A DNA stretch of 64,000 nucleotides from Micrococcales bacterium (GTDB lineage Bacteria; Actinomycetota; Actinomycetes; Actinomycetales; Microbacteriaceae): positions 1 to 64,000 of the forward strand of contig JACRGJ010000015.1 of assembly GCA_016212425.1 (NCBI GenBank), given 5' to 3'. Below, piece by piece: positions 1-64,000 of the stretch (its first letter is position 1; the number at the start of each line of letters is the position of its first letter). The notes below the pieces were generated by a model. It saw nothing but the letters and a program-made list of their open reading frames with translations. It was not told the DNA's origin and did no database searches. Position numbers and translations under genes: made by a program.

Positions 1-238
1 GGGCGGCGGACTGCGCGGTGAGGCGGGCGACCGTGGCGACGGCATCGGCGAAAGAGGTCCCCCGCCCGACGGCGACCCCGACGAGGTAGGTGGTCAGCGG
101 AGCGGCGGGCCGCGCGACGGCGTGCGCGGCGTCCCCTGCCAGGTCGAGCACCCCGGGGATGTCGACGCCGGTCCCGTCCAGGCGGAGCGCCGAGGTCAGC
201 GTCGCGGTCCAGGAGTCGAGCTCAGGCGGGTACGACAT
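1..238 (-). CDS. DUF6457 protein, 3' end outside the window
   Basis: Read from the ATG at 238, the protein begins MSYPPELDSW and runs as a short helical protein off the left edge, so its C-terminus is not seen. The N-terminal pattern and its place directly after a mobA-like gene fit the small DUF6457 family, which in actinobacteria usually travels with molybdenum-cofactor nucleotidyltransferases. The gene overlaps the end of the upstream mobA by 17 nt, so it is the last visible member of the operon running from 4364. No catalytic motif is visible. The family assignment rests on memory of the family and on context, and the biochemical role is unknown. Confidence 0.7.
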   Translation of the reverse strand, partial: MSYPPELDSWTATLTSALRLDGTGVDIPGVLDLAGDAAHAVARPAAPLTTYLVGVAVGRGTSFADAVATVARLTAQSAA

Positions 239-896
239 GGTCGTTCCTCTCTCTCGCGAGTGCGGCCGCCAGGTCGTCGCGGGTATCGATGTCGGCGGTC
301 AGCTCGGCCGGGAGGGGGATCTCCGCGAGCCGCATCCGCTCCGTGACCCCGCGCATCGACGCGCCGACGAGCGTCCCGCGCTCCCCGGCCGTGCGGCGGC
401 ACGCCTCGGTCAGGACGGCCGTGCGGTAGACGGCGAGGAGGTGCTGGCGGCGCGCGGCCGGGCCCGTCGCGACCCAGCCATCCGCATCCGGGGCGCCCGG
501 CCCCATGCGGCGCAGCAGCTCCCGGACGGCCGAGGCCGCGGCGGGCAGATCCGCCGCGAGCACGATGGTGAGGGCGGATGCGGAGCGGCCGCGCCGGAGG
601 GCGCCGAGGCCGGCGGCAAGCGCCGCGGCCGGCCCCGCGAAAGGAGGATCTTCGCGCACCTGCCGCACGTCCGCGGGGAGGGCGGCGCGGGTCGGGCCGA
701 CGACCACCGTCGACGCCGGCGCGACCGCGGCGACCGCCCGGTCGAGCAGAGTGGATGCGCCCAGCAGCAGCGCCGGCTTGTCGACACCGCCGAGCCGCGC
801 GCCGCGGCCGCCGGCCAGGATCACCGCGTCGACCCGGCCGACCGCGTCGACCCGGATCACCGCGTCGACCCGGATCACCGCGTCGACCCGGCTCAC
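222..896 (-). CDS. mobA: MobA-like molybdenum cofactor nucleotidyltransferase with repeated N-terminus
   Basis: Likely transfers GMP or CMP to molybdopterin to build the dinucleotide cofactor, presumably for the oxidoreductase at the head of this operon. The 224-residue product carries the NTP-transferase signature LAGGRGARLGGVDKP at about residues 27-41, with the nucleotide-binding Lys near 40, and a later LAADLP metal-binding segment. The GTG start at 896 overlaps the stop of the HPP gene (GTGA), which implies translational coupling. Members of this family normally begin just before the DAVILAGG strand. Here about 20 extra residues made of repeated RVDAVI units precede it, encoded by four 18-bp repeats. 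A start inside the repeats cannot be excluded. GTP versus CTP specificity cannot be told. Confidence 0.8.
   Translation of the reverse strand: MSRVDAVIRVDAVIRVDAVGRVDAVILAGGRGARLGGVDKPALLLGASTLLDRAVAAVAPASTVVVGPTRAALPADVRQVREDPPFAGPAAALAAGLGALRRGRSASALTIVLAADLPAAASAVRELLRRMGPGAPDADGWVATGPAARRQHLLAVYRTAVLTEACRRTAGERGTLVGASMRGVTERMRLAEIPLPAELTADIDTRDDLAAALARERNDHVVPA
823..894. repeat. Four 18-bp tandem repeats in the 5' end of mobA
   Basis: Four consecutive 18-nt units with core accgcgtcgacccgg occupy 823-840, 841-858, 859-876 and 877-894. Units 2 and 3 are identical; units 1 and 4 differ only in the last bases. On the coding (minus) strand each unit gives six residues (RVDAVI or RVDAVG), so copy-number change keeps the frame. 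The array starts right after the GTG start codon and duplicates the natural first beta-strand of the MobA fold. Confidence 0.9.
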
Positions 897-1429
897 GGTC
901 GCCGCCCGAGCAGCAGCCGATTGAGTCCCCAGCCGACCACCGTGATGAGCACCACCGCGCCGAACATGTCGAGCAGCGCCAGCGGGGTTGCGAGGATGCC
1001 GAGCGCCACGATGAGGGTCGTCGCCCCGGCCGGCGGATGCGGGAGGCCGAGCAGGTGCAGCACGAGGGTCGTGGTGCCTACGGCCGCGACCGCCGCCAGC
1101 AGGTACGCCGGAGTGAAGCCGCCGACGGACGCCGGCGGAGCGCCGGCGAGCCCGAACACCAGGAGCGCCCCGTAGCCCGCCACCAGCCCCACGAGGTGCC
1201 CGACGAGGGTGTTGAGCGCGCGGGAGGACGGCTGCTCCGGTGAGCTGAAGAACAGCATCACGGTCGGCCCGAGGCTCGGGAAGAGCCACGGCTGCCTCAA
1301 CGCCAGGCCGACGGCGCCCGCCGCGGCGAGCACCACGACGCAGAGCACCGCGGAGTACACGGCGCCGCCGCCGCGCCCGCGCCGCCACGTCGCGATCGGC
1401 GGCGACGCGTCGGCGGAGGCGCCGCTCAC
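893..1429 (-). CDS. HPP family integral membrane protein
   Basis: A 178-residue protein with about four to five hydrophobic segments and the family-defining His-Pro-Pro at residues 131-133 in the context GLPHPPAGAT. HPP proteins are membrane proteins; a plant homologue has been linked to nitrite transport, which suggests, but does not prove, an anion-handling role beside the molybdoenzyme. The GTG at 1429 is chosen because it overlaps the upstream stop (GTGA). A longer reading to 1483 would overlap the upstream gene. The gene sits between the small helical protein and mobA in one coupled operon. Confidence 0.82.
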   Translation of the reverse strand: MSGASADASPPIATWRRGRGGGAVYSAVLCVVVLAAAGAVGLALRQPWLFPSLGPTVMLFFSSPEQPSSRALNTLVGHLVGLVAGYGALLVFGLAGAPPASVGGFTPAYLLAAVAAVGTTTLVLHLLGLPHPPAGATTLIVALGILATPLALLDMFGAVVLITVVGWGLNRLLLGRRP

Positions 1430-1884
1430 GAGGCGACCACGAGAGCCTGCGGGGCGGCCTGCTTCATCCGGGTCCGCAGCCACGACAGCTGCACCCCCGT
1501 CTCCGCATCGCAGTCCGCGACGATCCCCAGCAGCTCCTCGTCCCGCAGGCCCAGCCCCGCCTGCTTCACCAGGGTCCAGGTGATGTCCACCAGCGAGGCC
1601 AGCAGGTACAGGTCCTGCAGGTCGCGCAGCAGACCGAGCGGTCCGCTGCGGACGGAGCCGAGCGCGACGGCGTGCAGCCGGTCGGGTTCGTCATCCGCCT
1701 GCTCGCCGTAGCGGTCGATGATCGGAGCGAGCGCCTCCGCGTGCGCGTCGCACTGCCCGGCGAGGGTGCGACACAGGTGCAGCACATCCGGCTCCGCGGC
1801 GTGCCCGTCCGCCACCTGCCGGAAGGAATGCGCCAGGGACTGCTCGGAGCGGTGCAGCAGGCCGAGGTAGACGGGGAGCAGCAT
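1426..1884 (-). CDS. Uncharacterised helical protein of the molybdoenzyme operon
   Basis: A 152-residue, mostly alpha-helical protein (MLLPVYLGLLHRSEQSLAHS at the start). It has no signal peptide or membrane segment and only two cysteines (in the CRTLAGQC segment). The heptad-rich helices and scattered Glu/His residues look compatible with a four-helix bundle such as a ferritin-like or DUF892-type protein. A TorD/NarJ-type chaperone for cofactor insertion is the functional alternative suggested by position. The ATG at 1884 shares one base with the oxidoreductase stop (TGATG), and the gene's stop overlaps the HPP start. I do not recognise the family with certainty. Confidence 0.7.
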   Translation of the reverse strand: MLLPVYLGLLHRSEQSLAHSFRQVADGHAAEPDVLHLCRTLAGQCDAHAEALAPIIDRYGEQADDEPDRLHAVALGSVRSGPLGLLRDLQDLYLLASLVDITWTLVKQAGLGLRDEELLGIVADCDAETGVQLSWLRTRMKQAAPQALVVAS

Positions 1885-4364
1885 CAGCTCACCTCCGCGG
1901 GGCGCCCGGCGCGCGGGGGCGCCTCGCCGGTCGCCTCCTCGCGCGCCTCGGCGTCGCGTCCGCCCACGGTGGGCGGCACATCGCCGGGGGTCGCCGGCCG
2001 CGACGCCGCGGTGGTCGGGGCGGGGGCGGGACCTGTGCCGTCGGCGACCTTCTCGACCCGCACCGCGGCGACCTTGAACAGCGGCTGCTTCGAGACCGGA
2101 TCCCACTCGGTGGCGGTCAGCTCGTTGGCGGCGGTGGGATGCTCGCCCGGCCCGGAGCGATTCTGCTCCCAGTACCCGTAGTGGAACGGGGCGAAGACGG
2201 TGCCGGGGCGGATGTCGCCCACCCGCGCCGGCACCACGATCTCCCCGCGTCGGGAGGACACCCGGATCAGGTCGCCCTCGGCGATGCCCAGCAGGCTCGC
2301 GTCGTGGCGGCTGATCTCCGCCCAGGCCGACGGGGCCGCGGCCTGCAGCTGCCGGGCGCGGCCGGTCCTGGTGCGGGTGTGGAACTGGTAGACCGTGCGG
2401 CCGGTGGTGTACTGCAGCGGGTACTCCGCATCCGGACCCTCGTGAGGCGGGGCGTAGGGAGCGGGCTTGAGGAGCGCACGCCCGTCGACCCGCATCGCCG
2501 AGTATGCCGTCGCGCCGACCGTCGCCCCCGTGAGGAGGTCGTGGCCGTAGGTCTCCGCCCGGTCCAGCGCCGTCGGGAACACCGCGTCGCCGTAGAGGCG
2601 CACGGTGCCATCCGGATGCTCGTCGTTGCACGGCCACGGGATGCCGCTGCCGCCGCGCAAGCGCTCGTAGCTCAGGCCGGTGTAGTCGCAGAGCCGACCA
2701 CGGGTGCATTCCTGCCAGGCACGGAAGCCGTCCTCGGGACCGGCCCAGTCCAGCAGGGGCGTGCCGTCGTTGCGTCGGAAGTCCATCCGGCGGCCGTAGT
2801 CGAGGAAGATGTCGAGGTCGCTGCGCGCCTCGCCGGGCGGCTCCACCGCCTTATCGGAGAGGTGCACGGTGCGGTTCACGTTGGTGAAGGCGCCCTGCTT
2901 CTCCCCCCACCCGGCGGCGGGCAGCACCACATCGGCCAGCAGCGCGGTCTCGGTGAGGTAGAGGTCCTGCACCACGAGGAACAGCTCGGGCCGGCCCAGG
3001 ATGCCGCGGATGCGCCCGGCCTGCGGCATCGAGACGGCCGGGTTGGTCGCCGACACCCAGAGGAACTCGATGCTGCCCTGCTCGGCGTAGCGGAAGATCT
3101 GCATCGCGTGGGTCGGCGGCGACCAGTGCGGGATCCGATCGACGTCGACACCCCAGAGCGCCGCGAGCTCGGCGATGTGCTCCGGGTTCTCCCAGTTGCG
3201 GAAACCCGGCAGGTCGCCGTCCGCCCCCGTCTCGCGGGCGTTCTGCGCGGTCGGCTGCCCGTTCATCTGCAGCACCCCGCAGCCCGGCCGCCCCAGCATC
3301 CCCCTGAGCAGATGCAGGTTGTTCACCTGGCATGCGGATGCCGTGGCCTGCGACGCCTGATAGAAGCCCTGCAGCACGGTGGACAGCACCCGCTCCGAGG
3401 TGCCGATGATCTCGGCCGCCCGCCGGACATCGTCCGCCTCGACCCCGCAGGTGCGGACGACCGCCTCCGGCGTCCACTGCTCCACGGTCGCGCGGAGCTC
3501 CTCGAGGCCGATGGTGTGGGCGGCGAGGTAGTCCTCGTCGACCCAGCCGTGCACGAGCAGTTCGCGCACCAGTCCGTTCATGAGCGCGAGGTTGGTGCCC
3601 GGGCGGACGGGGAGGTGCACGTCCGCGACCCGGGCCACCTCGGTCTCGCGCGGGTCGATGCACACCACCAGCGGGCGGTCGGGACCGGCCAGCCGGTCGA
3701 GCACCCGCATCCACAGCACCGTCTGGGTCTCGGCCATGTTGTGCCCGTACAGCACGATCGCGTCGCAGGAGTCGATGTCCTCGTAGCTGCCCGGCTGCCC
3801 GTCCGAGCCGAAGCTCTCCTTCATCGCCGCGGCCGCCGTCGCCGTGCAGAGCCGAGTGTTGCCGTCCATGTGCGGGGTGCCGAGTCCGGCCTTCCCGATG
3901 ATCGCCAGGGCGTAGTACTCCTCGAGGAACAGCTGCCCGCTGGTGTAGAAGCCGTGACTGAGCGGCCCCTTCTCCGCCAGCAGCTGCCGGCTCCGCTCCA
4001 CGATGCGGCCCATCGCGGTGTCCCAGTCGGTCTCGACCAGTTCCTCGCCGACCCGGATCAGCGGGCGGGTGAGGCGGTCTGCGCCCTGCATGCCCTGCCA
4101 GCTGCCGAACAGCCCCTTCGGCCCCAGCCGCCCGTGGTTGACGGTGTCGACGGCGCGGCCCCGGACGCCGACCATCCGGCCGTCCTTGACGGCGATGTCG
4201 CAGGCGCAGCCGTTGCTGCACAGCGTGCAGGCGGACTGCACCCACCTCTCGACGTCGGCGTCGGTGAGGCCCTCCGCCAGCTTCTGGTCCCGGCGGACCG
4301 GCCACAGCTCGTCCCGGGCGAAGGGCGTCCGCTGGCCCCAGATATCGGCGATCCGGTCCGGCAT
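1884..4364 (-). CDS. Molybdopterin oxidoreductase, nitrate reductase/formate dehydrogenase-like
   Basis: An 826-residue bis-MGD oxidoreductase catalytic subunit. Cysteines at 46, 49, 53 and 55 (CTLCSNGCAC) form the N-terminal iron-sulfur region. The place where the classical fourth Cys is expected (LCPKG) is Gly81 in RLGPKG. NTRLCTATA at about 169-177 supplies a likely Mo-ligand Cys173, as in NapA/NasC-type enzymes. The C-terminal dinucleotide-binding domain lies at about 640-770, followed by a Pro/Ala-rich tail. No twin-arginine signal is visible, so a cytoplasmic enzyme is likely. AGGAGG lies just before the ATG at 4364. It heads a coupled operon with mobA. Substrate (nitrate, formate or other) is inferred only. 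Confidence 0.88.
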   Translation of the reverse strand: MPDRIADIWGQRTPFARDELWPVRRDQKLAEGLTDADVERWVQSACTLCSNGCACDIAVKDGRMVGVRGRAVDTVNHGRLGPKGLFGSWQGMQGADRLTRPLIRVGEELVETDWDTAMGRIVERSRQLLAEKGPLSHGFYTSGQLFLEEYYALAIIGKAGLGTPHMDGNTRLCTATAAAAMKESFGSDGQPGSYEDIDSCDAIVLYGHNMAETQTVLWMRVLDRLAGPDRPLVVCIDPRETEVARVADVHLPVRPGTNLALMNGLVRELLVHGWVDEDYLAAHTIGLEELRATVEQWTPEAVVRTCGVEADDVRRAAEIIGTSERVLSTVLQGFYQASQATASACQVNNLHLLRGMLGRPGCGVLQMNGQPTAQNARETGADGDLPGFRNWENPEHIAELAALWGVDVDRIPHWSPPTHAMQIFRYAEQGSIEFLWVSATNPAVSMPQAGRIRGILGRPELFLVVQDLYLTETALLADVVLPAAGWGEKQGAFTNVNRTVHLSDKAVEPPGEARSDLDIFLDYGRRMDFRRNDGTPLLDWAGPEDGFRAWQECTRGRLCDYTGLSYERLRGGSGIPWPCNDEHPDGTVRLYGDAVFPTALDRAETYGHDLLTGATVGATAYSAMRVDGRALLKPAPYAPPHEGPDAEYPLQYTTGRTVYQFHTRTRTGRARQLQAAAPSAWAEISRHDASLLGIAEGDLIRVSSRRGEIVVPARVGDIRPGTVFAPFHYGYWEQNRSGPGEHPTAANELTATEWDPVSKQPLFKVAAVRVEKVADGTGPAPAPTTAASRPATPGDVPPTVGGRDAEAREEATGEAPPRAGRPAEVS

Positions 4365-4457
4365 GGTGCTCCTCCTCGGTCGGCTGACCCGAGGACGGTA
4401 CGCCCGCGCCGGAGGCCGCCCGACGAGTCGGAGCGGACGCGCAGGAGCGGACCCGCC

Positions 4458-5219
4458 TCAGGCGGCGGCGTGTTCGCGGAGCCGCCCGGTGAGCGTGCGG
4501 CGGTTCACCGCGACGGTGTGCACGGCGCGGTGGATGCGCCGCGCGAACCCGCGCGGGTCGACGAAGGGGCGCGAGGAGACGGCGACGCGGAGGGTGCGAT
4601 CCAGGCGCACCCTCGTCTCCGGCGCGACGCACAGGCTGAGGTCGAGGTCGTCGTGCACGCCGGTGTCCCAGCGGTGGGTGCGGCGCCGCACCTCGCGCCA
4701 GAGCCTGCGCTGCATGGCGAAGTTCGACCCGAACACCGGGGCATGCCCGGCGAGCCGGCCGAACACGGCGAAGTAGGCGTCCATGTAGGCGAGATCGGCG
4801 ATCCGGCGCAGCGGAGCGGGGAGGGAGACGAAGTCGCCGGGGCCGGTGACCGCGTCCAGGCCGGGCTGGTCGGCGAAGGCCAGGGCCACCCGCTCGACCC
4901 AGTCCGCTGCGGGCACCGAGTCGGCGTCCAGCCGGGCGATCACGTCGCCCGTCGCGGCGTCGTAGCCGGCGGCGGCCGCCGCGGTGATGCCCGGCCGGGC
5001 CTCGGCCACGCACCGCACGTTCCACCACGCGGCGATCTGGGCGGTCATCGCCGAGCCCCCGTTGTCGACCACGACGATCTCCTCCGCGAGCCGGGACTGA
5101 CGGTGCAGAGCCTCGAGGCAGCGCTCGAGGTAGAGCTCGTCGTCCTTGACGGGGATCACGACGGAGATGCGCACAGGGGCTCTGCACGCGCCCTCATCGA
5201 CGGGGGTGGGGAGGGTCAC
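4458..5219 (-). CDS. Family 2 glycosyltransferase
   Basis: A 253-residue GT-A type transferase. RISVVIPVKDDELYLERCL at about residues 17-35 is the typical nucleotide-sugar binding start of GT2 enzymes, EIVVVDNGG follows, and ARLDADSVP carries the DxD-type metal/nucleotide motif near residue 97. There is no clear membrane anchor, so it is probably cytoplasmic and acts on a lipid or small acceptor. It is transcribed in the same direction as the molybdoenzyme operon, about 90 bp upstream of it, and could be read into that operon, but no functional tie is evident. Acceptor and sugar are unknown. Confidence 0.85.
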   Translation of the reverse strand: MTLPTPVDEGACRAPVRISVVIPVKDDELYLERCLEALHRQSRLAEEIVVVDNGGSAMTAQIAAWWNVRCVAEARPGITAAAAAGYDAATGDVIARLDADSVPAADWVERVALAFADQPGLDAVTGPGDFVSLPAPLRRIADLAYMDAYFAVFGRLAGHAPVFGSNFAMQRRLWREVRRRTHRWDTGVHDDLDLSLCVAPETRVRLDRTLRVAVSSRPFVDPRGFARRIHRAVHTVAVNRRTLTGRLREHAAA

Positions 5220-5425
5220 GGATCGAGGCTAGGCGTCCCGCGCGGATGTGCCCCCGAGGGTTGCGGGGAAGGAGCCGATCTGCATCCCGGCGCCTCGGCA
5301 TCCCATCCGCGCCCGTGATTGTCCTGCTTGCACTCCGGATGCGCAACGCCCTGGGCCGATCCGGATCCGTGTTCCTACCGTGTCGGACGACGACAACCGG
5401 GCCGAGCCCGGGAACTGGAGGAGAG

Positions 5426-6310
5426 ATGTTCTTTCATCGACAGGAGCTGCAACACGCGGCCACGCCGGACAAGCCGGATGCGGTCTACGCCCGCAAGCTC
5501 CAGGAGGTGCTCGGCGGCCAGTACGGCGAGATCTCCGTCGCCATGCAGTACGCCTTCCAGGCGTGGAACATGCACATCCCCGGCAAGTACCGCGACCTCG
5601 TGTTCGGCATCGGGGCGGAGGAGTTCGGCCACGTCGAGATGCTCGCGACGATGATCGCCCAGCTGCTGGAGAAGTCCCCGCTCGGCATCACCGACGACGC
5701 GGTGCAGGACGACCCGACCGTCGCCGCCATCATCGGCGGAACCGACGTGCAGCACGCCATCGTCGCCGGCGCCGGAGCCCGCCCTGTCGACAGCAACGGC
5801 AATCCCTGGCAGGGCTCGTACATCACCGCGAGCGGCAATCTGCTCGCCGACTTCACCGCGAACGCGAACGCCGAGATGCAGGGACGGGTGCAGGCGGCTC
5901 GGCTCTACCACATGACGGATGACCACGGCGTGCGCGATCTGCTGAGCTTCCTGCTGGCCCGCGACACGATGCACCAGAACCAGTGGCTCGCGGCGGCGGC
6001 CGAACTGCGCGCCGAAGGGGTGGAGGACTTCCCGGTGCCGAACAAGTTCCCGCTCTCGAAGGAGCAGACCGACGGCGAGTACGCCTACATCAACTTCTCG
6101 GACGGGGCGGCGGCGGCCGAGGGCTCGTGGGCGAGCGGGCCGACCCCGGACGGCCGCGGCACCTTCGAGTACCGCGAGGCTCCCGGCTTCGACCCGGTGC
6201 CGATGCCGCCGGTGACGCATCCGGATGCGCGCTTCTACGGCACGACCGAGTTGCCGAACACCGTCGAGAAGATCGCCGGCCGCGTGCAGGACGCGCTGAA
6301 GAAGGAGTGA
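5426..6310 (+). CDS. Manganese catalase
   Basis: A 294-residue non-haem di-manganese catalase that disproportionates hydrogen peroxide. The metal ligands can be placed by the family pattern: Glu35 (GQYGEIS), Glu66 and His69 (GAEEFGHVE), Glu150 (ANANAEMQG) and His183 (RDTMHQNQW). This spacing closely matches the Lactobacillus plantarum enzyme (35, 66, 69, 148, 181). The ATG at 5426 follows GGAGGAG at a good distance. It is cytoplasmic, with no signal peptide. It precedes an MBL hydrolase by 22 bp and may be co-transcribed with it and the permease at 7201, perhaps as a stress-response unit. Identification is firm. Confidence 0.95.
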   Translation: MFFHRQELQHAATPDKPDAVYARKLQEVLGGQYGEISVAMQYAFQAWNMHIPGKYRDLVFGIGAEEFGHVEMLATMIAQLLEKSPLGITDDAVQDDPTVAAIIGGTDVQHAIVAGAGARPVDSNGNPWQGSYITASGNLLADFTANANAEMQGRVQAARLYHMTDDHGVRDLLSFLLARDTMHQNQWLAAAAELRAEGVEDFPVPNKFPLSKEQTDGEYAYINFSDGAAAAEGSWASGPTPDGRGTFEYREAPGFDPVPMPPVTHPDARFYGTTELPNTVEKIAGRVQDALKKE

Positions 6311-6332
6311 GGCCGACTCCGAGGGGCTGCTG

Positions 6333-7127
6333 ATGGCACGCACGCGATCGCCTGCGAGCGGCGCCCGACGCCGCGCCCGCGCCCATCTGCACCGCGATGT
6401 CGTCCCCGGGGTGCACCGCCTCGAGCTCGCGCACGTCAACAGCTACCTGATCGCCGACGGCGACTCGGTCACGGTCGTCGACGCCGGACTGCCGGCGATG
6501 TGGCAGCCGCTGCATCAGGCGCTCGCGGCGATCGGCAGCTCGCCCGACCGGGTCGCGGCGCTGGTGCTGACGCACGCCCACTTCGACCACCTCGGCTGCG
6601 CCCGCGCGATCGCCGAGCGCTGGCGCGTGCCGGTGTGGGCGCACATCGCCGACCACGAGCTGGCGCGGCAGCCGTACCGGTACGCGCACGAGCGACCACG
6701 TGCCCTGTACCCGATCCGCAGCCCGCGGGCGGTGCCGATCCTCGGCGCGATGCTCGCGGCCGGAGCGCTGCGCGTGCCACACGTGACCGGGCTGCGGTCG
6801 CTCGAGCCCGGGATGACCCTGCCGGTGCCGGGTCTTCCGACGGTGCTGTTCACCCCCGGGCACACGTACGGGCACTGTGCGCTGGTGCTCGAGGACCGCG
6901 ACGCGGTGCTCTCCGGCGACGCCGTCGTGACCCTCGATCCATACACCGCCCGGGTCGGACCGCGGATCGTCGCCGGCGCCGCCACCGCCGACTCGGACCT
7001 CAACCTCCGCTCGCTCGAGGGCATCGCCGAGAGCGGGGTCGGCACCGTGCTGCCCGGGCACGGCGAGCCGTGGCGCGCCGGAGCGCGGGCGGCGGTCGCC
7101 CAAGCGCGGATGACGGGGCCGAGTTGA
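6333..7127 (+). CDS. MBL-fold metallo-hydrolase
   Basis: A 264-residue metallo-beta-lactamase fold protein. THAHFDHLG at residues 80-88 is the HxHxDH metal motif (His81, His83, Asp85, His86). Further ligands follow in PGHTYGHC, SGDAVV and PGHGEPW. The fold is that of glyoxalase II-like or other thioester/phosphoester hydrolases; the substrate is unknown. A basic, Arg-rich stretch occupies the first 20 residues and suggests the true start could be slightly downstream, though no better-placed ATG is seen. It lies 22 bp after the Mn catalase gene, so oxidative-stress or detoxification work is a reasonable guess. Confidence 0.87.
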   Translation: MARTRSPASGARRRARAHLHRDVVPGVHRLELAHVNSYLIADGDSVTVVDAGLPAMWQPLHQALAAIGSSPDRVAALVLTHAHFDHLGCARAIAERWRVPVWAHIADHELARQPYRYAHERPRALYPIRSPRAVPILGAMLAAGALRVPHVTGLRSLEPGMTLPVPGLPTVLFTPGHTYGHCALVLEDRDAVLSGDAVVTLDPYTARVGPRIVAGAATADSDLNLRSLEGIAESGVGTVLPGHGEPWRAGARAAVAQARMTGPS

Positions 7128-7200
7128 GCACACCGGGCGGCGCGACCCGCCGCGGCGACATCGACCGCGGGCGCACCGCGGCAGGGCGAGAGGACCGAGC

Positions 7201-8550
7201 ATGAGCCGACAGGACGAGGTCGCCGCGACGCCGGCCGAGGAGGCAGCGGGCGGCGGCGACGGCAGACTGCTGCGGCGGATCACCGGCCCGCTGCTCTACG
7301 CCTTCATCCTCGGCGACGTGCTCGGGGCGGGCATCTACGCCCTCATGGGCGCGCTCGCGGGGAAGGTGGGGAACGCCCTCTGGGTGCCGCTCGTCGCGGC
7401 GCTCGCGCTCGCGCTCCTCACGGCCGGGTCGTACGCCGAACTCGTGACGAAGTACCCGCGCGCCGGCGGTGCCGCGATCTTCGCCCAGCGCGCCTACCGA
7501 TCGCCGATCATCGGCTTCGTCGTGGGCTTCTGCATGCTCTCCGCCGGGGTGGTGAGCGCCGCGGGGCTCGCCCTGGCCTTCACGGGCGACTACCTGGCGG
7601 TCTTCCTCGACGTGCCGCCGATCCCCGCCGCGATGGTCTTCCTCCTGCTCGTCGGCGCGCTGAATGCCCGCGGCATCCGGGAGTCGCTGCGCTCGAACCT
7701 CGTGATGACCGCGATCGAGCTCTCCGGACTGGTGATCATCATCGTGGCGGTCGGCATCCTGCTCGGCGCAGGCGGCGGGGACACCTCGCGGATCACCGCC
7801 TTCCCCGCCGGCGCGAATCCCGTGGCGGCGACCCTCGCGGCGGCGATCATCGCCTACTACTCCTTCGTCGGATTCGAGACCTCCGCGAACGTCGCGGAGG
7901 AGATCCGCGAGCCCTCGCGCATCTACCCGAGAGCGCTGTTCGCGGCGCTGCTCACCGCGGGCGTCGTGTACGCCCTGGTCGGGATCGCGAGCTCCATCGC
8001 GTTGCCCGCGGGGCGGCTCGAGGGCTCCACCGGTCCGCTCCTCGCGGTGTTCCGAGCCACGGGGGTCGGCCTGCCGGCGCAGGTGTTCAGCGTCATCGCG
8101 CTCGTCGCGGTGGCGAACGGCGCGCTGCTGACGATGATCATGGCCAGTCGGGTGACCTACGGGATGGCGCAGGAGTCGCTGCTGCCCGCGCCGCTGCGCC
8201 GGGTGCTCCCGACGCGGCGCACCCCGTGGGTCGCAATCCTGGTTACCACCGTCATCGCGATGCTGCTCACCCTCGTCGGCGACCTCGCCACGCTCGCCTC
8301 CACCGTCGTGCTGCTGCTGCTCGTGGTGTTCCTCAGCACGAACATCGCCGTGCTCGTGCTGCGCCGTGACCGGGTCGAGCACCGCCACTTCCGGGTCTGG
8401 ACGGTGGTGCCCGTGCTGGGGGCGGCCTCCTGCATCCTGCTCATGACCCAGCAGGAGCCGCGGATCTGGCTGTTCGGCGGCGTGCTCGTCGTGGCGGGAC
8501 TCGTGCTGTTCGGCATCACGCGCCTGGTGGATCGCCGCCGCCGCGCCTGA
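7201..8550 (+). CDS. APC family amino acid/polyamine permease
   Basis: A 449-residue permease with about 12 hydrophobic segments. The first reads GPLLYAFILGDVLGAGIYAL, which carries the glycine-rich substrate-binding turn (GAGIY) typical of APC-superfamily transporters. YYSFVGFETSANVAEEI in the middle is the conserved TM6 region. It is an inner-membrane secondary transporter for an amino acid or related amine; the substrate is not predictable. The gene lies 73 bp after the MBL hydrolase. It ends 150 bp before the convergent YihY gene, in a gap that holds an inverted repeat. Confidence 0.9.
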   Translation: MSRQDEVAATPAEEAAGGGDGRLLRRITGPLLYAFILGDVLGAGIYALMGALAGKVGNALWVPLVAALALALLTAGSYAELVTKYPRAGGAAIFAQRAYRSPIIGFVVGFCMLSAGVVSAAGLALAFTGDYLAVFLDVPPIPAAMVFLLLVGALNARGIRESLRSNLVMTAIELSGLVIIIVAVGILLGAGGGDTSRITAFPAGANPVAATLAAAIIAYYSFVGFETSANVAEEIREPSRIYPRALFAALLTAGVVYALVGIASSIALPAGRLEGSTGPLLAVFRATGVGLPAQVFSVIALVAVANGALLTMIMASRVTYGMAQESLLPAPLRRVLPTRRTPWVAILVTTVIAMLLTLVGDLATLASTVVLLLLVVFLSTNIAVLVLRRDRVEHRHFRVWTVVPVLGAASCILLMTQQEPRIWLFGGVLVVAGLVLFGITRLVDRRRRA

Positions 8551-8602
8551 TGGGTCCGTGACGCCGCGCCTCCTCATTCCGAGGGGTGGCACCACTCCCG
8601 AC

Positions 8603-8670
8603 CGAGGGGTCGCAACACGCCCTTGGCGCGCAGCTTCACCGGCGCGGGAAGGGCCCGATGCGACCCCTCG
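8603..8670. repeat. Intergenic inverted repeat between convergent genes
   Basis: Arms cgaggggtcgca (8603-8614) and tgcgacccctcg (8659-8670) are perfect 12-bp complements enclosing 44 nt. The left arm runs on into cgcaacacgcc, a string also present in the arm of the perfect palindrome at 26379-26432, which suggests a dispersed REP-like family. It lies between the ends of the APC permease and YihY genes and may also act as a bidirectional terminator. Confidence 0.6.
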
Positions 8671-8700
8671 GGTTCAGGGTCCCTCGGGGTCAGGGTCCGC

Positions 8701-9786
8701 TCAGCGGCGGTCGGGGTCGGCGTCCGCGCCGCGGCTCTCGCGCAGCGCCCGGCCGGCCGCGACATCCTTCTCGCGCTGCGCCGCCTTCTTGTCGCTCTGG
8801 CGCGTGTCGCGGGGCGGCAGCTGGATGGACTCCTCCGCCGTCAGTCCGGCCTGCAGTTCGCGTCCGCGCTCCAGCTCGGCGTCGAGCTCGGCCCCGAACA
8901 GCAGCGCGTTGTTGCTGATCCAGATCCACAGGAGGAAGACGATCACGCCGCCGATGGAGCCGTAGGTGGCGTTGTAGCTGGCGAAGTTCGCCGCGTAGAC
9001 CGCGAACGCCACGGATGCGATCGCCCAGACCACAAGCGCGACGACCGAGCCGATGCTGGTCCAGCGGAATTTCGGCTGCTTCACGTTCGGGGTCGCCCAG
9101 TACAGCAGCGCGAGCACCGCCACGGCGAGCACGACGATGATCAGCCACTTCGCGACGCCCCAGATCCCGACGGCGACGTCGCCGAGGCCGAGAGCCGATC
9201 CCGCGCGATCGGCGACCGGCCCGCTGAGTGCGACGACCACCGCCGCCACGACGGCGGCGACGAGCGCGGCCACGGTGACGAGCAGCATGACGGGGCGCAG
9301 CTTCCAGAACGGGCGCCCCTCCGGGATCTCGTAGATGCGGTTCATCGCGCGCGAGAACGCGGTGACGTAGCCCGAGGCCGACCAGACCGCACCCACGACG
9401 CCGATCACGAGAGCCAATCCGGCGCCGGGCGACTGGGTCAGGTTCCGGATGATGCCGCGGAGCGCGTCGAGGGACTGCTGCGGCGCGAGCCCGCCGACCA
9501 GGGAGATGAGCGCGTCGGTGGTCCGCTGCGGATCCCCGAAGAGACCGAGCAGCGACACGAAGGCGAGCAGGGCGGGGAACACGGCGAGCACCGCGTAGTA
9601 GGTGAGCGATGCGGCGAGATCGGTGGCCTGATCGGCCGAGAACTCACGGAGCGTCTTTTTCAGCACGTAGCCCCACGACGGCTTCGTCATGTCGGCAGGG
9701 GAGTCCGGCTTGCGGTCGTCCTCGGGATCGGGCGCGGACGTGCCGCTTCGGCTGGAGTCGCGGGGGGAATCGGGGGAGGCAGTCAT
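8701..9786 (-). CDS. YihY/BrkB family membrane protein
   Basis: About 361 residues with six hydrophobic segments; the family core begins at SWGYVLKKTLREF and continues LAASLTYYAVLAVFPALLA, the conserved first membrane segment. The later GGVIVFLLWIWISNNALLFG segment closes the domain. The C-terminal 60 residues are charged and probably cytoplasmic. YihY/BrkB proteins are inner-membrane proteins of uncertain function (sometimes confused with RNase BN). The ATG at 9786 is given; an in-frame GTG at 9810 would add eight residues, and neither has a strong ribosome-binding site. It is convergent with the APC permease. Confidence 0.85.
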   Translation of the reverse strand: MTASPDSPRDSSRSGTSAPDPEDDRKPDSPADMTKPSWGYVLKKTLREFSADQATDLAASLTYYAVLAVFPALLAFVSLLGLFGDPQRTTDALISLVGGLAPQQSLDALRGIIRNLTQSPGAGLALVIGVVGAVWSASGYVTAFSRAMNRIYEIPEGRPFWKLRPVMLLVTVAALVAAVVAAVVVALSGPVADRAGSALGLGDVAVGIWGVAKWLIIVVLAVAVLALLYWATPNVKQPKFRWTSIGSVVALVVWAIASVAFAVYAANFASYNATYGSIGGVIVFLLWIWISNNALLFGAELDAELERGRELQAGLTAEESIQLPPRDTRQSDKKAAQREKDVAAGRALRESRGADADPDRR

Positions 9787-10006
9787 CGCGCTGGCGACGG
9801 TAATCCGCACGGCGCCCCGGGATCACCCGCTTGCGCTCGGAGACCGGATGGTCTAGCGAACTCCGCGCGGGCGTGATTGTGATCGTCGGAACGCTGATCG
9901 TCAAGGCCCCCGACAGGGGGAGCCCCCCGACGTACCGTACCCAGGCGGCCATGCTGGCCGCGCCGTCGTGCACAGCGCGGCGACGACACACCACGAAGGG
10001 ACGACC

Positions 10007-10693
10007 ATGTCCACCTACAGCTTCCCGCCGGGCGATCCGAACGGCCAGGGCGATTCCGACAGCACCGCGAACGGGTTCGAAGGGCCGCTCGGCGGCTATC
10101 CCGATCCCGCTGCGCCTCCGGCTGACTACGACGGCTCCCCGGTCGACGACATCCGCGCCGCCGACGGCGGCCAGGACGCCGGCCAGGGCTCCGCGACCGG
10201 CACCGCCTCCGCGGTCGCCGGAGAGGCGCAGGATGCGGCCAAGCACGTCGCCGGCACCGCGAAGGACGAAGCAGCGGGTGTCGTTCAGGAGGCGAAGAGC
10301 CGCACCCGCGACCTCTACCACCAGACCACCGCCGAGCTCCGTGACCAGGCGGGCACCCAGCAGCAGCGGGTCGCCGAGGGTCTGCGCACGGTGGGCCAGC
10401 AGCTCGGCTCGATGGCCGACAGCGGCGACCAGGGCGTCGCATCCGACGTGGTGCGACAGGCGTCGCAGCGGGTCGGTGCCGCCGCGCAGTGGCTCGAGAG
10501 CCGCGATCCGGGCTCCCTCCTGAGCGAGCTGCGCCGCTTCGCGTCGCGCCGTCCCGGCACGTTCATCGCGGTGGCGGCGGTCGGTGGCGTGGTCGCCGGC
10601 CGGCTCACGAAGTCGCTGGTGGAGAATGCCCGATCCGACAGCGGCTCCTCGGCGGGGTCAACGACGGCGCACGACTTCGACGGACGGGCGTGA
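10007..10693 (+). CDS. Amphipathic helical envelope/stress protein
   Basis: A 228-residue protein: an acidic Gly/Pro/Asp-rich first 60 residues, then a long Ala/Gln/Glu helical region (TKDE, EAKSRTRDLYHQTTAELRDQA), then one hydrophobic segment TFIAVAAVGGVVAGRLTKSL near the C-terminus. This layout matches proteins that precede holin-like and DUF3618 genes in actinobacterial stress clusters. I know of no assigned activity. The ATG at 10007 is preceded by GAAGGGA. Stop and next start are 4 bp apart, and the three genes 10007-11617 form one operon. Confidence 0.8.
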   Translation: MSTYSFPPGDPNGQGDSDSTANGFEGPLGGYPDPAAPPADYDGSPVDDIRAADGGQDAGQGSATGTASAVAGEAQDAAKHVAGTAKDEAAGVVQEAKSRTRDLYHQTTAELRDQAGTQQQRVAEGLRTVGQQLGSMADSGDQGVASDVVRQASQRVGAAAQWLESRDPGSLLSELRRFASRRPGTFIAVAAVGGVVAGRLTKSLVENARSDSGSSAGSTTAHDFDGRA

Positions 10694-10697
10694 CTGC

Positions 10698-11099
10698 ATG
10701 AGTGACCCCTCGGAGAAGGCCGCCACCACTTCGCTGGGCGACCTGCTCGGCGAGGTCTCTCGAGACCTCTCGACGCTGTTCCGCAAGGAGGTCGAGCTCG
10801 CCAAGGCCGAGCTGACCGAGTCGGCCAAGCGCGCCGGCAAGGGCGCGGGCATGTACGGGGGCGCCGGCGTCGCCGGGCTGTACGTGCTGCTGTTCCTCTC
10901 GATCGCCGCGTGGTGGGGTCTCGGTTACCTGGTCGGCAACGCCTGGTCGGCGCTCATCGTGGCCGGGGTCTACGCGATCGTCGCGCTGATCCTGTTCCTG
11001 CGAGGCAAGAAGCAGATCGAATCCATCCAGGGGGCTCCGCGCACGGTGGAGTCCGTCAAGAAGATCCCTGAGACCCTGAAGCCAGGAGGCACATCATGA
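10698..11099 (+). CDS. Holin-like (actinobacterial superfamily III) membrane protein
   Basis: 133 residues: an amphipathic N-terminal helix (LGDLLGEVSRDLSTLFRKEVELAKAELTE) followed by two membrane segments (AGLYVLLFLSIAAWWGLGYL and ALIVAGVYAIVALILFL). This is the family labelled phage holin or DUF1469 in databases, but here it is a chromosomal envelope protein between two helical stress-type proteins, not a lysis gene. It starts at the ATG at 10698, 4 bp after the previous stop, and its own stop overlaps the next start (ATGA). Confidence 0.85.
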   Translation: MSDPSEKAATTSLGDLLGEVSRDLSTLFRKEVELAKAELTESAKRAGKGAGMYGGAGVAGLYVLLFLSIAAWWGLGYLVGNAWSALIVAGVYAIVALILFLRGKKQIESIQGAPRTVESVKKIPETLKPGGTS

Positions 11100-11617
11100 G
11101 CAACCCCGACGCGATCCGCGACGACATCGAGAACACCAGGGCCGAGCTGGGCTACGACGTCGACGCCCTCGCCGACAAGGTGCGGCCCTCGAGCATCGCC
11201 CACCGCGAGGCCGAGAAGGTGAAGTCCCGCTTCGCCTCCGTCAAGGAGTCGGTGATGGGTTCCGCCCACTCCGGCACGAGCTCGGTGACGGACGCCGGCC
11301 AAACCGCTGTCGCGAAGGCGAAGGGCAATCCGCTGGCCGTCGGGCTGATCGCCTTCGGTGCCGGGTGGCTGATCTCCTCGCTGATCCCGGCATCCGACGC
11401 CGAGCGGGATCTGGCGGAGACCGCGAAAGAGAAGGCGGAGCCGCTGGTGGAGAAGGCGAAGGGTGCGGCGCAGGATGCGGCCCAGAACCTCAAGGAGCCG
11501 GCGATGGACGCGGTGAACGCGGTCAAGGACCGCGCCACCGACGCGGCCTCGACGGTGAAGGACGAGGCGCAGGGCTCCGCGTCCGACCTGCGCGAGTCGG
11601 CCACCGACCGCCCGTAG
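11096..11617 (+). CDS. DUF3618 protein
   Basis: 173 residues. The N-terminus (DAIRDDIENTRAELGYDVDALADKV) is the DUF3618 signature. A hydrophobic segment NPLAVGLIAFGAGWLISSLI follows at about 77-96, and the C-terminal half is a long Lys/Glu/Ala helix with repeated KDRATDAASTVKDEAQ-like 11-mers, similar to LEA proteins. It is probably a membrane-tethered helical protein linked to envelope stress or desiccation, as inferred from composition. It overlaps the holin-like gene by 4 bp and is followed by a strong terminator. Confidence 0.85.
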   Translation: MSNPDAIRDDIENTRAELGYDVDALADKVRPSSIAHREAEKVKSRFASVKESVMGSAHSGTSSVTDAGQTAVAKAKGNPLAVGLIAFGAGWLISSLIPASDAERDLAETAKEKAEPLVEKAKGAAQDAAQNLKEPAMDAVNAVKDRATDAASTVKDEAQGSASDLRESATDRP

Positions 11618-11644
11618 CCGGTGGGCGGAGGCGAGAGACATCGC

Positions 11645-11685
11645 CCGGAGGCGCCTCGCCGCGAGCAGCGGCGGGGCGCCTCCGG
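11645..11685. terminator. Bidirectional terminator hairpin
   Basis: 18-nt arms at 11645-11662 and 11668-11685 are complementary apart from one wobble position and enclose a 5-nt loop. The hairpin lies between the convergent DUF3618 and antiporter genes and is followed on the plus strand by ctctctt. Confidence 0.85.
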
Positions 11686-11701
11686 CTCTCTTGTGCCGGA
11701 G

Positions 11702-12958
11702 TCAGTCCCGGCGCCCCGGCAGAGCGGCAACGGCCAAGGGGCGGAGGTCGCGGCGATGTGCGATCACGAAGCCGATCGCCGTCAGGACGTAGACCACCGA
11801 GATGATGTAGCGGGCCTGTTGATCGGGCAGCACGAACTGCGCCGCGAACAGCACCAGGAGCAGAAGTGCTTTCGCGCCGCTGAGCCGGAGATTGAGGAGC
11901 ACCGCGATCCCGAGCACCGTCTGTGCCGTGGTGAGCACGAACTCCTCCACCTGACGCGAGTCGAGGGGGAGCCCGGCGGCCTGCCCCCCGCCGAGCGCGT
12001 AGGCGATCGGCAGGGTGGCGATCAGGAGGGTCCACTGGTTGAGCTTCGCCGCGAGCAGGGCACCCATCCCATCGTCCGCGCGTGATCGCAGGGCGAAGGT
12101 GATCGCGACGAGCACCTCCGGTGATTCCGAGGCGAGGGGGGCTAGCCACTGCACCAGAAGGAATCGATCGACACCGAGTTGCCCGCCGGCCTGCACCAGC
12201 GCCTGACCGAAAGGCTCGGCAGCGGAGAGGATCACTACGGCTGCCGCGAGGAACAGCAACCCGACGAGGATGCGGCGCCGGGTCCGCGGTTGGGCGGCGA
12301 CGGTGGCGGCGACACCCACCAGTTCCTCCTCGGACTCCTCGCTGCCCCGGATGCGCCACAGGTAGGCGATGAACAAGCCGCCGAGGATCACCGCGTCGTA
12401 CCAGGCGAGTCGTCGGGTGAGCGGAATCACCAGTGCGTAGAGCGTGGCGGCGCCGAGAAAGAGCAACTCGATCCGACGGTGCCCGGCCAGCAGCACCCCA
12501 TCCTTCGGCCAGCTGATCGCCGCTTCACCGCCGGCGCGGCGGCTGCGCCGTAGCGCCCAGATGGCGACGAAGACGAGCACCGGCCACGCCACACCGATCA
12601 GAAGACGATTCGCTCCTGTCATGTTCGCCGTCGCGTACGCGGCGTAGGACGGGTCGCTACCAGCCCGGAATGCGAAGAAGATGTCGACGGCGTATTCGGG
12701 CAAGATCGCCACCAGGGACAGCAGCGCCAGCGCCAGGCTCCCGGAGATGTCGGCTCGCACCGCCTCTGCGGCCCACATGAGCAGAGCCACTGACGCGAGA
12801 ACCCCGACTCCGAAGACCAGGACCGCGATCACGGGGCTCAGTTCGACTCCGGCGATCCGGAGCGTGACAGCCGGTGCTCCCAGCACCAGGGCCGCCACGA
12901 CACGGAGGGTCGCGGTGCGACCGCTGATCACCTGGTCGTCGTCGCGGACCTCGCTCAT
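11702..12958 (-). CDS. Sodium/calcium exchanger-type (CaCA) cation antiporter
   Basis: A 418-residue membrane antiporter. The two alpha repeats of the CaCA superfamily are visible: LVAILPEYAVDIFFAFRAG in the first half and LAPLASESPEVLVAITFALR in the second, each holding the ion-coordinating Glu. About 10-11 hydrophobic segments are predicted by eye. The ATG at 12958 overlaps the stop of the upstream ArsR gene (ATGA), so the two are coupled. Because that regulator has a CmtR-like Cd/Pb cysteine set, the exported ion could be a divalent metal such as Cd(II) rather than Ca(II). That is inference. Confidence 0.85.
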   Translation of the reverse strand: MSEVRDDDQVISGRTATLRVVAALVLGAPAVTLRIAGVELSPVIAVLVFGVGVLASVALLMWAAEAVRADISGSLALALLSLVAILPEYAVDIFFAFRAGSDPSYAAYATANMTGANRLLIGVAWPVLVFVAIWALRRSRRAGGEAAISWPKDGVLLAGHRRIELLFLGAATLYALVIPLTRRLAWYDAVILGGLFIAYLWRIRGSEESEEELVGVAATVAAQPRTRRRILVGLLFLAAAVVILSAAEPFGQALVQAGGQLGVDRFLLVQWLAPLASESPEVLVAITFALRSRADDGMGALLAAKLNQWTLLIATLPIAYALGGGQAAGLPLDSRQVEEFVLTTAQTVLGIAVLLNLRLSGAKALLLLVLFAAQFVLPDQQARYIISVVYVLTAIGFVIAHRRDLRPLAVAALPGRRD

Positions 12959-13422
12959 CGCGCCGCTCCTGTCAGCCACCGGGTGCGGTCGACTCCAAGG
13001 CGTTCGGGCGGAGAGTCGCCCGACCGTTCGGGCGGAGAGTCGCCCGACCGTCGTCGCGCATTGGGCCGGTTCTTCCCTGCTGCCTCCCCGTAGTTCGGAC
13101 ACTGATCCAGGTCCGACCCGGTCGCACGGAGGAGAATCTCGGCCGAGGCCAGCAGGTCGAGGAGATGGGGGGAGGCCAGCGAATAGAAGACCTGCCGGCC
13201 CTCCGCACGTCCGACCACCAGGCCGCACTCACGAAGACACGCCACGTGAGCCGATACGGACGACTGAGCTAAGGAAAGCATTCGCGTCAGGTCGGCGACG
13301 CGGGCTTCTCCGCCAACAAGCACCTCCAGGATCGCGAGGCGCGTGGAGTCGGCGAGGCTGCGGAACAGCATCGCGACGGGGATCGTCTGGGCGCACGGGG
13401 GCGCGGTCGGGATCATCGGCAC
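12955..13422 (-). CDS. ArsR family metal sensor, CmtR-like
   Basis: A 155-residue winged-helix repressor (DLTRMLSLAQSSVSAHVACLRECGLV is the helix-turn-helix). Cys62, Cys66 and Cys108 reproduce the arrangement of the Cd(II)/Pb(II) sensor CmtR (57, 61, 102), and EGRQVFYSLA matches the same protein's wing. It is coupled by a 4-bp overlap to the antiporter it presumably controls. A -10-like tatcat (minus strand, 13429-13434) sits only about six bases before the GTG at 13422, which suggests a leaderless mRNA; an ATG at 13416 is the alternative. The C-terminal tail holds two copies of SGDSPPER from a 24-bp duplication. Confidence 0.85.
   Translation of the reverse strand: MPMIPTAPPCAQTIPVAMLFRSLADSTRLAILEVLVGGEARVADLTRMLSLAQSSVSAHVACLRECGLVVGRAEGRQVFYSLASPHLLDLLASAEILLRATGSDLDQCPNYGEAAGKNRPNARRRSGDSPPERSGDSPPERLGVDRTRWLTGAAR
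13001..13048. repeat. 24-bp perfect tandem duplication in the ArsR gene tail
   Basis: Positions 13001-13024 and 13025-13048 are identical 24-nt units starting cgttcgggcggagagtcgcc. They add eight codons each to the disordered C-terminal tail of the ArsR regulator without changing frame. Confidence 0.9.
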
Positions 13423-13486
13423 CCGGCGATGATAGCGATGAGGCGCGATGATGAAAACCCCGCGGAGGCCCGCACCTGCCGCGCCC

Positions 13487-13906
13487 TCAGCGGGACGGCG
13501 TGCGCAGAGTTCCCTTCACCGCCAGGATGTCCTCCTTGACGCTTGCGAGCGAGTCGGTCGGCAGGGGGGGAACTCCTGTCCTCAGTCGTCGGACCCCCAC
13601 GATCACCAGGGTCGCCGCCAAGAGCAGCAGGGCGCCGGCGACGATCAGCGCCGCCAGCCAGCGCGGCACGACGAGGTCGAGCCCGTCGATCGCCGCCGTG
13701 ACCAGCGCGCCCAGCGCGAACAGCGCCAGGATCCCGCCCCCGACAGTGAGCCCGGCGCCAACCCCGGCGGCCTTGAGCTTGCCGGTCAACTCATCCCGGG
13801 CGGAGCGCACCTCGTCGCGGATGAGCCGCCTTACGAGATCCGGGATGCTCCGCAGCAGCGAGGTGAGACGCGGACGCCCCGTGCGCTCCTCGTCGCCGTC
13901 AGGCAT
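13487..13906 (-). CDS. Holin-like membrane protein, second copy type
   Basis: 139 residues with the same design as the gene at 10698: an amphipathic region (SIPDLVRRLIRDEVRSARDELTGKL), then two membrane segments (LTVGGGILALFALGALVTAAIDGL and WLAALIVAGALLLLAATLVIV) and a short basic tail. The sequence is clearly different, so this is a paralogue and not a recent duplicate. The ATG at 13906 lies within the end of the upstream YtxH-like gene (8-bp overlap). It is probably an envelope protein; the function is unassigned. Confidence 0.78.
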   Translation of the reverse strand: MPDGDEERTGRPRLTSLLRSIPDLVRRLIRDEVRSARDELTGKLKAAGVGAGLTVGGGILALFALGALVTAAIDGLDLVVPRWLAALIVAGALLLLAATLVIVGVRRLRTGVPPLPTDSLASVKEDILAVKGTLRTPSR

Positions 13907-14249
13907 CGCGCCTGGGGGACTCGCCCGGGGCCTCCGACGTGGCCACGTCGGAGGACTCCGCCGCGTCCGCCCCGCCTGAGGACTCCGAAGCGTCGGAGGG
14001 ATCCGAGCCCGGCAGCTTGTCCGCGGCGGCCGTGGCCGCCTTCTTGCCGACCTGAGCGACCTTCTCACCCACGATCGGAACTTTGTCCTTCACGAACTCG
14101 CGCGCCGACTCGACCGAGTTCTGCACCGCCGGTGCCTTCCACAGGTCTTCGGCGCGGCCCTTCAGCTTGACGTAGGCCTGACGGCCCTGGCGGGTGCCGA
14201 CGACGTAGCCGACGGCTGCTCCGACGACGAACAAGAACTTTCCTCGCAT
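13899..14249 (-). CDS. YtxH-like membrane protein
   Basis: 116 residues. The N-terminus MRGKFLFVVGAAVGYVVGTR is a single membrane segment followed by the conserved GRQAYVKLKGRAEDLW stretch seen in actinobacterial YtxH-domain proteins. A Lys/Ala helical middle and an acidic Ser/Glu-rich tail follow. It is probably anchored in the membrane with the helix in the cytoplasm. It overlaps the holin-like gene downstream by 8 bp, and the minus-strand set 14509-13487 forms a second stress-type cluster. Confidence 0.8.
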   Translation of the reverse strand: MRGKFLFVVGAAVGYVVGTRQGRQAYVKLKGRAEDLWKAPAVQNSVESAREFVKDKVPIVGEKVAQVGKKAATAAADKLPGSDPSDASESSGGADAAESSDVATSEAPGESPRRDA

Positions 14250-14281
14250 GATTTCTCCTTCGTGGGGGTGGGGGTGGTCGA

Positions 14282-14509
14282 TCAGCCGTCCACGGGTTCG
14301 CGGCCCGGCACGTGCAACTCGACGCCTTCGAGGTCGATGTCGCCGGCGTCGTCGGGCCCGCCCTCGCCCGGGGCGACGCGCACCGCGTCGCGGTCGACGT
14401 CGTCGACATCCGGATCCGCGGTCTCGGACTGCCGCACCGCCGTCTCGCTCTCGCTCGCGGGACTGTAGCTCATGTCCTTCTCGGTGAGGTGGTCGTCTCG
14501 TGTCGTCAT
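14282..14509 (-). CDS. Small acidic hypothetical protein
   Basis: A 75-residue, strongly acidic protein (MTTRDDHLTEKDMSYSPASE at the start; DPDVDDVDRDAVRV in the middle) with no hydrophobic segment. The ATG at 14509 follows GAAGG. The gene lies 32 bp upstream of the YtxH-like gene on the same strand and is probably co-transcribed with it. It looks disordered and is not recognised. A shorter start at the internal Met (MSYSPAS) is possible. Confidence 0.6.
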   Translation of the reverse strand: MTTRDDHLTEKDMSYSPASESETAVRQSETADPDVDDVDRDAVRVAPGEGGPDDAGDIDLEGVELHVPGREPVDG

Positions 14510-14608
14510 CCGGAACCTTCCCTGCTGAGTCGTCGAGCGGGCCACGTTACGCCGCGGTCCGGGCGGCACGGCGGGACGGGACGGACGCCCAGAGACCGGG
14601 AAGGGTGC

Positions 14609-15262
14609 TCAGCCCGCGGCGCGGTGCCGGCGGATGCGTCGGATGACCAGCCAGAGCACGAGGGCGGCCAGCGCAGCGTAGACGACCCAGTTGAGCAGAC
14701 CCGAGTACTGGTCGACGAGCTCGTACTGGCGCCCGAGCAGCGATCCGAGGCCGACCAGCAGCCCGTTCCAGACGGCGCTTCCGACGATCGTGAAGATGCT
14801 GAAGCGCAGCAACGGCATCCGCTCGGCGCCGGCCGGCAGCGAGATGACCGAGCGGACCCCGGGCACCAGCCGACCGACGAGCACCGAGACGCTGCCATGC
14901 CGGCGGAACCACGCCGTCGCCTTCTCGAAGTCCGACGCGTCGACCAGCGGCAGCCTCGCGAGGAGTCGCACGGAGCGGTCGTGCCCGAGCCGAGCGGCGA
15001 GGGCGTAGAGCACGAGCGCGCCCAGGTACGACCCGAGCGTCGCGGCCAGGATCGCAAGCCAGAGGTTCATCGAGCCGGTGGAGCTGATGAATCCCGCCAG
15101 TGGCAGGACGATCTCGCTGGGGATGGGCGGGAAGACGGTCTCGACGAGGGTGAGGGCCGCCACCCCCGGCTCGCCCACCGCCTCCATCACCCCCGCGGAG
15201 AGCCCGACCAGGCCGCCGAGCTGACTGGGATCGGGCTGGCCGACAGCGAAGGTACTCATCAC
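14609..15262 (-). CDS. DedA family membrane protein
   Basis: 217 residues, a DedA/SNARE-associated membrane protein thought to act in phospholipid flipping and envelope homeostasis. ETVFPPIPSEIVLPLAGFI at about 41-59 carries the conserved acidic residues, and GRLVPGVRSVISLPAG is the family's re-entrant arginine motif. Four to five hydrophobic segments are present, and the protein ends in the basic tail RRIRRHRAAG. It is an independent gene on the minus strand between the small acidic protein and the frameshifted ABC permease. Confidence 0.9.
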   Translation of the reverse strand: MMSTFAVGQPDPSQLGGLVGLSAGVMEAVGEPGVAALTLVETVFPPIPSEIVLPLAGFISSTGSMNLWLAILAATLGSYLGALVLYALAARLGHDRSVRLLARLPLVDASDFEKATAWFRRHGSVSVLVGRLVPGVRSVISLPAGAERMPLLRFSIFTIVGSAVWNGLLVGLGSLLGRQYELVDQYSGLLNWVVYAALAALVLWLVIRRIRRHRAAG

Positions 15263-15379
15263 CGCGACGCTAGGGCAGGAGTCCGAGCGGGAGCCGAGCG
15301 CGTCGGCGCCGCTCCGCCGCGCGACCGTCCGCTCGGGAGTCCGGCGGTCTGCGGCTCTCCGGTGGCGCGGCGCCGAGGG

Positions 15380-16611
15380 TCAATACCGGATGGCGTCGAT
15401 CGGCTTGACCCGCACCGCCACGAGCGCTGGCAGCAGCCCGGCGAGCGCTCCGACGCCGGCGGCGACGGCGAGCCCCAGGAGTGCGGCCGAGAACGGGAAG
15501 GCCGGCACATCCTGCAGCCCCGCGTTGGAGGTGAGCCAGTCGGTGACCCACGGGTTCTTCAGCGCGAGGATCGCGAGGATCACCCCGACCACGCCCGCCG
15601 CCACCGTCGCGACGACGCTCTCCATCATCACCCCGAAGAACACCCTCGCCGCGGTCGCGCCGAAGCTGCGCCGGATGCCGATCTCGCGGATGCGGGTGCG
15701 CACCGTGACCATCGAGATGTTGAGCAGCCCGAGCGCCGCGAGGATCAGGATGAGGCTTGCCGCCCCGGCGACCACGACCTTCAGCAGCAGAAGCGGATCG
15801 GCTCCGTTGTAGGCGGCGTAGTCGGAGCGGTTCACATCGATGCTCCAGCCCTCGCCGACCTGACGCCGCAGGTCCGACCGGATGCGGGTGGTGAGGACGC
15901 GCGATTCGGCGACCGGAACCCAGGCCTGGTAGCTGACGCCGCCGTCCGCGCTCGCGCCCGGCGGCTGCAGGGCCGTCCAGGCGTCCGCCAGCATCAGCGC
16001 GCTCGGATTCTCCGGCGTGCCTCCCGGGGTCACCCCGACGATCACCGCCGTGACGGCGGAGGGCGCGACCAGGGTGAGCGAGGGGTGGGACCGCAGCGGA
16101 GGGAGCCGAGAGCCTTCCAGAACGCGGAGTCGATGATGATCGCCGGGGCGAGCCGGCGAGCATCCGTTGCGCGGAACCAGCCGCCCTCCACCACCCGGCT
16201 GCGGTACATCGCCCCGTACGCCCGGGACACCGCGAGCACCTGGACGGATCTGGTGCCATCGGGCAGGGCGGCGGCCGAGCTGCCGTAGATCACCGGACTC
16301 CAGTACCGCACGCCGTAGCGGGCCATCTCCCCGGCGAAGAGGGCGCCGAAATCCCCGGTGTACACCGCGCTGCCGTCGCCCCCGTTCTGGTACGGCGGAT
16401 TGACGGTGAGCATCGCGGGGCGTCCCCCGCCGCGCTCGAGCGACTCGGTCACCGCCTGCTGCGCCACCTGGCCCACCGCGATGACCCCGGTGAGCGCGAG
16501 CACCGCCAGGGCGACCCCGATGAGGCTCATGATTACCCGCGCCTTGTGGCTGCGGAACTCGGCCCACGCCTCCAGGGTCGATCCGACGAGGAAGGTCGGG
16601 ATGCCGCTCAC
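15380..16611 (-). pseudogene. MacB/FtsX-type ABC permease with frameshift
   Basis: The first part (from the ATG at 16611, MSGIPTFLVGSTLEAWAEFR, a membrane segment and the extracellular MacB-like domain) reads in one frame to about 16100 and would then run off into unrelated sequence. The second part, starting at about PPLRSHPSLTLVAPSAV and ending with three membrane segments and VRVKPIDAIRY, is in another frame. The switch fits loss of one G from the run at 16101-16103 (CCC on the coding strand). Both parts are otherwise well conserved, so either a recent mutation or a sequencing error is possible. The start overlaps the ATPase gene by 4 bp. Confidence 0.78.
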
Positions 16612-17315
16612 GCGCCGACTCCGACGCCCGCGGTGGTGAGCGCGGTGAGTCGCCCGGCATCGAGCCGGTAGTGCCGGCGGGCCAGCGCGGCCACGTTCGG
16701 GTCGTGGGTGATGGTGATGAGTGCGGCCCCGGATGCCTCCACCACCTCGTCCAGCAGACGCATCACCGTCTCGCCGGTCTCCACGTCCAAGGCGCCGGTG
16801 GGCTCGTCGGCGAGGATCAGCCGCGGGCCGCGGACGAGCGCGCGGGCGATGGCGACGCGCTGCTGCTCGCCGCCGGAGAGCCGGGCCGGGGTGGAGTGCA
16901 TCCGCTCCCCGAGGCCGACCCGCTCGAGCATCCGGGTGGCGATCGCCTGGCGGCGCCAGAACTGCCGTCCCGGCGCGTACAGAAGAGGAGTGAGCGCGTT
17001 CTCCAGCGCGGTCCGGCCGGGCAGCAGGTTGAACTGCTGGAAGATGAAGCCCACGTCGCGGCCGCGCCGCAGGTCGCGCTGGCGCGCGGACATCCGCTCG
17101 AGGGGGACCTCGTCGAACACCAGTCGGCCCGAGGTGGGTTCGTCGAGAAGGCCGAGCAGGTTCAGCAGGGTCGACTTGCCGCTGCCGGACCGGCCGACGA
17201 TCGAGACGTGGTCGCCGACCTCGACCTCCAGGTCGACGCCGCGCAGGATCTCCAGCGGCGGTGCGTCCGGCAGCTCGACCGTGCGGGTCACGCCCTCCAG
17301 GCGCAGCAGGCTCAT
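16608..17315 (-). CDS. ABC transporter ATP-binding protein, MacB/LolD type
   Basis: 235 residues. Walker A GRSGSGKST, the Q-loop FIFQQFNLLPGRTALEN, the signature LSGGEQQRVAIARAL and Walker B LILADEPTGALD are all intact, as in LolD/MacB ATPases. It energises the permease encoded directly downstream (4-bp overlap). The ATG at 17315 overlaps the stop of the adaptor gene (ATGA). The three genes 18310-15380 form an export operon for a peptide, antibiotic or lipid; the cargo is unknown. If the permease is truly broken, this ATPase has lost its own partner. Confidence 0.9.
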   Translation of the reverse strand: MSLLRLEGVTRTVELPDAPPLEILRGVDLEVEVGDHVSIVGRSGSGKSTLLNLLGLLDEPTSGRLVFDEVPLERMSARQRDLRRGRDVGFIFQQFNLLPGRTALENALTPLLYAPGRQFWRRQAIATRMLERVGLGERMHSTPARLSGGEQQRVAIARALVRGPRLILADEPTGALDVETGETVMRLLDEVVEASGAALITITHDPNVAALARRHYRLDAGRLTALTTAGVGVGA

Positions 17316-18310
17316 CCGCCGAAGCCGGCCTGCTGCGCGTCGGCGGCCTGCTGGTCGGCGGCCCCTGGCACGTACTGCAGCACCTGGTCGGCGGCGGTCA
17401 GGCCGCCGGTGACCTGCACCCACTTCCCGTCACTGACCCCGAGGGTGACCTTCTTCGCGGCGGGGTCGCCGCCGCTTGTCGCGGCGGGCGCGTACACGGT
17501 TCCGGCGCCGCCCGGGGTGCCCTCGACGGCGGTGACCGGCAGCGCGAGGGCGCCCTCGGCCGAGCCGCCGGGAACCGCGACCTTGGCGGCCAGCCCGCTG
17601 AACACGGTCACCCCGGCCGGCACCGCGCAGCGCACGGTGGTGGTGGCGGCGGGTGCGGTCGCCGGACCGGGATCGGATGCCGCGGGCGCCCCGGCTCCCG
17701 CCCCGCCCGCCCCGGCGAGCGGGGTCGTGATGGTGAGGCCGGTGCACTCGAACGGCTGCGGGCCGCCGACGACGGTGACCTGCGCCGTGGACGGCCGGTT
17801 GAGCAGCCGGTACTGCTGGGCCGGCTGGATGGTGCCGACGACGCTGAAGGTGGGCGGCGCGATCTGCGCGAGGGTGTCGCCCACCCCGATCTGCTGCGTC
17901 GGCAGCAGCGCGAGATCCGACACGGTTCCTCCGGCACCGGCCACCAGGGTGACCGTCTTCACGGACGGCGTGCCGTCGGCCCGCACGGTGATCTGCCTCA
18001 CGGTGGCGATCGGGGTGTTCCCGGCGACCCCCTGGCCGGTCGCGACGAGCACCTTCAGCACCTCGCCGGCCGCGGTGGCGCGCACCGGCACCGCGGCATC
18101 CGCCACGATCGTCGCGTCGAGCTTCACATCGTTGCGGATGGTGCGCTTCTCTGCGGTGACTGTCGGATCGCTGACCGTGCCGGTGGGCACAGCGCGATCG
18201 CTGCCCTGCGTGAGCCCGCCGAAGAAGGCGAGCTTGACCAGGGCCGCGGCGATCGCGACGAAGATGAGAATGCGGATGATCGGGAAGACCCAGGTCCGTG
18301 CGACGCCCAC
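17312..18310 (-). CDS. HlyD/MacA-like membrane fusion adaptor
   Basis: 332 residues: one N-terminal membrane segment (VFPIIRILIFVAIAAALVKLAFF) then an extracytoplasmic domain. The half-motif DATIVADAAVPVRATAAGEVLKVLVATGQGV is the lipoyl/barrel-sandwich part of adaptor proteins, and LALPVTAVEGTPGGAGTVYA is the later beta-barrel region. The coiled hairpin is short or absent, as in Gram-positive versions. The gene starts with GTG at 18310 and is the first gene of the ABC export operon; its stop overlaps the ATPase start. Confidence 0.82.
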   Translation of the reverse strand: MGVARTWVFPIIRILIFVAIAAALVKLAFFGGLTQGSDRAVPTGTVSDPTVTAEKRTIRNDVKLDATIVADAAVPVRATAAGEVLKVLVATGQGVAGNTPIATVRQITVRADGTPSVKTVTLVAGAGGTVSDLALLPTQQIGVGDTLAQIAPPTFSVVGTIQPAQQYRLLNRPSTAQVTVVGGPQPFECTGLTITTPLAGAGGAGAGAPAASDPGPATAPAATTTVRCAVPAGVTVFSGLAAKVAVPGGSAEGALALPVTAVEGTPGGAGTVYAPAATSGGDPAAKKVTLGVSDGKWVQVTGGLTAADQVLQYVPGAADQQAADAQQAGFGG

Positions 18311-18522
18311 TGCCCCTCCAGGTAGCTGATTCGGGCTCAGCCTACGGTCGAGGGGCCGCCGCGAGGGTCATCCGGAAGGATGAGTCCGACGTCACATCCC
18401 CTGCCCGATCGCCACGAACCGGAGGGTCTCGCGGGTGATCTGCGCGGCGACCTGCGCGTCGGTCGCCGTCGGGGTGCCGTCGCCCGACTCCGTGCCGCGG
18501 GAGATGGCCGCGACACGCCGAA

Positions 18523-18571
18523 CCACTACATATTGGGGAATGACATCCCTGTCATTCCCGCTATATAGTGG
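18523..18571 (+). promoter_or_regulatory. Palindromic promoter/operator upstream of the 25-codon gene
   Basis: A 49-nt AT-rich island in GC-rich DNA. The inner arms ggaatgaca (18537-18545) and tgtcattcc (18550-18558) are perfect complements around tccc. The outer parts ccactacata (18523-18532) and tatatagtgg (18562-18571) also pair, with one mismatch. A near-consensus sigma-70 promoter lies in it: -35 atgaca (18540-18545), -10 tatata (18562-18567, 16-bp spacer) or tatagt (18564-18569, 18-bp spacer). The minus strand shows a similar -35/-10 pair. Dyad symmetry over the promoter suggests control by a dimeric repressor. Confidence 0.65.
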
Positions 18572-18623
18572 TGATCCCGCGACGGACCCGCCGCGGACAC
18601 GCTCTCTGGGAGGGGGTCCGATC

Positions 18624-18701
18624 ATGGACAACGACAGCATCAGCGGCTACGACATCCCGGTCGACCCGATGGACCTGCTGCAGTGCGACAGCTGCCAGTA
18701 G
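18624..18701 (+). CDS. Orphan 25-residue peptide with C-terminal CxxC
   Basis: The ATG at 18624 follows the strong ribosome-binding site gggaggggg (18608-18616) and opens a 25-codon frame ending TAG at 18701. The product is acidic, begins MDNDSISGYDIPV and ends DPMDLLQCDSCQ, with Cys at 21 and 24. A near-consensus promoter lies about 55 bp upstream and a strong terminator about 50 bp downstream, so it forms its own transcription unit. There is no signal peptide or membrane segment, and no modification enzyme lies next to it. It could be a metal-binding or redox microprotein, a signalling peptide or a RiPP-like precursor. I do not recognise a family, and the function is unknown. Confidence 0.6.
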   Translation: MDNDSISGYDIPVDPMDLLQCDSCQ

Positions 18702-18752
18702 GCCCGAGCGACTGACGCGGACCCGTCAACCGGGACGTCAGCCCACAGGCTC

Positions 18753-18786
18753 CGAGCCCCCTCCGACCCCGGTCGGCGGGGGCTCG
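18753..18786 (+). terminator. Terminator hairpin after the 25-codon gene
   Basis: cgagccccc (18753-18761) pairs with gggggctcg (18778-18786), and the inner ccgac/gtcgg also pair, giving a stem of about 14 bp with a 4-nt loop. It is followed by tctcgtg. It separates the peptide gene from hadA. Confidence 0.8.
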
Positions 18787-18826
18787 TCTCGTGTGAGCCG
18801 CCCGGCGGCGCGGCTATCCTCGGACG

Positions 18827-19273
18827 GTGCCCGTGAACCCCGCGCTCGAAGGGCGGACGCTCCCTCCGATCGGCCCCTACCTCGTCGGGCGCGAGAAGGT
18901 CCGGGAGTTCGCCCGCGCCGTGCAGTCCCGTTCGCCCCTGAGCATCGACGCGGATGCCGCATCCGCCGCCGGGTACGAGGGTCTGCTCGCGCCGCCGACC
19001 TTCGCGATCGTGGTGCAGGAGGCGGCGCTGCAGCAGCTGCTCGCAGAGCCCGATACCGGCATCGACTTCGCCCGCGTGGTGCACGGCGACCAGCGGTTCG
19101 GCTTCGTGCGGCCGGTGGTCGCCGGCGACGAGCTGCTCGCGCACCTCAGCGTCACGAGCATCAAGACCCTCGCCGGCAACAGCATGGTGACGGCGGAGAC
19201 CGCGATCACCGACCTCGACGGGGAGCTGGTCGTCACCGCCGTCTCCACCCTCGTCGTGCGGGCCGAGCAGTGA
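18827..19273 (+). CDS. hadA: (3R)-hydroxyacyl-ACP dehydratase subunit HadA
   Basis: 148 residues, a single hot-dog domain of the MaoC N-terminal (FAS1-like) type without the catalytic Asp-His pair. ALEGRTLPPIGPYLVGREKVREFARAV and the later HGDQRFGFVRPVVAGDELLAHL are characteristic. HadA is the substrate-binding, non-catalytic half of the HadAB dehydratase of type II fatty acid synthesis. The GTG at 18827 follows the terminator of the peptide gene by about 40 bp. Its stop overlaps the hadB start (GTGA), so the two subunits are coupled, and murB follows with the same kind of overlap. Confidence 0.88.
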   Translation: MPVNPALEGRTLPPIGPYLVGREKVREFARAVQSRSPLSIDADAASAAGYEGLLAPPTFAIVVQEAALQQLLAEPDTGIDFARVVHGDQRFGFVRPVVAGDELLAHLSVTSIKTLAGNSMVTAETAITDLDGELVVTAVSTLVVRAEQ

Positions 19274-19752
19274 CCCCGCGGGCGAGCGCACCTCGCGCGG
19301 CCGCACCTCGCGCGGCTGCACCTCGCGCGGCTGCACCTCTGGCGTCTGGCCTGACGGTCGGCGAGGTGGTCGCCGAGCGCACGGTGCACCTCACGCGCGA
19401 CTCCCTGGTCCGCTATGCGGGAGCATCCGGGGACTTCAACCCCATCCACTATCGCGACGACGTCGCCGCCTTCGTCGGTCTCCCCGGGGTGCTCGCCCAC
19501 GGGATGCTGACCATGGGCGTCGCGGTGCAGCCGGTCATCGACTGGCTCGGCGGCGACAGCGGGCGCGTGCTCGACTACCGGACCCGGTTCACGCGCCCGG
19601 TCGTCGTCGACCCGGTCGAGGGCGCCGAGCTCGAGGTGACGGCGAAGATCGGGGCCCTCGACGGCGAGCGGGTGCGCATCGACCTCACGGTCGTCTTCGG
19701 CGGGCAGACCGTGCTCGGGCGCGCGCAGGTGCAGGTGGATCTGGCGCCGTGA
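19270..19752 (+). CDS. hadB: (3R)-hydroxyacyl-ACP dehydratase subunit HadB (MaoC)
   Basis: 160 residues. The catalytic hydratase motif GDFNPIHYRDDVAAFVGLPGVLAHGM, with Asp and His in DFNPIH, identifies the active MaoC subunit, which pairs with HadA. The GTG at 19270 overlaps the hadA stop. The first 25 residues are a low-complexity APRAA repeat encoded by 15-bp units at 19288-19332 (three copies, the first with one change, plus a degenerate fourth). The conserved protein starts only at about SGLTVGEVV. The stop overlaps the murB GTG. Confidence 0.9.
   Translation: MTPRASAPRAAAPRAAAPRAAAPLASGLTVGEVVAERTVHLTRDSLVRYAGASGDFNPIHYRDDVAAFVGLPGVLAHGMLTMGVAVQPVIDWLGGDSGRVLDYRTRFTRPVVVDPVEGAELEVTAKIGALDGERVRIDLTVVFGGQTVLGRAQVQVDLAP
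19288..19332. repeat. 15-bp tandem repeats in the 5' end of hadB
   Basis: Units gcacctcgcgcggct at 19303-19317 and 19318-19332 are identical, and gcacctcgcgcggcc at 19288-19302 differs by one base. A degraded fourth copy follows. They encode APRAA pentapeptides ahead of the conserved HadB domain. Confidence 0.85.
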
Positions 19753-20852
19753 CGGCATCCCTCGCCGAGCTCACGACCCTGCGGGTGGGCGGACCGGCGG
19801 CGCGCCTGCTCGAGCCGACCACCGAGCTGGAACTCGTCCAGGCGGCTCAGGAGGCGTGGCGCGACGACGAGTGGTTCGTGCTCGGGGGCGGCTCGAACGT
19901 CGTCGTGGCCGACGAGGGCTTCGACGGCACCGTGATCCGGGTCGGCACGCGGGGCGTCCGCCGGATCGACGGGGCACCCGAGGGCCGGGTGCGGGTGCGG
20001 GCGCAGGCCGGCGAGCCGTGGGACGCCCTCGTCCAGCTCGCCCAGCACAACGGCTGGGCCGGTCTCGAAGCGCTCTCCGGCATCCCCGGCTCCACCGGCG
20101 CCGCTCCGATCCAGAACATCGGCGCGTACGGACAGGAGGTGGCGCAGACCCTCGCCGCCGTCGACCTCCTCGACGGGGCGACTGGGCACCGCGTCCGCGT
20201 GCCGGCATCCGATCTGCAGCTGGGCTACCGCACCAGCGCCCTCAAACAGGGCCGCGTCGCCGTAGTGATCGCGGTCGAGTTCGATCTCGTGGAGACGACG
20301 GCCCGCCACAAGCTCTCTGCTCCCATCCGGTACCCGCAACTCGCCGCCGCACTCGAGGTAGCGGTGGGCGAGCGCGCGCCGCTCGGTGCCGTGCGTGAGG
20401 CCGTGCTCGCGCTGCGCACGTCGAAGGGCATGGTGCTCGACCCGGCCGACCCCGACTCGGTGAGCGCCGGGTCGTTCTTCACGAACCCGATCGTCGACGA
20501 GAACGTGGCCCGCGGGCTCCCACGCGACCTGCCACGCTGGCCGGTGGAGCCCGAGGAGCCGCCCCAGGTGCTCCCCGCCGGGTCCGAGCCGGAGCCGCGC
20601 CGGCATCCGCAGTCCTACTCCGTGAAGCTCAGCGCGGCGTGGCTGATCGAGCGCGCGGGCATCGGCCGGGGGTTCGCTCTCCCCGGCTCCCGCGCGGGCA
20701 CCTCGTCGAAGCACACACTGGCCATCGTGAATCGCGGGGGCGCCACGGCTCTCGAGATCGCCCAACTCGCCGCCTTCATCCAGACCCGGGTGGCCTCGCA
20801 GTTCGGCATCGCACTGCACCCCGAGCCCGCTTTCGTCGGTTTCGAGGTCTGA
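19749..20852 (+). CDS. murB: UDP-N-acetylenolpyruvoylglucosamine reductase
   Basis: 367 residues. This FAD enzyme reduces UDP-GlcNAc-enolpyruvate to UDP-MurNAc in peptidoglycan precursor synthesis. TTLRVGGPA is the usual N-terminal motif. VLGGGSNVVVADEGF and LSGIPGSTGAAPIQNIGAYGQEV are the FAD-binding segments, and SAGSFFTNPIV holds the catalytic Ser. QLAAFIQTRV and ALHPEPAFVG complete the C-terminal domain with its Glu. The GTG at 19749 overlaps the hadB stop (GTGA). The hadA-hadB-murB coupling links fatty acid and cell-wall synthesis in one operon. Confidence 0.95.
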   Translation: MTASLAELTTLRVGGPAARLLEPTTELELVQAAQEAWRDDEWFVLGGGSNVVVADEGFDGTVIRVGTRGVRRIDGAPEGRVRVRAQAGEPWDALVQLAQHNGWAGLEALSGIPGSTGAAPIQNIGAYGQEVAQTLAAVDLLDGATGHRVRVPASDLQLGYRTSALKQGRVAVVIAVEFDLVETTARHKLSAPIRYPQLAAALEVAVGERAPLGAVREAVLALRTSKGMVLDPADPDSVSAGSFFTNPIVDENVARGLPRDLPRWPVEPEEPPQVLPAGSEPEPRRHPQSYSVKLSAAWLIERAGIGRGFALPGSRAGTSSKHTLAIVNRGGATALEIAQLAAFIQTRVASQFGIALHPEPAFVGFEV

Positions 20853-20939
20853 CCCCGTCCGCCGCCGGGTCGCGCGCGGGAAGCGACCGATGGCAGGAAG
20901 GGTCCCCCGGGGAACCGCGCCCTCCCGGGACGCGGAGGG

Positions 20940-22130
20940 TCAGGCGAAGAACCGGGTGAGGCGGTCGACGCCCTCCGCGAGCTGCTCGTCGCCCAGCGCG
21001 TAGCTGAAGCGCAGGAATCCGGAGGGGCCGAACGCCTCGCCGGGCACCGGGGCAACCTCCGCCTTCTCCAGCAGCAGGTCGGCGAGCTCCAGCGTCGAGG
21101 CGACGTGCGTGCCGTGCCACGAGCGCCCGAGCAGCGCCGACACGTCCGGGTAGACGTAGAACGCGCCCTGCGGCACGGGGGTCGCGAAGCCGGGGATGCC
21201 GTTCAGCCCTGCCACGATCGCCCGCCTCCGCCGGTCGAAGGCTCGGCGCATCCGCTCGACCTCGTCCTGCGGTCCTGTCAGCGCGGCGATAGCCGCGCGC
21301 TGCGACACGTTCGCGACGTTCCCGGTCGCGTGCGACTGCATGTTCGCGGCGGCGGCGATCGCATCCGCCGGACCGACGATCCAGCCGACCCGCCAGCCGG
21401 TCATCGCGTAGGTCTTCGCGACACCGTTCACGAGCAGGGTGCGTTCGGCCAGGGCGGGGACCGCCGCGACGATCGACACCGCCTCGACTCCGTCGTAGGT
21501 CAGGTTCTGGTAGATCTCGTCAGCCACCACCCACAGCCCGTGCGCGTCGGCCCACTCGCCGATCGCGCGCACCTGCTCGGGGGAGTGCACCGCGCCCGTC
21601 GGGTTCGAGGGCGAGACGAAGAGCAACACCTTCGTGCGGGGGGTGCGGGCCGCCTCCAGCTGCTCGACGGTCACCAGGTAGCCCTGATCGGCACCCGCGA
21701 GCACCTCCACCGGAACGCCTCCCGCCAGGCGGATCGCCTCGGGGTAGGTCGTCCAGTACGGCGTCGGCACGATGACCTCGTCGCCGGGGTCGAGGAGGGT
21801 TGCGAAGGCCTGGAACACGCCCTGCTTGCCGCCGTTGGTGACCAGCACCCGGCCGGGACCGACGTCGAGTCCGGAGTCGCGGAGGGTCTTCGAGGCGATC
21901 GCCTCGCGCAGCTCCGGCAGGCCAGCGACGGCGGAGTAGCGGTGGTTCCGCGGATCCCGCACCGCCTCCGCTGCGGCCTCGACGACGTGTGCCGGAGTAG
22001 GGAAGTCCGGCTCGCCGGCGGCGAAGCCGATCACGGGCCGACCCGCGGCCTTCATCGCCTTCGCCTTCGCGTCGACCTTGAGGGTGGCGGATTCGGCGAT
22101 CGCGCCGATCCGCTCGGAGATGCGTGCCAC
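20940..22130 (-). CDS. Class I aminotransferase, aspartate aminotransferase-like
   Basis: 396 residues, fold-type I PLP enzyme. GEPDFPTP at 39-46, [18 protein letters not shown] at 173-179, [14 protein letters not shown] and [15 protein letters not shown] with the Schiff-base Lys239 are all typical of the aspC/prephenate aminotransferase group. It probably transfers an amino group between aspartate or an aromatic acid and a 2-oxoacid in the cytoplasm. The ATG at 22130 starts [20 protein letters not shown], the usual beginning of this family. It is convergent with murB. Exact substrate is not decidable from sequence. Confidence 0.92.
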
Positions 22131-22161
22131 GGCGTCAGCCTAGGACGCCGGCAGGGGAGAG

Positions 22162-22202
22162 CCCGGTGCGACGACGGGTCGACTCACCGTCGTCGCACCG
22201 GG
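22162..22202. terminator. Perfect 16-bp hairpin upstream of the aminotransferase gene
   Basis: Arms 22162-22177 and 22187-22202 are perfect complements around gtcgactca. The hairpin follows the minus-strand gene at 22251 and precedes the aminotransferase start at 22130. It could be a second terminator for the former or lie in the leader of the latter. Confidence 0.7.
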
Positions 22203-22210
22203 CGGGGGAC

Positions 22211-22243
22211 GGGGCGGCGCTCGACCCGAGCGAGCGCCGCCCC
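22211..22243 (-). terminator. Terminator of the wall-anchored protein gene
   Basis: Arms ggggcggcgctcg (22211-22223) and cgagcgccgcccc (22231-22243) are perfect 13-bp complements with a 7-nt loop, 8 bp past the end of the gene at 22251 on the minus strand. Confidence 0.75.
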
Positions 22244-22250
22244 GCGATGG

Positions 22251-24389
22251 CTACCCGGCGCGCGTCGCCGTTCCCCTGAGCGACGGACGCCGCAGGTAGC
22301 CATGCCGCACCAGGTACACCCCCGTGACACCCAGTGCGACGACGAGGATCAGGAGGATCCCGATCCCGATTCCGGTGGTCGCCAGCCTGCCGAAGCCGCC
22401 CGCGGTGAGTGCGGCGGGGGTGACGCCGCCGTGGGATCCCGTGCCGGCGCTCCCCGGATCGCCCGTTCCCGGCCCTCCGGACCCCGGCCCTCCGCTGCCG
22501 GGCCCTCCGGTGCCGGGCCCTCCGGTGCCGGGTCCGCCGGTGCCGGGTCCGCCTGTGCCGGGTCCGTCACCCGCGACGCTGGCGGTCGCGAGTCGCAGGT
22601 CGGCGGCGGAGGCCCCCGCGATCGGCAGCACGCGAACGCGGAGCGCCGTCTGGGAGAACATGCCGCCCGAGTTCCCCTGATCGTTCGCCGTGACCGACAC
22701 GGCATCCGTCAGCGCACTGGAGACCGAACCCGGATCGCTGAGCAGGCCGGCGACGGCGGGCTGCACGAACCCGGACTGGAGGGCGGAGGCGAAGCGCGCC
22801 ACGCTGCCGTCGCCGTCGAGGAGACCATCGGCCAGGGTCGAGCCGATCCCGCCGACCAGGCTCTGCACGTCGACTCCGACACCCGGCGTGCCGAGAAGGG
22901 TCAGCCGTGCCGTTGCGGAGGTGGCGGCGCCGCGGCTGAGTCCGCCGACGGTTCCCGCGATGTCCACCGCGAGTGTGGTCGGCAGAGCCGGGCGCGGAGT
23001 GCTGACCGCGCGGCAGAGGACGCCGCCGACGATGCCCGTGGCCCCGGATGCGACGCCTGACCCTCCGGCGACTCCGGCGCCGGCGGAGGTGCCGCCGACC
23101 GCGCCGCCGAGCGATCCGAGCCCACCCACGACGCCGCCGACGACGCCGCCGAGTCCGGATCCGGATCCCGCGCCGGTGCCGGCCGACGCGCCCGCGCTGG
23201 CCCCCGCCGACCCGCCGGTGCTGGACCCCGTCGGCGCTGCGTCGCACACAGTGCTGAGCACCGGCGCCTGCGCCGAGCTGGCCGTCACGTCGGCGTGCAC
23301 GGTCACTGACGCCTGCAGGATCTGCGCGCGCAACCGAGCGACCAGCTGGTCGGCGATCGTCGAGAGGGTGCTCGTGACACTCAGCAGCGCCGGCCGCACG
23401 GCCGCGTCGCTGAGGAGCTCGGTGCCGGGCCGGAGGGAATTGATCCGCCCGCCGACGAGCTTCGCCAGGTCGAGGTCGATCGTTCCGGCCTGCAGGTCGA
23501 ACGACACGGCGCCGGTCCCGTACCGGGTGTCGAGAAGCGATTGCAGGAGCTGGTTCGGATCCGTGTCGATGCTGACGGTCACGTGCGCCCCCGCTCCCAG
23601 CGTGTTCAGCAACGGGTTGATGCGGGCGAGGCGAGCGGCCATCTCGCGGGAGATCGTGCCGCTCGGCCCGCTGAGCCGGGAGAGGTCGCCGCGCACCGCA
23701 TCCAGCGCCGCGCGCACCCGACCCGAGGCGTCCGCGATGGCGGGACTCGTGACCCGCAGCCGGGCGTCGGCGATGGAGTACTGGCCGGTGGCCGCTCCCG
23801 CGGACGCCGTCGCCTGCGCCGCGAGCGCCTTCACCGCGAGGTCTAGGTCGGCGACCTGAGCGGTGAAGCGGGGGCCCAGCAGGGAGCCGAGATCGACGGA
23901 GGCATCGCCGGAACCGCCGGCGACGTCCTTCCCGACGGTGATGCCGCCCTGGTCGGTGATCGCGCCGGTGGCGGCGCGTGCCGATCCGTCGGCCTTCGCC
24001 TGGGCGTACTGGCCCGCCGCTCCCCACTGGAGGACGCGGCCGAGATCGACGGTGACCGGTGCGCCCGACCCGACGGTCACCGAGCGCAGCGCTTCGGCGC
24101 TGAGCGGATTCGAGCGCGTGCTCGTCGGGTCGGACCCGCCGCTGCGGGCTTCCGCGCTGCGCAGCGCGAGGACCGCGCCGAGGTCGGAGCCGAGCACCGA
24201 CCCGCCGACGAACTGCGCCCTGGCTTGTGCGCCCTGCGACGCCGCGGTGGCGGAAGGAAGTCCCGCGAGGGCGAGGCTGCTGCCCAGGACGGTGATCGCC
24301 CCGGCCGCAAGAGCGCGACGGAGCAGGGGCGACGAGGTGCTGTGGGTGACTCGGCGTCCTGCGGACGGCCGGGGTCGTGCGGAGATCAC
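22251..24389 (-). CDS. Choice-of-anchor G type secreted protein with LAxTG wall-sorting tail
   Basis: 712 residues. A signal peptide (LRRALAAGAITVLGSSLALAGLPSATA) is followed by a long Ala/Ser/Gly-rich extracellular region with repeated DLGxxL motifs, for example SVLGSDLGAVLALRSAEA, VTVDLGRVLQWG and ASVDLGSLLG. A flexible GGPGT repeat linker encoded by 15-bp units (about 22457-22565) leads to LATTG at residues 669-673, one membrane segment and a basic tail. This is the layout of actinobacterial choice-of-anchor G proteins and of class E sortase (LAxTG) substrates. It begins with GTG at 24389. It is probably displayed on the cell wall; its ligand or role is unknown. Confidence 0.82.
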   Translation of the reverse strand: MISARPRPSAGRRVTHSTSSPLLRRALAAGAITVLGSSLALAGLPSATAASQGAQARAQFVGGSVLGSDLGAVLALRSAEARSGGSDPTSTRSNPLSAEALRSVTVGSGAPVTVDLGRVLQWGAAGQYAQAKADGSARAATGAITDQGGITVGKDVAGGSGDASVDLGSLLGPRFTAQVADLDLAVKALAAQATASAGAATGQYSIADARLRVTSPAIADASGRVRAALDAVRGDLSRLSGPSGTISREMAARLARINPLLNTLGAGAHVTVSIDTDPNQLLQSLLDTRYGTGAVSFDLQAGTIDLDLAKLVGGRINSLRPGTELLSDAAVRPALLSVTSTLSTIADQLVARLRAQILQASVTVHADVTASSAQAPVLSTVCDAAPTGSSTGGSAGASAGASAGTGAGSGSGLGGVVGGVVGGLGSLGGAVGGTSAGAGVAGGSGVASGATGIVGGVLCRAVSTPRPALPTTLAVDIAGTVGGLSRGAATSATARLTLLGTPGVGVDVQSLVGGIGSTLADGLLDGDGSVARFASALQSGFVQPAVAGLLSDPGSVSSALTDAVSVTANDQGNSGGMFSQTALRVRVLPIAGASAADLRLATASVAGDGPGTGGPGTGGPGTGGPGTGGPGSGGPGSGGPGTGDPGSAGTGSHGGVTPAALTAGGFGRLATTGIGIGILLILVVALGVTGVYLVRHGYLRRPSLRGTATRAG

Positions 24390-24682
24390 GATATGACTGC
24401 CTTTCGGTTCGGCGAACCAAAGGCCTGAGGTCGACGTTGACCCTCAACTCGGGATATTGAGGTGCGGACTGAGGACGACAGCCTTCACGCTCGTATTCGG
24501 TTGGGTGACGAGGCGTCTGTCTCGTCACAGGGAGAGACCGGTCTGTGCGCTCCCTATGAACGGGGAAATCTCGACAAGCTCGCGAAGCCGATGCCGTACA
24601 CTCGATCCGGTCGGCTTCGGTCGTCATCCTTCGTCATGCCCTGGCTGCGGTCGGGACGGATCGACGGATGCCGGAGCGGCAT

Positions 24683-24755
24683 AGGGCGGTGGCTCAATTG
24701 GTAGAGCAGCGGTCTCCAAAACCGCAGGTTGCAGGTTCGAGTCCTGTCCGCCCTG
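24683..24755 (+). tRNA. tRNA-Trp (anticodon CCA)
   Basis: A 73-nt cloverleaf. The acceptor arms agggcgg (24683-24689) and ccgccct (24748-24754) pair, G24755 is the discriminator, the anticodon arm gcggtctccaaaaccgc shows CCA, and the T arm contains ggttcgagtcc. The 3' CCA is not encoded. A possible -10 tacact lies at 24597-24602. It stands directly before secE, the standard order tRNA-Trp, secE, nusG. The 293 bp between 24390 and this gene show only this promoter-like hexamer and short dyads such as gttgaccctcaac. Confidence 0.97.
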
Positions 24756-24803
24756 CGATCTTCGGCACCGCGGTGCCGGGGAGGTCCGGTGGAAGGGAAA
24801 TTC

Positions 24804-25091
24804 ATGGCACGGATCGTCGACGAGCCCAGTGAGGACGTCGTCGCGACAGCACGGAGGGACCGCGCCGAGCGTCGCGGGCCCTTCAGTCCCGTCGTCCTCT
24901 TCCTCCGACAGGTGGTCGCCGAGCTGCGGAAGGTCGTCACCCCCACCCGGCGGGAGCTGCTGAGCTACACCGCGGTGGTGCTCGGGTTCGTGATCGTCAT
25001 GATGGCCCTGGTGACCGGCCTCGATTACGGCTTCGGCGCCCTCGTCTCCGTGGTCTTCGGAGACGGCTCGCTCAGTGGCGTCACCGGCTGA
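24804..25091 (+). CDS. secE: Preprotein translocase subunit SecE
   Basis: 95 residues, single-span SecE of the SecYEG channel. The amphipathic helix [27 protein letters not shown] precedes the membrane segment [29 protein letters not shown]. The ATG at 24804 follows GGAAGGGAA. It lies between tRNA-Trp and nusG, the conserved arrangement. Confidence 0.96.
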
Positions 25092-25135
25092 CCGCCGCAT
25101 CCGCCGCATCCCCCTTCTACGTCTGGAGTACCCCC

Positions 25136-26350
25136 GTGTCTGACCGCGACATCGACCTCGCGACCGCCGCCGAGCAGTCCTCGGAGGAGGACGAGAACCA
25201 GGAAGGCGATTGGCTGGAGCGCGACGAGCGCTCGGTCGTGCCCAACGAGCAGCGCGCCATGCACATCGACCCCGAGAGCGACGAGGACATCGACGGCGAG
25301 GAGGGGGTCGCGATCGACGCGACCCTCGACGACGTCGCCGCCGCCGCCGACCCCGAAGCGGATGCCGCGGTGCAGGAGGCACTGGGAGCCACCGATACCG
25401 CGGACGCCGAGGCCGTGCTCGAGGCGACCCTGGACGAGGAGACGGAGGACGGCGAGTCCGACGCCGAGCTCGACGCGGACGAGATCGCACCCTACGAGGG
25501 ATCCGACGACCAGCAGCACGACCTCGAAGACGGCCGCCGCTACGGCGACGAGGCCGAGCCCGACGCCCCGGCTGACGCGACCGACGCCCTTGCGGCGGAG
25601 CTGGAGGCGGCCGTCGAGACGGACGGCGACGCCGACTTCGACGCGCTGACGGCGGGTCTGCAGGACGGTGCGGATGCCGGTTCTGCTGCGGACGCAGAGC
25701 CTGCCGAGGACGCAGAGCCTGCCGAGGTCGACCCGTACGAGGAGTTCCGCGCGGAGCTGCGGGTCAAGCCGGGCAAGTGGTACGTCATCCACTCCTATGC
25801 GGGATTCGAGAAGCGGGTGAAGCAGAACATCGAGAGCCGTCGCTCTTCGATGGGCATGGAGGACTTCGTCTACGAGGTCCAGGTGCCGATGGAGGACGTC
25901 GTCGAGATCAAGAACGGGCAGCGCAAGCTCGTCACCCGGGTCCGCGTCCCCGGCTACGTGCTGGTGCGGATGGACCTCAACGAGGACAGCTGGTCGGTCG
26001 TGCGCCACACCCCCGGCGTCACCGGCTTCGTCGGCAACGCCCACAACCCCACTCCGTTGCGCTTCGAGGAGGCCTTCACGATGCTGAAGAGCCTCGTGCA
26101 GCCGGTGGATGTGCCGGCCGCGAAGGGCGGGACGGCCACGAAGGGCGGCGGCGCCGCGGCCCGCGTCATCCCGGCGGAGGTCGACTTCGAGATCGGCGAG
26201 ACGATCACCATCAAGGAGGGCTCGTTCGCGGGCCTGCCGGGCACGATCAGCGAGATCAAGCCCGAGTCGGGTCGCCTCACGGTGCTCGTCTCGCTGTTCG
26301 AGCGCGAGACCCCGGTCGAGCTCACCTTCGATCAGGTGACCAAGCTCTAG
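25136..26350 (+). CDS. nusG: Transcription factor NusG with long acidic N-terminal extension
   Basis: 404 residues. The NGN domain starts near residue 200 ([26 protein letters not shown]) and the KOW domain follows ([25 protein letters not shown]), giving a normal NusG core of about 200 residues. The first 195 residues are an Asp/Glu/Ala-rich, presumably disordered extension, far longer than in E. coli NusG and longer than I expect for most actinobacteria. It contains an 18-bp perfect tandem duplication at 25691-25726. NusG links RNA polymerase with Rho or the ribosome. The GTG at 25136 starts MSDRDIDL, 44 bp after secE. Confidence 0.95.
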
Positions 26351-26378
26351 TCCTCCTCTTCCTCCTTCCCCCTCGCCC

Positions 26379-26432
26379 AGAGGCCGCAACACGCCGCTAC
26401 GCACCGCGCCGTAGCGGCGTGTTGCGGCCTCT
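26379..26432. repeat. Perfect 23-bp intergenic palindrome
   Basis: Arms at 26379-26401 and 26410-26432 are perfect complements around the 8-nt loop caccgcgc. The arm reads agaggccgcaacacgccgct before its last bases. It lies just after nusG, so it may stop nusG transcription, but there is no T-run. The string cgcaacacgcc recurs at 8611-8621, suggesting a dispersed element. The rest of the 26351-26624 gap holds a possible rplK -10 (tagact, 26510-26515). Confidence 0.85.
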
Positions 26433-26624
26433 CGAGGCGAGAGGGGGCCGGGGCTCGGGGGCGCGGGGGGCGGATGCCGCGGGGGCGGATGCCGGGGCGG
26501 GACGTCCGCTAGACTCCTTCGGTTGGCCCGCCGTACGCGTGCCGACGCATCCCACCCACCGCTTCCGGAATCCGTCCGGTTCGCGGGAGCGCGCCCGCCC
26601 GGGCGCACGACAGATTGGACAGCA

Positions 26625-27056
26625 ATGGCACGCGCCAAGAAGGTGACGGGGCTGATCAAGCTCCAGATCAATGCGGGGGCCGCGAACCCCGCCCCGCCGA
26701 TCGGACCGGCTCTCGGTCAGCACGGCGTCAACATCATGGAGTTCTGCAAGGCGTACAACGCCGCGACGGAGTCGCAGCGCGGCAACGTCATCCCGGTCGA
26801 GATCACCGTCTACGAGGACCGCTCGTTCACGTTCATCCTCAAGACCCCGCCGGCGGCGGAGCTCATCAAGAAGGCCGCGGGGATTCAGAAGGGCTCCCCG
26901 ACCCCGCACACGACCAAGGTCGCCCGGCTCACCCGGGAGCAGGTGCGCCAGATCGCCGAGCAGAAGCAGAGCGACCTCAACGCCAACGACATCGAGGCGG
27001 CGTCGAAGATCATCGCGGGCACCGCCCGCTCCATGGGCATCACGGTGGAGGCGTAA
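26625..27056 (+). CDS. rplK: 50S ribosomal protein L11
   Basis: 143 residues, full length. [40 protein letters not shown] is the conserved N-terminal domain with its proline switch, and SMGITVEA the C-terminus. It binds 23S rRNA at the GTPase-associated centre and is needed for the stringent response. A possible promoter -10 (tagact) lies at 26510-26515. It is followed by rplA after 2 bp. Confidence 0.98.
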
Positions 27057-27058
27057 TC

Positions 27059-27748
27059 ATGGCCGTCAAGAGCAAGGCGTATCGCGCCGCCGCCGAGAAG
27101 ATCGAGCCCGGGAAGTTCTACGGACCCACGGAGGCCGTCGGCGTCATCAAGGAGACCGGGTCGAAGAGGTTCGACTCGACCGTCGAGGTCGCCCTCAAGC
27201 TCGGTGTCGACTCGCGCAAGGCCGACCAGATGGTGCGCGGCACCGTGATCCTGCCGCACGGCACCGGCAAGACCGCCCGCGTCATCGTGTTCGCGAACGG
27301 ACCCGCCGCCGAGGCGGCCCGCGCCGCGGGAGCGGATGAGGTGGGCGGTGCCGAGCTGATCGAGAAGGTCGCCGCGGGCTACACCAACTTCGACGCCGCG
27401 GTCGCGACCCCCGACATGATGGGCCAGGTCGGCCGACTGGGCAAGGTGCTCGGGCCGCGCGGCCTGATGCCGAACCCGAAGACCGGAACCGTGACCCCGG
27501 ATGCGGCCAAGGCCGTCTCCGACATCAAGGGCGGCAAGATCGAGTTTCGTGTCGACAAGCACAACAACGTGCACTTCGTGATCGGCAAGGCCGGCTTCAC
27601 CGCCGACCAGCTCAGCGAGAACTTCACCGCCGCGCTCGACGAGATCCAGCGGCTGAAGCCGTCCTCGTCCAAGGGCCGCTACATCCAGAAGGGCACGTTG
27701 TCGACCACCTTCGGTCCGGGCGTGCCGCTGGATGTCGCCGTCCTATAA
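27059..27748 (+). CDS. rplA: 50S ribosomal protein L1
   Basis: 229 residues, full length, starting [20 protein letters not shown]. The conserved motif [19 protein letters not shown] is present, and the protein ends near [11 protein letters not shown]. It is part of the L1 stalk and, in other bacteria, a repressor of its own operon. It starts 2 bp after the rplK stop and is followed by a strong terminator, so here rplKA is separate from rplJL. Confidence 0.98.
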
Positions 27749-27764
27749 GGCGCGCACCGCATCC

Positions 27765-27797
27765 GGAGGGCCCCCGCGCACGTCGCGGGGGCCCTCC
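27765..27797 (+). terminator. Terminator of rplKA
   Basis: Perfect 14-bp arms ggagggcccccgcg (27765-27778) and cgcgggggccctcc (27784-27797) with loop cacgt, 16 bp after rplA. Confidence 0.9.
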
Positions 27798-27867
27798 GCC
27801 GTTCCCGCCGGGTGCGCAGCGTCCGAACGGCCCCGATCTCCCGCGACGCCCGCTATCTCCGCTGTTC

Positions 27868-27893
27868 GTGCCGACAACAGCTGTTGTCGGCAC
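27868..27893. repeat. Loop-free 26-bp perfect palindrome
   Basis: 27868-27893 is a perfect dyad (left half gtgccgacaacag, right half ctgttgtcggcac) with no spacer, so it cannot form an ordinary hairpin loop without losing central pairs. It lies between the ends of rplA and the FAD oxidoreductase gene, away from any start codon. It could be a protein-binding site or a chromosome-organisation element. The rest of 27798-28015 is GC-rich with no feature seen. Confidence 0.8.
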
Positions 27894-28015
27894 CCGTCGG
27901 TCGCGCCTCGCGCACGCGCCACCCCGCGCGCGCGACCTCGTGCCCGCGCCACCCCCAGCCCACGACCTCGCGCCCTCGCGCCCCTCGGATCGGGGCGACT
28001 CCCGCGGCTTGCGGC

Positions 28016-29449
28016 TCAGGAGTCGAAGCCCAGGCCCGCGGCGTCGAGGGTGCGAAGGAGGGGACCGCGGCGTCCGCCGTCGTGGTCGGCGCGGTTCAGC
28101 GCCGCGCGGGTCGCCTGGATGCCCGCCCACGCCGCCGGCTCGGGCGGGAATGGAAGAGGGCGCTCGCGCACCATCCGCAGCTGCGTCCGCTCCGTCGGCT
28201 CTCCGTCGAGGAGGTCGAGCACCGTCTCCCCCGCGAAGCGGCTCACGCCGAGGCCGAGTCCGGTGAAGCCCGCCGCGTAGGCGACCCGGCCCTCCCGTGC
28301 GGTGCCGAAGAACGCGCTGAAACGGGTCGAGGTATCGATGACCCCCGCCCAGCGGTGCGTGAAGCGCAGACCCTCGAGCTGCGGGAAGGTGGTGAAGAAG
28401 TGCCGCGCGAGGGTGCGGAACGACTGCGGCCGGTTCTCGTAGGACGAGCGGATGCGGCCGCCGTAGTGGTACACGGCGTCGTAGCCGCCGAAGACGATGC
28501 GGTCGTCGGCGGTGAGCCGGTAGTAGTGGAACTGGTTGGCCAGATCGCCGATGCCCTGCCGGTTCCGCCAGCCCACCTGCTCCAGCTGCGGGGGCGAGAG
28601 CGGCTCGGTGGCGAGCACGTAGTCGTAGACCGGCACGGTCAGGAGGCGCGTCCGGCGCAGCAGCGGCGGGTAGACGCCGGTCGCCAGAGCGACGTGCTGG
28701 GTGCGGATGCGGCCCGACTCGGTGATGACCTCGAGTCCCGCCCCGGAATCGAGCAGGCTCCGCGCCGGCGACTGCTCGTAGAGCTGCACCCCCAGGTTCT
28801 CGGCCACCCGCGCGAGCTCCGCGCAGAGCCGGCCCGGGTTGAGGAGCGCCACGTCGCGCCGTCGCCAGGTCGCGCCGAGGTAGCTCGGGGAGGCGACCTC
28901 CGCCTGCACCCCGGCGGCATCCAGCAGCACGGCATCCGGCCACGACCCGTCCGCACGCCGCGGCTCGCCCTCGAGCCAGTCGAGCTGGTGGGGCTCGGTC
29001 GCGACGTCGAGCTCTCCGGTGCGCTCCCACTCGCACGCCAGCCCCAGCTCCTCGACGTCGCGCTCCATCGCCGCGAGGTTCGCGCGGCCGAGCCGTTCGA
29101 GCGTCGAGTACTCCTCCGGCCAGCGTGCTCGGCCGTTCGCCTCGCCGTGGGTGAGGCTCGCATCCACGAAGCCGCCGTTACGTCCGGATGCCGCCCAGCC
29201 GATCCGCCGCGCCTCCACGAGCGCGACGCTGCGGCTCGGGTCGCGGTGCTTCGCGAGCACCGCGGTCCACAGCCCGAGCAGACCGCCGCCGACGATCGCG
29301 AGATCGACGCTCACGTCGCCCACGAGCTTCCGCCGCGGATGCCGGTGCGGCAGGTCGTCGATCCAGAACACCGACTGGCGCGTCTCGGCGAGGGCGTGCT
29401 CGACGACCGACTCGGCGGGTGGGTACCGCTCGAACACCGTCGTGCCCAT
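28016..29449 (-). CDS. FAD-dependent amine/amino acid oxidoreductase (DAO family)
   Basis: 477 residues. VDLAIVGGGLLGLWTAV at about 48-64 is the FAD GxGxxG-type fold, preceded by about 45 residues containing SVFWIDDLP as in PuuB/OrdL-type oxidases. GWAASGRNGGFVDASLTHG is the usual flavin-contact segment, and AAGFTGLGLGVSRFAGE the C-terminal FAD contact. It is probably a cytoplasmic oxidase or dehydrogenase for a secondary amine or amino acid; the substrate is unknown. It is transcribed away from the GNAT gene at 29493, with start codons only 43 bp apart. Confidence 0.88.
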   Translation of the reverse strand: MGTTVFERYPPAESVVEHALAETRQSVFWIDDLPHRHPRRKLVGDVSVDLAIVGGGLLGLWTAVLAKHRDPSRSVALVEARRIGWAASGRNGGFVDASLTHGEANGRARWPEEYSTLERLGRANLAAMERDVEELGLACEWERTGELDVATEPHQLDWLEGEPRRADGSWPDAVLLDAAGVQAEVASPSYLGATWRRRDVALLNPGRLCAELARVAENLGVQLYEQSPARSLLDSGAGLEVITESGRIRTQHVALATGVYPPLLRRTRLLTVPVYDYVLATEPLSPPQLEQVGWRNRQGIGDLANQFHYYRLTADDRIVFGGYDAVYHYGGRIRSSYENRPQSFRTLARHFFTTFPQLEGLRFTHRWAGVIDTSTRFSAFFGTAREGRVAYAAGFTGLGLGVSRFAGETVLDLLDGEPTERTQLRMVRERPLPFPPEPAAWAGIQATRAALNRADHDGGRRGPLLRTLDAAGLGFDS

Positions 29450-29492
29450 GCTCCGACCCTAGGGCGTGCCGAGGGCTCGCTACGCTCGCCCG

Positions 29493-30029
29493 GTGACCCC
29501 CGTCATCCGCTCCGGCCGCCCCGACGAGGCGGACGCGGTGCACGAGCTCGCCGCGGCGACCTTCCCTCTCGCCTGCCCGCCCGGGACGACCGAGGCGGAC
29601 ATCGCCGCATTCGTGGCCGAGCACCTGAGCGCCGAGCGTGTCGCGGGCTACCTCGCCGACCCGCAGCGCCGCATCCTGGTGGCGGAACGGGACGGGCTGC
29701 TGCTCGGCTACACGATGCTCGTGCTGGCCGACCCGGCCGATCCGGAGGTCGCGGCGGCGGTGACCACCCGACCCACCGCCGAACTCAGCAAGTGCTACCT
29801 CCGCCCCGACGCGCACGGCGGGGGGCTCGCGGCGGCTCTGGTGGAGGCGACGGTCGAGGAGGCGGCTCGCGCCGGAGCGGTGAGCGTCTGGCTCGGCGTG
29901 AATCAGCGCAACGCGCGCGCGAATCGGTTCTACGAGAAGAGCGGCTTCGCGGTGGTGGGCACGAAGCACTTCCGAGTCGGCGCGCACCTGCACGACGACT
30001 TCACCCGAGAGCGGATGCTGCGGGCGTAG
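29493..30029 (+). CDS. GNAT family N-acetyltransferase
   Basis: 178 residues. SGRPDEADAVHELAAATFPLACPP is the first strand and helix, TAELSKCYLRPDAHGGGLAAALVEATVEEA the acetyl-CoA pyrophosphate-binding motif A (a RxxxGxG/A-like turn), and NARANRFYEKSGFAVVGTKHF motif B. It transfers acetyl from acetyl-CoA to an unknown amine. The GTG at 29493 is chosen because the conserved domain begins there; an upstream ATG at 29466 is also open. It overlaps the convergent ROK gene tail-to-tail by 29 bp. Confidence 0.87.
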   Translation: MTPVIRSGRPDEADAVHELAAATFPLACPPGTTEADIAAFVAEHLSAERVAGYLADPQRRILVAERDGLLLGYTMLVLADPADPEVAAAVTTRPTAELSKCYLRPDAHGGGLAAALVEATVEEAARAGAVSVWLGVNQRNARANRFYEKSGFAVVGTKHFRVGAHLHDDFTRERMLRA

Positions 30030-31272
30030 CCCCTGCTCGCCCGTGCGCCTCCGCGGCGGCGGGTGCGGCGACCAGCGCGGGCCGCACGGCGACAGCGCGG
30101 CCGACGAGGCGGTCGACCGCCTCCGCCGAGAGCGCCTCGTCGAGCGCGAGCCGCACGGCCCCGAGCACGCCCGCGGTCTGCCCGGTGCGGCTCGACACGA
30201 TCTCCAGGTGCTCCGTCGCGAGCGGGGTCGCCCGGCGGTAGACGATCTCGCGGATGCCGGCCAGCAGCACGTCCCCCGCCTCCGCCAGCTGCCCGCCGAG
30301 CACGACGACCGAGGGATTCAGGAGGCTGACGACGCTCGCGAGCACCGCGCCGATCGACCGGCCCGCCTCGCGGACGGCCGCGATCGCCTCCGGATCCTGC
30401 GCCTGCACGAGCTCGGCGATCTGCGAGCCCGACTCGAGCCCGAGCGCCCGGATGAGGACGGGAGCGCTCGCGATCGCCTCCAGGCATCCGGTGTTGCCGC
30501 AGGTGCAGGGCACCTGCTCGGCCCCCGGCACGGCCAGGTGACCCAGATCGCCCGCAGCGCCGAGGGCGCCGCGCTGCAGCCGGCCGCCCGAGACGATCCC
30601 GGCGCCGATCCCGGTCGACACCTTCACGTAGACCAGGTCGGCGACCTCGGGCCGGGCGGCGTGCCGCTCCCCGATCGCCATGAGGTTCACGTCGTTGTCG
30701 ACGAAGGCGGAGATGCCGGTCTCGCGTGCGATCCAGGCGGGTACATCGAAGCCGTCCCAGCCGGGCATGATCGGCGGGCGGCGGGCGCGGCCCGAGCTGT
30801 GCTCCACGGGGCCCGGCAGCCCGACGCCCACGGCCAGCACGTCCGCCCGCGACCTGCCTTGAGCGGTCAGCAGCTCGTCGAGCGCGTCGGCGGTGTCGGC
30901 GAGGGTCACCTCGGGACCCCGGGAGATCGCGCCCGTCCGCGTTGTCGTGCCGAGCATCCGCCCCCGCAGGTCGGCCAGGCCCACGGTCAGGTGACCGGCG
31001 CCGAGATCGGCGCCGGCGACGAGTCGGGATTCGGCGGCGAGCGAGAAGGTGATGGGCGGCCGGCCGCCGGTGGATATCGCTCGCGCGGCCGGGCCGATGA
31101 GACCGGCTCCGATCAGCTCGTCCAGCCGCAGGGCGATGGTCGAGCGTGCGAGCCCGCTGCGGGTGGCGATCGTCGCGCGGGTGGTCTCATCCTGCTCGCG
31201 GAACAGCTGCAGGAGAGCGCCGGCGGTCCAGCCGCTCCCGGCCGCGGGGGCGCCGCCGAACTCCGTGGTCAC
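30001..31272 (-). CDS. ROK family sugar-responsive repressor
   Basis: 423 residues. An N-terminal winged helix-turn-helix (TTRATIATRSGLARSTIALRLDELIGAGLI) is fused to a ROK sugar-kinase-like domain with LVAGADLGAGHLTVGLADL (phosphate-1 loop), VDNDVNLMAIGE and the zinc motif CTCGNTGCLEA. Such proteins are XylR/NagC-like repressors that sense a sugar. It is divergent from the isomerase/dehydrogenase operon at 31420 and very likely controls it. The GTG at 31272 follows GGAGGTGGTGAC. Confidence 0.9.
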   Translation of the reverse strand: MTTEFGGAPAAGSGWTAGALLQLFREQDETTRATIATRSGLARSTIALRLDELIGAGLIGPAARAISTGGRPPITFSLAAESRLVAGADLGAGHLTVGLADLRGRMLGTTTRTGAISRGPEVTLADTADALDELLTAQGRSRADVLAVGVGLPGPVEHSSGRARRPPIMPGWDGFDVPAWIARETGISAFVDNDVNLMAIGERHAARPEVADLVYVKVSTGIGAGIVSGGRLQRGALGAAGDLGHLAVPGAEQVPCTCGNTGCLEAIASAPVLIRALGLESGSQIAELVQAQDPEAIAAVREAGRSIGAVLASVVSLLNPSVVVLGGQLAEAGDVLLAGIREIVYRRATPLATEHLEIVSSRTGQTAGVLGAVRLALDEALSAEAVDRLVGRAVAVRPALVAAPAAAEAHGRAGATPAASALG

Positions 31273-31325
31273 GTCACCACCTCCGTCCCGTCCGGAACAC
31301 CTGTTCAGGATGCCACAACGGGGCC

Positions 31326-31362
31326 CCTTTTGGTTGACCGTCGACAAAAGGTGCCCTAGCGT
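31326..31362 (+). promoter_or_regulatory. Promoter with overlapping inverted repeat for the 31420 operon
   Basis: -35 ttgacc (31334-31339) and -10 tagcgt (31357-31362) are 17 bp apart, about 58 bp before the GTG at 31420. Arms ccttttg (31326-31332) and caaaagg (31345-31351) flank the -35, a natural operator for the divergent ROK repressor. Confidence 0.65.
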
Positions 31363-31419
31363 CGAAGGAAGCGCTGGCCGGCCACTCCGGGGCGCGGCAC
31401 CACCCATCAGGAGGTCCTC

Positions 31420-32181
31420 GTGCCCATCCCGCCTCTCGGACTGCAGCTCTACACGTTGCGCGACGCGCTCGCCGCCGACTACGACGGCACCCTGGCCCGG
31501 ATCGCCCGGATCGGATTCGGCATCGTGGAGCCGTTCGACTTCGTGTCGCAGGCCGAGCAGCTCCGGGAGGGTCTGAGGGTGCACGGGCTCGAGGCGCGCA
31601 GCGCGCACCTCAATTTCCTCCGCGAGGGCACCGACCTCTCCGCCGCGTTCGCCGCCGCCGCCGAGCTCGGCATCTCCACGGTCATCGAGCCCTACGTCGA
31701 CCCCGCGCGCTGGACCAGCGCCGCCGACATCCGCGCCACCGCGGATGCCCTGAATGCTGCGGCCCCGCTCGCGGCGGCGCACGGCATCCGCATCGGGTAC
31801 CACAACCACTGGTTCGAGCTCGACGAGGTCGAGGGCAGCACCGGCATCGAGGTGCTCGCCGCCGCGCTGGACCCGGCGGTCGTGCTCGAGCTCGACACCT
31901 ACTGGGCCGCCGCCGGCGGGCAGGACGTCCCGGCCCTGCTCGGCCGTCTTGGCGACCGGGTCCGCTTCCTGCACGTGAAGGACGGCCCCATCGAGCCGGA
32001 TCCGGCGACGCAGACCGCCGTCGGGGAGGGCCGGATGCCGGTGTGGGAGATCCTCGCCGCGGCGCCGCAGGTGGAGGTCGGCGTTGTGGAGCTCGACGAC
32101 TTCGCCGGCGACATGTGGTCGGCCGTCGAGAGCTCCTATCGATACCTCAGCACCGCGCAGAGCGGAGCGGGCGCCCGATGA
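31420..32181 (+). CDS. Sugar phosphate isomerase/epimerase (AP endonuclease 2-type TIM barrel)
   Basis: 253 residues. LGLQLYTLRDAL at the start and metal-binding segments TVIEPYV, IGYHNHWFEL, ELDTYWA and FLHVKDGP are those of the IolE/IolI-like TIM-barrel family, which isomerises or epimerises sugars and inosose derivatives. The GTG at 31420 follows aggagg. Its stop overlaps the next start (ATGA). It is the first gene of the four-gene operon 31420-35472. The actual sugar is not known. Confidence 0.88.
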   Translation: MPIPPLGLQLYTLRDALAADYDGTLARIARIGFGIVEPFDFVSQAEQLREGLRVHGLEARSAHLNFLREGTDLSAAFAAAAELGISTVIEPYVDPARWTSAADIRATADALNAAAPLAAAHGIRIGYHNHWFELDEVEGSTGIEVLAAALDPAVVLELDTYWAAAGGQDVPALLGRLGDRVRFLHVKDGPIEPDPATQTAVGEGRMPVWEILAAAPQVEVGVVELDDFAGDMWSAVESSYRYLSTAQSGAGAR

Positions 32182-33284
32182 CCGGCTCCGGCCGGGTCGG
32201 TATCGGCGTCATCGGCGCCGGGGTCATCAGCATGGAGTACCTCGGCAACCTCACGAGTTTCCCCGACCTCCAGGTGCACGCCGTGGGCGACCTGTACCCC
32301 GAGGCCGCGGCCGCCCGCGCAGCGGAGTTCGGCATCGCGACCTCCGGCGGTCCCGAGGTCGTGCTCGAGCATCCGGACGTCGAGATCATCGTGAATCTGA
32401 CGATCCCCGCCGCGCACGTCGAGATCGCCACGGCGGCCGTTCGCGCGGGCAAGCACGTCTGGAGCGAGAAGCCGTTCTCCCTCGACCGCGAGTCCGGCCG
32501 CGCCCTGCTCGCGGAGGCGGAGGCGGCGGGGCTGCGCCTCGGCTGCGCGCCGGACACCTTCCTCGGCGCGGGTCTGCAGACCGCTCGGCGGATGCTGGAG
32601 CGCGGGGACATCGGCGAGCCGCAGTCGGCACTCACCCTCATGCAGTCGCCGGGACCCGAGTCGTGGCATCCGAACCCCGCGTTCCTGTTCCAGGAGGGTG
32701 CGGGGCCGCTGTTCGACATCGGGCCCTACTACCTCACCGCGCTCGTGCAGTTCTTCGGGCCGATCGCCAGGGTCGGCGCGTTCGGTTCGCGGTCGCGGCT
32801 GCAGCGCACGATCGGCTCGGGGCCCAAGGCCGGCGAGGTCTTCGACGTGACCGTGCCGACGCATGTCAGTGCCATCGCCGAATTCGAGGCGGGGCCGTCG
32901 TCGCAGTCGATCTTCTCCTTCGACTCGCACTCGGGTCGGCCACCGCTGGTGGAGATCACGGGCACCGAGGGCGTGCTCTCGGTGCCCGATCCGAACACGT
33001 TCGCCGGCACGATCGGGGTGCGCACCGGATCGGACGAGGGCTGGCGCGAGGTGCCCGCGGTCGGCTCGACCGCGAGCCGCGGCTCGGGAGTGCTCGAGAT
33101 GGCGCGCGCCATCCGGGCCGGTCGTCCGCACCGCGCCCCCGGTGAGCAGGCGTTCCACGTCGTCGACACCATGGTCTCGATCACCCAGTCGATCGAGGAG
33201 AAGCGCTTCGTGGACATCGAGTCGACGCTCGCGCAGCCCCCCGCCCTCCCCGAGGACTGGGACCCCGCCGCAGAGACGCTGTAG
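32178..33284 (+). CDS. Gfo/Idh/MocA family oxidoreductase
   Basis: 368 residues. GIGVIGAGVISMEYLGNL is the NAD(P)-binding Rossmann start and KHVWSEKPFSLD carries the EKP motif. The C-terminal beta-sheet domain includes FDIGPYYLTALVQFFGP, with the conserved catalytic-type Asp. It is likely an NAD(P)-dependent sugar or polyol dehydrogenase. It is coupled by a 4-bp overlap to the TIM-barrel gene upstream and is followed after 12 bp by a second dehydrogenase. Confidence 0.9.
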   Translation: MTGSGRVGIGVIGAGVISMEYLGNLTSFPDLQVHAVGDLYPEAAAARAAEFGIATSGGPEVVLEHPDVEIIVNLTIPAAHVEIATAAVRAGKHVWSEKPFSLDRESGRALLAEAEAAGLRLGCAPDTFLGAGLQTARRMLERGDIGEPQSALTLMQSPGPESWHPNPAFLFQEGAGPLFDIGPYYLTALVQFFGPIARVGAFGSRSRLQRTIGSGPKAGEVFDVTVPTHVSAIAEFEAGPSSQSIFSFDSHSGRPPLVEITGTEGVLSVPDPNTFAGTIGVRTGSDEGWREVPAVGSTASRGSGVLEMARAIRAGRPHRAPGEQAFHVVDTMVSITQSIEEKRFVDIESTLAQPPALPEDWDPAAETL

Positions 33285-33296
33285 CGGATCCCGCGC

Positions 33297-34439
33297 ATGA
33301 CGACGATGTCCCGCCCGGTCACCCTCCCCGCCGCCGCGCACTCCGCCGAGGAGGCACCGGACCGACGCGCAGAGCCCTTGCGGGCAGGGATCCTCGGTGG
33401 CGGCTTCATGGGCGACGTGCACGGCCGGGCGATCCGCGCCGCGCGGTCCGTGGTGGCCGGACTCGCCTCCTCGACGCCGGAGAGCACCGCGGTCGCCGCG
33501 AGCCGGATCGGAGCCGAGCGCGCCCTGACGCCGGACGAGCTGCTCGCCGATCCGTCGATCGAGGTCGTGCACGTGTGCACGCCCAACGCGACGCATGCCG
33601 AGTACGCCGCCCGGGCGTTGGCCGCGGGGAAGCACGTGGTGTGCGAGAAGCCCATCGGCACCACGCTGGCGGAGGCGGAGCGGATGGCGGAGGCCGCCCG
33701 AGCATCCGGTCTCGTGACCGCCGTCCCCTTCGTGAACCGTTTCCATCCGCTCACCCGCGAGGCGCGCGACCGGCTCGCCGAGGATCCGGGTGCCGTCACC
33801 ACGGTGCTCGGGAGCTACCTGCAGGACTGGCTGCTCGAGCAGGGCGACGACGACTGGCGCGTCGACGCCACGACCGGGGGCCCGTCCCGCGCGTTCGGGG
33901 ACATCGGCTCGCATCTCGTCGATCTCCTCGAGTTCACGACGGGGGAGCGGATCGTGTCCCTCCGCGCGGTGACCGGACGCCTGCACGCGACACGGGCGGG
34001 GCGCGCGGTCGCCACGGAGGACACCGTCGCCGCCGTCATCACGCTCTCCGGTGGCGGGATCGGCACCCTCACCGTGTCGCAGGTCGCGCCGGGGCGGAAG
34101 AACGCGCTCGCCCTCGAGATCGCGAAGCCCACCGCCAGTTACCGCTTCGAGCAGGAGGACCCCGAGGTGCTCTGGGTCGGACGGCGCCGCGGCAGCGAGC
34201 TGCTGCTGCGCGATCCCGACCAGCTCCACGCCGACGGACGCCGGCTCAGCATCGTGCCCGCCGGGCACGCCCTCGGCTACCAGAACGCCTTCGACGCGTT
34301 CGTCGCCGACGCCTACGCCGTCATCCGCGGCGAGCAGCGCCCCGGCCTGCCGACGTTCGAGGACGGGCTCCGGGCCGCGCGGGTGACGGATGCCGTGCTC
34401 GCCTCCGCCCGCGAGGCGCGGGACGTCCCCATCCCCTGA
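33297..34439 (+). CDS. Gfo/Idh/MocA family oxidoreductase, second
   Basis: 380 residues. LRAGILGGGFMGDVHGRAI begins the Rossmann fold after about 28 extra residues, and KHVVCEKPIGTTL is the EKP motif. FGDIGSHLVDLLEFTTGERI carries the conserved Asp/His pair of the substrate pocket. It is not a close copy of the neighbour at 32178, so the operon probably has two successive oxidation or reduction steps on one sugar. An internal start a few codons downstream (MSRPVTL) is possible. Confidence 0.9.
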   Translation: MTTMSRPVTLPAAAHSAEEAPDRRAEPLRAGILGGGFMGDVHGRAIRAARSVVAGLASSTPESTAVAASRIGAERALTPDELLADPSIEVVHVCTPNATHAEYAARALAAGKHVVCEKPIGTTLAEAERMAEAARASGLVTAVPFVNRFHPLTREARDRLAEDPGAVTTVLGSYLQDWLLEQGDDDWRVDATTGGPSRAFGDIGSHLVDLLEFTTGERIVSLRAVTGRLHATRAGRAVATEDTVAAVITLSGGGIGTLTVSQVAPGRKNALALEIAKPTASYRFEQEDPEVLWVGRRRGSELLLRDPDQLHADGRRLSIVPAGHALGYQNAFDAFVADAYAVIRGEQRPGLPTFEDGLRAARVTDAVLASAREARDVPIP

Positions 34440-34461
34440 CCGTCTCTCGGAAGGAACGACC

Positions 34462-35472
34462 ATGGCCACGCATCCGGTCACCCTGTTCACCGGCCAGTGG
34501 GCCGATCTCAGCCTCGACGAGGTCGCCCGCCACGCCGCCGAGTGGGGCTATGACGGCCTCGAGGTGGCCTGCTCGGGCGAGCACCTGGACGTCTGGCGCG
34601 CCGCCGAGGACGAGGACTACCTCGCCGAGCGGCGCGCGATCCTCGACCGGCACGGCCTGCAGCTCTGGGCGATCTCGGCGCATCTGACCGGGCAGGCGGT
34701 GTGCGACGATCCGATCGACTTCCGCCACCGGGCGATCCTGCGCTCCAAGGTGTGGGGCGACGGAGAGGCCGAGGGGGTCCGGCAGCGGGCGGCGCAGGAG
34801 CTGAAGCTCACGGCGAAGGTGGCCAGGAAGCTCGGCGTCGACACGGTCGTCGGCTTCACCGGATCGAAGATCTGGCCCTACGTCGCGATGTTCCCCCCGG
34901 TGCCGGGGGAGGTGATCGAGTCGGGGTATCAGGACTTCGCGGACCGGTGGAACCCGATCCTCGACGTGTTCGACGGCGAGGGCGTGCGCTTCGCCCACGA
35001 GGTGCACCCCTCCGAGATCGCTTACGACTACTGGAGCTCGGTGCGCGCCCTGGAGGCGATCGACCACCGCGGCGCATTCGGCTTCAACTGGGATCCCTCG
35101 CACATGATGTGGCAGGGCATCGACCCGGTCGCCTTCATCGTGGAGTTCGCCGACCGCATCTACCACGTCGACTGCAAGGACACCCGGCTCCGGCCCCAGA
35201 CGGGTCGCGCCGGCATCCTGGGCTCGCACCTGCCCTGGGGCGACCCGCGCCGCGGCTGGGACTTCGTCTCCACCGGGCATGGCGACGTGCCGTGGGAGGA
35301 CTCCTTCCGCGCGCTCCGGTCGATCGGCTACGCCGGCCCGATCTCGGTCGAGTGGGAGGACGCCGGGATGGACCGCCTCCACGGCGCGGCGGAGGCGGTC
35401 GGCTTCGTCCGCTCGCTGCTCTGGGAGCTGCCCACGGCCTCCTTCGACGCCGCCTTCAGCGCCCAGGACTAG
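34462..35472 (+). CDS. Sugar phosphate isomerase/epimerase, second
   Basis: 336 residues, a longer TIM-barrel isomerase of the AP endonuclease 2 family. VTLFTGQWADLSLDEVARHAAEWGYDGLEV is the first strand. Metal ligands are likely in FAHEVHPSEIAYDY, GFNWDPSHMMWQGID, HVDCKDTRLRP and SVEWEDAGMDR. The ATG at 34462 follows GGAAGGAACG. It ends the operon; no transporter gene is linked to it. Confidence 0.9.
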   Translation: MATHPVTLFTGQWADLSLDEVARHAAEWGYDGLEVACSGEHLDVWRAAEDEDYLAERRAILDRHGLQLWAISAHLTGQAVCDDPIDFRHRAILRSKVWGDGEAEGVRQRAAQELKLTAKVARKLGVDTVVGFTGSKIWPYVAMFPPVPGEVIESGYQDFADRWNPILDVFDGEGVRFAHEVHPSEIAYDYWSSVRALEAIDHRGAFGFNWDPSHMMWQGIDPVAFIVEFADRIYHVDCKDTRLRPQTGRAGILGSHLPWGDPRRGWDFVSTGHGDVPWEDSFRALRSIGYAGPISVEWEDAGMDRLHGAAEAVGFVRSLLWELPTASFDAAFSAQD

Positions 35473-35508
35473 CCCCCCCCGCCCCCCGCGCCCGGCGCGG
35501 ATGAGCGC

Positions 35509-35577
35509 CGAGCGTGCCCGTTCGCCACCGAGCGGCGCGGGCTGCGCGCTTCGCTCGCGGGCGAACGGGCACGCTCG
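35509..35577. repeat. Intergenic inverted repeat between convergent genes
   Basis: 18-bp perfect arms cgagcgtgcccgttcgcc (35509-35526) and ggcgaacgggcacgctcg (35560-35577) enclose 33 nt that can pair further (gagcg/cgctc). It stands between the ends of the isomerase and quinone oxidoreductase genes and may act as a terminator or as a dispersed REP-type element. Confidence 0.75.
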
Positions 35578-35599
35578 AGGGGATCCGGGCGCGGGGCGG

Positions 35600-36556
35600 T
35601 CAGCCCTCGTGCACCTTCAGCACGAGCTTCCCGCGGGTGTGGCCCGACTCGAGCAGCTCGTGCACCCGCGGCGCCTCCTCGAGGTCGTAGACGCCATCGA
35701 CGTAGACCCGCACCGACCCCGACTCGAGCAGGCGCGAGATGACGGCGAGGGTCGCACCGTCGGGGGCGACCCGATAGCCGGTCGCGCGGACCCCGGCGGC
35801 CTCGGCCTCCCGGCGCATGGTCGGCCAACTGCCCGTCGGGGCGTTGACGATGAGGCCGCCCGGTCGCAGCACGGCGAGCGAGCGGCTCGCCGTGTCGTCG
35901 CGCACGTTGCCGATCAGGTCGATGACGACGTCGACATCCGATACGACGTCCTCGAATCGGGTCGCGCTGTGATCGATCACCTCCGAGGCTCCCAGGTCCC
36001 GCAGCCAGCCGATGTTGCGACTGGACCCGGTGACGATCACGTGCGCACCGAAGTAGGCGGCGAATTGCACCGCGAGGTGCCCGACGCCGCCCGCGCCCGC
36101 GTGGATCAGCATCCGTTGCCCCTCGTGCGCCTTCGCCGTCTCGACCACCATCCCCCAGGCGGTGAGAGCCGCCAGCGGCACCGCGGCGGCCTCGACGTGC
36201 GAGAGCGTCGAGGGCTTGCGGATGACGCTGAGCTCGGTCACCGACAGGTACTCGGCGTAGGCGCCGCTCATCCGCGGCACCATCCCCATGCCGTACACCT
36301 CAGTGCCCGGCTGCAACGCGTGCGCCTCGTAGGGCGCTTCGACGACGATGCCGCTGAAGTCGTTCCCGAGGATCGCCGGGAAGCGGTCGATCGCCGCGAA
36401 AGCCCCCTGACCGGCACGGGTCTTCGCGTCGACCGGGTTCACGCCGGCGGCGATCACCTTGACGAGCAGTTCCGCGTTCGCGCGCACCGGCATCGGCACC
36501 CGCGTCATCCGCAGCACCTCGGGGCCGCCCGCCTCGGCGATCGCCATCGCGCGCAT
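35600..36556 (-). CDS. NADP-dependent quinone oxidoreductase-like protein (MDR family)
   Basis: 318 residues of the zinc-free medium-chain dehydrogenase family. AGVNPVDAKTRAGQGAF and PAILGNDFSGIVVE are the N-terminal catalytic domain. GQRMLIHAGAGGVGHLAVQFAAYFGAHVI is the NADPH Rossmann motif. It lacks the catalytic zinc GHE motif. The ATG at 36556 (MRAMAIAEAGGPEVLRM) follows GAGGGTG at good spacing; an in-frame GTG lies at 36565. It probably reduces quinones or enones; the substrate is unknown. It is divergent from the membrane protein at 36717. Confidence 0.9.
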   Translation of the reverse strand: MRAMAIAEAGGPEVLRMTRVPMPVRANAELLVKVIAAGVNPVDAKTRAGQGAFAAIDRFPAILGNDFSGIVVEAPYEAHALQPGTEVYGMGMVPRMSGAYAEYLSVTELSVIRKPSTLSHVEAAAVPLAALTAWGMVVETAKAHEGQRMLIHAGAGGVGHLAVQFAAYFGAHVIVTGSSRNIGWLRDLGASEVIDHSATRFEDVVSDVDVVIDLIGNVRDDTASRSLAVLRPGGLIVNAPTGSWPTMRREAEAAGVRATGYRVAPDGATLAVISRLLESGSVRVYVDGVYDLEEAPRVHELLESGHTRGKLVLKVHEG

Positions 36557-36716
36557 GGTGGTCACCCTCGCCCCGGTCACGGTCCCAGTGAAGCGGGGGT
36601 GTGAGTCGTCGGTGTTTCGGTCGCGTGACCGCGATGGAAAACCGGATCGCGCCCTCGCTACGATGCGCGGAGGGGCCGCGTGGGCGCGGGTCGGGGCGGA
36701 CAGCGGAGGGAGCACC

Positions 36717-37403
36717 GTGCGCATCCTCTTCGTCGTGCTGCGGTCGGCAGGAGCCGTCGCGATCCTGGCGGCGATCGTCGGGCAGCTGATCACCACATCC
36801 GCGTTCTGGGACAGCCGCGGCATCACCGATCACACGATCCTCTTCGTCAACTTCTTCAGCTTCTTCACGATCGACTCCAACGTGCTCGCCGTGGTCGTCC
36901 TCGCCGTCGGGGCGGTGGTGCTCCTGCGCGGCGGGGTCGAGCCGCGACTCTTCGGCACCGTTCGTGCCGCGGTCACGGCCTACATGGCCGTCACCGGGAT
37001 CGTCTACAACCTGCTCCTGCGCGGGGTGAACGTCTCCGAGGGGCTCGTGCTGCCCTGGTCCAACGAGGTGCTGCACGTCGTGGGTCCCCTGCTCGTCGTG
37101 GGCGACTGGCTGTTCGCCCCCGGCCGGGCACCCCTGGACTGGCGGCGGATCCGCGTGATCCTGGCCTTCCCGATCGTGTGGGCCGCCTACACGCTGCTCC
37201 GAGGCCCCTTCGCGCCCGATCCGCTGGCCGGCGCCACCACCTGGTACCCCTACCCGTTCCTGAATCCGGCTCTCGCGCCCACGGGGTACGCCTCGGTCGC
37301 GCTCTACGTGCTGCTGATCGCCGCGATCATCGGCCTCGCGGGGGCCGGGGTCATCTGGGTCTCCCGACGCCCCGCGCGCCCGGTCGTCCCGTCCACACCA
37401 TGA
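36717..37403 (+). CDS. Pr6Pr family membrane protein
   Basis: 228 residues with six hydrophobic segments. FVNFFSFFTIDSNVLAVVVLAVGA, AYMAVTGIVYNLLLRGV, EVLHVVGPLLVVGDWLFAP and AYTLLRGPFAPDPLAGATTWYPYPFLNP match the Pr6Pr (FAR-17a/AIG1-like) family of six-span proteins. No enzymatic role is established for bacterial members that I can cite. The GTG at 36717 follows GGAGGG. The next gene starts 10 bp after its stop. Confidence 0.83.
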   Translation: MRILFVVLRSAGAVAILAAIVGQLITTSAFWDSRGITDHTILFVNFFSFFTIDSNVLAVVVLAVGAVVLLRGGVEPRLFGTVRAAVTAYMAVTGIVYNLLLRGVNVSEGLVLPWSNEVLHVVGPLLVVGDWLFAPGRAPLDWRRIRVILAFPIVWAAYTLLRGPFAPDPLAGATTWYPYPFLNPALAPTGYASVALYVLLIAAIIGLAGAGVIWVSRRPARPVVPSTP

Positions 37404-37413
37404 CGCCGACGCG

Positions 37414-38253
37414 GTGAGAGCACGCGACCGCGCCATGTCGGGGATCGGCTGCGCCGCCACCGCATCCGCTCTCGTCATCATCTGGATCGCGCGACTCTCG
37501 GTGCCGCGGGAGCTGTACGTCAGCGGGCTGGGCGCCATCGGGATGCCTACGGCCGGCGCTTTCCGGAACGCCCTCCTCCTGCTCGTCGCCGGGGCGGCGC
37601 TCATCGCGTGGGCCTGCCGCGCGCTGCGCAGCCGGGCCCCGGTCCTCCGGCTCTGGACCCCCTCCGCCGCCCTCGGGGTCGCCTGCGCCCTGTTCCTCGT
37701 CGACGCGCAGGTGCCCTGCACCCCCGGATGCCCCGTGCCGCTCGGCGCCACCTTCACCCTCCAGGACTTCGTGCACACCCTCGCGGCGGTCCTCGCGTTC
37801 GCCGCCGCCTCGGTCGCCATGCTGCAGTGCGCCACGGCGGTGGGTCACCCCGCGCTGCGGAGGGCGTCGCTGGCGTCGGCGATCGCCGTGGCCGCGATCT
37901 CGTCGGCCGGCGGGCTCCTGTCGGTCGTCGGATGGCGCACCGACATCGGGTCGCGGCTCGAGCTGACCGCCACCACCGTGGGCATCAGCTGGATCGCCGC
38001 CCTCGGAGCCGCCGTCGTGCTCGGTCGACTCGACCCGCTACCGGCGCATCAGCACGAGCAGCCGGTCGGCGAGGTCGACGAGCCGGTGGATCTCGTTCTC
38101 GTCCCGGTCGACCCAGCGGCACTCGGGCTCCACGTCGACGGGGATGAAGTCCCGGTGCCGCTCCCAGACGACCAGCGTCCGCTCGGCGCCGAACACGTAC
38201 TGCTGCCACCACACCTGCCGCAGGTACGAGCGGGGGATACCGCGCCACCGTGA
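37414..38253 (+). CDS. DUF998-like membrane protein running into the convergent gene
   Basis: Residues 1-205 form six hydrophobic segments (IGCAATASALVIIWIARLSV first, ISWIAALGAAVVLGRLD last), with FTLQDFVHTLAAVLAFAAAS and WRTDIGSRLELTATTVGISW as conserved loops, like DUF998 proteins. The natural end would be near 38037, but the frame stays open and ends only at 38253, overlapping the YqaJ gene antisense by 216 bp. The last 70 residues are low in hydrophobicity and look like antisense reading. The stop codon may have been lost. The GTG at 37414 is used; an ATG at 37435 is the alternative. Confidence 0.68.
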   Translation: MRARDRAMSGIGCAATASALVIIWIARLSVPRELYVSGLGAIGMPTAGAFRNALLLLVAGAALIAWACRALRSRAPVLRLWTPSAALGVACALFLVDAQVPCTPGCPVPLGATFTLQDFVHTLAAVLAFAAASVAMLQCATAVGHPALRRASLASAIAVAAISSAGGLLSVVGWRTDIGSRLELTATTVGISWIAALGAAVVLGRLDPLPAHQHEQPVGEVDEPVDLVLVPVDPAALGLHVDGDEVPVPLPDDQRPLGAEHVLLPPHLPQVRAGDTAPP

Positions 38254-38628
38254 CACCGTCGTCTTGATCTCGCACAGCTCGAGGACGCCGTCGCGCTCAC
38301 GGAGACCGTCCGGGGTGGCCAGGTGCAGGGGGTTGCCCTCCGCGTGCACGAGCGCGGTGGAGTGCCGCATCCCGTAGACCCGATTCGCCCAGCGCCCGAT
38401 CTCCGGCTCCCGGACCCGACCGTGCTCGGTGAACGCGTTCCCCCCGAATCCGGTGCCGAGCAGCTTCTCGAGCGAGATCCCCTTCAGCACCGTCGCGCTC
38501 GACATGCGCGCCACATCCGTCGCGGTCACCCCGCGGGCGCGGGCTCTGAGCCAGCCGAGGCGATCGTCGGAGTGGGCGACGATCCGCTGCCGCCACGGCA
38601 GGGGCGGCTCATCCCACAGGGAGAGCAT
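38038..38628 (-). CDS. YqaJ-like PD-(D/E)xK nuclease
   Basis: 196 residues with a YqaJ/lambda-exonuclease fold. TATDVARMSSAT is the usual helix start. EHGRVREPEIG with Glu74, ATPDGL with Asp107, and ELCEIKTT with Glu120 and Lys122 form the metal-dependent nuclease site. YqaJ enzymes are exonucleases of phage recombination systems, but no single-strand annealing protein or other phage gene is nearby, so this is probably a chromosomal repair or defence nuclease. The ATG at 38628 is used; a GTG at 38646 is in frame. Confidence 0.82.
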   Translation of the reverse strand: MLSLWDEPPLPWRQRIVAHSDDRLGWLRARARGVTATDVARMSSATVLKGISLEKLLGTGFGGNAFTEHGRVREPEIGRWANRVYGMRHSTALVHAEGNPLHLATPDGLRERDGVLELCEIKTTVSRWRGIPRSYLRQVWWQQYVFGAERTLVVWERHRDFIPVDVEPECRWVDRDENEIHRLVDLADRLLVLMRR

Positions 38629-38715
38629 CGGCTGCGCGCGGGTCACCCCTCCATCTTCGCGGCGACCGGCGACGCTCGCCGACGCGGCGCGCGTCGCGGG
38701 TGTGAGGATGGGTGA

Positions 38716-39561
38716 ATGAGACTTCTCGTCACCGGAGCCAGCGGCAAGCTCGGATCGGTCGTCGCGGCGGAGCTCGCCGCCGCCGGCCACGACGTGCTGC
38801 GGATCGACCAATCCGGAGCGCGCTCCGCGGACTTCGTGCAGGTGGACCTGACCGACTACGGGCAGGTGGCCGATGCGATGCACGGCGTCGACGACCGGGC
38901 GTCGGGCTTCGACGCGGTCGTGCACCTGGCGGCGCTGCCCTCCGGCGGACTCGCCCCCGACTCGGCGACCTTCCACAACAACATGAACGCCACCTTCAAC
39001 GTGTTCCAGGCCGCCCGCCGCGCCGGGATCGACCGCATCGTCTATGCGTCCAGCGAGACGCTGCTCGGCATCCCGTTCGAGACGCCGCCGCCCTACCTCC
39101 CCGTCGACGAGGAGTACCCGACTCGGCCCGAGAGCATGTACTCGCTCGTCAAGCACCTCGAGGAGGAGCTCGCGCGGAAGCTGGTGCGCTGGAACCCGCA
39201 GCTCAGCATCACCGGTCTCCGATTCTCGAATGTGATGGTGCCTGCCGACTACGCCGGCTTCGCGGCGTGGCAGGACGATCCGGCCGCCCGCCGGTGGAAC
39301 CTCTGGGGATACATCGACGCGCGCGACGCAGCGCAGGCGATCGGGCTGGCGCTGGAGCATTCCGCTGCGGGCTTCGAGACGTACGTGATCGCGAATGCCG
39401 ACACGGTGATGGAGCGGCCGAGCGCCGAGCTCGCCGCCGCCGTGTTCCCGGAGGTCGAGCTGCGGCATCCGCTCGAGGGTCGCGAGAGCCTGCTCTCCAT
39501 CGAGAAGGCGAAGCGGATGCTGGGCTACGCGCCCCGGCACTCCTGGCGCGACGGCGCCTGA
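38716..39561 (+). CDS. NAD-dependent epimerase/dehydratase (extended SDR)
   Basis: 281 residues. MRLLVTGASGKLGSVVAAEL is the Rossmann TGxxGxxG motif. AAGIDRIVYASSETLLG and the YSLVK active-site motif (YxxxK) near residue 140 identify an extended short-chain dehydrogenase. LWGYIDARDAAQAIGLALE is a typical conserved segment of the sugar-nucleotide epimerase or uronate dehydrogenase group. It stands alone, divergent from the YqaJ gene. The substrate is not determinable. Confidence 0.9.
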   Translation: MRLLVTGASGKLGSVVAAELAAAGHDVLRIDQSGARSADFVQVDLTDYGQVADAMHGVDDRASGFDAVVHLAALPSGGLAPDSATFHNNMNATFNVFQAARRAGIDRIVYASSETLLGIPFETPPPYLPVDEEYPTRPESMYSLVKHLEEELARKLVRWNPQLSITGLRFSNVMVPADYAGFAAWQDDPAARRWNLWGYIDARDAAQAIGLALEHSAAGFETYVIANADTVMERPSAELAAAVFPEVELRHPLEGRESLLSIEKAKRMLGYAPRHSWRDGA

Positions 39562-39691
39562 GCCCCACGGGTCGAGCGCACCTGACCAGGCAGGTCGAGC
39601 GCGACATCAGGGCGGATGCGCGCGGTCTCGTTGCGGTGAGCTCGGCGTCGGCTGGCGGGAAGGTGCGCGGATCGGCTAGCCTGGGCGCAAC

Positions 39692-39845
39692 CGAAGACCG
39701 CCGGTCTTCGTCGTGCCCGCTATGCGGGGGCGACGAACGAAGTCTCTGCTGGAGAGTCCTGCGCAGGTGTGCGAACCAGCGTCATCCGTGACGAGGAGCT
39801 CCGTGCGCGTGCGCCGGGGCTTCTTCTGTCGGAGCGGATGATCCC
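39692..39845 (+). promoter_or_regulatory. Ribosomal protein L10 leader with upstream promoter
   Basis: A possible -10 tagcct (39677-39682) is followed by a folded leader: gaagacc/ggtcttc hairpin (39693-39709), a second stem tcgtgcccgc/gcgggggcgacga, then ctggagagtcctgcgcaggtgtgcgaaccagc and gacgaggagctcc before rplJ. This order matches the L10 leader, in which surplus L10-L12 complex binds its own mRNA and represses translation. Exact ends are approximate. The rest of the 334-bp gap shows nothing else. Confidence 0.75.
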
Positions 39846-39895
39846 ACCGGATCGTGGCGGTGCGTCGTTCGGGGAGACCTACGACAAGGAGCGCC

Positions 39896-40411
39896 ATGGC
39901 GAACAAGGAGGCGACGGTCGCCGAGCTCACGGAGAACTTCCGTGACTCGAACGCCGCCCTGCTGACCGAGTACCGCGGGCTCACGGTGGCGCAGCTGAAG
40001 AGGCTGCGCAGCGACATCCGCGAGCACGCGACCTATGCCGTGGTGAAGAACACGCTCACCAAGATCGCCGCCAACCAGGCGGGCATCTCGTCCTTCGACG
40101 AGGAGCTCGCCGGGCCGTCGGCGATCGCATTCGTGCACGGCGACACCGTCGCTGTGGCGAAGGCACTGCGTGACTTCGCCAAGGACAACCCCGCGCTCGT
40201 GGTCAAGGGGGGCTATTTCGATGGCGCCCCGCTGACCGCGGCCGAGCTGACCAAGCTCGCCGACCTCGAGTCCCGGGAGGTGCTGCTGGCCCGCCTGGCT
40301 GGTGCCTTCATGGCCCCGCTGTTCGGTGCGGCATCCCTCATCCAGGCTCCGCTCTCGAAGACCGTCCGCACGGTCGACGCGCTGCGGGCCAAGCAGGAGG
40401 AGGCGGCTTAG
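39896..40411 (+). CDS. rplJ: 50S ribosomal protein L10
   Basis: 171 residues. [37 protein letters not shown] and the later [11 protein letters not shown] are standard L10 motifs. The C-terminal helix ends [16 protein letters not shown], where L7/L12 dimers bind. ATG at 39896 follows AAGGAG. Together with rplL it forms an operon under the L10 leader. Confidence 0.98.
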
Positions 40412-40453
40412 TCGCCGCCCCCGAGAACACAGACCGGAAACAAGGAGATAGAC

Positions 40454-40843
40454 ATGGCCAAGCTCACCACCGACGAGCTGCTCGACGCGTTCAAGGAGCT
40501 CTCGCTCATCGAGCTGAGCGACTTCGTCAAGAAGTTCGAGGAGACCTTCGAGGTCACCGCCGCCGCGCCCGTCGCGGTCGCCGCCCCCGCCGCCGGCGGT
40601 GCCGGCGCCGCACCCGAGGAGGAGGAGGAGAAGGATTCCTTCGACGTCGTCCTCGAGGCCGCGGGTGGCACCAAGATCCAGGTGATCAAGGAGGTGCGCA
40701 CCCTCACCAGCCTCGGCCTCTCGGAGGCCAAGGCGCTGGTCGACGGCGCGCCGTCCACCGTCCTGGAGGGTGCCAACAAGGAGAACGCCGAGAAGGCGAA
40801 GGCCGCGCTCGAGGGCGCCGGCGCCACCGTCACCCTCAAGTGA
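40454..40843 (+). CDS. rplL: 50S ribosomal protein L7/L12
   Basis: 129 residues: N-terminal dimer domain ([31 protein letters not shown]), the Ala/Pro-rich hinge, and the C-terminal factor-binding domain ([45 protein letters not shown]). The ATG at 40454 follows AAGGAG. A strong terminator follows the gene. Confidence 0.98.
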
Positions 40844-40863
40844 CGACGGTTCTCTAGACCTCG

Positions 40864-40901
40864 GGAACGGGGCGCTCCGCTGCGGCGGGGCGCCCCGTTC
40901 C
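40864..40901 (+). terminator. Terminator of rplJL
   Basis: Perfect 12-bp arms ggaacggggcgc (40864-40875) and gcgccccgttcc (40890-40901), 20 bp after rplL. Beyond it, the gap to 41159 has a promoter-like pair ttgcgt (40965-40970) and cacaat (40988-40993), 17 bp apart, likely for the surface protein gene. Confidence 0.85.
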
Positions 40902-41159
40902 GCGTCTCCGGCCAGCGGCCGCGCGACCGATGAGCAGGATCTCGCGCGACCTGATCGAACGCTGTTGCGTTCATGGCGCGCGTCCCTCACAATGGGGACG
41001 TCCCCGCGTCCCCCACGTGAGGGACACCGGTCGTCCCCCCACGTCCGGACAACCCGAATCACCGCACGACCCCGCGTGCCGTCGATCCGCCGCTCCCACG
41101 GCGAGATCTCTGTCACGAGCCCGAGGTCGCGCGCGTCCCGAACAGAGAGCTACCCCCGA

Positions 41160-43289
41160 ATGCGCTCGCTCCTCCGCACCATCCTCACGCGCGTCGCGTC
41201 CCGTCGCGCTGATCTCCGGACAACGAACATCCCCCGCCGGCTCCTCGCCGGCGTAGCCGGGACAGCCGCCACGACGTTGGCCGCGAGCGCACTGCTCGTC
41301 ACGGCCGGCGCCGGGCCGGCATCCGCCGCCGATGTCACCAGCACGGCGCCCACCTCCCCTTCCGCTCCCTACGTCCTGGTCCTGTGGCAGGGCGGGCCGG
41401 GCCAGCAATGGCCATCCGGGGGCCAACGGCTGGTGACGAGCGTCGCGACCGCCTCGACGGACGTGCGTCAGCTCGATGCACAGGCGACCGCCTGCGGCAT
41501 CACCTATCAGGCCGACCTCTACGTCAATGACCAGACCACCCAGAGCCTGATCGCCGGCGGCAAGCTGCTCGGGCCCTCCAACCCGGCGGAGTCGTGGCCG
41601 GGCGGGCAGTATCGGGCGTCCTACTCGAATGTCTTCACCACCCCGGGATGCTCGACGCCGACCGTGAAGGCGGAGGCCTCGGCCTGCATCTACGGGGCCA
41701 ACCCCGGCACCGTGACCGCGACGTTCGGCGCGCAGGATGCTGGTGTCACCTACAGTGCGGTGCTCAACAACCTCACCCGGAAGACCTCGAGCGCCCCGGT
41801 GAATGTCACCGGCAAGACGACCTACTCGTTCGCGAATCAGCCGCTCGGCAATGAGTACTCGGTCACCGTCACAGCCAAGAACGGCAAGACGGCGACCAGC
41901 ACCACGGTCATGCTGCAGGGCTGCGGCAAGGTCGGCGGCGTGAGCATCGTCGTGCAGCCGTGCACCAGCTCCGGCGGTCAGGCGGGTCTGCTCGTGACGT
42001 CGGTGACCCCTGACCCGGGCACCGGCTCGTTCCAGGCCGGTCACAGCTACCAGCTCCGTCGCGGAGGCGCAGGTGGTACACCCGTGGGGCCCGCCTGGAC
42101 CGCCAGCCCGGCGGACTACACCCAGCACCTGTTCCCTGTCGGGGTGCAGAACATCGGGGCGGCACTCGTGCTGGTCGACGTGACGGCGGCGCCGGTCGTC
42201 GTGCAGGACCTCGGTCCCGTCGACCTGGGAACCTGCCCGGCGCAGCCGGCGACCCCGACCATCTCCGCGACGTCCTGCGTCGTCGGCGACACCACTCGGA
42301 CGGTCGAGTACGCCATCACCGGACTCGTGCCCGGGCGTCAGTACGACGTCGCCGTCAACGGAGGGACCCCGGTCCTGATCACCGCCGGCTCGGACGGCTC
42401 TTACCGGCAGGCGGCATCCGGCTTCCGGCCGGGTCCGTTCACCGTGTCGGTCACCGATCTTCTCCAGCCCTCGTACACCGCGTCCGCGACGTCCACCCTC
42501 GGCACCTGCGCGACGCGGCCGACGACCGCGGTGACCGTCGGGCAGTGCTCTGCTCCGGGCGGTCTGGGCTCGCTGGAGGTGACGCTCTCCGACACCGTCG
42601 CCGCGCGCAGCTACCTCGTTTCGGTGCAGGACGGCGCGACGGTGATCGCGACGGCCGTGGTGACCGCGGCCGGCCCCACCGCTCAGGTCCCGGCTTTCAC
42701 CGCCCTGACGGCGGCGAAGAGCTACACCGTCACGGCAGTGGATACCGAAGATCCCCGCGCCGCGGCGGTTGCGGTGACCTCGCTGCTGGGCGCATGCCCC
42801 ACCGCCCCCACGCTGTCGGCCCTCATCACCTCGTGCAGCGCGCAGACCAGTTCGTCGATCATCCAGGGCTCGACGTCCGGTCTGGCCGCCGGCCAGGTGT
42901 GGGCGGTGCAGCTCCAGGTGAACGACCCGGCCACCGCGACCTGGTCGACGATCGTCGATCGGCCCGGTCTGTCGACGGTGACACCGGCGGACCTGCTCTT
43001 CAGCGGCGTCGCGAGCGGCGCAAAGTATCGGATCTCGCTCGCCTCGCAGACGTCTCCCGCGCTGTTCGCCCTCGCCCCCGTGTCCGCCCCGCGCTGCCAG
43101 GTCAGCGGCGTGGAGTTCACCGCTGAGGACTCCGGCGATCCCGTCGGCCCGGTCGCGGCCGTGTCCTCCCTCGCGCGGACCGGGGCCGACGCCGCCGCTC
43201 CGGCGGTGGGCGCACTGGGCCTCCTCCTGCTCGGCGTCACCCTGACGGTGATCGCCACGATCCGCCGACGCAAGGGAGCGGAGAGCTAG
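41160..43289 (+). CDS. Large secreted LAxTG surface protein with five Cys-bracketed modules
   Basis: 709 residues. A signal peptide (RRLLAGVAGTAATTLAASALLVTAGAGPASA, cleavage likely after Ala56) leads to an N-terminal domain with Cys112/Cys164, then five beta-rich modules each opened and closed by a Cys: 176-255, 268-359, 373-450, 463-546 and 559-646. Each closes with an L(Q/G)xC-type motif except the last. LARTG at 671-675, a membrane segment and RRRKGAES form a class E sortase-type anchor. It looks like an adhesin or surface-layer-like protein; the function is unknown. ATG at 41160 is preferred, though upstream in-frame codons exist. It stands alone, with a promoter-like sequence near 40965. 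Confidence 0.8.
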   Translation: MRSLLRTILTRVASRRADLRTTNIPRRLLAGVAGTAATTLAASALLVTAGAGPASAADVTSTAPTSPSAPYVLVLWQGGPGQQWPSGGQRLVTSVATASTDVRQLDAQATACGITYQADLYVNDQTTQSLIAGGKLLGPSNPAESWPGGQYRASYSNVFTTPGCSTPTVKAEASACIYGANPGTVTATFGAQDAGVTYSAVLNNLTRKTSSAPVNVTGKTTYSFANQPLGNEYSVTVTAKNGKTATSTTVMLQGCGKVGGVSIVVQPCTSSGGQAGLLVTSVTPDPGTGSFQAGHSYQLRRGGAGGTPVGPAWTASPADYTQHLFPVGVQNIGAALVLVDVTAAPVVVQDLGPVDLGTCPAQPATPTISATSCVVGDTTRTVEYAITGLVPGRQYDVAVNGGTPVLITAGSDGSYRQAASGFRPGPFTVSVTDLLQPSYTASATSTLGTCATRPTTAVTVGQCSAPGGLGSLEVTLSDTVAARSYLVSVQDGATVIATAVVTAAGPTAQVPAFTALTAAKSYTVTAVDTEDPRAAAVAVTSLLGACPTAPTLSALITSCSAQTSSSIIQGSTSGLAAGQVWAVQLQVNDPATATWSTIVDRPGLSTVTPADLLFSGVASGAKYRISLASQTSPALFALAPVSAPRCQVSGVEFTAEDSGDPVGPVAAVSSLARTGADAAAPAVGALGLLLLGVTLTVIATIRRRKGAES

Positions 43290-43359
43290 ACCCGGGCTCA
43301 CACCACGCCGAATGGGACGATCGGCGGTGAGCTCGCAGCTGACGGGGACGATCAGCTGG

Positions 43360-43392
43360 TCGGGGATGCGGTCCGCAAGGCCGCATCCCCGA
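43360..43392 (+). terminator. First hairpin after the surface protein gene
   Basis: Perfect arms tcggggatgcgg (43360-43371) and ccgcatccccga (43381-43392) with a 9-nt loop. It is nested inside a second pair, acggggacg (43342-43350) and cgtccccgt (43398-43406). Confidence 0.75.
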
Positions 43393-43436
43393 TGTCCCGT
43401 CCCCGTAGCCGTCCGGCCGAGAGGCCGGGCGGACCC

Positions 43437-43491
43437 CTGAGCGGCCGGGAGGCCGGGTGTCGCGGAGGGCACCCGGTCTCCCGGTCCTCAG
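43437..43491. repeat. Long imperfect hairpin before the ABC exporter gene
   Basis: ctgagcggccgggaggccgg (from 43437) pairs with the stretch 43470-43491, over about 20 bp with one bulge and one or two mismatches. It lies 48 bp upstream of the exporter start and may be a second terminator or a leader structure. Confidence 0.55.
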
Positions 43492-43539
43492 CCCCGGACG
43501 CGGCCGGTGACCGCGCGTCCGCCGACCTAGACTCGCGGC

Positions 43540-45411
43540 ATGTCGATGCGCGGCGGTCCCGGACGCCGGATCGGCACCTCGGACGCTGCTGCGCAGCGCG
43601 CGCTCAACGCCGAGGCACCGAAGATCCCGGACCTGCTGCGCCGCATCGGCGCGCTCTTCCGCCCGTACCGGGTGCCCCTGGCCGTCACGATCGCGCTCGT
43701 GCTCGTGGATGCCGGGGTCGGGGTCCTCCCCCCGCTCCTCACCCGGCAGGCCTTCGACCTCGGCCTCTTCCCCAACGGCCAGCGAGGACCGGATGTCCCG
43801 GTGCTGCTCGAGATCGTCGGGGCGATGGTGCTCCTCTGGCTGATCACGGCGGGGCTCGGCGTCGGGCAGACCTTCCTCACCGCCCGCGTGGGCAACAGCG
43901 TGATGGGCGCGCTGCGGGTGCGCCTGTTCGCCCACCTCGAGTCGATGGAGCTCGGCTTCTTCACCCGCACCCGCACGGGCGTCATCCAATCGCGTCTGCA
44001 GAACGATGTCGGCGGCGTCGCGGGGGTGCTGAGCAACACGGTGCAGAGCGTGATCGGCAACACCGTCACCGTGCTCTCGGCGCTCGTGGCGATGCTGGTG
44101 CTCAGCTGGCAGATGACGCTGGTCGCGGTGATCCTGCTGCCGATCCTCGTGCTCGCCCAGCGCCGCGTGGGGCAGGTGCGCGCCCGCATCGCGACCCAGA
44201 CGCAGGAGTCGCTGTCGGAGATGAGCGCCATCACCCAGGAGGCCCTCAGCGTCTCCGGCATCCTGCTCGCCAAGGCCTTCACCCGGCAGGGCGCCGAGGT
44301 CGAGCGCTACTCCGCCGAGAACCGGATCCAGATCGGCCTGCAGGTGCGTCAGGCGATGAGCGGCCAGTGGTTCTTCGCGATCGTCTCGGTGTTCCTCTCC
44401 GTGATCCCCGCCGTCATCTACCTCGTCGCGGCGTGGCTGATCCGCGGCGGCGTCGACGTCACCGCGGGCACGATCGTCGCCTTCACGACGGTCCAGTCCC
44501 GACTGCTGTTCCCCACCATGGGCCTGCTGCGCGTCGCCCTCGACCTGCAGACCTCGCAGGCGCTGTTCGCCCGCATCTTCGAGTACCTCGACCTGAAGCC
44601 CGCCATCACCGACCGGCCGGGGGCGTCGGATGTCGATCCCACCCGCGTCGGGGAGGTCGCCTTCGACGCGGTCGAGTTCCGATACCCGGACGCGCCGACG
44701 GACGGTGCGGCGACGCTGCGAGGCGTGACCTTCGCCATCGACCCGGGCACCTACGCCGCCTTCGTCGGGCCCTCCGGAGCGGGCAAGACCACCATCTCGT
44801 ACCTCGTCCCGCGGCTCTACGACGCCACCGGGGGAGCGGTGCTCTTCGCCGGAGCCGACGTGCGCGGACTGCGGCACGAGTCGCTGCTGGGCAACGTCGG
44901 CATCGTCAGCCAGGAGACCTACCTCTTCCACGCGACGATCGCCGAGAACCTGCGCTACGCGAAGCCGGAGGCGACGGACGCCGAGCTCGAGGCCGCCTGC
45001 CGTGCCGCCAACATCCACGACACGATCGCGTCGTTCCCTGACGGCTACGCGACCGTCGTGGGAGAGCGCGGATACCGGCTCTCGGGTGGCGAGAAGCAGC
45101 GCGTGGCGATCGCGCGGGTGCTGCTGAAGGATCCGCCGGTGCTGATCCTCGACGAGGCGACCAGCGCCCTGGACACGGTGTCGGAGCGGATCGTGCAGAG
45201 CGCGCTGGATGAGGCCGCGCGGGGACGCACCACCCTCGCCATCGCCCACCGGCTCTCCACCGTGGTGAACGCGGACGTCATCTTCGTCATCGAGGCGGGT
45301 CAGGTCGCCGAGCGCGGTACCCATCCGGAGCTGCTCTCGGCCGACGGCGTCTACGCCCGGCTGTTCGCCGAGCAGCTCGCGGCGGGGGGCTCCCGCGCGG
45401 AACGGGTCTGA
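43540..45411 (+). CDS. ABC exporter half-transporter (MsbA/LmrA type)
   Basis: 623 residues: a six-span membrane domain fused to an ATPase domain. ARVGNSVMGALRVRLFAHLESMELGFFTRTRTGVIQSRLQNDV is the conserved coupling region. GPSGAGKTTISYLVPRLYD (Walker A), LSGGEKQRVAIARVL (signature) and VLILDEATSALDTVSE (Walker B) are intact. It works as a homodimer or with another half, exporting lipids or drugs; the cargo is unknown. No partner gene is next to it. The ATG at 43540 is used. Confidence 0.92.
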   Translation: MSMRGGPGRRIGTSDAAAQRALNAEAPKIPDLLRRIGALFRPYRVPLAVTIALVLVDAGVGVLPPLLTRQAFDLGLFPNGQRGPDVPVLLEIVGAMVLLWLITAGLGVGQTFLTARVGNSVMGALRVRLFAHLESMELGFFTRTRTGVIQSRLQNDVGGVAGVLSNTVQSVIGNTVTVLSALVAMLVLSWQMTLVAVILLPILVLAQRRVGQVRARIATQTQESLSEMSAITQEALSVSGILLAKAFTRQGAEVERYSAENRIQIGLQVRQAMSGQWFFAIVSVFLSVIPAVIYLVAAWLIRGGVDVTAGTIVAFTTVQSRLLFPTMGLLRVALDLQTSQALFARIFEYLDLKPAITDRPGASDVDPTRVGEVAFDAVEFRYPDAPTDGAATLRGVTFAIDPGTYAAFVGPSGAGKTTISYLVPRLYDATGGAVLFAGADVRGLRHESLLGNVGIVSQETYLFHATIAENLRYAKPEATDAELEAACRAANIHDTIASFPDGYATVVGERGYRLSGGEKQRVAIARVLLKDPPVLILDEATSALDTVSERIVQSALDEAARGRTTLAIAHRLSTVVNADVIFVIEAGQVAERGTHPELLSADGVYARLFAEQLAAGGSRAERV

Positions 45412-45507
45412 CCGGGGCGATCCGGCCGAAGATCCGCACCCTCGGGAGAGCTCGGCCCGCGGACCGACCCCCGGTCATGCGGACGCGAGCGCAAGTAGGC
45501 TCAGCGA

Positions 45508-46872
45508 GTGCGCTACGCCGAGACCGTGCTCGACCTGATCGGCGACACGCCGCTCGTGAAGCTGCGGCGCGTGACCGAGGGCATCCGCGGCACCGTGCTG
45601 GCGAAGGTGGAGTACCTGAACCCCGGGGGCTCGTCGAAGGACCGCATCGCGGTGCGGATCATCGACGCCGCCGAGCGGGAGGGGAGGCTCGGCCCGGGCG
45701 GCACGATCGTCGAGCCGACGAGCGGGAACACCGGCATCGGGCTCGCCCTCGTCGCCCAGCAGCGCGGCTACCGCTGCGTCTTCGTGCTGCCGGACAAGGT
45801 CGGCCAGGACAAGATCAACGTGCTCACGGCCTACGGCGCCGAGGTCGTGGTCTGCCCCACGGCCGTGGAGCCGTCGAACCCCGAGTCCTACTACAGCGTC
45901 AGCGACCGGCTCGCACGCGAGATCCCCGGCGCCTTCAAGCCCGACCAGTACTCCAACCCGAACGGCCCGCTCAGCCACTACGAGACCACCGGCCCCGAGA
46001 TCTGGCGCGACACCGAGGGTCGGGTCACCCACTTCGTCGCCGGCGTGGGCACCGGCGGGACCATCTCGGGCGCCGGGAGGTACCTCAAGGAGCAGTCCGC
46101 CGGTCGGGTGCGGGTGATCGGCGCCGACCCCGACGGCTCCGTGTACTCCGGAGGCACGGGTCGTCCGTACCTGGTGGAGGGCGTGGGCGAGGACTTCTGG
46201 CCGACCGCGTACGACCCGTCGGTCGTCGACGACATCGTCGCCTCGTCCGACGCGGAGAGCTTCGCGATGACCCGGCGTCTGGCCCGGGAGGAGGGCCTCC
46301 TGGTCGGCGGGTCCTGCGGACTCGCGGTGGCCTCCGGCCTCAAGGCGGCCCGTGACCTGGCCGAGGACGATGTCATGGTCATCCTGCTGCCGGACGGCGG
46401 CCGCGGCTACCTGGGCAAGGTGTTCAACGACGCGTGGATGCGCTCCTACGGATTCCTGCCCGCCAGTGAGGACCGCACGATCGCCGACATGGTGGGCATC
46501 AAGGCGCCCGACGTCGAGGGGCTCGTGCACGTGCATCCGAGCGACACCGTCCGCCACACGATCGACAAGATGCGCCGCTTCGACATCTCCCAGATGCCCG
46601 TCCTCTCGGCCGAGCCACCGGTCGTGATGGGCGAGGTGGTCGGTTCGATCGACGAGCAGACCCTCATCGAGGCGGTGTTCTCCGGCGAGGCGCAGCTCGC
46701 GGATGCCCTGGCCGCGTGGGTGCGTCCCGCGCTGCCCCTCATCGGCATGCAGGACTCCATCGAGTCGGCCCGGCAGGCGCTGGTCCGCTCGAGCGCCCTG
46801 CTCGTCACGGCGGACGGCAAGCCCGCCGCCGTCATCACGCGCCACGACCTCCTCGCCTTCCTCAGCACCTAG
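45508..46872 (+). CDS. cbs: Cystathionine beta-synthase
   Basis: 454 residues. This PLP enzyme condenses serine (or O-acetylserine) with homocysteine to give cystathionine. LIGDTPLVKLRRV and YLNPGGSSKDRIAVRII with the PLP Lys44 begin the catalytic domain. EPTSGNTGIGLA and GVGTGGTISG are the substrate and phosphate loops. Two CBS (Bateman) domains at about 340-454, for example DMVGIKAPDVEGLVHVHPSDTVRHTIDKM, distinguish it from CysK. The GTG at 45508 is used. With the metB-like gene 60 bp downstream it forms a transsulfuration pair. Confidence 0.93.
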   Translation: MRYAETVLDLIGDTPLVKLRRVTEGIRGTVLAKVEYLNPGGSSKDRIAVRIIDAAEREGRLGPGGTIVEPTSGNTGIGLALVAQQRGYRCVFVLPDKVGQDKINVLTAYGAEVVVCPTAVEPSNPESYYSVSDRLAREIPGAFKPDQYSNPNGPLSHYETTGPEIWRDTEGRVTHFVAGVGTGGTISGAGRYLKEQSAGRVRVIGADPDGSVYSGGTGRPYLVEGVGEDFWPTAYDPSVVDDIVASSDAESFAMTRRLAREEGLLVGGSCGLAVASGLKAARDLAEDDVMVILLPDGGRGYLGKVFNDAWMRSYGFLPASEDRTIADMVGIKAPDVEGLVHVHPSDTVRHTIDKMRRFDISQMPVLSAEPPVVMGEVVGSIDEQTLIEAVFSGEAQLADALAAWVRPALPLIGMQDSIESARQALVRSSALLVTADGKPAAVITRHDLLAFLST

Positions 46873-46932
46873 ACGCGGGGGCTCCTGACCGAGCCTCTCG
46901 CGTTCCACCCCCTTGAGCCCCGGAGCACCGCC

Positions 46933-48105
46933 ATGACCGAGCCGTTCGGCTTCGACACCCGCGCCATCCACGCCGGCTACCAGTCCGATCCCGCCACCGG
47001 GGACGTGATGCCGCCCATCCACCTCTCGACGACGTATCAGCAGGACGGCATCGGCGGGTTGCGGTCGGGGTACGAGTACACGCGTGGCGGCAATCCGACC
47101 CGCGACGCGTTGCAGGGGCTGCTCGCCGCGCTCGAGGGCGGCGAACGCGCCTTCGCCTTCGCGTCGGGGCTCGCCGCGGAGGACGCCCTGCTGCGCGCCC
47201 TCCTGAAGCCCGGCGCGCGGATCGTCATGGGCAATGACGTGTACGGCGGCACGCATCGGCTCGTCCACCGCATCCACGTGCCGTGGGGAGTGGTTCTCGA
47301 GACCGCCGACCTCGGCGACCTCGACCGAGTCCGCGACGTGATCCGCCGCGGCGAGACGGACGTGGTCTGGCTCGAGACGCCGTCGAATCCGCTGATGAAG
47401 ATCACCGACATCGCGGCGCTCGCCGAGGTCGCGCATGCGGCCGGCGCCACGGTCGTCGTCGACAACACCTTCGCCACCCCGGCGCTGCAGCAGCCTCTCG
47501 CGCTCGGCGCCGACGCGGTCGTGCACTCCGTCACCAAGTACCTCGGGGGGCACAGCGACGTGCTGGGCGGGGCGGTCGTCCTGCCCGCCGGCGAGCTGGC
47601 CGAGCGGGTCGGCTTCCTGCAGTTCGCCACCGGCGGCGTCGCGGCGCCGACGGATGCGTGGCTCACCATGCGCGGCATCCGGACCCTCGGGGTGCGGATG
47701 GAGCGGCACTCGGCGACGGCGGCCGTGCTCGCCGAGCGGCTCGTGGGGCACCCGGCGGTGAGGCAGGTGCTGTACCCCGGCCTGCCGACGCATCCGGGAC
47801 ACGTCATCGCGGCACGGCAGATGCGGCTCTTCGGGGGCATGCTGTCGCTGCGCCTGGCGGGCGGCGAGCCGGCGGCCCGGGCCTTCGCCGAGTCGCTCCG
47901 GGTCTTCACGCTCGCGGAGTCGCTCGGCGGCGTCGAGTCGCTGGTGAACTACCCGGCCGAGATGACGCACGCCTCGGTGCGCGGCACGGAGCTCGAAGTG
48001 CCCGGTGACGTAGTGCGGCTCTCCGTGGGCCTCGAGACCGCGGACGATCTGCTCACCGATGTCCTGGACGCGCTGGAGGCCGTCGCGGGCGGCCCTACTT
48101 CGTAA
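46933..48105 (+). CDS. metB: Cystathionine gamma-synthase
   Basis: 390 residues of the Cys/Met metabolism PLP family. FDTRAIHAGYQSDPATGDVMPPIHLSTTY is the standard N-terminus, YEYTRGGNPTRDALQ contributes to the PLP site of the neighbouring subunit, and VHSVTKYLGGHSDVLGG holds the PLP Lys202. It makes cystathionine from an activated homoserine and cysteine, or may act as a gamma-lyase, which is not easily separated by sequence. Being next to cystathionine beta-synthase favours a role in converting methionine sulfur and cysteine in either direction. Confidence 0.92.
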   Translation: MTEPFGFDTRAIHAGYQSDPATGDVMPPIHLSTTYQQDGIGGLRSGYEYTRGGNPTRDALQGLLAALEGGERAFAFASGLAAEDALLRALLKPGARIVMGNDVYGGTHRLVHRIHVPWGVVLETADLGDLDRVRDVIRRGETDVVWLETPSNPLMKITDIAALAEVAHAAGATVVVDNTFATPALQQPLALGADAVVHSVTKYLGGHSDVLGGAVVLPAGELAERVGFLQFATGGVAAPTDAWLTMRGIRTLGVRMERHSATAAVLAERLVGHPAVRQVLYPGLPTHPGHVIAARQMRLFGGMLSLRLAGGEPAARAFAESLRVFTLAESLGGVESLVNYPAEMTHASVRGTELEVPGDVVRLSVGLETADDLLTDVLDALEAVAGGPTS

Positions 48106-48125
48106 CCGCAAGGTAACGGCTTGCC

Positions 48126-48141
48126 TTCACAAGTTGACGGC
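48126..48141. promoter_or_regulatory. Putative ROK operator, copy 1
   Basis: ttcacaagttgacggc lies 28 bp before the ROK gene start and is repeated exactly at 49364-49379 before the importer operon. Here it is flanked by an inverted repeat ggcttgcc/ggcaagcc (48118-48125 and 48139-48146). It probably serves autoregulation. Confidence 0.65.
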
Positions 48142-48168
48142 AAGCCCGAGGTGGGGCACCCTCTCCCC

Positions 48169-49350
48169 ATGCGGGCATCGGGGCTTCGGGACGGTCGTCC
48201 CGGCTCGCAGAGCGCGTTGCGCGGACTCAATCGCCAGCGGATCGTCGACGCGCTCACCGAAGGCGGCGCCTTCACCCAAGCCGAGCTCTCGCGCCGCACC
48301 GGCCTCTCGGCCGCGACCGTGTCGAACATCGTGCGCCTGCTGCTGGACGAGGGGGCGGTGACCGCGAAGGAGACGACCAGTTCCGGGCGGCGCGCCTCGC
48401 GCATCCGCCTCGCCGCCGACGGGAGCGTCGTGGTGGGTTTCGATTTCGGCCGACGCCACGCGCGGATCGTCGTCGCCTCCCCCTCGTACGAGGTGCTCGC
48501 CGAGCGGGTGATCGAGCTGCCGCGCGGCTATCCCGCGCTGGAGGGCGTGACGGCGGCGCGGGAGGTGCTGGAGCAGCTGATGAAGCGCGCCGGCATCGAC
48601 CGGGCGCGCGCCCTGGGGGCGGGGCTCGGGATGCCCGGACCGATCGACCGGCGCACCGGGATGGTGGTGCAGGGCACCATCCTCCCGGAGTGGATCGGCG
48701 TCGCCCGGGACGACCTGGAACGCACCCTCGGCCTGCCGGTGCTCTTCGACAACGACGCGAACCTCGGGGCGCTGGCCGAGATCACCTGGGGCGCTCACAC
48801 CGCGGCGCGCGATCTGATGTTCGTGAAGATCGGGACGGGCATCGGCTCGGGTCTCATCCTGGACGGGCGCCCGTACTACGGCAATATCGGGGTGACCGGG
48901 GAGATCGGGCACACGACGACCGATGAGCAGGGCGCGGTCTGCCAGTGCGGCAACCGGGGATGCCTGGAGACGGTCGCCTCGACGACGGTGATGCTCGAGC
49001 TGCTCTATCACCGCAGCCCGGGTGAGCACGGCACGGCCGACATCGTCCGGCGCGCGCTCGACGGCGACCCCGGCACGCTCCGGGTGCTCGAGGACGCCGG
49101 GGCGGCGGTGGGCGCGGCCCTCGGGAACACGGCCAACATCATCAACCCGGAGGTGATCCTGGTGGGCGGTCCGCTCACCGCGATCGGCGATGCCCTGCTC
49201 GAGCCGATCGTGCGGGCGTTCGGACGCCACGCGGTGCCGCGGGTCTCCGAGTCGACGCGAATCGAGATCTCCTCTCTCGGCGATCGGGCCGAGGCGCTCG
49301 GCGCGGCGTCCCTCGCCCTCCGCCACTTCCAGCCGGCGGCGCGACCGTGA
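48169..49350 (+). CDS. ROK family repressor of the sugar importer operon
   Basis: 393 residues. The N-terminal winged helix RIVDALTEGGAFTQAELSRRTGLSAATVSNIVRLLLDEGAV is followed by the ROK domain: VVGFDFGRRHARIVVAS (phosphate loop), GLGMPGPIDRRTGMV, FDNDANLGALAEI and the zinc motif CQCGNRGCLET. It is a likely sugar-sensing repressor. The ATG at 48169 is used; an upstream ATG at 48121 would start inside the putative operator. It lies directly upstream of the GguAB/ChvE-like importer, and the shared operator supports control of both. Confidence 0.9.
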   Translation: MRASGLRDGRPGSQSALRGLNRQRIVDALTEGGAFTQAELSRRTGLSAATVSNIVRLLLDEGAVTAKETTSSGRRASRIRLAADGSVVVGFDFGRRHARIVVASPSYEVLAERVIELPRGYPALEGVTAAREVLEQLMKRAGIDRARALGAGLGMPGPIDRRTGMVVQGTILPEWIGVARDDLERTLGLPVLFDNDANLGALAEITWGAHTAARDLMFVKIGTGIGSGLILDGRPYYGNIGVTGEIGHTTTDEQGAVCQCGNRGCLETVASTTVMLELLYHRSPGEHGTADIVRRALDGDPGTLRVLEDAGAAVGAALGNTANIINPEVILVGGPLTAIGDALLEPIVRAFGRHAVPRVSESTRIEISSLGDRAEALGAASLALRHFQPAARP

Positions 49351-49363
49351 TCCGATCGTTGTG

Positions 49364-49401
49364 TTCACAAGTTGACGGCGTGCGCCTCGCAGCGATTAGA
49401 G
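49364..49401 (+). promoter_or_regulatory. Putative ROK operator copy 2 and promoter of the importer operon
   Basis: ttcacaagttgacggc (49364-49379) is identical to 48126-48141. Within it ttgacg (49372-49377) can act as -35, with attaga (49395-49400, 17-bp spacer) as -10, so a bound repressor would cover the -35. A 5' leader hairpin (ggcgtctccgc/gcggatgcgacgcc) follows before the GTG at 49484. Confidence 0.65.
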
Positions 49402-49483
49402 TGATCGACGCACCCCACCCCACACTGGGACGACGGCGTCTCCGCGTTTGCGGATGCGACGCCGCGTCCGGCTAGGAGCTCCC

Positions 49484-51043
49484 GTGGCCGACGCGCCCCA
49501 CATCCTCGAGATGCGGAACATCACGAAGCGCTTCCCCGGTGTCCTGGCGCTCGACGACGTGTCGATGCGGGTGCGTGCCGGCGAGATCCACGCGATCTGC
49601 GGCGAGAACGGCGCCGGGAAGTCGACGCTCATGAAAGTGCTCTCCGGGGTCTACGCGTATGGCACCTACGAGGGCGACATCGTCTACCGAAGCGAGGTGC
49701 AGCACTTCCGCGACATCCGCCAGTCGGAGGCCGCGGGCATCGTCATCATCCACCAGGAGCTCGCCCTGATCCCCGAGCTCTCGATCGTCGAGAACATCTT
49801 CCTCGGCAACGAGCCGCGCCGATTCGGCGTCATCAACTGGGCCGAGGCGCACCGCCGCGCCATCGACCTGCTGGCGCGGGTTGGGCTGAGCGACGACCCG
49901 GACACCCAGGTGAAGAACATCGGCGTCGGCAAGCAGCAGCTGGTCGAGATCGCGAAGGCGCTGAACAAGGACGTCAAGCTGCTGATCCTCGACGAGCCCA
50001 CCGCGGCGCTCAACGAGAACGACTCCCAGCACCTGCTCGACCTGCTTCGCGGCCTCAAGGGCCGAGGCATCACGAGCATCATGATCAGCCACAAGCTCAA
50101 CGAGATCGAGGCGATCGCGGACTCGATCACGATCATCCGCGACGGCAGGACGATCGAGACCCTCGATGTCACGGCGGGCGGTGTGGACGAGGACCGCATC
50201 ATCCGCGGGATGGTCGGGCGGGTGCTCGAGAACCGCTTCCCCGCGCACGATGGCTCCTCGATCGGCGAGGTCTTCTTCGAGGTGCGTGACTGGACGGTGC
50301 AGCATCCGCTCACCGCGGAGCGCCTGGTCTGCAAGAGCGAGAACTTCACGGTGCGCCGCGGCGAGGTGGTCGGTTTCGCCGGGCTCATGGGCGCCGGGCG
50401 CACCGAGCTGGCGATGAGCATCTTCGGCCGCTCCTACGGCACCTTCCTCGAGGGCACCATCGTCATGGACGGCGAGGAGATCCGGCTGCCCAACGTCTCC
50501 GCCGCCATCAAGCACGGCATCGCCTACGTGTCGGAGGACCGGAAGGCGCTCGGACTGAATCTCCTCGACGACATCAAGCGGTCGACGGTCTCGGCGAAGC
50601 TGTCGAAGATCTCGACCGCGGGGGTGGTCGACGACCTGGAGGAGCACAAGGTCGCGGAGGAGTACCGCCGGGAGCTGCGGGTCAAGACCCCGACGGTCGA
50701 CGAGGGGGTCTCGAAGCTCTCCGGAGGCAACCAGCAGAAGGTCGTGCTGGCGAAGTGGATGTTCACCGACCCGGAGCTGCTGATCCTCGACGAGCCCACC
50801 CGCGGCATCGACGTCGGCGCGAAGACCGAGATCTACACCATCATCCGCCAGCTCGCCGAACGCGGCGTCGGCATCATCCTCATCTCGTCCGAGCTGCCCG
50901 AGCTGCTGGGGGTGTCCGACCGCATCTACACGATCTTCGAAGGGGCGATCACCGCCGAGCTGCCGGTCGCGGCCGCCGATCCGGAGACCCTCATGCGCGG
51001 CATGACCTCGAACCCCCACGCCCGGAAGAAGGAGGTCGCCTGA
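49484..51043 (+). CDS. Multiple sugar ABC importer ATP-binding protein (GguA/XylG-like)
   Basis: 519 residues with two ATPase domains, as in Ara/Xyl/Mgl/Rbs-type importers. The first has [18 protein letters not shown], an [15 protein letters not shown] signature and [13 protein letters not shown]. The second has the degenerate Walker [19 protein letters not shown], with [14 protein letters not shown] and [12 protein letters not shown]. It powers uptake through the permease at 51043. The GTG at 49484 follows AGGAG. Its stop shares one base with the permease start (TGATG). Confidence 0.93.
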
Positions 51044-52440
51044 TGACCAACGGCACGGTGACGAATGGCACGGTGACGACTGCCGCCCCCGCACCCGCGA
51101 AGAAGTCCGGTGGGATCCGCGACCTCGGGAAGATGTTCGGCGGAGGGCAGTCCACACTCCGCCAGTTCGGCATCCTGATCGCCCTGATCGTGATCATCGT
51201 CGTCTTCCAGATCCTGACGGACGGCCGGACGTTGCAGCCCGGCAACGTCATCAACATCCTCAACGGCAACACCTACGTGCTGATCCTCGCCATCGGCATG
51301 GTGATGGTCATCATCGCGGGGCACATCGACCTCTCCGTCGGCTCGGTCGCCGCCTTCACGGGCATCGTCGTGGCGATCGCCCTCAACCGCTGGCAGTGGC
51401 CGGTGCCCGCGGCGATCCTGCTCGGGCTGGTGGTGGGCCTGGTCATCGGCGCCTGGCAGGGCTGGTGGGTCGCCTACGTCGGGGTGCCCGCGTTCATCGT
51501 GACGCTCGCCGGCATGCTCATCTTCCGCGGCGCGAACCAGTTCGTCGGCAACTCGACGACCGAGCCCGTGCCGGACGCGTTCACCTGGCTCGGCGGGGGC
51601 TACATCCCCGACTTCGGCGGCGGCCCGTTCAGCAACGGGACCCTCGTGCTCGGCGGGATCGTCGCCCTCGCGCTGATCGTGCAGGAGGTGCTGCTGCGCC
51701 GACGGCAGAAGCGGATCGGCGCCGAGCGCGCTCCCGTGTGGGTCAGCGCCCTGAAGCTCGTGCTGCTCGTTGCCGTGGTCGTCGCGGCGACCCTGCTGTT
51801 CGCCAGCGGGCGGCCCGGCACCAGCTTCCCCATCCCGGGGATCATCGTCGCTGTCCTGGTGATCGTCTACTCCTTCGTCACGGGCAACACCGTGATCGGG
51901 CGGCACATCTACGCCGTGGGCGGCAACTGGCACGCGGCCGAGCTCTCCGGCGTCAAGATCAAGCGCGTCAACTTCTTCGTGATGATGAACATGTCCCTGC
52001 TTGCGGCGCTGGCGGGCATGGTCTTCGTCTCCCGCTCGATCGCGTCGGGCCCCGGGGACGGCCAGGGCTGGGAGCTCGACGCGATCGCCGCCGTGTTCAT
52101 CGGCGGGGCCGCGGTCTCCGGCGGGATCGGCACCGTGATCGGATCGATCGTCGGAGCGCTGATCATCGCGGTCCTCAACAACGGGCTCCAGCTGCTCGGT
52201 GTCTCGAGCGACCGGGTGCAGATCATCAAGGGCTTCGTGCTGCTGATCGCGGTCGGCATCGACGTGCTCAGCAAGCGCAGCGGCGGTAGGTCGCTGATCG
52301 CCCGATTCCGGCGACCCGGCGGCGACCTCGGCCCCGAGCCGAGCCCCGCGACCGCCGCGATCATCAACCGACCCGACATCGCCCCCGGCGCATCCGGCGC
52401 AGAGGCCTCGTCGCGCCCCCCGAGCACTACGCCCAACTGA
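51043..52440 (+). CDS. Multiple sugar ABC importer permease (GguB/XylH-like)
   Basis: 465 residues with about 10 hydrophobic segments. VLILAIGMVMVIIAGHIDLSVGSVAAFTG is the conserved family motif, and GNTVIGRHIYAVGGNWHAAELSGVKIKRVNFFVM the EAA-like coupling loop. A hydrophilic N-terminal tail (NGTVTNGTVTTAAPAPAKK) and a Pro/Ala-rich C-terminal tail are extra. It is one base coupled to the ATPase gene and lies 66 bp before the binding-protein gene. Substrate probably a pentose or galactose-type sugar. Confidence 0.93.
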   Translation: MTNGTVTNGTVTTAAPAPAKKSGGIRDLGKMFGGGQSTLRQFGILIALIVIIVVFQILTDGRTLQPGNVINILNGNTYVLILAIGMVMVIIAGHIDLSVGSVAAFTGIVVAIALNRWQWPVPAAILLGLVVGLVIGAWQGWWVAYVGVPAFIVTLAGMLIFRGANQFVGNSTTEPVPDAFTWLGGGYIPDFGGGPFSNGTLVLGGIVALALIVQEVLLRRRQKRIGAERAPVWVSALKLVLLVAVVVAATLLFASGRPGTSFPIPGIIVAVLVIVYSFVTGNTVIGRHIYAVGGNWHAAELSGVKIKRVNFFVMMNMSLLAALAGMVFVSRSIASGPGDGQGWELDAIAAVFIGGAAVSGGIGTVIGSIVGALIIAVLNNGLQLLGVSSDRVQIIKGFVLLIAVGIDVLSKRSGGRSLIARFRRPGGDLGPEPSPATAAIINRPDIAPGASGAEASSRPPSTTPN

Positions 52441-52506
52441 GGCGTAGGTCCGGAGCACAGCAGCTCCGATTCCTCACCAACCACGAGAGAAAGCGACACA
52501 ACACAC

Positions 52507-53604
52507 ATGCGTAAAATCGCACTCGCGTCCACGGCGATCGCCGCGGCCGCGCTAGTGGCCCTTGCCGGCTGCTCCACGTCCTCCCGGACGGGCAGCGCGA
52601 CCGACGATGCGAAGGGCTTCAAGGCGGGCGACACCATCGGCGTCGCTCTCCCGGACAAGACCTCCGAGAACTGGGTCCTCGCGGGCGGCCTGTTCGAGAC
52701 GGCCATCAAGAACGCCGGCTTCAAGGCCGACGTGCAGTACGCCGGAGCGAGCAACGCGGTCGCCGACCAGCAGCAGCAGATCTCGGCGATGACCACCAGC
52801 GGCGCGAAGGTCATCATCATCGGCGCCAAGGACGGCGGCCAGCTCGGCTCGCAGGTCAAGGCCGCGCGGGACAACGGCGCGAAGATCATCGCCTATGACC
52901 GCATCCTGGAGAACACCTCGAACATCGACTACTACGTCGCGTTCGACAACTACAAGGTCGGCCAGCTGCAGGGTCAGGCACTGCTCGACGGGCTGAAGGA
53001 GAAGTTCCCGAGCAAGTCGAAGTACAACATCGAGCTGTTCGCCGGTTCGCCCGACGACCCGAACGCGTCGGTCTTCTTCAAGGGCGCCATGTCGGTGCTC
53101 GACCCGAAGATCAAGGACGGGACGCTGACGGTGAAGTCGGGCCAGACCGACTTCAAGCAGGTCACCACCCAGGGTTGGCTGGCGCAAAACGCGCAGACCC
53201 GCGCCGACACCCTGATCCAGGGGTTCTACCCCGCGGGCACCGACCTCGACGGCGTCCTCTCGCCGAACGACACCCTCGCCCGCGCCGTGCTGGCGTCGGT
53301 GAAGAGCGCCGGCAAGCCCGCCATCATCATCACCGGGCAGGACTCCGAGGCCGCCTCGATCCCGCTCATCATGACCGGCGAGCAGTACATGACGATCTAC
53401 AAGGACACCCGCAAGCTGGTGGACCAGGCGATCAAGATGACGACCGAGCTCTCCAAGGGCAACAAGGCGACGACGAACGCCGAGACCGACAACAAGACCA
53501 AGAAGGTCCCGACGTACTACCTCGCTCCCGTGGCCGTGACGGCGAAGAACGCCGTCGAGGTCTATAAGGACAACGACAAGCTGTCCCCGCTGACCCAGCA
53601 GTAG
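52507..53604 (+). CDS. Sugar-binding lipoprotein (ChvE/XylF-like)
   Basis: 365 residues. A lipoprotein signal MRKIALASTAIAAAALVALA ends in a lipobox with Cys22. The periplasmic-binding fold includes IGVALPDKTSENWVLAGGLFE, GAKVIIIGAKDGGQLGSQV and IIAYDRILENTSNIDYYVAFDN, close to the ChvE multiple-sugar binding pattern (arabinose, galactose, glucose, xylose). It delivers sugar to the GguAB-like importer. ATG at 52507. A terminator follows. Confidence 0.93.
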   Translation: MRKIALASTAIAAAALVALAGCSTSSRTGSATDDAKGFKAGDTIGVALPDKTSENWVLAGGLFETAIKNAGFKADVQYAGASNAVADQQQQISAMTTSGAKVIIIGAKDGGQLGSQVKAARDNGAKIIAYDRILENTSNIDYYVAFDNYKVGQLQGQALLDGLKEKFPSKSKYNIELFAGSPDDPNASVFFKGAMSVLDPKIKDGTLTVKSGQTDFKQVTTQGWLAQNAQTRADTLIQGFYPAGTDLDGVLSPNDTLARAVLASVKSAGKPAIIITGQDSEAASIPLIMTGEQYMTIYKDTRKLVDQAIKMTTELSKGNKATTNAETDNKTKKVPTYYLAPVAVTAKNAVEVYKDNDKLSPLTQQ

Positions 53605-53617
53605 GGTCCGCATCGAG

Positions 53618-53673
53618 GGGCCGTCCGGAGCGATCCGGGCGGCCCTTCTGCGTCCGCCCCGTGCCCGGGGCGG
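53618..53673 (+). terminator. Two terminator hairpins after the importer operon
   Basis: The first has arms 53618-53629 and 53634-53645 (11 pairs plus one wobble, 4-nt loop) followed by ttct. The second has ccgcccc (53654-53660) and ggggcgg (53667-53673). Confidence 0.8.
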
Positions 53674-53717
53674 CCGTAGAAATGAAAGGGAGAGGAAGGG
53701 CCGGTTAGCCTCGGGGG

Positions 53718-54710
53718 GTGACCGAGAGGGTGCCGACGATGCGCGACGTGGCGCGGAACGCCGGGGTGTCGCACCAGACCGTGAGCCGCGTGCTCAACGA
53801 TGCGCCGAGCATCCGCCCGGCCACCCGCGACCGGGTGCTGGCCGCGATCGACGAGCTCGGCTACCGGCGGAACCAGCTCGCCCGGGCGCTGGTCACCGCG
53901 CGCTCGGGCACCATCGGGGTGCTCGCCGCGCTCACCGGCCAGCACGGGCCGGCGGTGACCCTGGCGGCCGTGGAGGCGGCGGCGCGGCACGCGGGCTTCC
54001 GCGTGACCATCACCGCGCCGGGATCGGAGCCGGAGTCGGTGCGCCGCGGGCTCGAGTTCCTGCTCGCCCAGCGCGTCGAGGCGCTCGTGGTGCTCGCCCC
54101 GCAACAGGAGGTCTTCGACGCGCTCGCGGGGCTCCCGGACGCCGTGCCGGCGGTCGCGCTGGAGACGGCGGCGTCCGGCGCCCGGGCCCTGGGGGTGGAC
54201 CAGCAGCGCGGTGCCCGGATCGCGGTGGAGCACCTCCTCGCACTCGGGCACACGCGCATCGCGCACGTCGCCGGACCCGGCGACTGGGCCGAGGCGCGGG
54301 CGCGGATCGCGGGATGGCGCGGGGCGATGGGGGATGCCGGACTCGCGACGGGCGAGCCGGTGCCCGGCGACTGGAGCGCGGCATCCGGAGCCGCCGCCCT
54401 GGACGCGGTGCTGACGAGCGGCGCGACCGCCGTGTTCGCTGCGAACGACCAGACGGCCCTCGGCCTGCTGGCCGCCGCGCGTGAGCGGGGGATCGCGGTG
54501 CCGGCAGCGCTCAGCGTCGTGGGCTTCGACGACCTGCCCGAGGCGGCGTTCTTCACGCCGCCGCTCCCCCCCGTGCGCCAGGACCTCGAGGAGCTCGGAC
54601 GGCGCGCGGTCGCGGTGCTCACGGCCGAGCTGCGCGGAGGATCGGCCGACCCGTCGCCGCTGGAACCTGCGCTCGTGATCCGCTCGTCGACGGCGCCGCC
54701 CGTGCGGTAG
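53718..54710 (+). CDS. LacI family regulator, probably of the ara genes
   Basis: 330 residues. TMRDVARNAGVSHQTVSRVLNDAPSIRPATRDRVLAAIDELGYR is the LacI helix-turn-helix with hinge. GTIGVLAAL begins the sugar-binding fold, and AVFAANDQTALGLLAAARERGIAVPAALSVVGFDDLPEA is the usual C-terminal half. It precedes araD by 61 bp in the same direction, with a LacI-type dyad in the gap, so it probably senses arabinose or a product. The GTG at 53718 is used. Confidence 0.9.
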   Translation: MTERVPTMRDVARNAGVSHQTVSRVLNDAPSIRPATRDRVLAAIDELGYRRNQLARALVTARSGTIGVLAALTGQHGPAVTLAAVEAAARHAGFRVTITAPGSEPESVRRGLEFLLAQRVEALVVLAPQQEVFDALAGLPDAVPAVALETAASGARALGVDQQRGARIAVEHLLALGHTRIAHVAGPGDWAEARARIAGWRGAMGDAGLATGEPVPGDWSAASGAAALDAVLTSGATAVFAANDQTALGLLAAARERGIAVPAALSVVGFDDLPEAAFFTPPLPPVRQDLEELGRRAVAVLTAELRGGSADPSPLEPALVIRSSTAPPVR

Positions 54711-54722
54711 AGTCGCCGCGAC

Positions 54723-54738
54723 GTGTGAACGGTAACAC
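54723..54738. promoter_or_regulatory. LacI-type operator before araD
   Basis: gtgtgaacggtaacac is an imperfect dyad centred on CG (12 of 16 positions symmetric), the usual form of LacI-family sites. It lies 34 bp before the araD start and directly after the LacI gene. Confidence 0.6.
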
Positions 54739-54771
54739 CCCGTCCGTCAGGACGGCGACGAGGAGGTCGAC

Positions 54772-55527
54772 GTGACGGAGCCCAGCGGCCCGGCCCCCAG
54801 CGGCCCGGCCCCGGGCGGCCCGGCCCCGACCGGCGCCGACCTCGACGCGGCCATCGACCGGGTGCGGGTCGAGGTCGCACGGCTGCATGCAGAGTTGGTG
54901 CGCTACGGCCTGGTGGTGTGGACCGGCGGCAACGTCTCGGGTCGGGTGGCGGGCACCGACCTCTTCGTCATCAAGCCGTCGGGCGTCTCCTACGACGGCC
55001 TGACGCCCGAGAGCATGATCCTCTGCCGGCTCGACGGCTCGGTCGTGCCCGAGACGCCCGGCAGCGAACGCAGCCCCTCGAGCGATACCGCGGCGCACGC
55101 CTACGTCTACCGCGAGATGCCCGAGGTCGGGGGAGTGGTGCACACCCACTCGACCTATGCGGTCGCCTGGGCGGCGCGCGCCGAGGAGATCCCGTGCGTC
55201 ATCACGGGGATGGCCGACGAGTTCGGCGGTCCGATCCCGATCGGCCCCTTCGCGATCATCGGCGACGATTCGATCGGCCGGGGCATCGTCGAGACCCTCC
55301 GGGGGCATCGCTCGCGTGCGGTGCTCATGCAGAACCACGGTCCGTTCACCGTCGGCGTGACGCCGCGGGACGCGGTCAAGGCGGCGGTGATGTGCGAGGA
55401 CGCCGCGCGCACGGTGCACCTCGCGCGCGAGGCCGGCCCCCTGGTGCCCATCCCCCAGGACAGGATCGACACGCTCTACGCGCGGTACCAGGTCGTCTAC
55501 GGCCAGGAATCGGATCCGCGCCGATGA
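54772..55527 (+). CDS. araD: L-ribulose-5-phosphate 4-epimerase
   Basis: 251 residues, class II aldolase fold. It converts L-ribulose 5-phosphate to D-xylulose 5-phosphate. VVWTGGNVSGRV and IKPSGVSYDGLTPE bind phosphate. GVVHTHSTYA has the zinc ligands His124 and His126, and VLMQNHGPF the third His. The first 20 residues are a SGPAP/GGPAP pentapeptide repeat encoded by three 15-bp units (54784-54828), absent from the usual family start. The GTG at 54772 follows GAGGAGG. Its stop overlaps araB (ATGA). Confidence 0.92.
   Translation: MTEPSGPAPSGPAPGGPAPTGADLDAAIDRVRVEVARLHAELVRYGLVVWTGGNVSGRVAGTDLFVIKPSGVSYDGLTPESMILCRLDGSVVPETPGSERSPSSDTAAHAYVYREMPEVGGVVHTHSTYAVAWAARAEEIPCVITGMADEFGGPIPIGPFAIIGDDSIGRGIVETLRGHRSRAVLMQNHGPFTVGVTPRDAVKAAVMCEDAARTVHLAREAGPLVPIPQDRIDTLYARYQVVYGQESDPRR
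54784..54828. repeat. 15-bp tandem repeats in the 5' end of araD
   Basis: agcggcccggccccc (54784-54798), agcggcccggccccg (54799-54813) and ggcggcccggccccg (54814-54828) are consecutive near-identical units encoding SGPAP, SGPAP and GGPAP. Confidence 0.85.
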
Positions 55528-57170
55528 GTGACGCGGATGCCGCGGCCCACGAGGCGATCGCGGGCGGTCGGGCCGCGCTCGGCATCGAGCTCGGGTCAAC
55601 CCGCATCAAGGCGTGCCTCGTCGGCGACGACGTCACGAACGTGCTCGGGACGGGGACGTTCGAGTGGGAGAACCAGCTCGTCGACGGCGTCTGGACCTAC
55701 TCGCTCGACGCGGTCGAGAACGGCCTGCGCGCCGCGTACGCCGACCTCGCCACCCGGCTCGCGGAGCGCTACGGCGTCGTGCCGGAGAACCTCCGGGCGA
55801 TCGGCGTCTCGGCGATGATGCACGGCTACCTCGCCGTCGACGAGACCGGCGAGCTCCTGGTCCCGTTCCGCACCTGGCGCAACACCTCCACGGGCGCCGC
55901 GTCGGCCGAGTTGTCCGCGCTGTTCGGCGTGAACATCCCGTTGCGCTGGTCGATCGCGCACCTGCACCAAGCGGTGCTCGATGCCGAGCCGCACGTGCCG
56001 CGCATCCGCTCCCTCACGACCCTCGCCGGGCTGGTGCACGAGCGGCTGACGGGCCGTCGCGTGCTCGGAGTGGGCGACGCATCGGGGATGTTCCCGATCG
56101 ACCCGGCGACGCGGGACTACGACGCGACTCTGCTCGAGCGCTACGACGACCTGGTGCGCGGCGGCGGCCTGAGCGGGCCGCTGCGGGAGCTGCTGCCCGA
56201 GGTGCTCGTCGCCGGCCGACCCGCCGGAACGCTCAGCGAGGCGGGAGCGCGGTTCCTGGATCCCACCGGATCGCTGCTGCCCGGTGCCGTGCTCTGCCCT
56301 CCCGAGGGCGACGCGGGCACCGGCATGGTGGCGACGGATGCCGTGGCGCCTCGCACCGGCAACGTGAGCGCGGGAACGAGCGTGTTCGCGATGGTGGTGC
56401 TGGAGGGTCCGCTCGGGCGTCCGCACGAGGAGCTCGACGTGGTCACCACGCCTGCGGGCGACCCGGTGGCGATGGTGCACTGCAATAACGGCGCCTCGGA
56501 GCTGGCCGCCTGGGCGGGGGTGTTCCGCGAGTTCGCCGCGGCTTCCGGATCGCGCGGCGACGCGGATGCGGTGTTCGGCACCCTGTTCCGCGCGGCGCTG
56601 GAGGGGGAGCCGGATGCCGGCGGCATCCTGGCCTACAACCACCTGGCCGGGGAGCCGATCGCGGGCCTCGACGCCGGGCGACCGCTCGTGGTGCGCACGC
56701 CCGAGAGCCGCCTGACCCTCGGCAACCTGTTCCGGGCGCATCTGTACGGGGTCTTCGGCACCCTGGCGATCGGCATGCGGGTGCTCGAGGGGGAGGGCGT
56801 GCGGCTCGACCGGATGAACGCGCACGGCGGCATTTTCCGCACGGAGGGGGTCGCGCAGCGGATGCTGGCCGCCGCCCTCGGCGTGCCCGTCGCCGTGGCC
56901 GCGAGTGCCGGCGAGGGCGGCGCCTGGGGGGCCGCAGTGCTCGCCGCGTTCGCCGCCGACGCGTCCGTCGAGGCCGACGCGGCGTCCGCCGACGCGTCCG
57001 TCGAGGACCGGGGCACCGACCTGGCCGGCTGGCTGCGCGAGCGCGTCTTCACCGGGGACGCCGCCGCTCCCGTCGGGCCGGATCGGGTCGACGCCGCCGG
57101 CTTCGCCGCGTTCCTCGACCGCTACCGCGCGGGTCTCGCCGTCGAGCGCACCGCCATCACCGCGCTGTGA
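55524..57170 (+). CDS. araB: L-ribulokinase (FGGY family)
   Basis: 548 residues. It phosphorylates L-ribulose for the epimerase. ALGIELGSTRIKACLVG is the phosphate-binding strand. AIGVSAMMHGYLAVDETGELLVPFRTWRNT is the sugar-binding N-terminal domain segment, and TGNVSAGTSVFAMVVLEG and LDRMNAHGGIFRTEGVAQRMLAAALGVPVAVA are the C-terminal ATP-binding parts. The C-terminal tail contains an in-frame Ala/Asp/Glu repeat near 56960-57010. It belongs to the FGGY type used with AraA and AraD in actinobacteria. It is coupled to araD by a 4-bp overlap and lies 33 bp before araA. Confidence 0.9.
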   Translation: MSDADAAAHEAIAGGRAALGIELGSTRIKACLVGDDVTNVLGTGTFEWENQLVDGVWTYSLDAVENGLRAAYADLATRLAERYGVVPENLRAIGVSAMMHGYLAVDETGELLVPFRTWRNTSTGAASAELSALFGVNIPLRWSIAHLHQAVLDAEPHVPRIRSLTTLAGLVHERLTGRRVLGVGDASGMFPIDPATRDYDATLLERYDDLVRGGGLSGPLRELLPEVLVAGRPAGTLSEAGARFLDPTGSLLPGAVLCPPEGDAGTGMVATDAVAPRTGNVSAGTSVFAMVVLEGPLGRPHEELDVVTTPAGDPVAMVHCNNGASELAAWAGVFREFAAASGSRGDADAVFGTLFRAALEGEPDAGGILAYNHLAGEPIAGLDAGRPLVVRTPESRLTLGNLFRAHLYGVFGTLAIGMRVLEGEGVRLDRMNAHGGIFRTEGVAQRMLAAALGVPVAVAASAGEGGAWGAAVLAAFAADASVEADAASADASVEDRGTDLAGWLRERVFTGDAAAPVGPDRVDAAGFAAFLDRYRAGLAVERTAITAL

Positions 57171-57203
57171 TCCGGCGCGGATCCTGACCCGAAAGGACCT
57201 CTC

Positions 57204-58718
57204 ATGAGCCTCATCCCCGACCTCGCCACCCGCACCGTCTGGTTCCTCACCGGCAGCCAGGGCCTCTACGGCGAGGAGACCCTGCGCCAGGTCGCCGAGC
57301 AGTCCCAGCAGGTGGCCGCCCTGCTGGCCGACGCATCCGAGATCCCGGTGCGGATCCAGTGGCGGCCGGTGCTGACCGACTCCGCGGCGATCCGCCGCAC
57401 GATGCTCGAGGCGAACGCCGACGACTCGGTCATCGGGGTGATCGCCTGGATGCACACCTTCAGCCCCGCGAAGATGTGGATCGCCGGGCTCGAGGCCCTG
57501 CAGAAGCCCCTGCTGCACTTCCACACCCAGGCCAACGTCGAGCTGCCGTTCGCCGAGATCGACTTCGACTTCATGAATCTCAACCAGGCCGCCCACGGCG
57601 ACCGGGAGTTCGGCTACATCCAGACCCGCCTGGACGTGCCGCGAGTCACCGTCGTCGGCCACGCCTCCACCCCCGAGGTCACCGCGCGGATCGGCACCTG
57701 GGCCCGCGCGGCGGCGGGCGTCGACGCCGTCCGCACTCTCAAGCTGGCCCGCTTCGGCGACAACATGCGCTACGTCGCGGTGACCGAGGGCGACAAGACC
57801 GAGGCCGAGATCCGTCTGGGCGTGCAGGTGAACACCTGGGGCGTGGACGAGCTGGCGGATGCGGTGCACGCCGCCTCGGACGCCGACACGGATGCGCTGG
57901 TCGCCGAGTACGAGGACCTCTACGAGGTGGTGCCCGAGCTGCGTCGTGGCGGCGACCGGCACGAGTCGCTGCGCTATGGCGCCCGCATCGAGCTGGGGCT
58001 GCGCGCCTTCCTCGAGGCCGGCGGGTTCGGGGCGTTCACGACGAGCTTCGAGGACCTGGGAGCGCTCCGACAGCTGCCCGGCCTCGCGGTGCAGCGCCTC
58101 ATGGCCGATGGCTACGGATTCGGTGCCGAGGGCGACTGGAAGACCGCGGTGCTGGTGCGGGCGGCAGCCGTGATGGGCGCCGGGCTGCCGGGCGGCGCGA
58201 GCCTCATGGAGGACTACACCTACGACCTGACGCCCGGGAGGGAGCTGATCCTCGGGGCGCACATGCTCGAGGTGTCGCCCTCGCTCACCAGCGCGAAGCC
58301 GAGCCTGGAGATCCATCCGCTCGGGATCGGCGGCAAGGACGACCCGGTGCGACTCGTGTTCACCGCGGATGCCGGACCGGCGGTGGTCGTCGCGCTCAGC
58401 GACCTGCGCGACCGGTTCCGCCTGGTGGCCAACGCCGTCGAGAACGTGGCGCTGCCGCAGCCGATGCCGAAGCTGCCCGTGGGCCGGGCGATCTGGCGAC
58501 CCGAGCCGGATTTCGCCACCAGCGCGGCGGCGTGGCTCAGCGCGGGGGCGGCGCACCACACGGTGATGTCCACCCAGCTCGGCGTGCAGGCCTTCCGCGA
58601 CTTCGCGCGGCTGTTGCGGATCGAGCTCGTCGCGATCGAGGTCGGCACCACCCTCCCCGCCCTCGAGCAGGAGCTGCGCTGGAACGCGGCGTACCACCGT
58701 CTCGCCCAGGGCATCTGA
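57204..58718 (+). CDS. araA: L-arabinose isomerase
   Basis: 504 residues, the usual length. It isomerises L-arabinose to L-ribulose. [24 protein letters not shown] is the conserved N-terminus. [55 protein letters not shown] and [17 protein letters not shown] hold the active-site Glu and His region. The ATG at 57204 follows GAAAGGA. It is the last gene of araDBA. Confidence 0.96.
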
Positions 58719-58939
58719 CGCGGACGGCCGCGGGCCGCGGCCGCGGCCGCACCGGAGCCGCTCGCGGGATCGCTGCTCGCGACGATACCGGTCCGATCTC
58801 GGCATCCGGTGGTGCTGGTGAGCACCCTGTTGTGCGCTGGCCGCATCCGCCCCATCCGATGCCGGAATGGGGCACGCCGCGTCCGTAGACTCGAGGCGGC
58901 GGGATCCCGCCTTCTCCGCACCACCCTCTGGATTTCTCC

Positions 58940-60205
58940 GTGACCTCTGCTGTGCATCCGGGCGATGCCATGCCGGCCCGCCAGCGCGTGATCACCATCG
59001 TCATGCTCGGGGCGCTGGTCGGGCTCGGCCCGTTCACCATCGACCTGTACCTCCCGGCGTTCCCGTCGCTGGTCCGCGACCTCGACACCACCGACGCGGC
59101 GATCCAGCTCACCCTCACCGCGACCACCATCGGGTTCGGGCTCGGCCAGCTCGTCGTCGGTCCGTGGAGCGACCGGGTCGGCCGCCGCATCCCGCTGCTG
59201 CTGGCCACCGGGGTGCACGTGCTGGCCAGTGTCGGCGTCGCCCTCGCGCCGAGCGTCGAGGTGGTGGGCCTGTTCCGCGTGCTGCAGGGCGTGGGCGCCG
59301 CGGGCGGCGGGGTGGTCGCCATGGCGATGGTGCGGGACCTGTTCGCCGGACGGGCGCTGGTGCGGATGCTGTCGCGCCTCGCGCTCGTCACCGGCCTCGC
59401 GCCGATCCTCGCGCCGCTCGTCGGATCGCATCTGCTGCGGGTGCTCGACTGGCGCGGGGTGTTCGTGGTGCTCGCCGGCTACGGGGTGGTGGCGGTCGTC
59501 GCCGCGACCTTCCTGATCACCGAGACCCGGCCACGTGACCGCGCCGCCGGCCGATCACGGACGACGGCGCGCCAGCGCTACGGCCGGCTCTTCCGCGACC
59601 GGGTGTTCGTGGGAGTCGCCCTGATGGGCGGCCTGCAGTTCTCCGCACTCTTCGCCTACCTCTCCTCCTCGTCCTTCCTGTTCCAGAACGTGTACGGCCT
59701 CTCCGCGCAGCAGTTCGGCCTGCTCTTCGGCATCAACTCCCTGGGGCTCGCGATCGGCACGCAGACGGCGGCGCGGGTGATGCGCCGGGTGGGCCCGCAG
59801 TGGCTGCTCGGCGCGGCCGGCGCGGTCGCGCTGCTGGCCTCCGCCACGATCGGCGTCGCCGCGCTGGTCGGCGGCACCGCGGGATGGACCCTCGGGGTGG
59901 TGATCGGCGGTCTGTTCGTCGTGCTCGCCTGCTTCGGCTTCCTCTTCCCCTCGGTGCAGGTGCTCGCGCTGGCCTTCCACGGGGAGGAGTCCGGCACCGC
60001 GGCATCCGTGCTGGGCGCCCTGAACTTCGGCCTGGCCGGCATCCTCTCGCCCATCGTCGGCTTCATCGGCATCGGCTCCGCCCTGCCGATGGCCGCGGTG
60101 ATGGTGACGATGCTGGTGCTGGCGCAGGTGATGCTCTGGACCGTGGTGCGACCGCGCAGCGTGCCCGAGATCCGCACCCAGGCCACCCCGATCATCGAGA
60201 CCTGA
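58940..60205 (+). CDS. MFS multidrug efflux transporter (Bcr/CflA type)
   Basis: 421 residues with 12 hydrophobic segments. LGPFTIDLYLPAFPSLVRDL is the characteristic first segment of the Bcr/CflA subfamily. GPWSDRVGRRIPLLLA is the MFS motif A, and RVLQGVGAAGGGVVAMAMVRDLF motif C-like. It exports drugs or small metabolites by proton antiport. The GTG at 58940 is used. The 221 bp before it contain a GC-rich dyad, cggccgcgggccgcggccgc (possible araA terminator), and a -10-like tagact (58886-58891). Confidence 0.9.
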   Translation: MTSAVHPGDAMPARQRVITIVMLGALVGLGPFTIDLYLPAFPSLVRDLDTTDAAIQLTLTATTIGFGLGQLVVGPWSDRVGRRIPLLLATGVHVLASVGVALAPSVEVVGLFRVLQGVGAAGGGVVAMAMVRDLFAGRALVRMLSRLALVTGLAPILAPLVGSHLLRVLDWRGVFVVLAGYGVVAVVAATFLITETRPRDRAAGRSRTTARQRYGRLFRDRVFVGVALMGGLQFSALFAYLSSSSFLFQNVYGLSAQQFGLLFGINSLGLAIGTQTAARVMRRVGPQWLLGAAGAVALLASATIGVAALVGGTAGWTLGVVIGGLFVVLACFGFLFPSVQVLALAFHGEESGTAASVLGALNFGLAGILSPIVGFIGIGSALPMAAVMVTMLVLAQVMLWTVVRPRSVPEIRTQATPIIET

Positions 60206-60230
60206 GCGCCGGGAAGCGCCCGTTCGACCT

Positions 60231-62654
60231 TCAGTGCACGCGGACCTCGCAGTGCAGTCGGCGGCGGTGGTCGAGGCGGCGCACGGGTCCGGTGAGGTGC
60301 ACGCGGGCGGTCAGGCGGATCTCGGACGCGGATGCGCCGAGGCGCAACTCCAGCTCGCCGGGTTCGACGATCCGCTCGGCCCCGAGTCCGGTGCCTTCCA
60401 CGCCGGTGAAGGACGCCGCGTCGGCGGGCACCCGGAACTCGACCCGCGCCGAGGCACCCGCGGCCAGCGGCACCCGAGCGTAGGACACCAGCCGTTGCAC
60501 GGGTCGGACCACGCTGGCCACCGGATCATGCAGGTAGAGCTGCACCACCTCGACGCCGTCCCGCTCGCCCGTGTTGCGCACCGTCGCGGCGACCGTGACC
60601 GCGCCATCGGTGGCCACCGGGACCGTCTCGGCCGCCGGCGAGCCGTCGATGGTCAGCTCGCTCCAGGAGAACGCGCTGTACCCGAGACCCGATCCGAACA
60701 GGTAGGCGGGCGTCGGGTCGACGTTGGACACCTGGCTGGGGTAGGACAGCGCGGGCAGCAGGTACGTGAACGGCGGGGCCTCAGGGCGACGGGGGATCGA
60801 GACCGGCAACCGCCCTGATGGGTTGACCCGTCCGCTCAGCACGCCCGAGATCGCCGGGCCGCCCTCCTCGCCCGGGAAGAAGGTCTGCACGATCGCGCCG
60901 GCGCGCTGCGGCGCGCTGCCCAGCGCGTAGGGGCGCCCGGCGATCAGCACCAGCACCGTCGGGGTGCCGGTGTGCAGCACGGCCTCCAGCAGCTCGGCCT
61001 GCGCACCGGGCAGCCGCAGCGATTCCGCGTCGCAGCCCTCGCCCGATGTGCCTTCGCCGAACAGCCCGGCGCGGTCGCCGAGCACGAGGATCGCGACGTC
61101 GGCGGCGCGGGCGGCGGCCACCGCATCCGCAATGCCACCGTCCGGAGCGGCTCCGTCGGGTGATCCGTCGCCCTCCGACCCGTCGATGGTGCAGCCCGCC
61201 ACCCGGTCCAAGACGGCACAGGGAAACTCGGCCGCCAGCGCGTCGAGGACGCTCGGCAGGGCGATGCCGAGCGGCAGCTCCGGGTGGTGCACCCCGACGT
61301 GGCTCGGGAAGGAGTAGCAGCCGAGGTGCAGGATGCCGGCGTCGGCACTCGGGCCGAGCACCGCGATGCGCCCTGTCCCGTCCAGCGGCAACGTGCCGTC
61401 GTTGCGCAGCAGCACGACGGCGCTCTCGGCGAGCTCGCGCGCCAAGGCACGATCGGCGGGCGGGTCGAGGTCGACCCGGCCGCGGACCGGGGCGCCGACC
61501 GCGGCATCCGCCTCGTCCCAGCCGGCGGGTAGCGGTGACCAGTCCGGCTCGAGGAGCCCCAGCTCCAGCTTCTGGCGCAGCACCCGCTCCAGCGCGATGT
61601 CGACCCACAGCTCGTCGAGCCGGCCGCTCTCCACCTCGTCGACGAGCGGAGCGGCGTAGGTCTTCGGGGAGGGCAGTTCCACGTCGACGCCGGCCCGCAG
61701 CGCGAGCCGGGCGGCGTCGCCCCAGGTGGCGGCGATCCCGTGCAGCAGCTTGAGGAAGGCGATGCCGAAGTAGTCGGCGACCACGGTGCCGTCGAAGTCC
61801 CACGTCTCGCGCAGCAGGCCGGTGAGCAGTCCCTCGTCGGCGGCGGCCGGCACCCCGTCGACCTCCGCGTAGGAGTGCATGACCGAGCGCACGCCGCCCT
61901 CCCGCACCGCCATCTCGAAGGGCGGCAGGATCACGTCGGCGAACTCCCGCGGACCCATCGCCACCCCCGCGAGGTTGCGCGCGCCGCGAGAGGCCGAGTA
62001 CCCGGCGAAGTGCTTCAGGGTGGCGACGATGCCCGCCGATTCCAGGCCCCGGACATAGGCGGTGCCGATCGTGCCGACCAGATAGGGGTCCTCCCCGATG
62101 GTCTCCTCGGTTCGTCCCCAGCGCGGGTCCCGTGTCACATCCAGCACCGGTGCGAGTCCCTGGTGCACGCCGAGCGCGCGCATCTGCTCTCCGATCCGGA
62201 ACGCCATCCGCTGCACCAGCGCCGGGTCGAACGTGGCTCCCCAGGACAGCGGCACCGGATAGGCCGTCGCGCCCCATGCGGTGAAGCCGGCCAGGCACTC
62301 CTCGTGCACCATCGCCGGGATGCCGAAGCGGTTGCCGTCGGCGATGTGGCGCTGGGCCCGGGCGAGGGATGCCGCACCCTCCGCCGCGTCCACCGGTGCG
62401 GTGCCGAAGGCGCGGGTGAGCTGGCCGAGGCCGCGGCTGAGCTGCTCGTCGAGGTCGATGTTCTCGCCCATGTCGTGCTGGTGCGGCGCCACCCCGGCGC
62501 CATTGGCGCTCGCCCCGACCCAGAGCCCGACCAGCTGTGCCGCCTTCTCGGACAGGGTCATCCGCTCGACCAGCGCGGCGATCCTGGCTCCGGGTGCGAG
62601 GGCGGGGTCCTGCCACGGCCGCTCCAGCCGCGGATCCGTGTGCTGGTCGGGCAT
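60231..62654 (-). CDS. Family 3 glycoside hydrolase
   Basis: 807 residues, cytoplasmic (no signal peptide). The N-terminal TIM barrel contains GIPAMVHEECLAGF, LAPVLDVTRDPRWGRTEETIGEDP and KHFAGYSASRGARN. The nucleophile is Asp294 in VVADYFG. The second alpha/beta domain (AVLGPSADAG) and a C-terminal fibronectin-like domain follow. It removes beta-linked glucose or xylose from short oligosaccharides. The ATG at 62654 is used; a TTG at 62672 and ATG at 62666 are in frame. It is divergent from the LacI gene, with shared operators. Confidence 0.9.
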   Translation of the reverse strand: MPDQHTDPRLERPWQDPALAPGARIAALVERMTLSEKAAQLVGLWVGASANGAGVAPHQHDMGENIDLDEQLSRGLGQLTRAFGTAPVDAAEGAASLARAQRHIADGNRFGIPAMVHEECLAGFTAWGATAYPVPLSWGATFDPALVQRMAFRIGEQMRALGVHQGLAPVLDVTRDPRWGRTEETIGEDPYLVGTIGTAYVRGLESAGIVATLKHFAGYSASRGARNLAGVAMGPREFADVILPPFEMAVREGGVRSVMHSYAEVDGVPAAADEGLLTGLLRETWDFDGTVVADYFGIAFLKLLHGIAATWGDAARLALRAGVDVELPSPKTYAAPLVDEVESGRLDELWVDIALERVLRQKLELGLLEPDWSPLPAGWDEADAAVGAPVRGRVDLDPPADRALARELAESAVVLLRNDGTLPLDGTGRIAVLGPSADAGILHLGCYSFPSHVGVHHPELPLGIALPSVLDALAAEFPCAVLDRVAGCTIDGSEGDGSPDGAAPDGGIADAVAAARAADVAILVLGDRAGLFGEGTSGEGCDAESLRLPGAQAELLEAVLHTGTPTVLVLIAGRPYALGSAPQRAGAIVQTFFPGEEGGPAISGVLSGRVNPSGRLPVSIPRRPEAPPFTYLLPALSYPSQVSNVDPTPAYLFGSGLGYSAFSWSELTIDGSPAAETVPVATDGAVTVAATVRNTGERDGVEVVQLYLHDPVASVVRPVQRLVSYARVPLAAGASARVEFRVPADAASFTGVEGTGLGAERIVEPGELELRLGASASEIRLTARVHLTGPVRRLDHRRRLHCEVRVH

Positions 62655-62687
62655 CCTCGGCCTCATCCCCAATCCGGGCTTTGCGTG

Positions 62688-62718
62688 CGAAACTTTCGTA
62701 GCTGTAGTAGAAAGTTCG
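62688..62718. promoter_or_regulatory. Paired LacI-type operators between GH3 and LacI genes
   Basis: cgaaactttcg (62688-62698) is a perfect 11-bp dyad. gaaagttcg (62710-62718) is an inverted near-copy 12 bp further on. Together they form an inverted pair in the divergent GH3/LacI interval. A -10-like taggat (62734-62739) lies downstream for the LacI gene. Confidence 0.7.
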
Positions 62719-62770
62719 TGGGTGGCGCGAGTCTAGGATTCGGGTATCCGCCGGTCAAGGAGGGACGTCC

Positions 62771-63850
62771 ATGCCGACCGACACGCCGCCCGAGCGCGCG
62801 ACACTCGCGCGGGTCGCCGCGGACGCCGGCGTGTCGGTGTCCTCGGTCTCCAAGGTGCTGAACGGGCAGGCGGGGGTGTCCGAGCGCACTCGGGTCCGGG
62901 TCGAGAGCCTGCTGCGCGAGCACCGCTACCACCGCAGGGGACGGCCGGAGACGGCGGCACCTCTGATCGAGTTGGTGTTCACCGAGATCGACTCCGCCTG
63001 GGCGATCGAGATCATCGGCGGCGTCGAGCGGACGGCCAGGCAGAACGGGATGAGCGTCGTGCTCACGGTGAGCGGCGATCGGCACGCGCCGGGCGCCGAC
63101 TGGATCACTGGGGTGCTGCGCCGCCGGCCGGCCGGGGTCATCCTGGTCTTCTCCGACCTGCCTGCGGACAGCAAGCGTCGGCTCCGATCGCGAAACATCC
63201 CGTTCGTGATCGTCGACCCTGCGGGCGATCCGGCCGAGGATGTGCCCTCGGTGGGTTCGGCCAACTGGTCGGGCGGCTACCAGGCGACCCAGCATCTCAT
63301 CGGCCTCGGGCACCGGGACATCGCCATCATCACCGGACCCCGCGACATGCTCTGCTCCACCGCTCGCCTGTCCGGCTACCGCGCCGCGCTGGAGAGCGCG
63401 GGCATCCCGCCGCGACCCGACTACGAGGCGATCGGGGAATTCCGCCGCGACGACGGTGTCGTACGCGGACGCGAGCTGCTGGCCCTCACGCCCCGCCCCA
63501 CGGCGATCTTCGCCGGTAGCGACCTGCAGGCCTTGGGCGTCTACGAGGCGGCCCGTGCGTCGGCGGTGACGATCCCGGAGCAGCTCAGCGTCGTCGGCTA
63601 CGACGACCTGGACGTGGCGAGCTGGGCTGGCCCTGCGCTGACGACGATCCGTCAGCCGCTCGCCGAGATGGCCGAGCAGGCCACCAAGCTGGTGATCCGT
63701 CTCCGTACCGAGCCGGACGGCGACACGCCGCGTGTCGAGCTCGCCACCCGGCTCGTCGTCCGGGGCAGCACCCAGGCGCCGCTGCCGCCCTCGGGTCGGG
63801 AGGAGGTCGTCCGAGGCGCCGACGACGGCACCGGAGAGAGGAACCGATGA
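62771..63850 (+). CDS. LacI family regulator of the GH3 locus
   Basis: 359 residues. ATLARVAADAGVSVSSVSKVLNGQAGVSERTRVRVESLLREHRYHRR is the helix-turn-helix and hinge. LIELVFTEIDSAWAIEIIGGVERTARQNG starts the sugar-binding domain, and IFAGSDLQALGVYEAARASAVTIPEQLSVVGYDDLDVA ends it. The ATG at 62771 follows AAGGAGGG. It is divergent from GH3, and its stop overlaps the next gene (ATGA). Confidence 0.92.
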   Translation: MPTDTPPERATLARVAADAGVSVSSVSKVLNGQAGVSERTRVRVESLLREHRYHRRGRPETAAPLIELVFTEIDSAWAIEIIGGVERTARQNGMSVVLTVSGDRHAPGADWITGVLRRRPAGVILVFSDLPADSKRRLRSRNIPFVIVDPAGDPAEDVPSVGSANWSGGYQATQHLIGLGHRDIAIITGPRDMLCSTARLSGYRAALESAGIPPRPDYEAIGEFRRDDGVVRGRELLALTPRPTAIFAGSDLQALGVYEAARASAVTIPEQLSVVGYDDLDVASWAGPALTTIRQPLAEMAEQATKLVIRLRTEPDGDTPRVELATRLVVRGSTQAPLPPSGREEVVRGADDGTGERNR

Positions 63851-64000
63851 TGAGCACGCCACCCCTGCGAGTCGCGATGATCGGGCACGGCTTCATGGGC
63901 GCCGCGCATTCGCAGGCGTGGCGGGTGGCACCGCGGTTCTTCGACCTGCCCCTGCAGCCCGAGATGACGCTCGTGGTGGGCCGCTCCGGCGCCGCCGAGT
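63847..64000 (+). CDS. Gfo/Idh/MocA family oxidoreductase, cut by the window edge
   Basis: Only the first 51 residues are visible. PLRVAMIGHGFMGAAHSQAWRVAP is the NAD(P)-binding Rossmann start of this family. The ATG at 63847 overlaps the LacI stop (a second ATG lies at 63850). It is probably a sugar or inositol dehydrogenase acting on what the GH3/LacI locus handles; the 3' end is outside. Confidence 0.85.
   Translation, partial: MMSTPPLRVAMIGHGFMGAAHSQAWRVAPRFFDLPLQPEMTLVVGRSGAAE

Follow-up and report, generated by a model that had tools for sequence, protein, structure and literature searches.

A 25-codon gene of Microbacteriaceae as a probable trans-acting redox tail of class I ribonucleotide reductase

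The analysed stretch of DNA (64,000 nucleotides from a Micrococcales bacterium of the family Microbacteriaceae; further referred to as the window) contains a 25-codon gene whose product very probably serves the class I ribonucleotide reductase (RNR) of the cell as its C-terminal redox tail, encoded as a separate, trans-acting peptide. Based on sequence comparison, we set the probability of this reading at about 0.86. The peptide ends as covalent RNR tails do, the alpha subunits of the same genomes end without a tail, the two features co-occur, two genomes carry only a copy unlinked to nrdA, and the promoters of the peptide gene and of nrdA contain common boxes. From these features we infer that the peptide is translated, binds alpha and transfers electrons in trans, and that the boxes are bound by NrdR.

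The active-site disulfides of class I enzymes are described as re-reduced by a C-terminal cysteine pair, which is in turn reduced by redoxins (PMC9531940, PMC6187632). For class I RNR, PMC5704485 describes TCEP as a reductant of the C-terminal cysteines and DTT as a possible direct reductant of the active site. With each turnover, a disulfide forms between the active-site cysteines of alpha. In most class I RNRs the cysteine pair of alpha's own tail re-reduces it, and thioredoxin, glutaredoxin or NrdH-redoxin then reduces the tail. Alpha of the split Microbacteriaceae lineage lacks such a tail. In the proposed scheme, a free peptide of approximately 22–40 residues ending in C-[DE]-S-C-Q, encoded by a copy lying between nrdA and nrdB, by a stand-alone gene such as the one in the window, or by both, would reach into alpha's active site in trans and deliver the electrons. 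Through NrdR-type boxes on both promoters, the supply of tails would be coupled to that of RNR, and an additional, separately promoted gene could lift the tail level above that of alpha.

The gene in the window and its orthologues

The features of the locus are listed in Table 1. The initial annotation had proposed a small gene under a promoter of its own and with a strong ribosome-binding site; both proposals are upheld, and the gene is conserved. The control for the promoter pattern gave a mean of 0.0 matches (sd 0.2) in 50 shuffles. An inverted repeat surrounds the promoter at 18522–18572 (RNA fold z −4.19). As for the "good terminator" of the same annotation, a strong GC-rich hairpin is indeed present, but it has no T-run, the terminator search returned 0 terminator-like sites and did not recognise it, and its fold z is only −1.94; hence a terminator role is at most plausible. 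The only Rfam match in the window at gathering scores was a tRNA.

Table 1. Features of the peptide gene locus in the window
Feature	Position	Strand	Description
Candidate stand-alone RNR redox-tail peptide gene	18624..18701	+	25 codons and stop; translation MDNDSISGYDIPVDPMDLLQCDSCQ*
Ribosome-binding site	18608..18616	+	GGGAGGGGG; read from the sequence; strong; 3'-end 7 nt before ATG
σ70-like promoter	18540..18569	+	ATGACA-18-TATAGT; 10/12 positions match
NrdR-type box 1	18523..18538	+	CCACTACATATTGGGG; has the C-N8-G spacing of known NrdR boxes
NrdR-type box 2	18556..18571	+	TCCCGCTATATAGTGG; overlaps the −10 region; degenerate
Perfect 10-bp inverted repeat	18536..18559	+	GGGAATGACA/TGTCATTCCC; between the boxes; contains the −35-like ATGACA
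GC-rich hairpin, possible terminator without T-run	18753..18786	+	strong hairpin

Homologues of the peptide were searched for in 99 genomes, including its own, and 39 of them matched at E ≤ 10. Thirty matches were strong, every one from Microbacteriaceae; two at E about 1e-4 (G068 and G086) were covalent tails of NrdA; seven were weaker than 0.1, among them G081, likewise a covalent NrdA tail. In all four other genomes of the window's genus the peptide is 96% identical. Among 28 stand-alone orthologues, 1989 codon differences fall on position 3, compared to 637 and 493 on positions 1 and 2, and the median dN/dS is 0.14 (359 usable pairs of 378). Given the identity within the genus, the third-position bias and the low dN/dS, the frame is conserved beyond chance, and the gene is confirmed as real. 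The initial annotation had suggested looking for homologues in relatives, for an excess of third-position substitutions and for conservation of the flanking palindrome; all three were found, the last across the orthologous promoters.

The last 19 codons of these 28 orthologues contain 11 invariant positions (G, P, D, P, M, L, Q, C, S, C, Q). All 28 end in CxSCQ and so have the terminal cysteine pair of class I RNR tails. Comparison of the peptide with Pfam and NCBIfam yielded nothing above any curated cut-off, and with PHROGs, no match. In particular, the 25-aa peptide has no Pfam match to a thioredoxin-fold or redoxin domain, nor a cysteine-rich zinc-finger domain of the split class II NrdJb type, having only two cysteines.

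Tail-less alpha subunits and covalent tails

The PF02867 search found one RNR alpha in the window's own genome. It ends in ...ARRGFGGLG (...SSAPARRGFGGLG) with no cysteine pair. A second copy of the peptide, MDDDLTLTSAGGYEVPLDPMDLLQCDSCQ, is encoded between nrdA and nrdB, its ATG overlapping the nrdA stop codon as TGATG. The same arrangement prevails in the 30 genomes of the family that combine a tail-less NrdA with the peptide (split genomes). No cysteine follows the TYYL motif of alpha in 28 of the 29 counted; the exception, G013, has one cysteine in an alpha that looks frameshifted near its end. The thirtieth alpha (G045), read directly, ends in ...ARRGFGGLSR, also with no cysteine. The cysteine motifs QLSNCF, NLCTE and AVCNL, aligned with those of the solved class I alpha 5im3, are retained. 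As alpha ends without a tail in the 30 split genomes read, the peptide would be tail-like in its job and is not part of NrdA. The GFG-rich end of alpha might, as a guess, be the docking site of the peptide.

The nrdA–nrdB interval holds a peptide ORF in 28 of the 30 split genomes (including G042, G057, G016 and G045). This position, often close behind nrdA, together with the TGATG overlap in the window's own genome, would suit fusion of the peptide to alpha by programmed frameshifting or stop-codon readthrough, the copy in the window being a minor duplicate. However, each of the 28 operon copies has its own start codon (products of 22–40 residues), their frames relative to nrdA differ among genomes (0, 1 and 2), and the peptide also occurs alone on phages and plasmids. 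Moreover, two genomes, G056 and G019, lack the copy adjacent to nrdA, and their sole copy is unlinked to that gene; in G019, a single contig of 0.93 Mb, nrdA is approximately 33 kb from the peptide. We consider such fusion highly improbable. Since G056 and G019 possess the unlinked copy alone, the peptide should act in trans.

Three NrdA proteins from two families other than Microbacteriaceae carry the corresponding tail in one chain, ending in ...CPVDPMEALQCESCQ (G068), ...CPVDPMERLQCESCQ (G086) and ...CPVDPQERLQCEACQ (G081). Compared with ...CPVDPMEALQCESCQ, the peptide ending VDPMDLLQCDSCQ is homologous to these covalent tails, closely for G068 and G086 and more loosely for G081. When 396 genomes sampled across the order were searched, the peptide profile matched 35, of which 33 are outside Microbacteriaceae; 31 of these 33 matches lie in frames of at least 869 aa, G068, G086 and G081 being the ones read as NrdA. 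Given these three proteins, the peptide is the counterpart of a detached NrdA tail.

The origin of the split was considered on a tree of alpha subunits (36 rows, only three of them NrdE) rooted on remote outgroups; G026 and G042 (fragments), G060, G063 and G076b (remote alphas) and G045 were omitted from it. The covalent NrdAs (L038, L039, L040) nest inside the split group, which requires two changes. Because of this nesting, simple fission is not proven; both a single fission with a misplaced root and a later transfer with re-fusion of the tail are possible.

Presence of the peptide follows the type of NrdA. Thirty of 60 genomes of the family are split; the other 30 have an NrdE-type alpha ending in CVSC[MTA]L and no match to the peptide below E 0.4 (31 NrdE alphas were read, not counting a partial match of 125 aa in G007 and, in G059, a fragment at the end of a contig). 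In a larger set of 398 genomes of the family, 170 contain this type of NrdA, and all 170 contain the peptide (E ≤ 0.001); 221 contain neither. The remaining seven have the peptide with no clear NrdA: five are drafts with no alpha detected, G681 has an alpha fragment, and G286 a peptide remnant. NrdA type was defined as a match to NF005101 at E < 1e-70, a cut-off chosen post hoc within the gap between approximately 1e-61 and 7e-74; at the curated NF005101 cut-off 162 genomes pass instead of 170. The association is strong (Fisher p 2.6e-105 over 398 genomes, relatedness ignored) and partly phylogenetic. Genus g174 comprises six NrdA genomes with the peptide and three NrdE genomes lacking it; therefore relatedness alone does not explain the association. 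The remnant in the NrdE-type genome G286 is interrupted by a stop codon, the match lying after the stop (L324, 5043–5087).

Small thiols or a redoxin might act on alpha as direct reductants. If a redoxin or mycothiol did so, the peptide could be a regulator or inhibitor sitting in the tail's place, for which Sml1 on yeast Rnr1 is a precedent. A free peptide with a separate promoter and extra copies on phages and plasmids would suit such a role as well. Against it, both cysteines and the ending match those of catalytic covalent tails, and the peptide is present in every one of the 170 genomes with tail-less NrdA; we regard a regulator of this kind as very unlikely. A redox function was among those offered by the initial annotation and agrees with an RNR tail; neither an RNR tail acting in trans nor NrdR-type boxes had been foreseen there.

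Promoters with NrdR-type boxes

Both the stand-alone gene and nrdA are preceded by tandem boxes resembling NrdR sites. Boxes were scored against an NrdR consensus, and a best-pair score of at least 20 out of 32 was obtained for 28/28 stand-alone promoters (range 20–25) and for all 27 nrdA promoters tested (21–28); among controls resampled from a first-order Markov model, 0.3% reached 20. The distance between box starts equals 33 in 26 of the 28 orthologous stand-alone promoters and 32 in the other two. The C and G of box 1, nine positions apart, are kept in 55 of 55 promoters (28 stand-alone and 27 nrdA). Box 2 retains its G in 27/28 stand-alone and 27/27 nrdA promoters and its C in 15/28 and 22/27, respectively. 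Among loci from named genomes the boxes were found in 79 of 80, L251 being the one with none; eight of these loci come from genomes included in the earlier counts.

The G-C pairs conserved nine apart are described as important for NrdR binding (PMC9110341). The spacer between the boxes in the window is 17, and NrdR is described as functioning with 14–17-bp spacers (PMC12051234). The window's own genome contains an nrdR gene (TIGR00244, 151 bits, above the cut-off). The tandem-box pattern occurs twice in the own 2.56-Mb assembly, upstream of the gene in the window and of nrdA, and not in the reversed control; as the pattern was composed from these two promoters and matches both by design, the added value is that nothing else matches. 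The arrangement resembles the NrdR regulon as described in PMC9110341 and PMC12051234 in having a pair of boxes separated by about three helix turns, the C-N8-G spacing, an nrdR gene and the same element upstream of nrdA. It differs in its putative target, here a 25-codon gene for a tail and not an RNR operon. The repeat TGACAN4TGT located between the boxes is present in 24 of the 28 stand-alone promoters and in none of the 27 nrdA promoters, and may be the site of another regulator.

Known systems, neighbouring genes and mobile copies

The tails of class I alpha subunits (NrdA/NrdE) share with the peptide the C-terminal cysteine pair, the CxxCQ ending, sequence similar to that of G068, G086 and G081, and presumably the job; there the tail is covalent, whereas here it is a separate gene product and alpha ends with no tail. 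The nearest precedent is the split class II RNR, NrdJa/NrdJb, in which, as described in PMC5704485 and PMC9669993, the part delivering electrons is likewise encoded apart from the catalytic chain. According to the same descriptions, NrdJb is a large cysteine-rich zinc-binding domain serving a B12-dependent enzyme; in contrast, the peptide has about 25 residues and two cysteines, belongs to a class I system, and has unlinked and mobile copies. NrdH-redoxins and glutaredoxins, including the Grx domain that PMC6187632 describes as part of a fusion with Facklamia ignava NrdB, are similar as small electron donors to RNR with a cysteine pair. They reduce the tail, however, whereas the peptide would be the tail itself and has no match to a redoxin domain. 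Our literature search, which covered mainly open-access articles and no preprints, brought up no class I RNR whose tail is a free peptide.

If the reading is correct, a redox step that is otherwise intramolecular becomes open to titration with a synthetic peptide, to labelling and to free mutation. It would also account for alpha subunits that look truncated, add a gene family mostly missed by annotation, and mean that phages carry the smallest useful piece of RNR. As to the further proposal that a free diffusible peptide shuttle with an NrdR-controlled gene forms a separate control point of dNTP supply, which phages and plasmids exploit by carrying the peptide with neither RNR alpha nor, at the loci examined, NrdR-type boxes, as an RNR-boosting gene of about 25 codons, we see even odds.

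The genes surrounding the peptide gene in the window were identified by Pfam matches. On the minus strand these are an ABC ATPase and an FtsX-type permease, the 332-aa ORF nearest to the peptide gene having no Pfam match; on the plus strand, MaoC-type proteins in the hadA/hadB position and MurB. The initial annotation had considered a RiPP-like or signalling precursor, or a metal-binding peptide, with the adjoining exporter as a possible carrier. Conservation of the neighbourhood was assessed at 99 distinct stand-alone loci (107 listed, 8 repeats), in some of which the flanks are short. On the plus-strand side hadA is conserved in 83, hadB in 82 and murB in 79 loci, so the stand-alone locus is old. 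On the exporter side, the nearest ORF was matched in none of the 99 and the ABC ATPase in five. Adjacency of the ATPase and permease genes is what speaks for handling of a RiPP, signalling or metal-binding peptide by this exporter. The synteny, the lack of family matches in Pfam, NCBIfam and PHROGs noted above, and the dependence of peptide presence on NrdA type speak against it. For the neighbours compared, neither the synteny nor the family searches support the link to RiPPs and the exporter, which we find scarcely credible.

Beyond chromosomes, the peptide is encoded by two distinct phages, represented by three records, and by plasmids in 19 records; all of these come from Microbacteriaceae or their phages. 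Phage copies were seen in Pontimonas phage phiPsal1, Clavibacter phage CMP1 and many contigs of uncultured viruses (L157, 4977–5066; L158, 4986–5051; L164–L243); it is unannotated in both named phages. The CMP1 match is weak (E 0.8) and was accepted upon reading its ORF. In IMG/VR, 203 stretches encode the peptide. The best 80 of the 203 were fetched, 72 of them distinct by 150 nt. Within up to 4 kb on each side, these best 80 contained no nrdA, and nrdB was found in three. RNR alpha (PF02867) was not detected in any of 50 full records, many of them fragments (48 of the best 80 and the two phages). Tandem boxes were observed neither in the 79 of these 80 stretches with enough upstream sequence nor in seven phage and plasmid regions (best score 14–16 of 32). 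Each of ten proteins flanking the peptide, taken from seven contigs, had a PHROGs match; in five of the seven contigs the matches included families of terminase, portal, head or tail proteins.

On two Clavibacter conjugative plasmids the peptide is flanked by an ArdC-like gene and an SSB gene (L160, 3905–4066; L161, 3805–3966). The public entry for a 33-aa plasmid peptide, WP_223361114.1 (L162, 3965–4066), calls it "ribonucleotide-diphosphate reductase subunit beta", a name ruled out by its length. Some genomes contain additional copies: the profile counts six in G045 and five in G055 (L032, L033, L034; L049, L050), several of them on contigs of 66–112 kb. The ending VDPMDLLQCDSCQ occurs a third time in G004, as the terminus of a 197-aa open frame with no Pfam match (L029, 4015–4608), possibly a fusion of the ending to another protein. 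Ten ORFs were scanned at the extra-copy loci of G045, G055, G032 and G004, and one contained a Fic domain.
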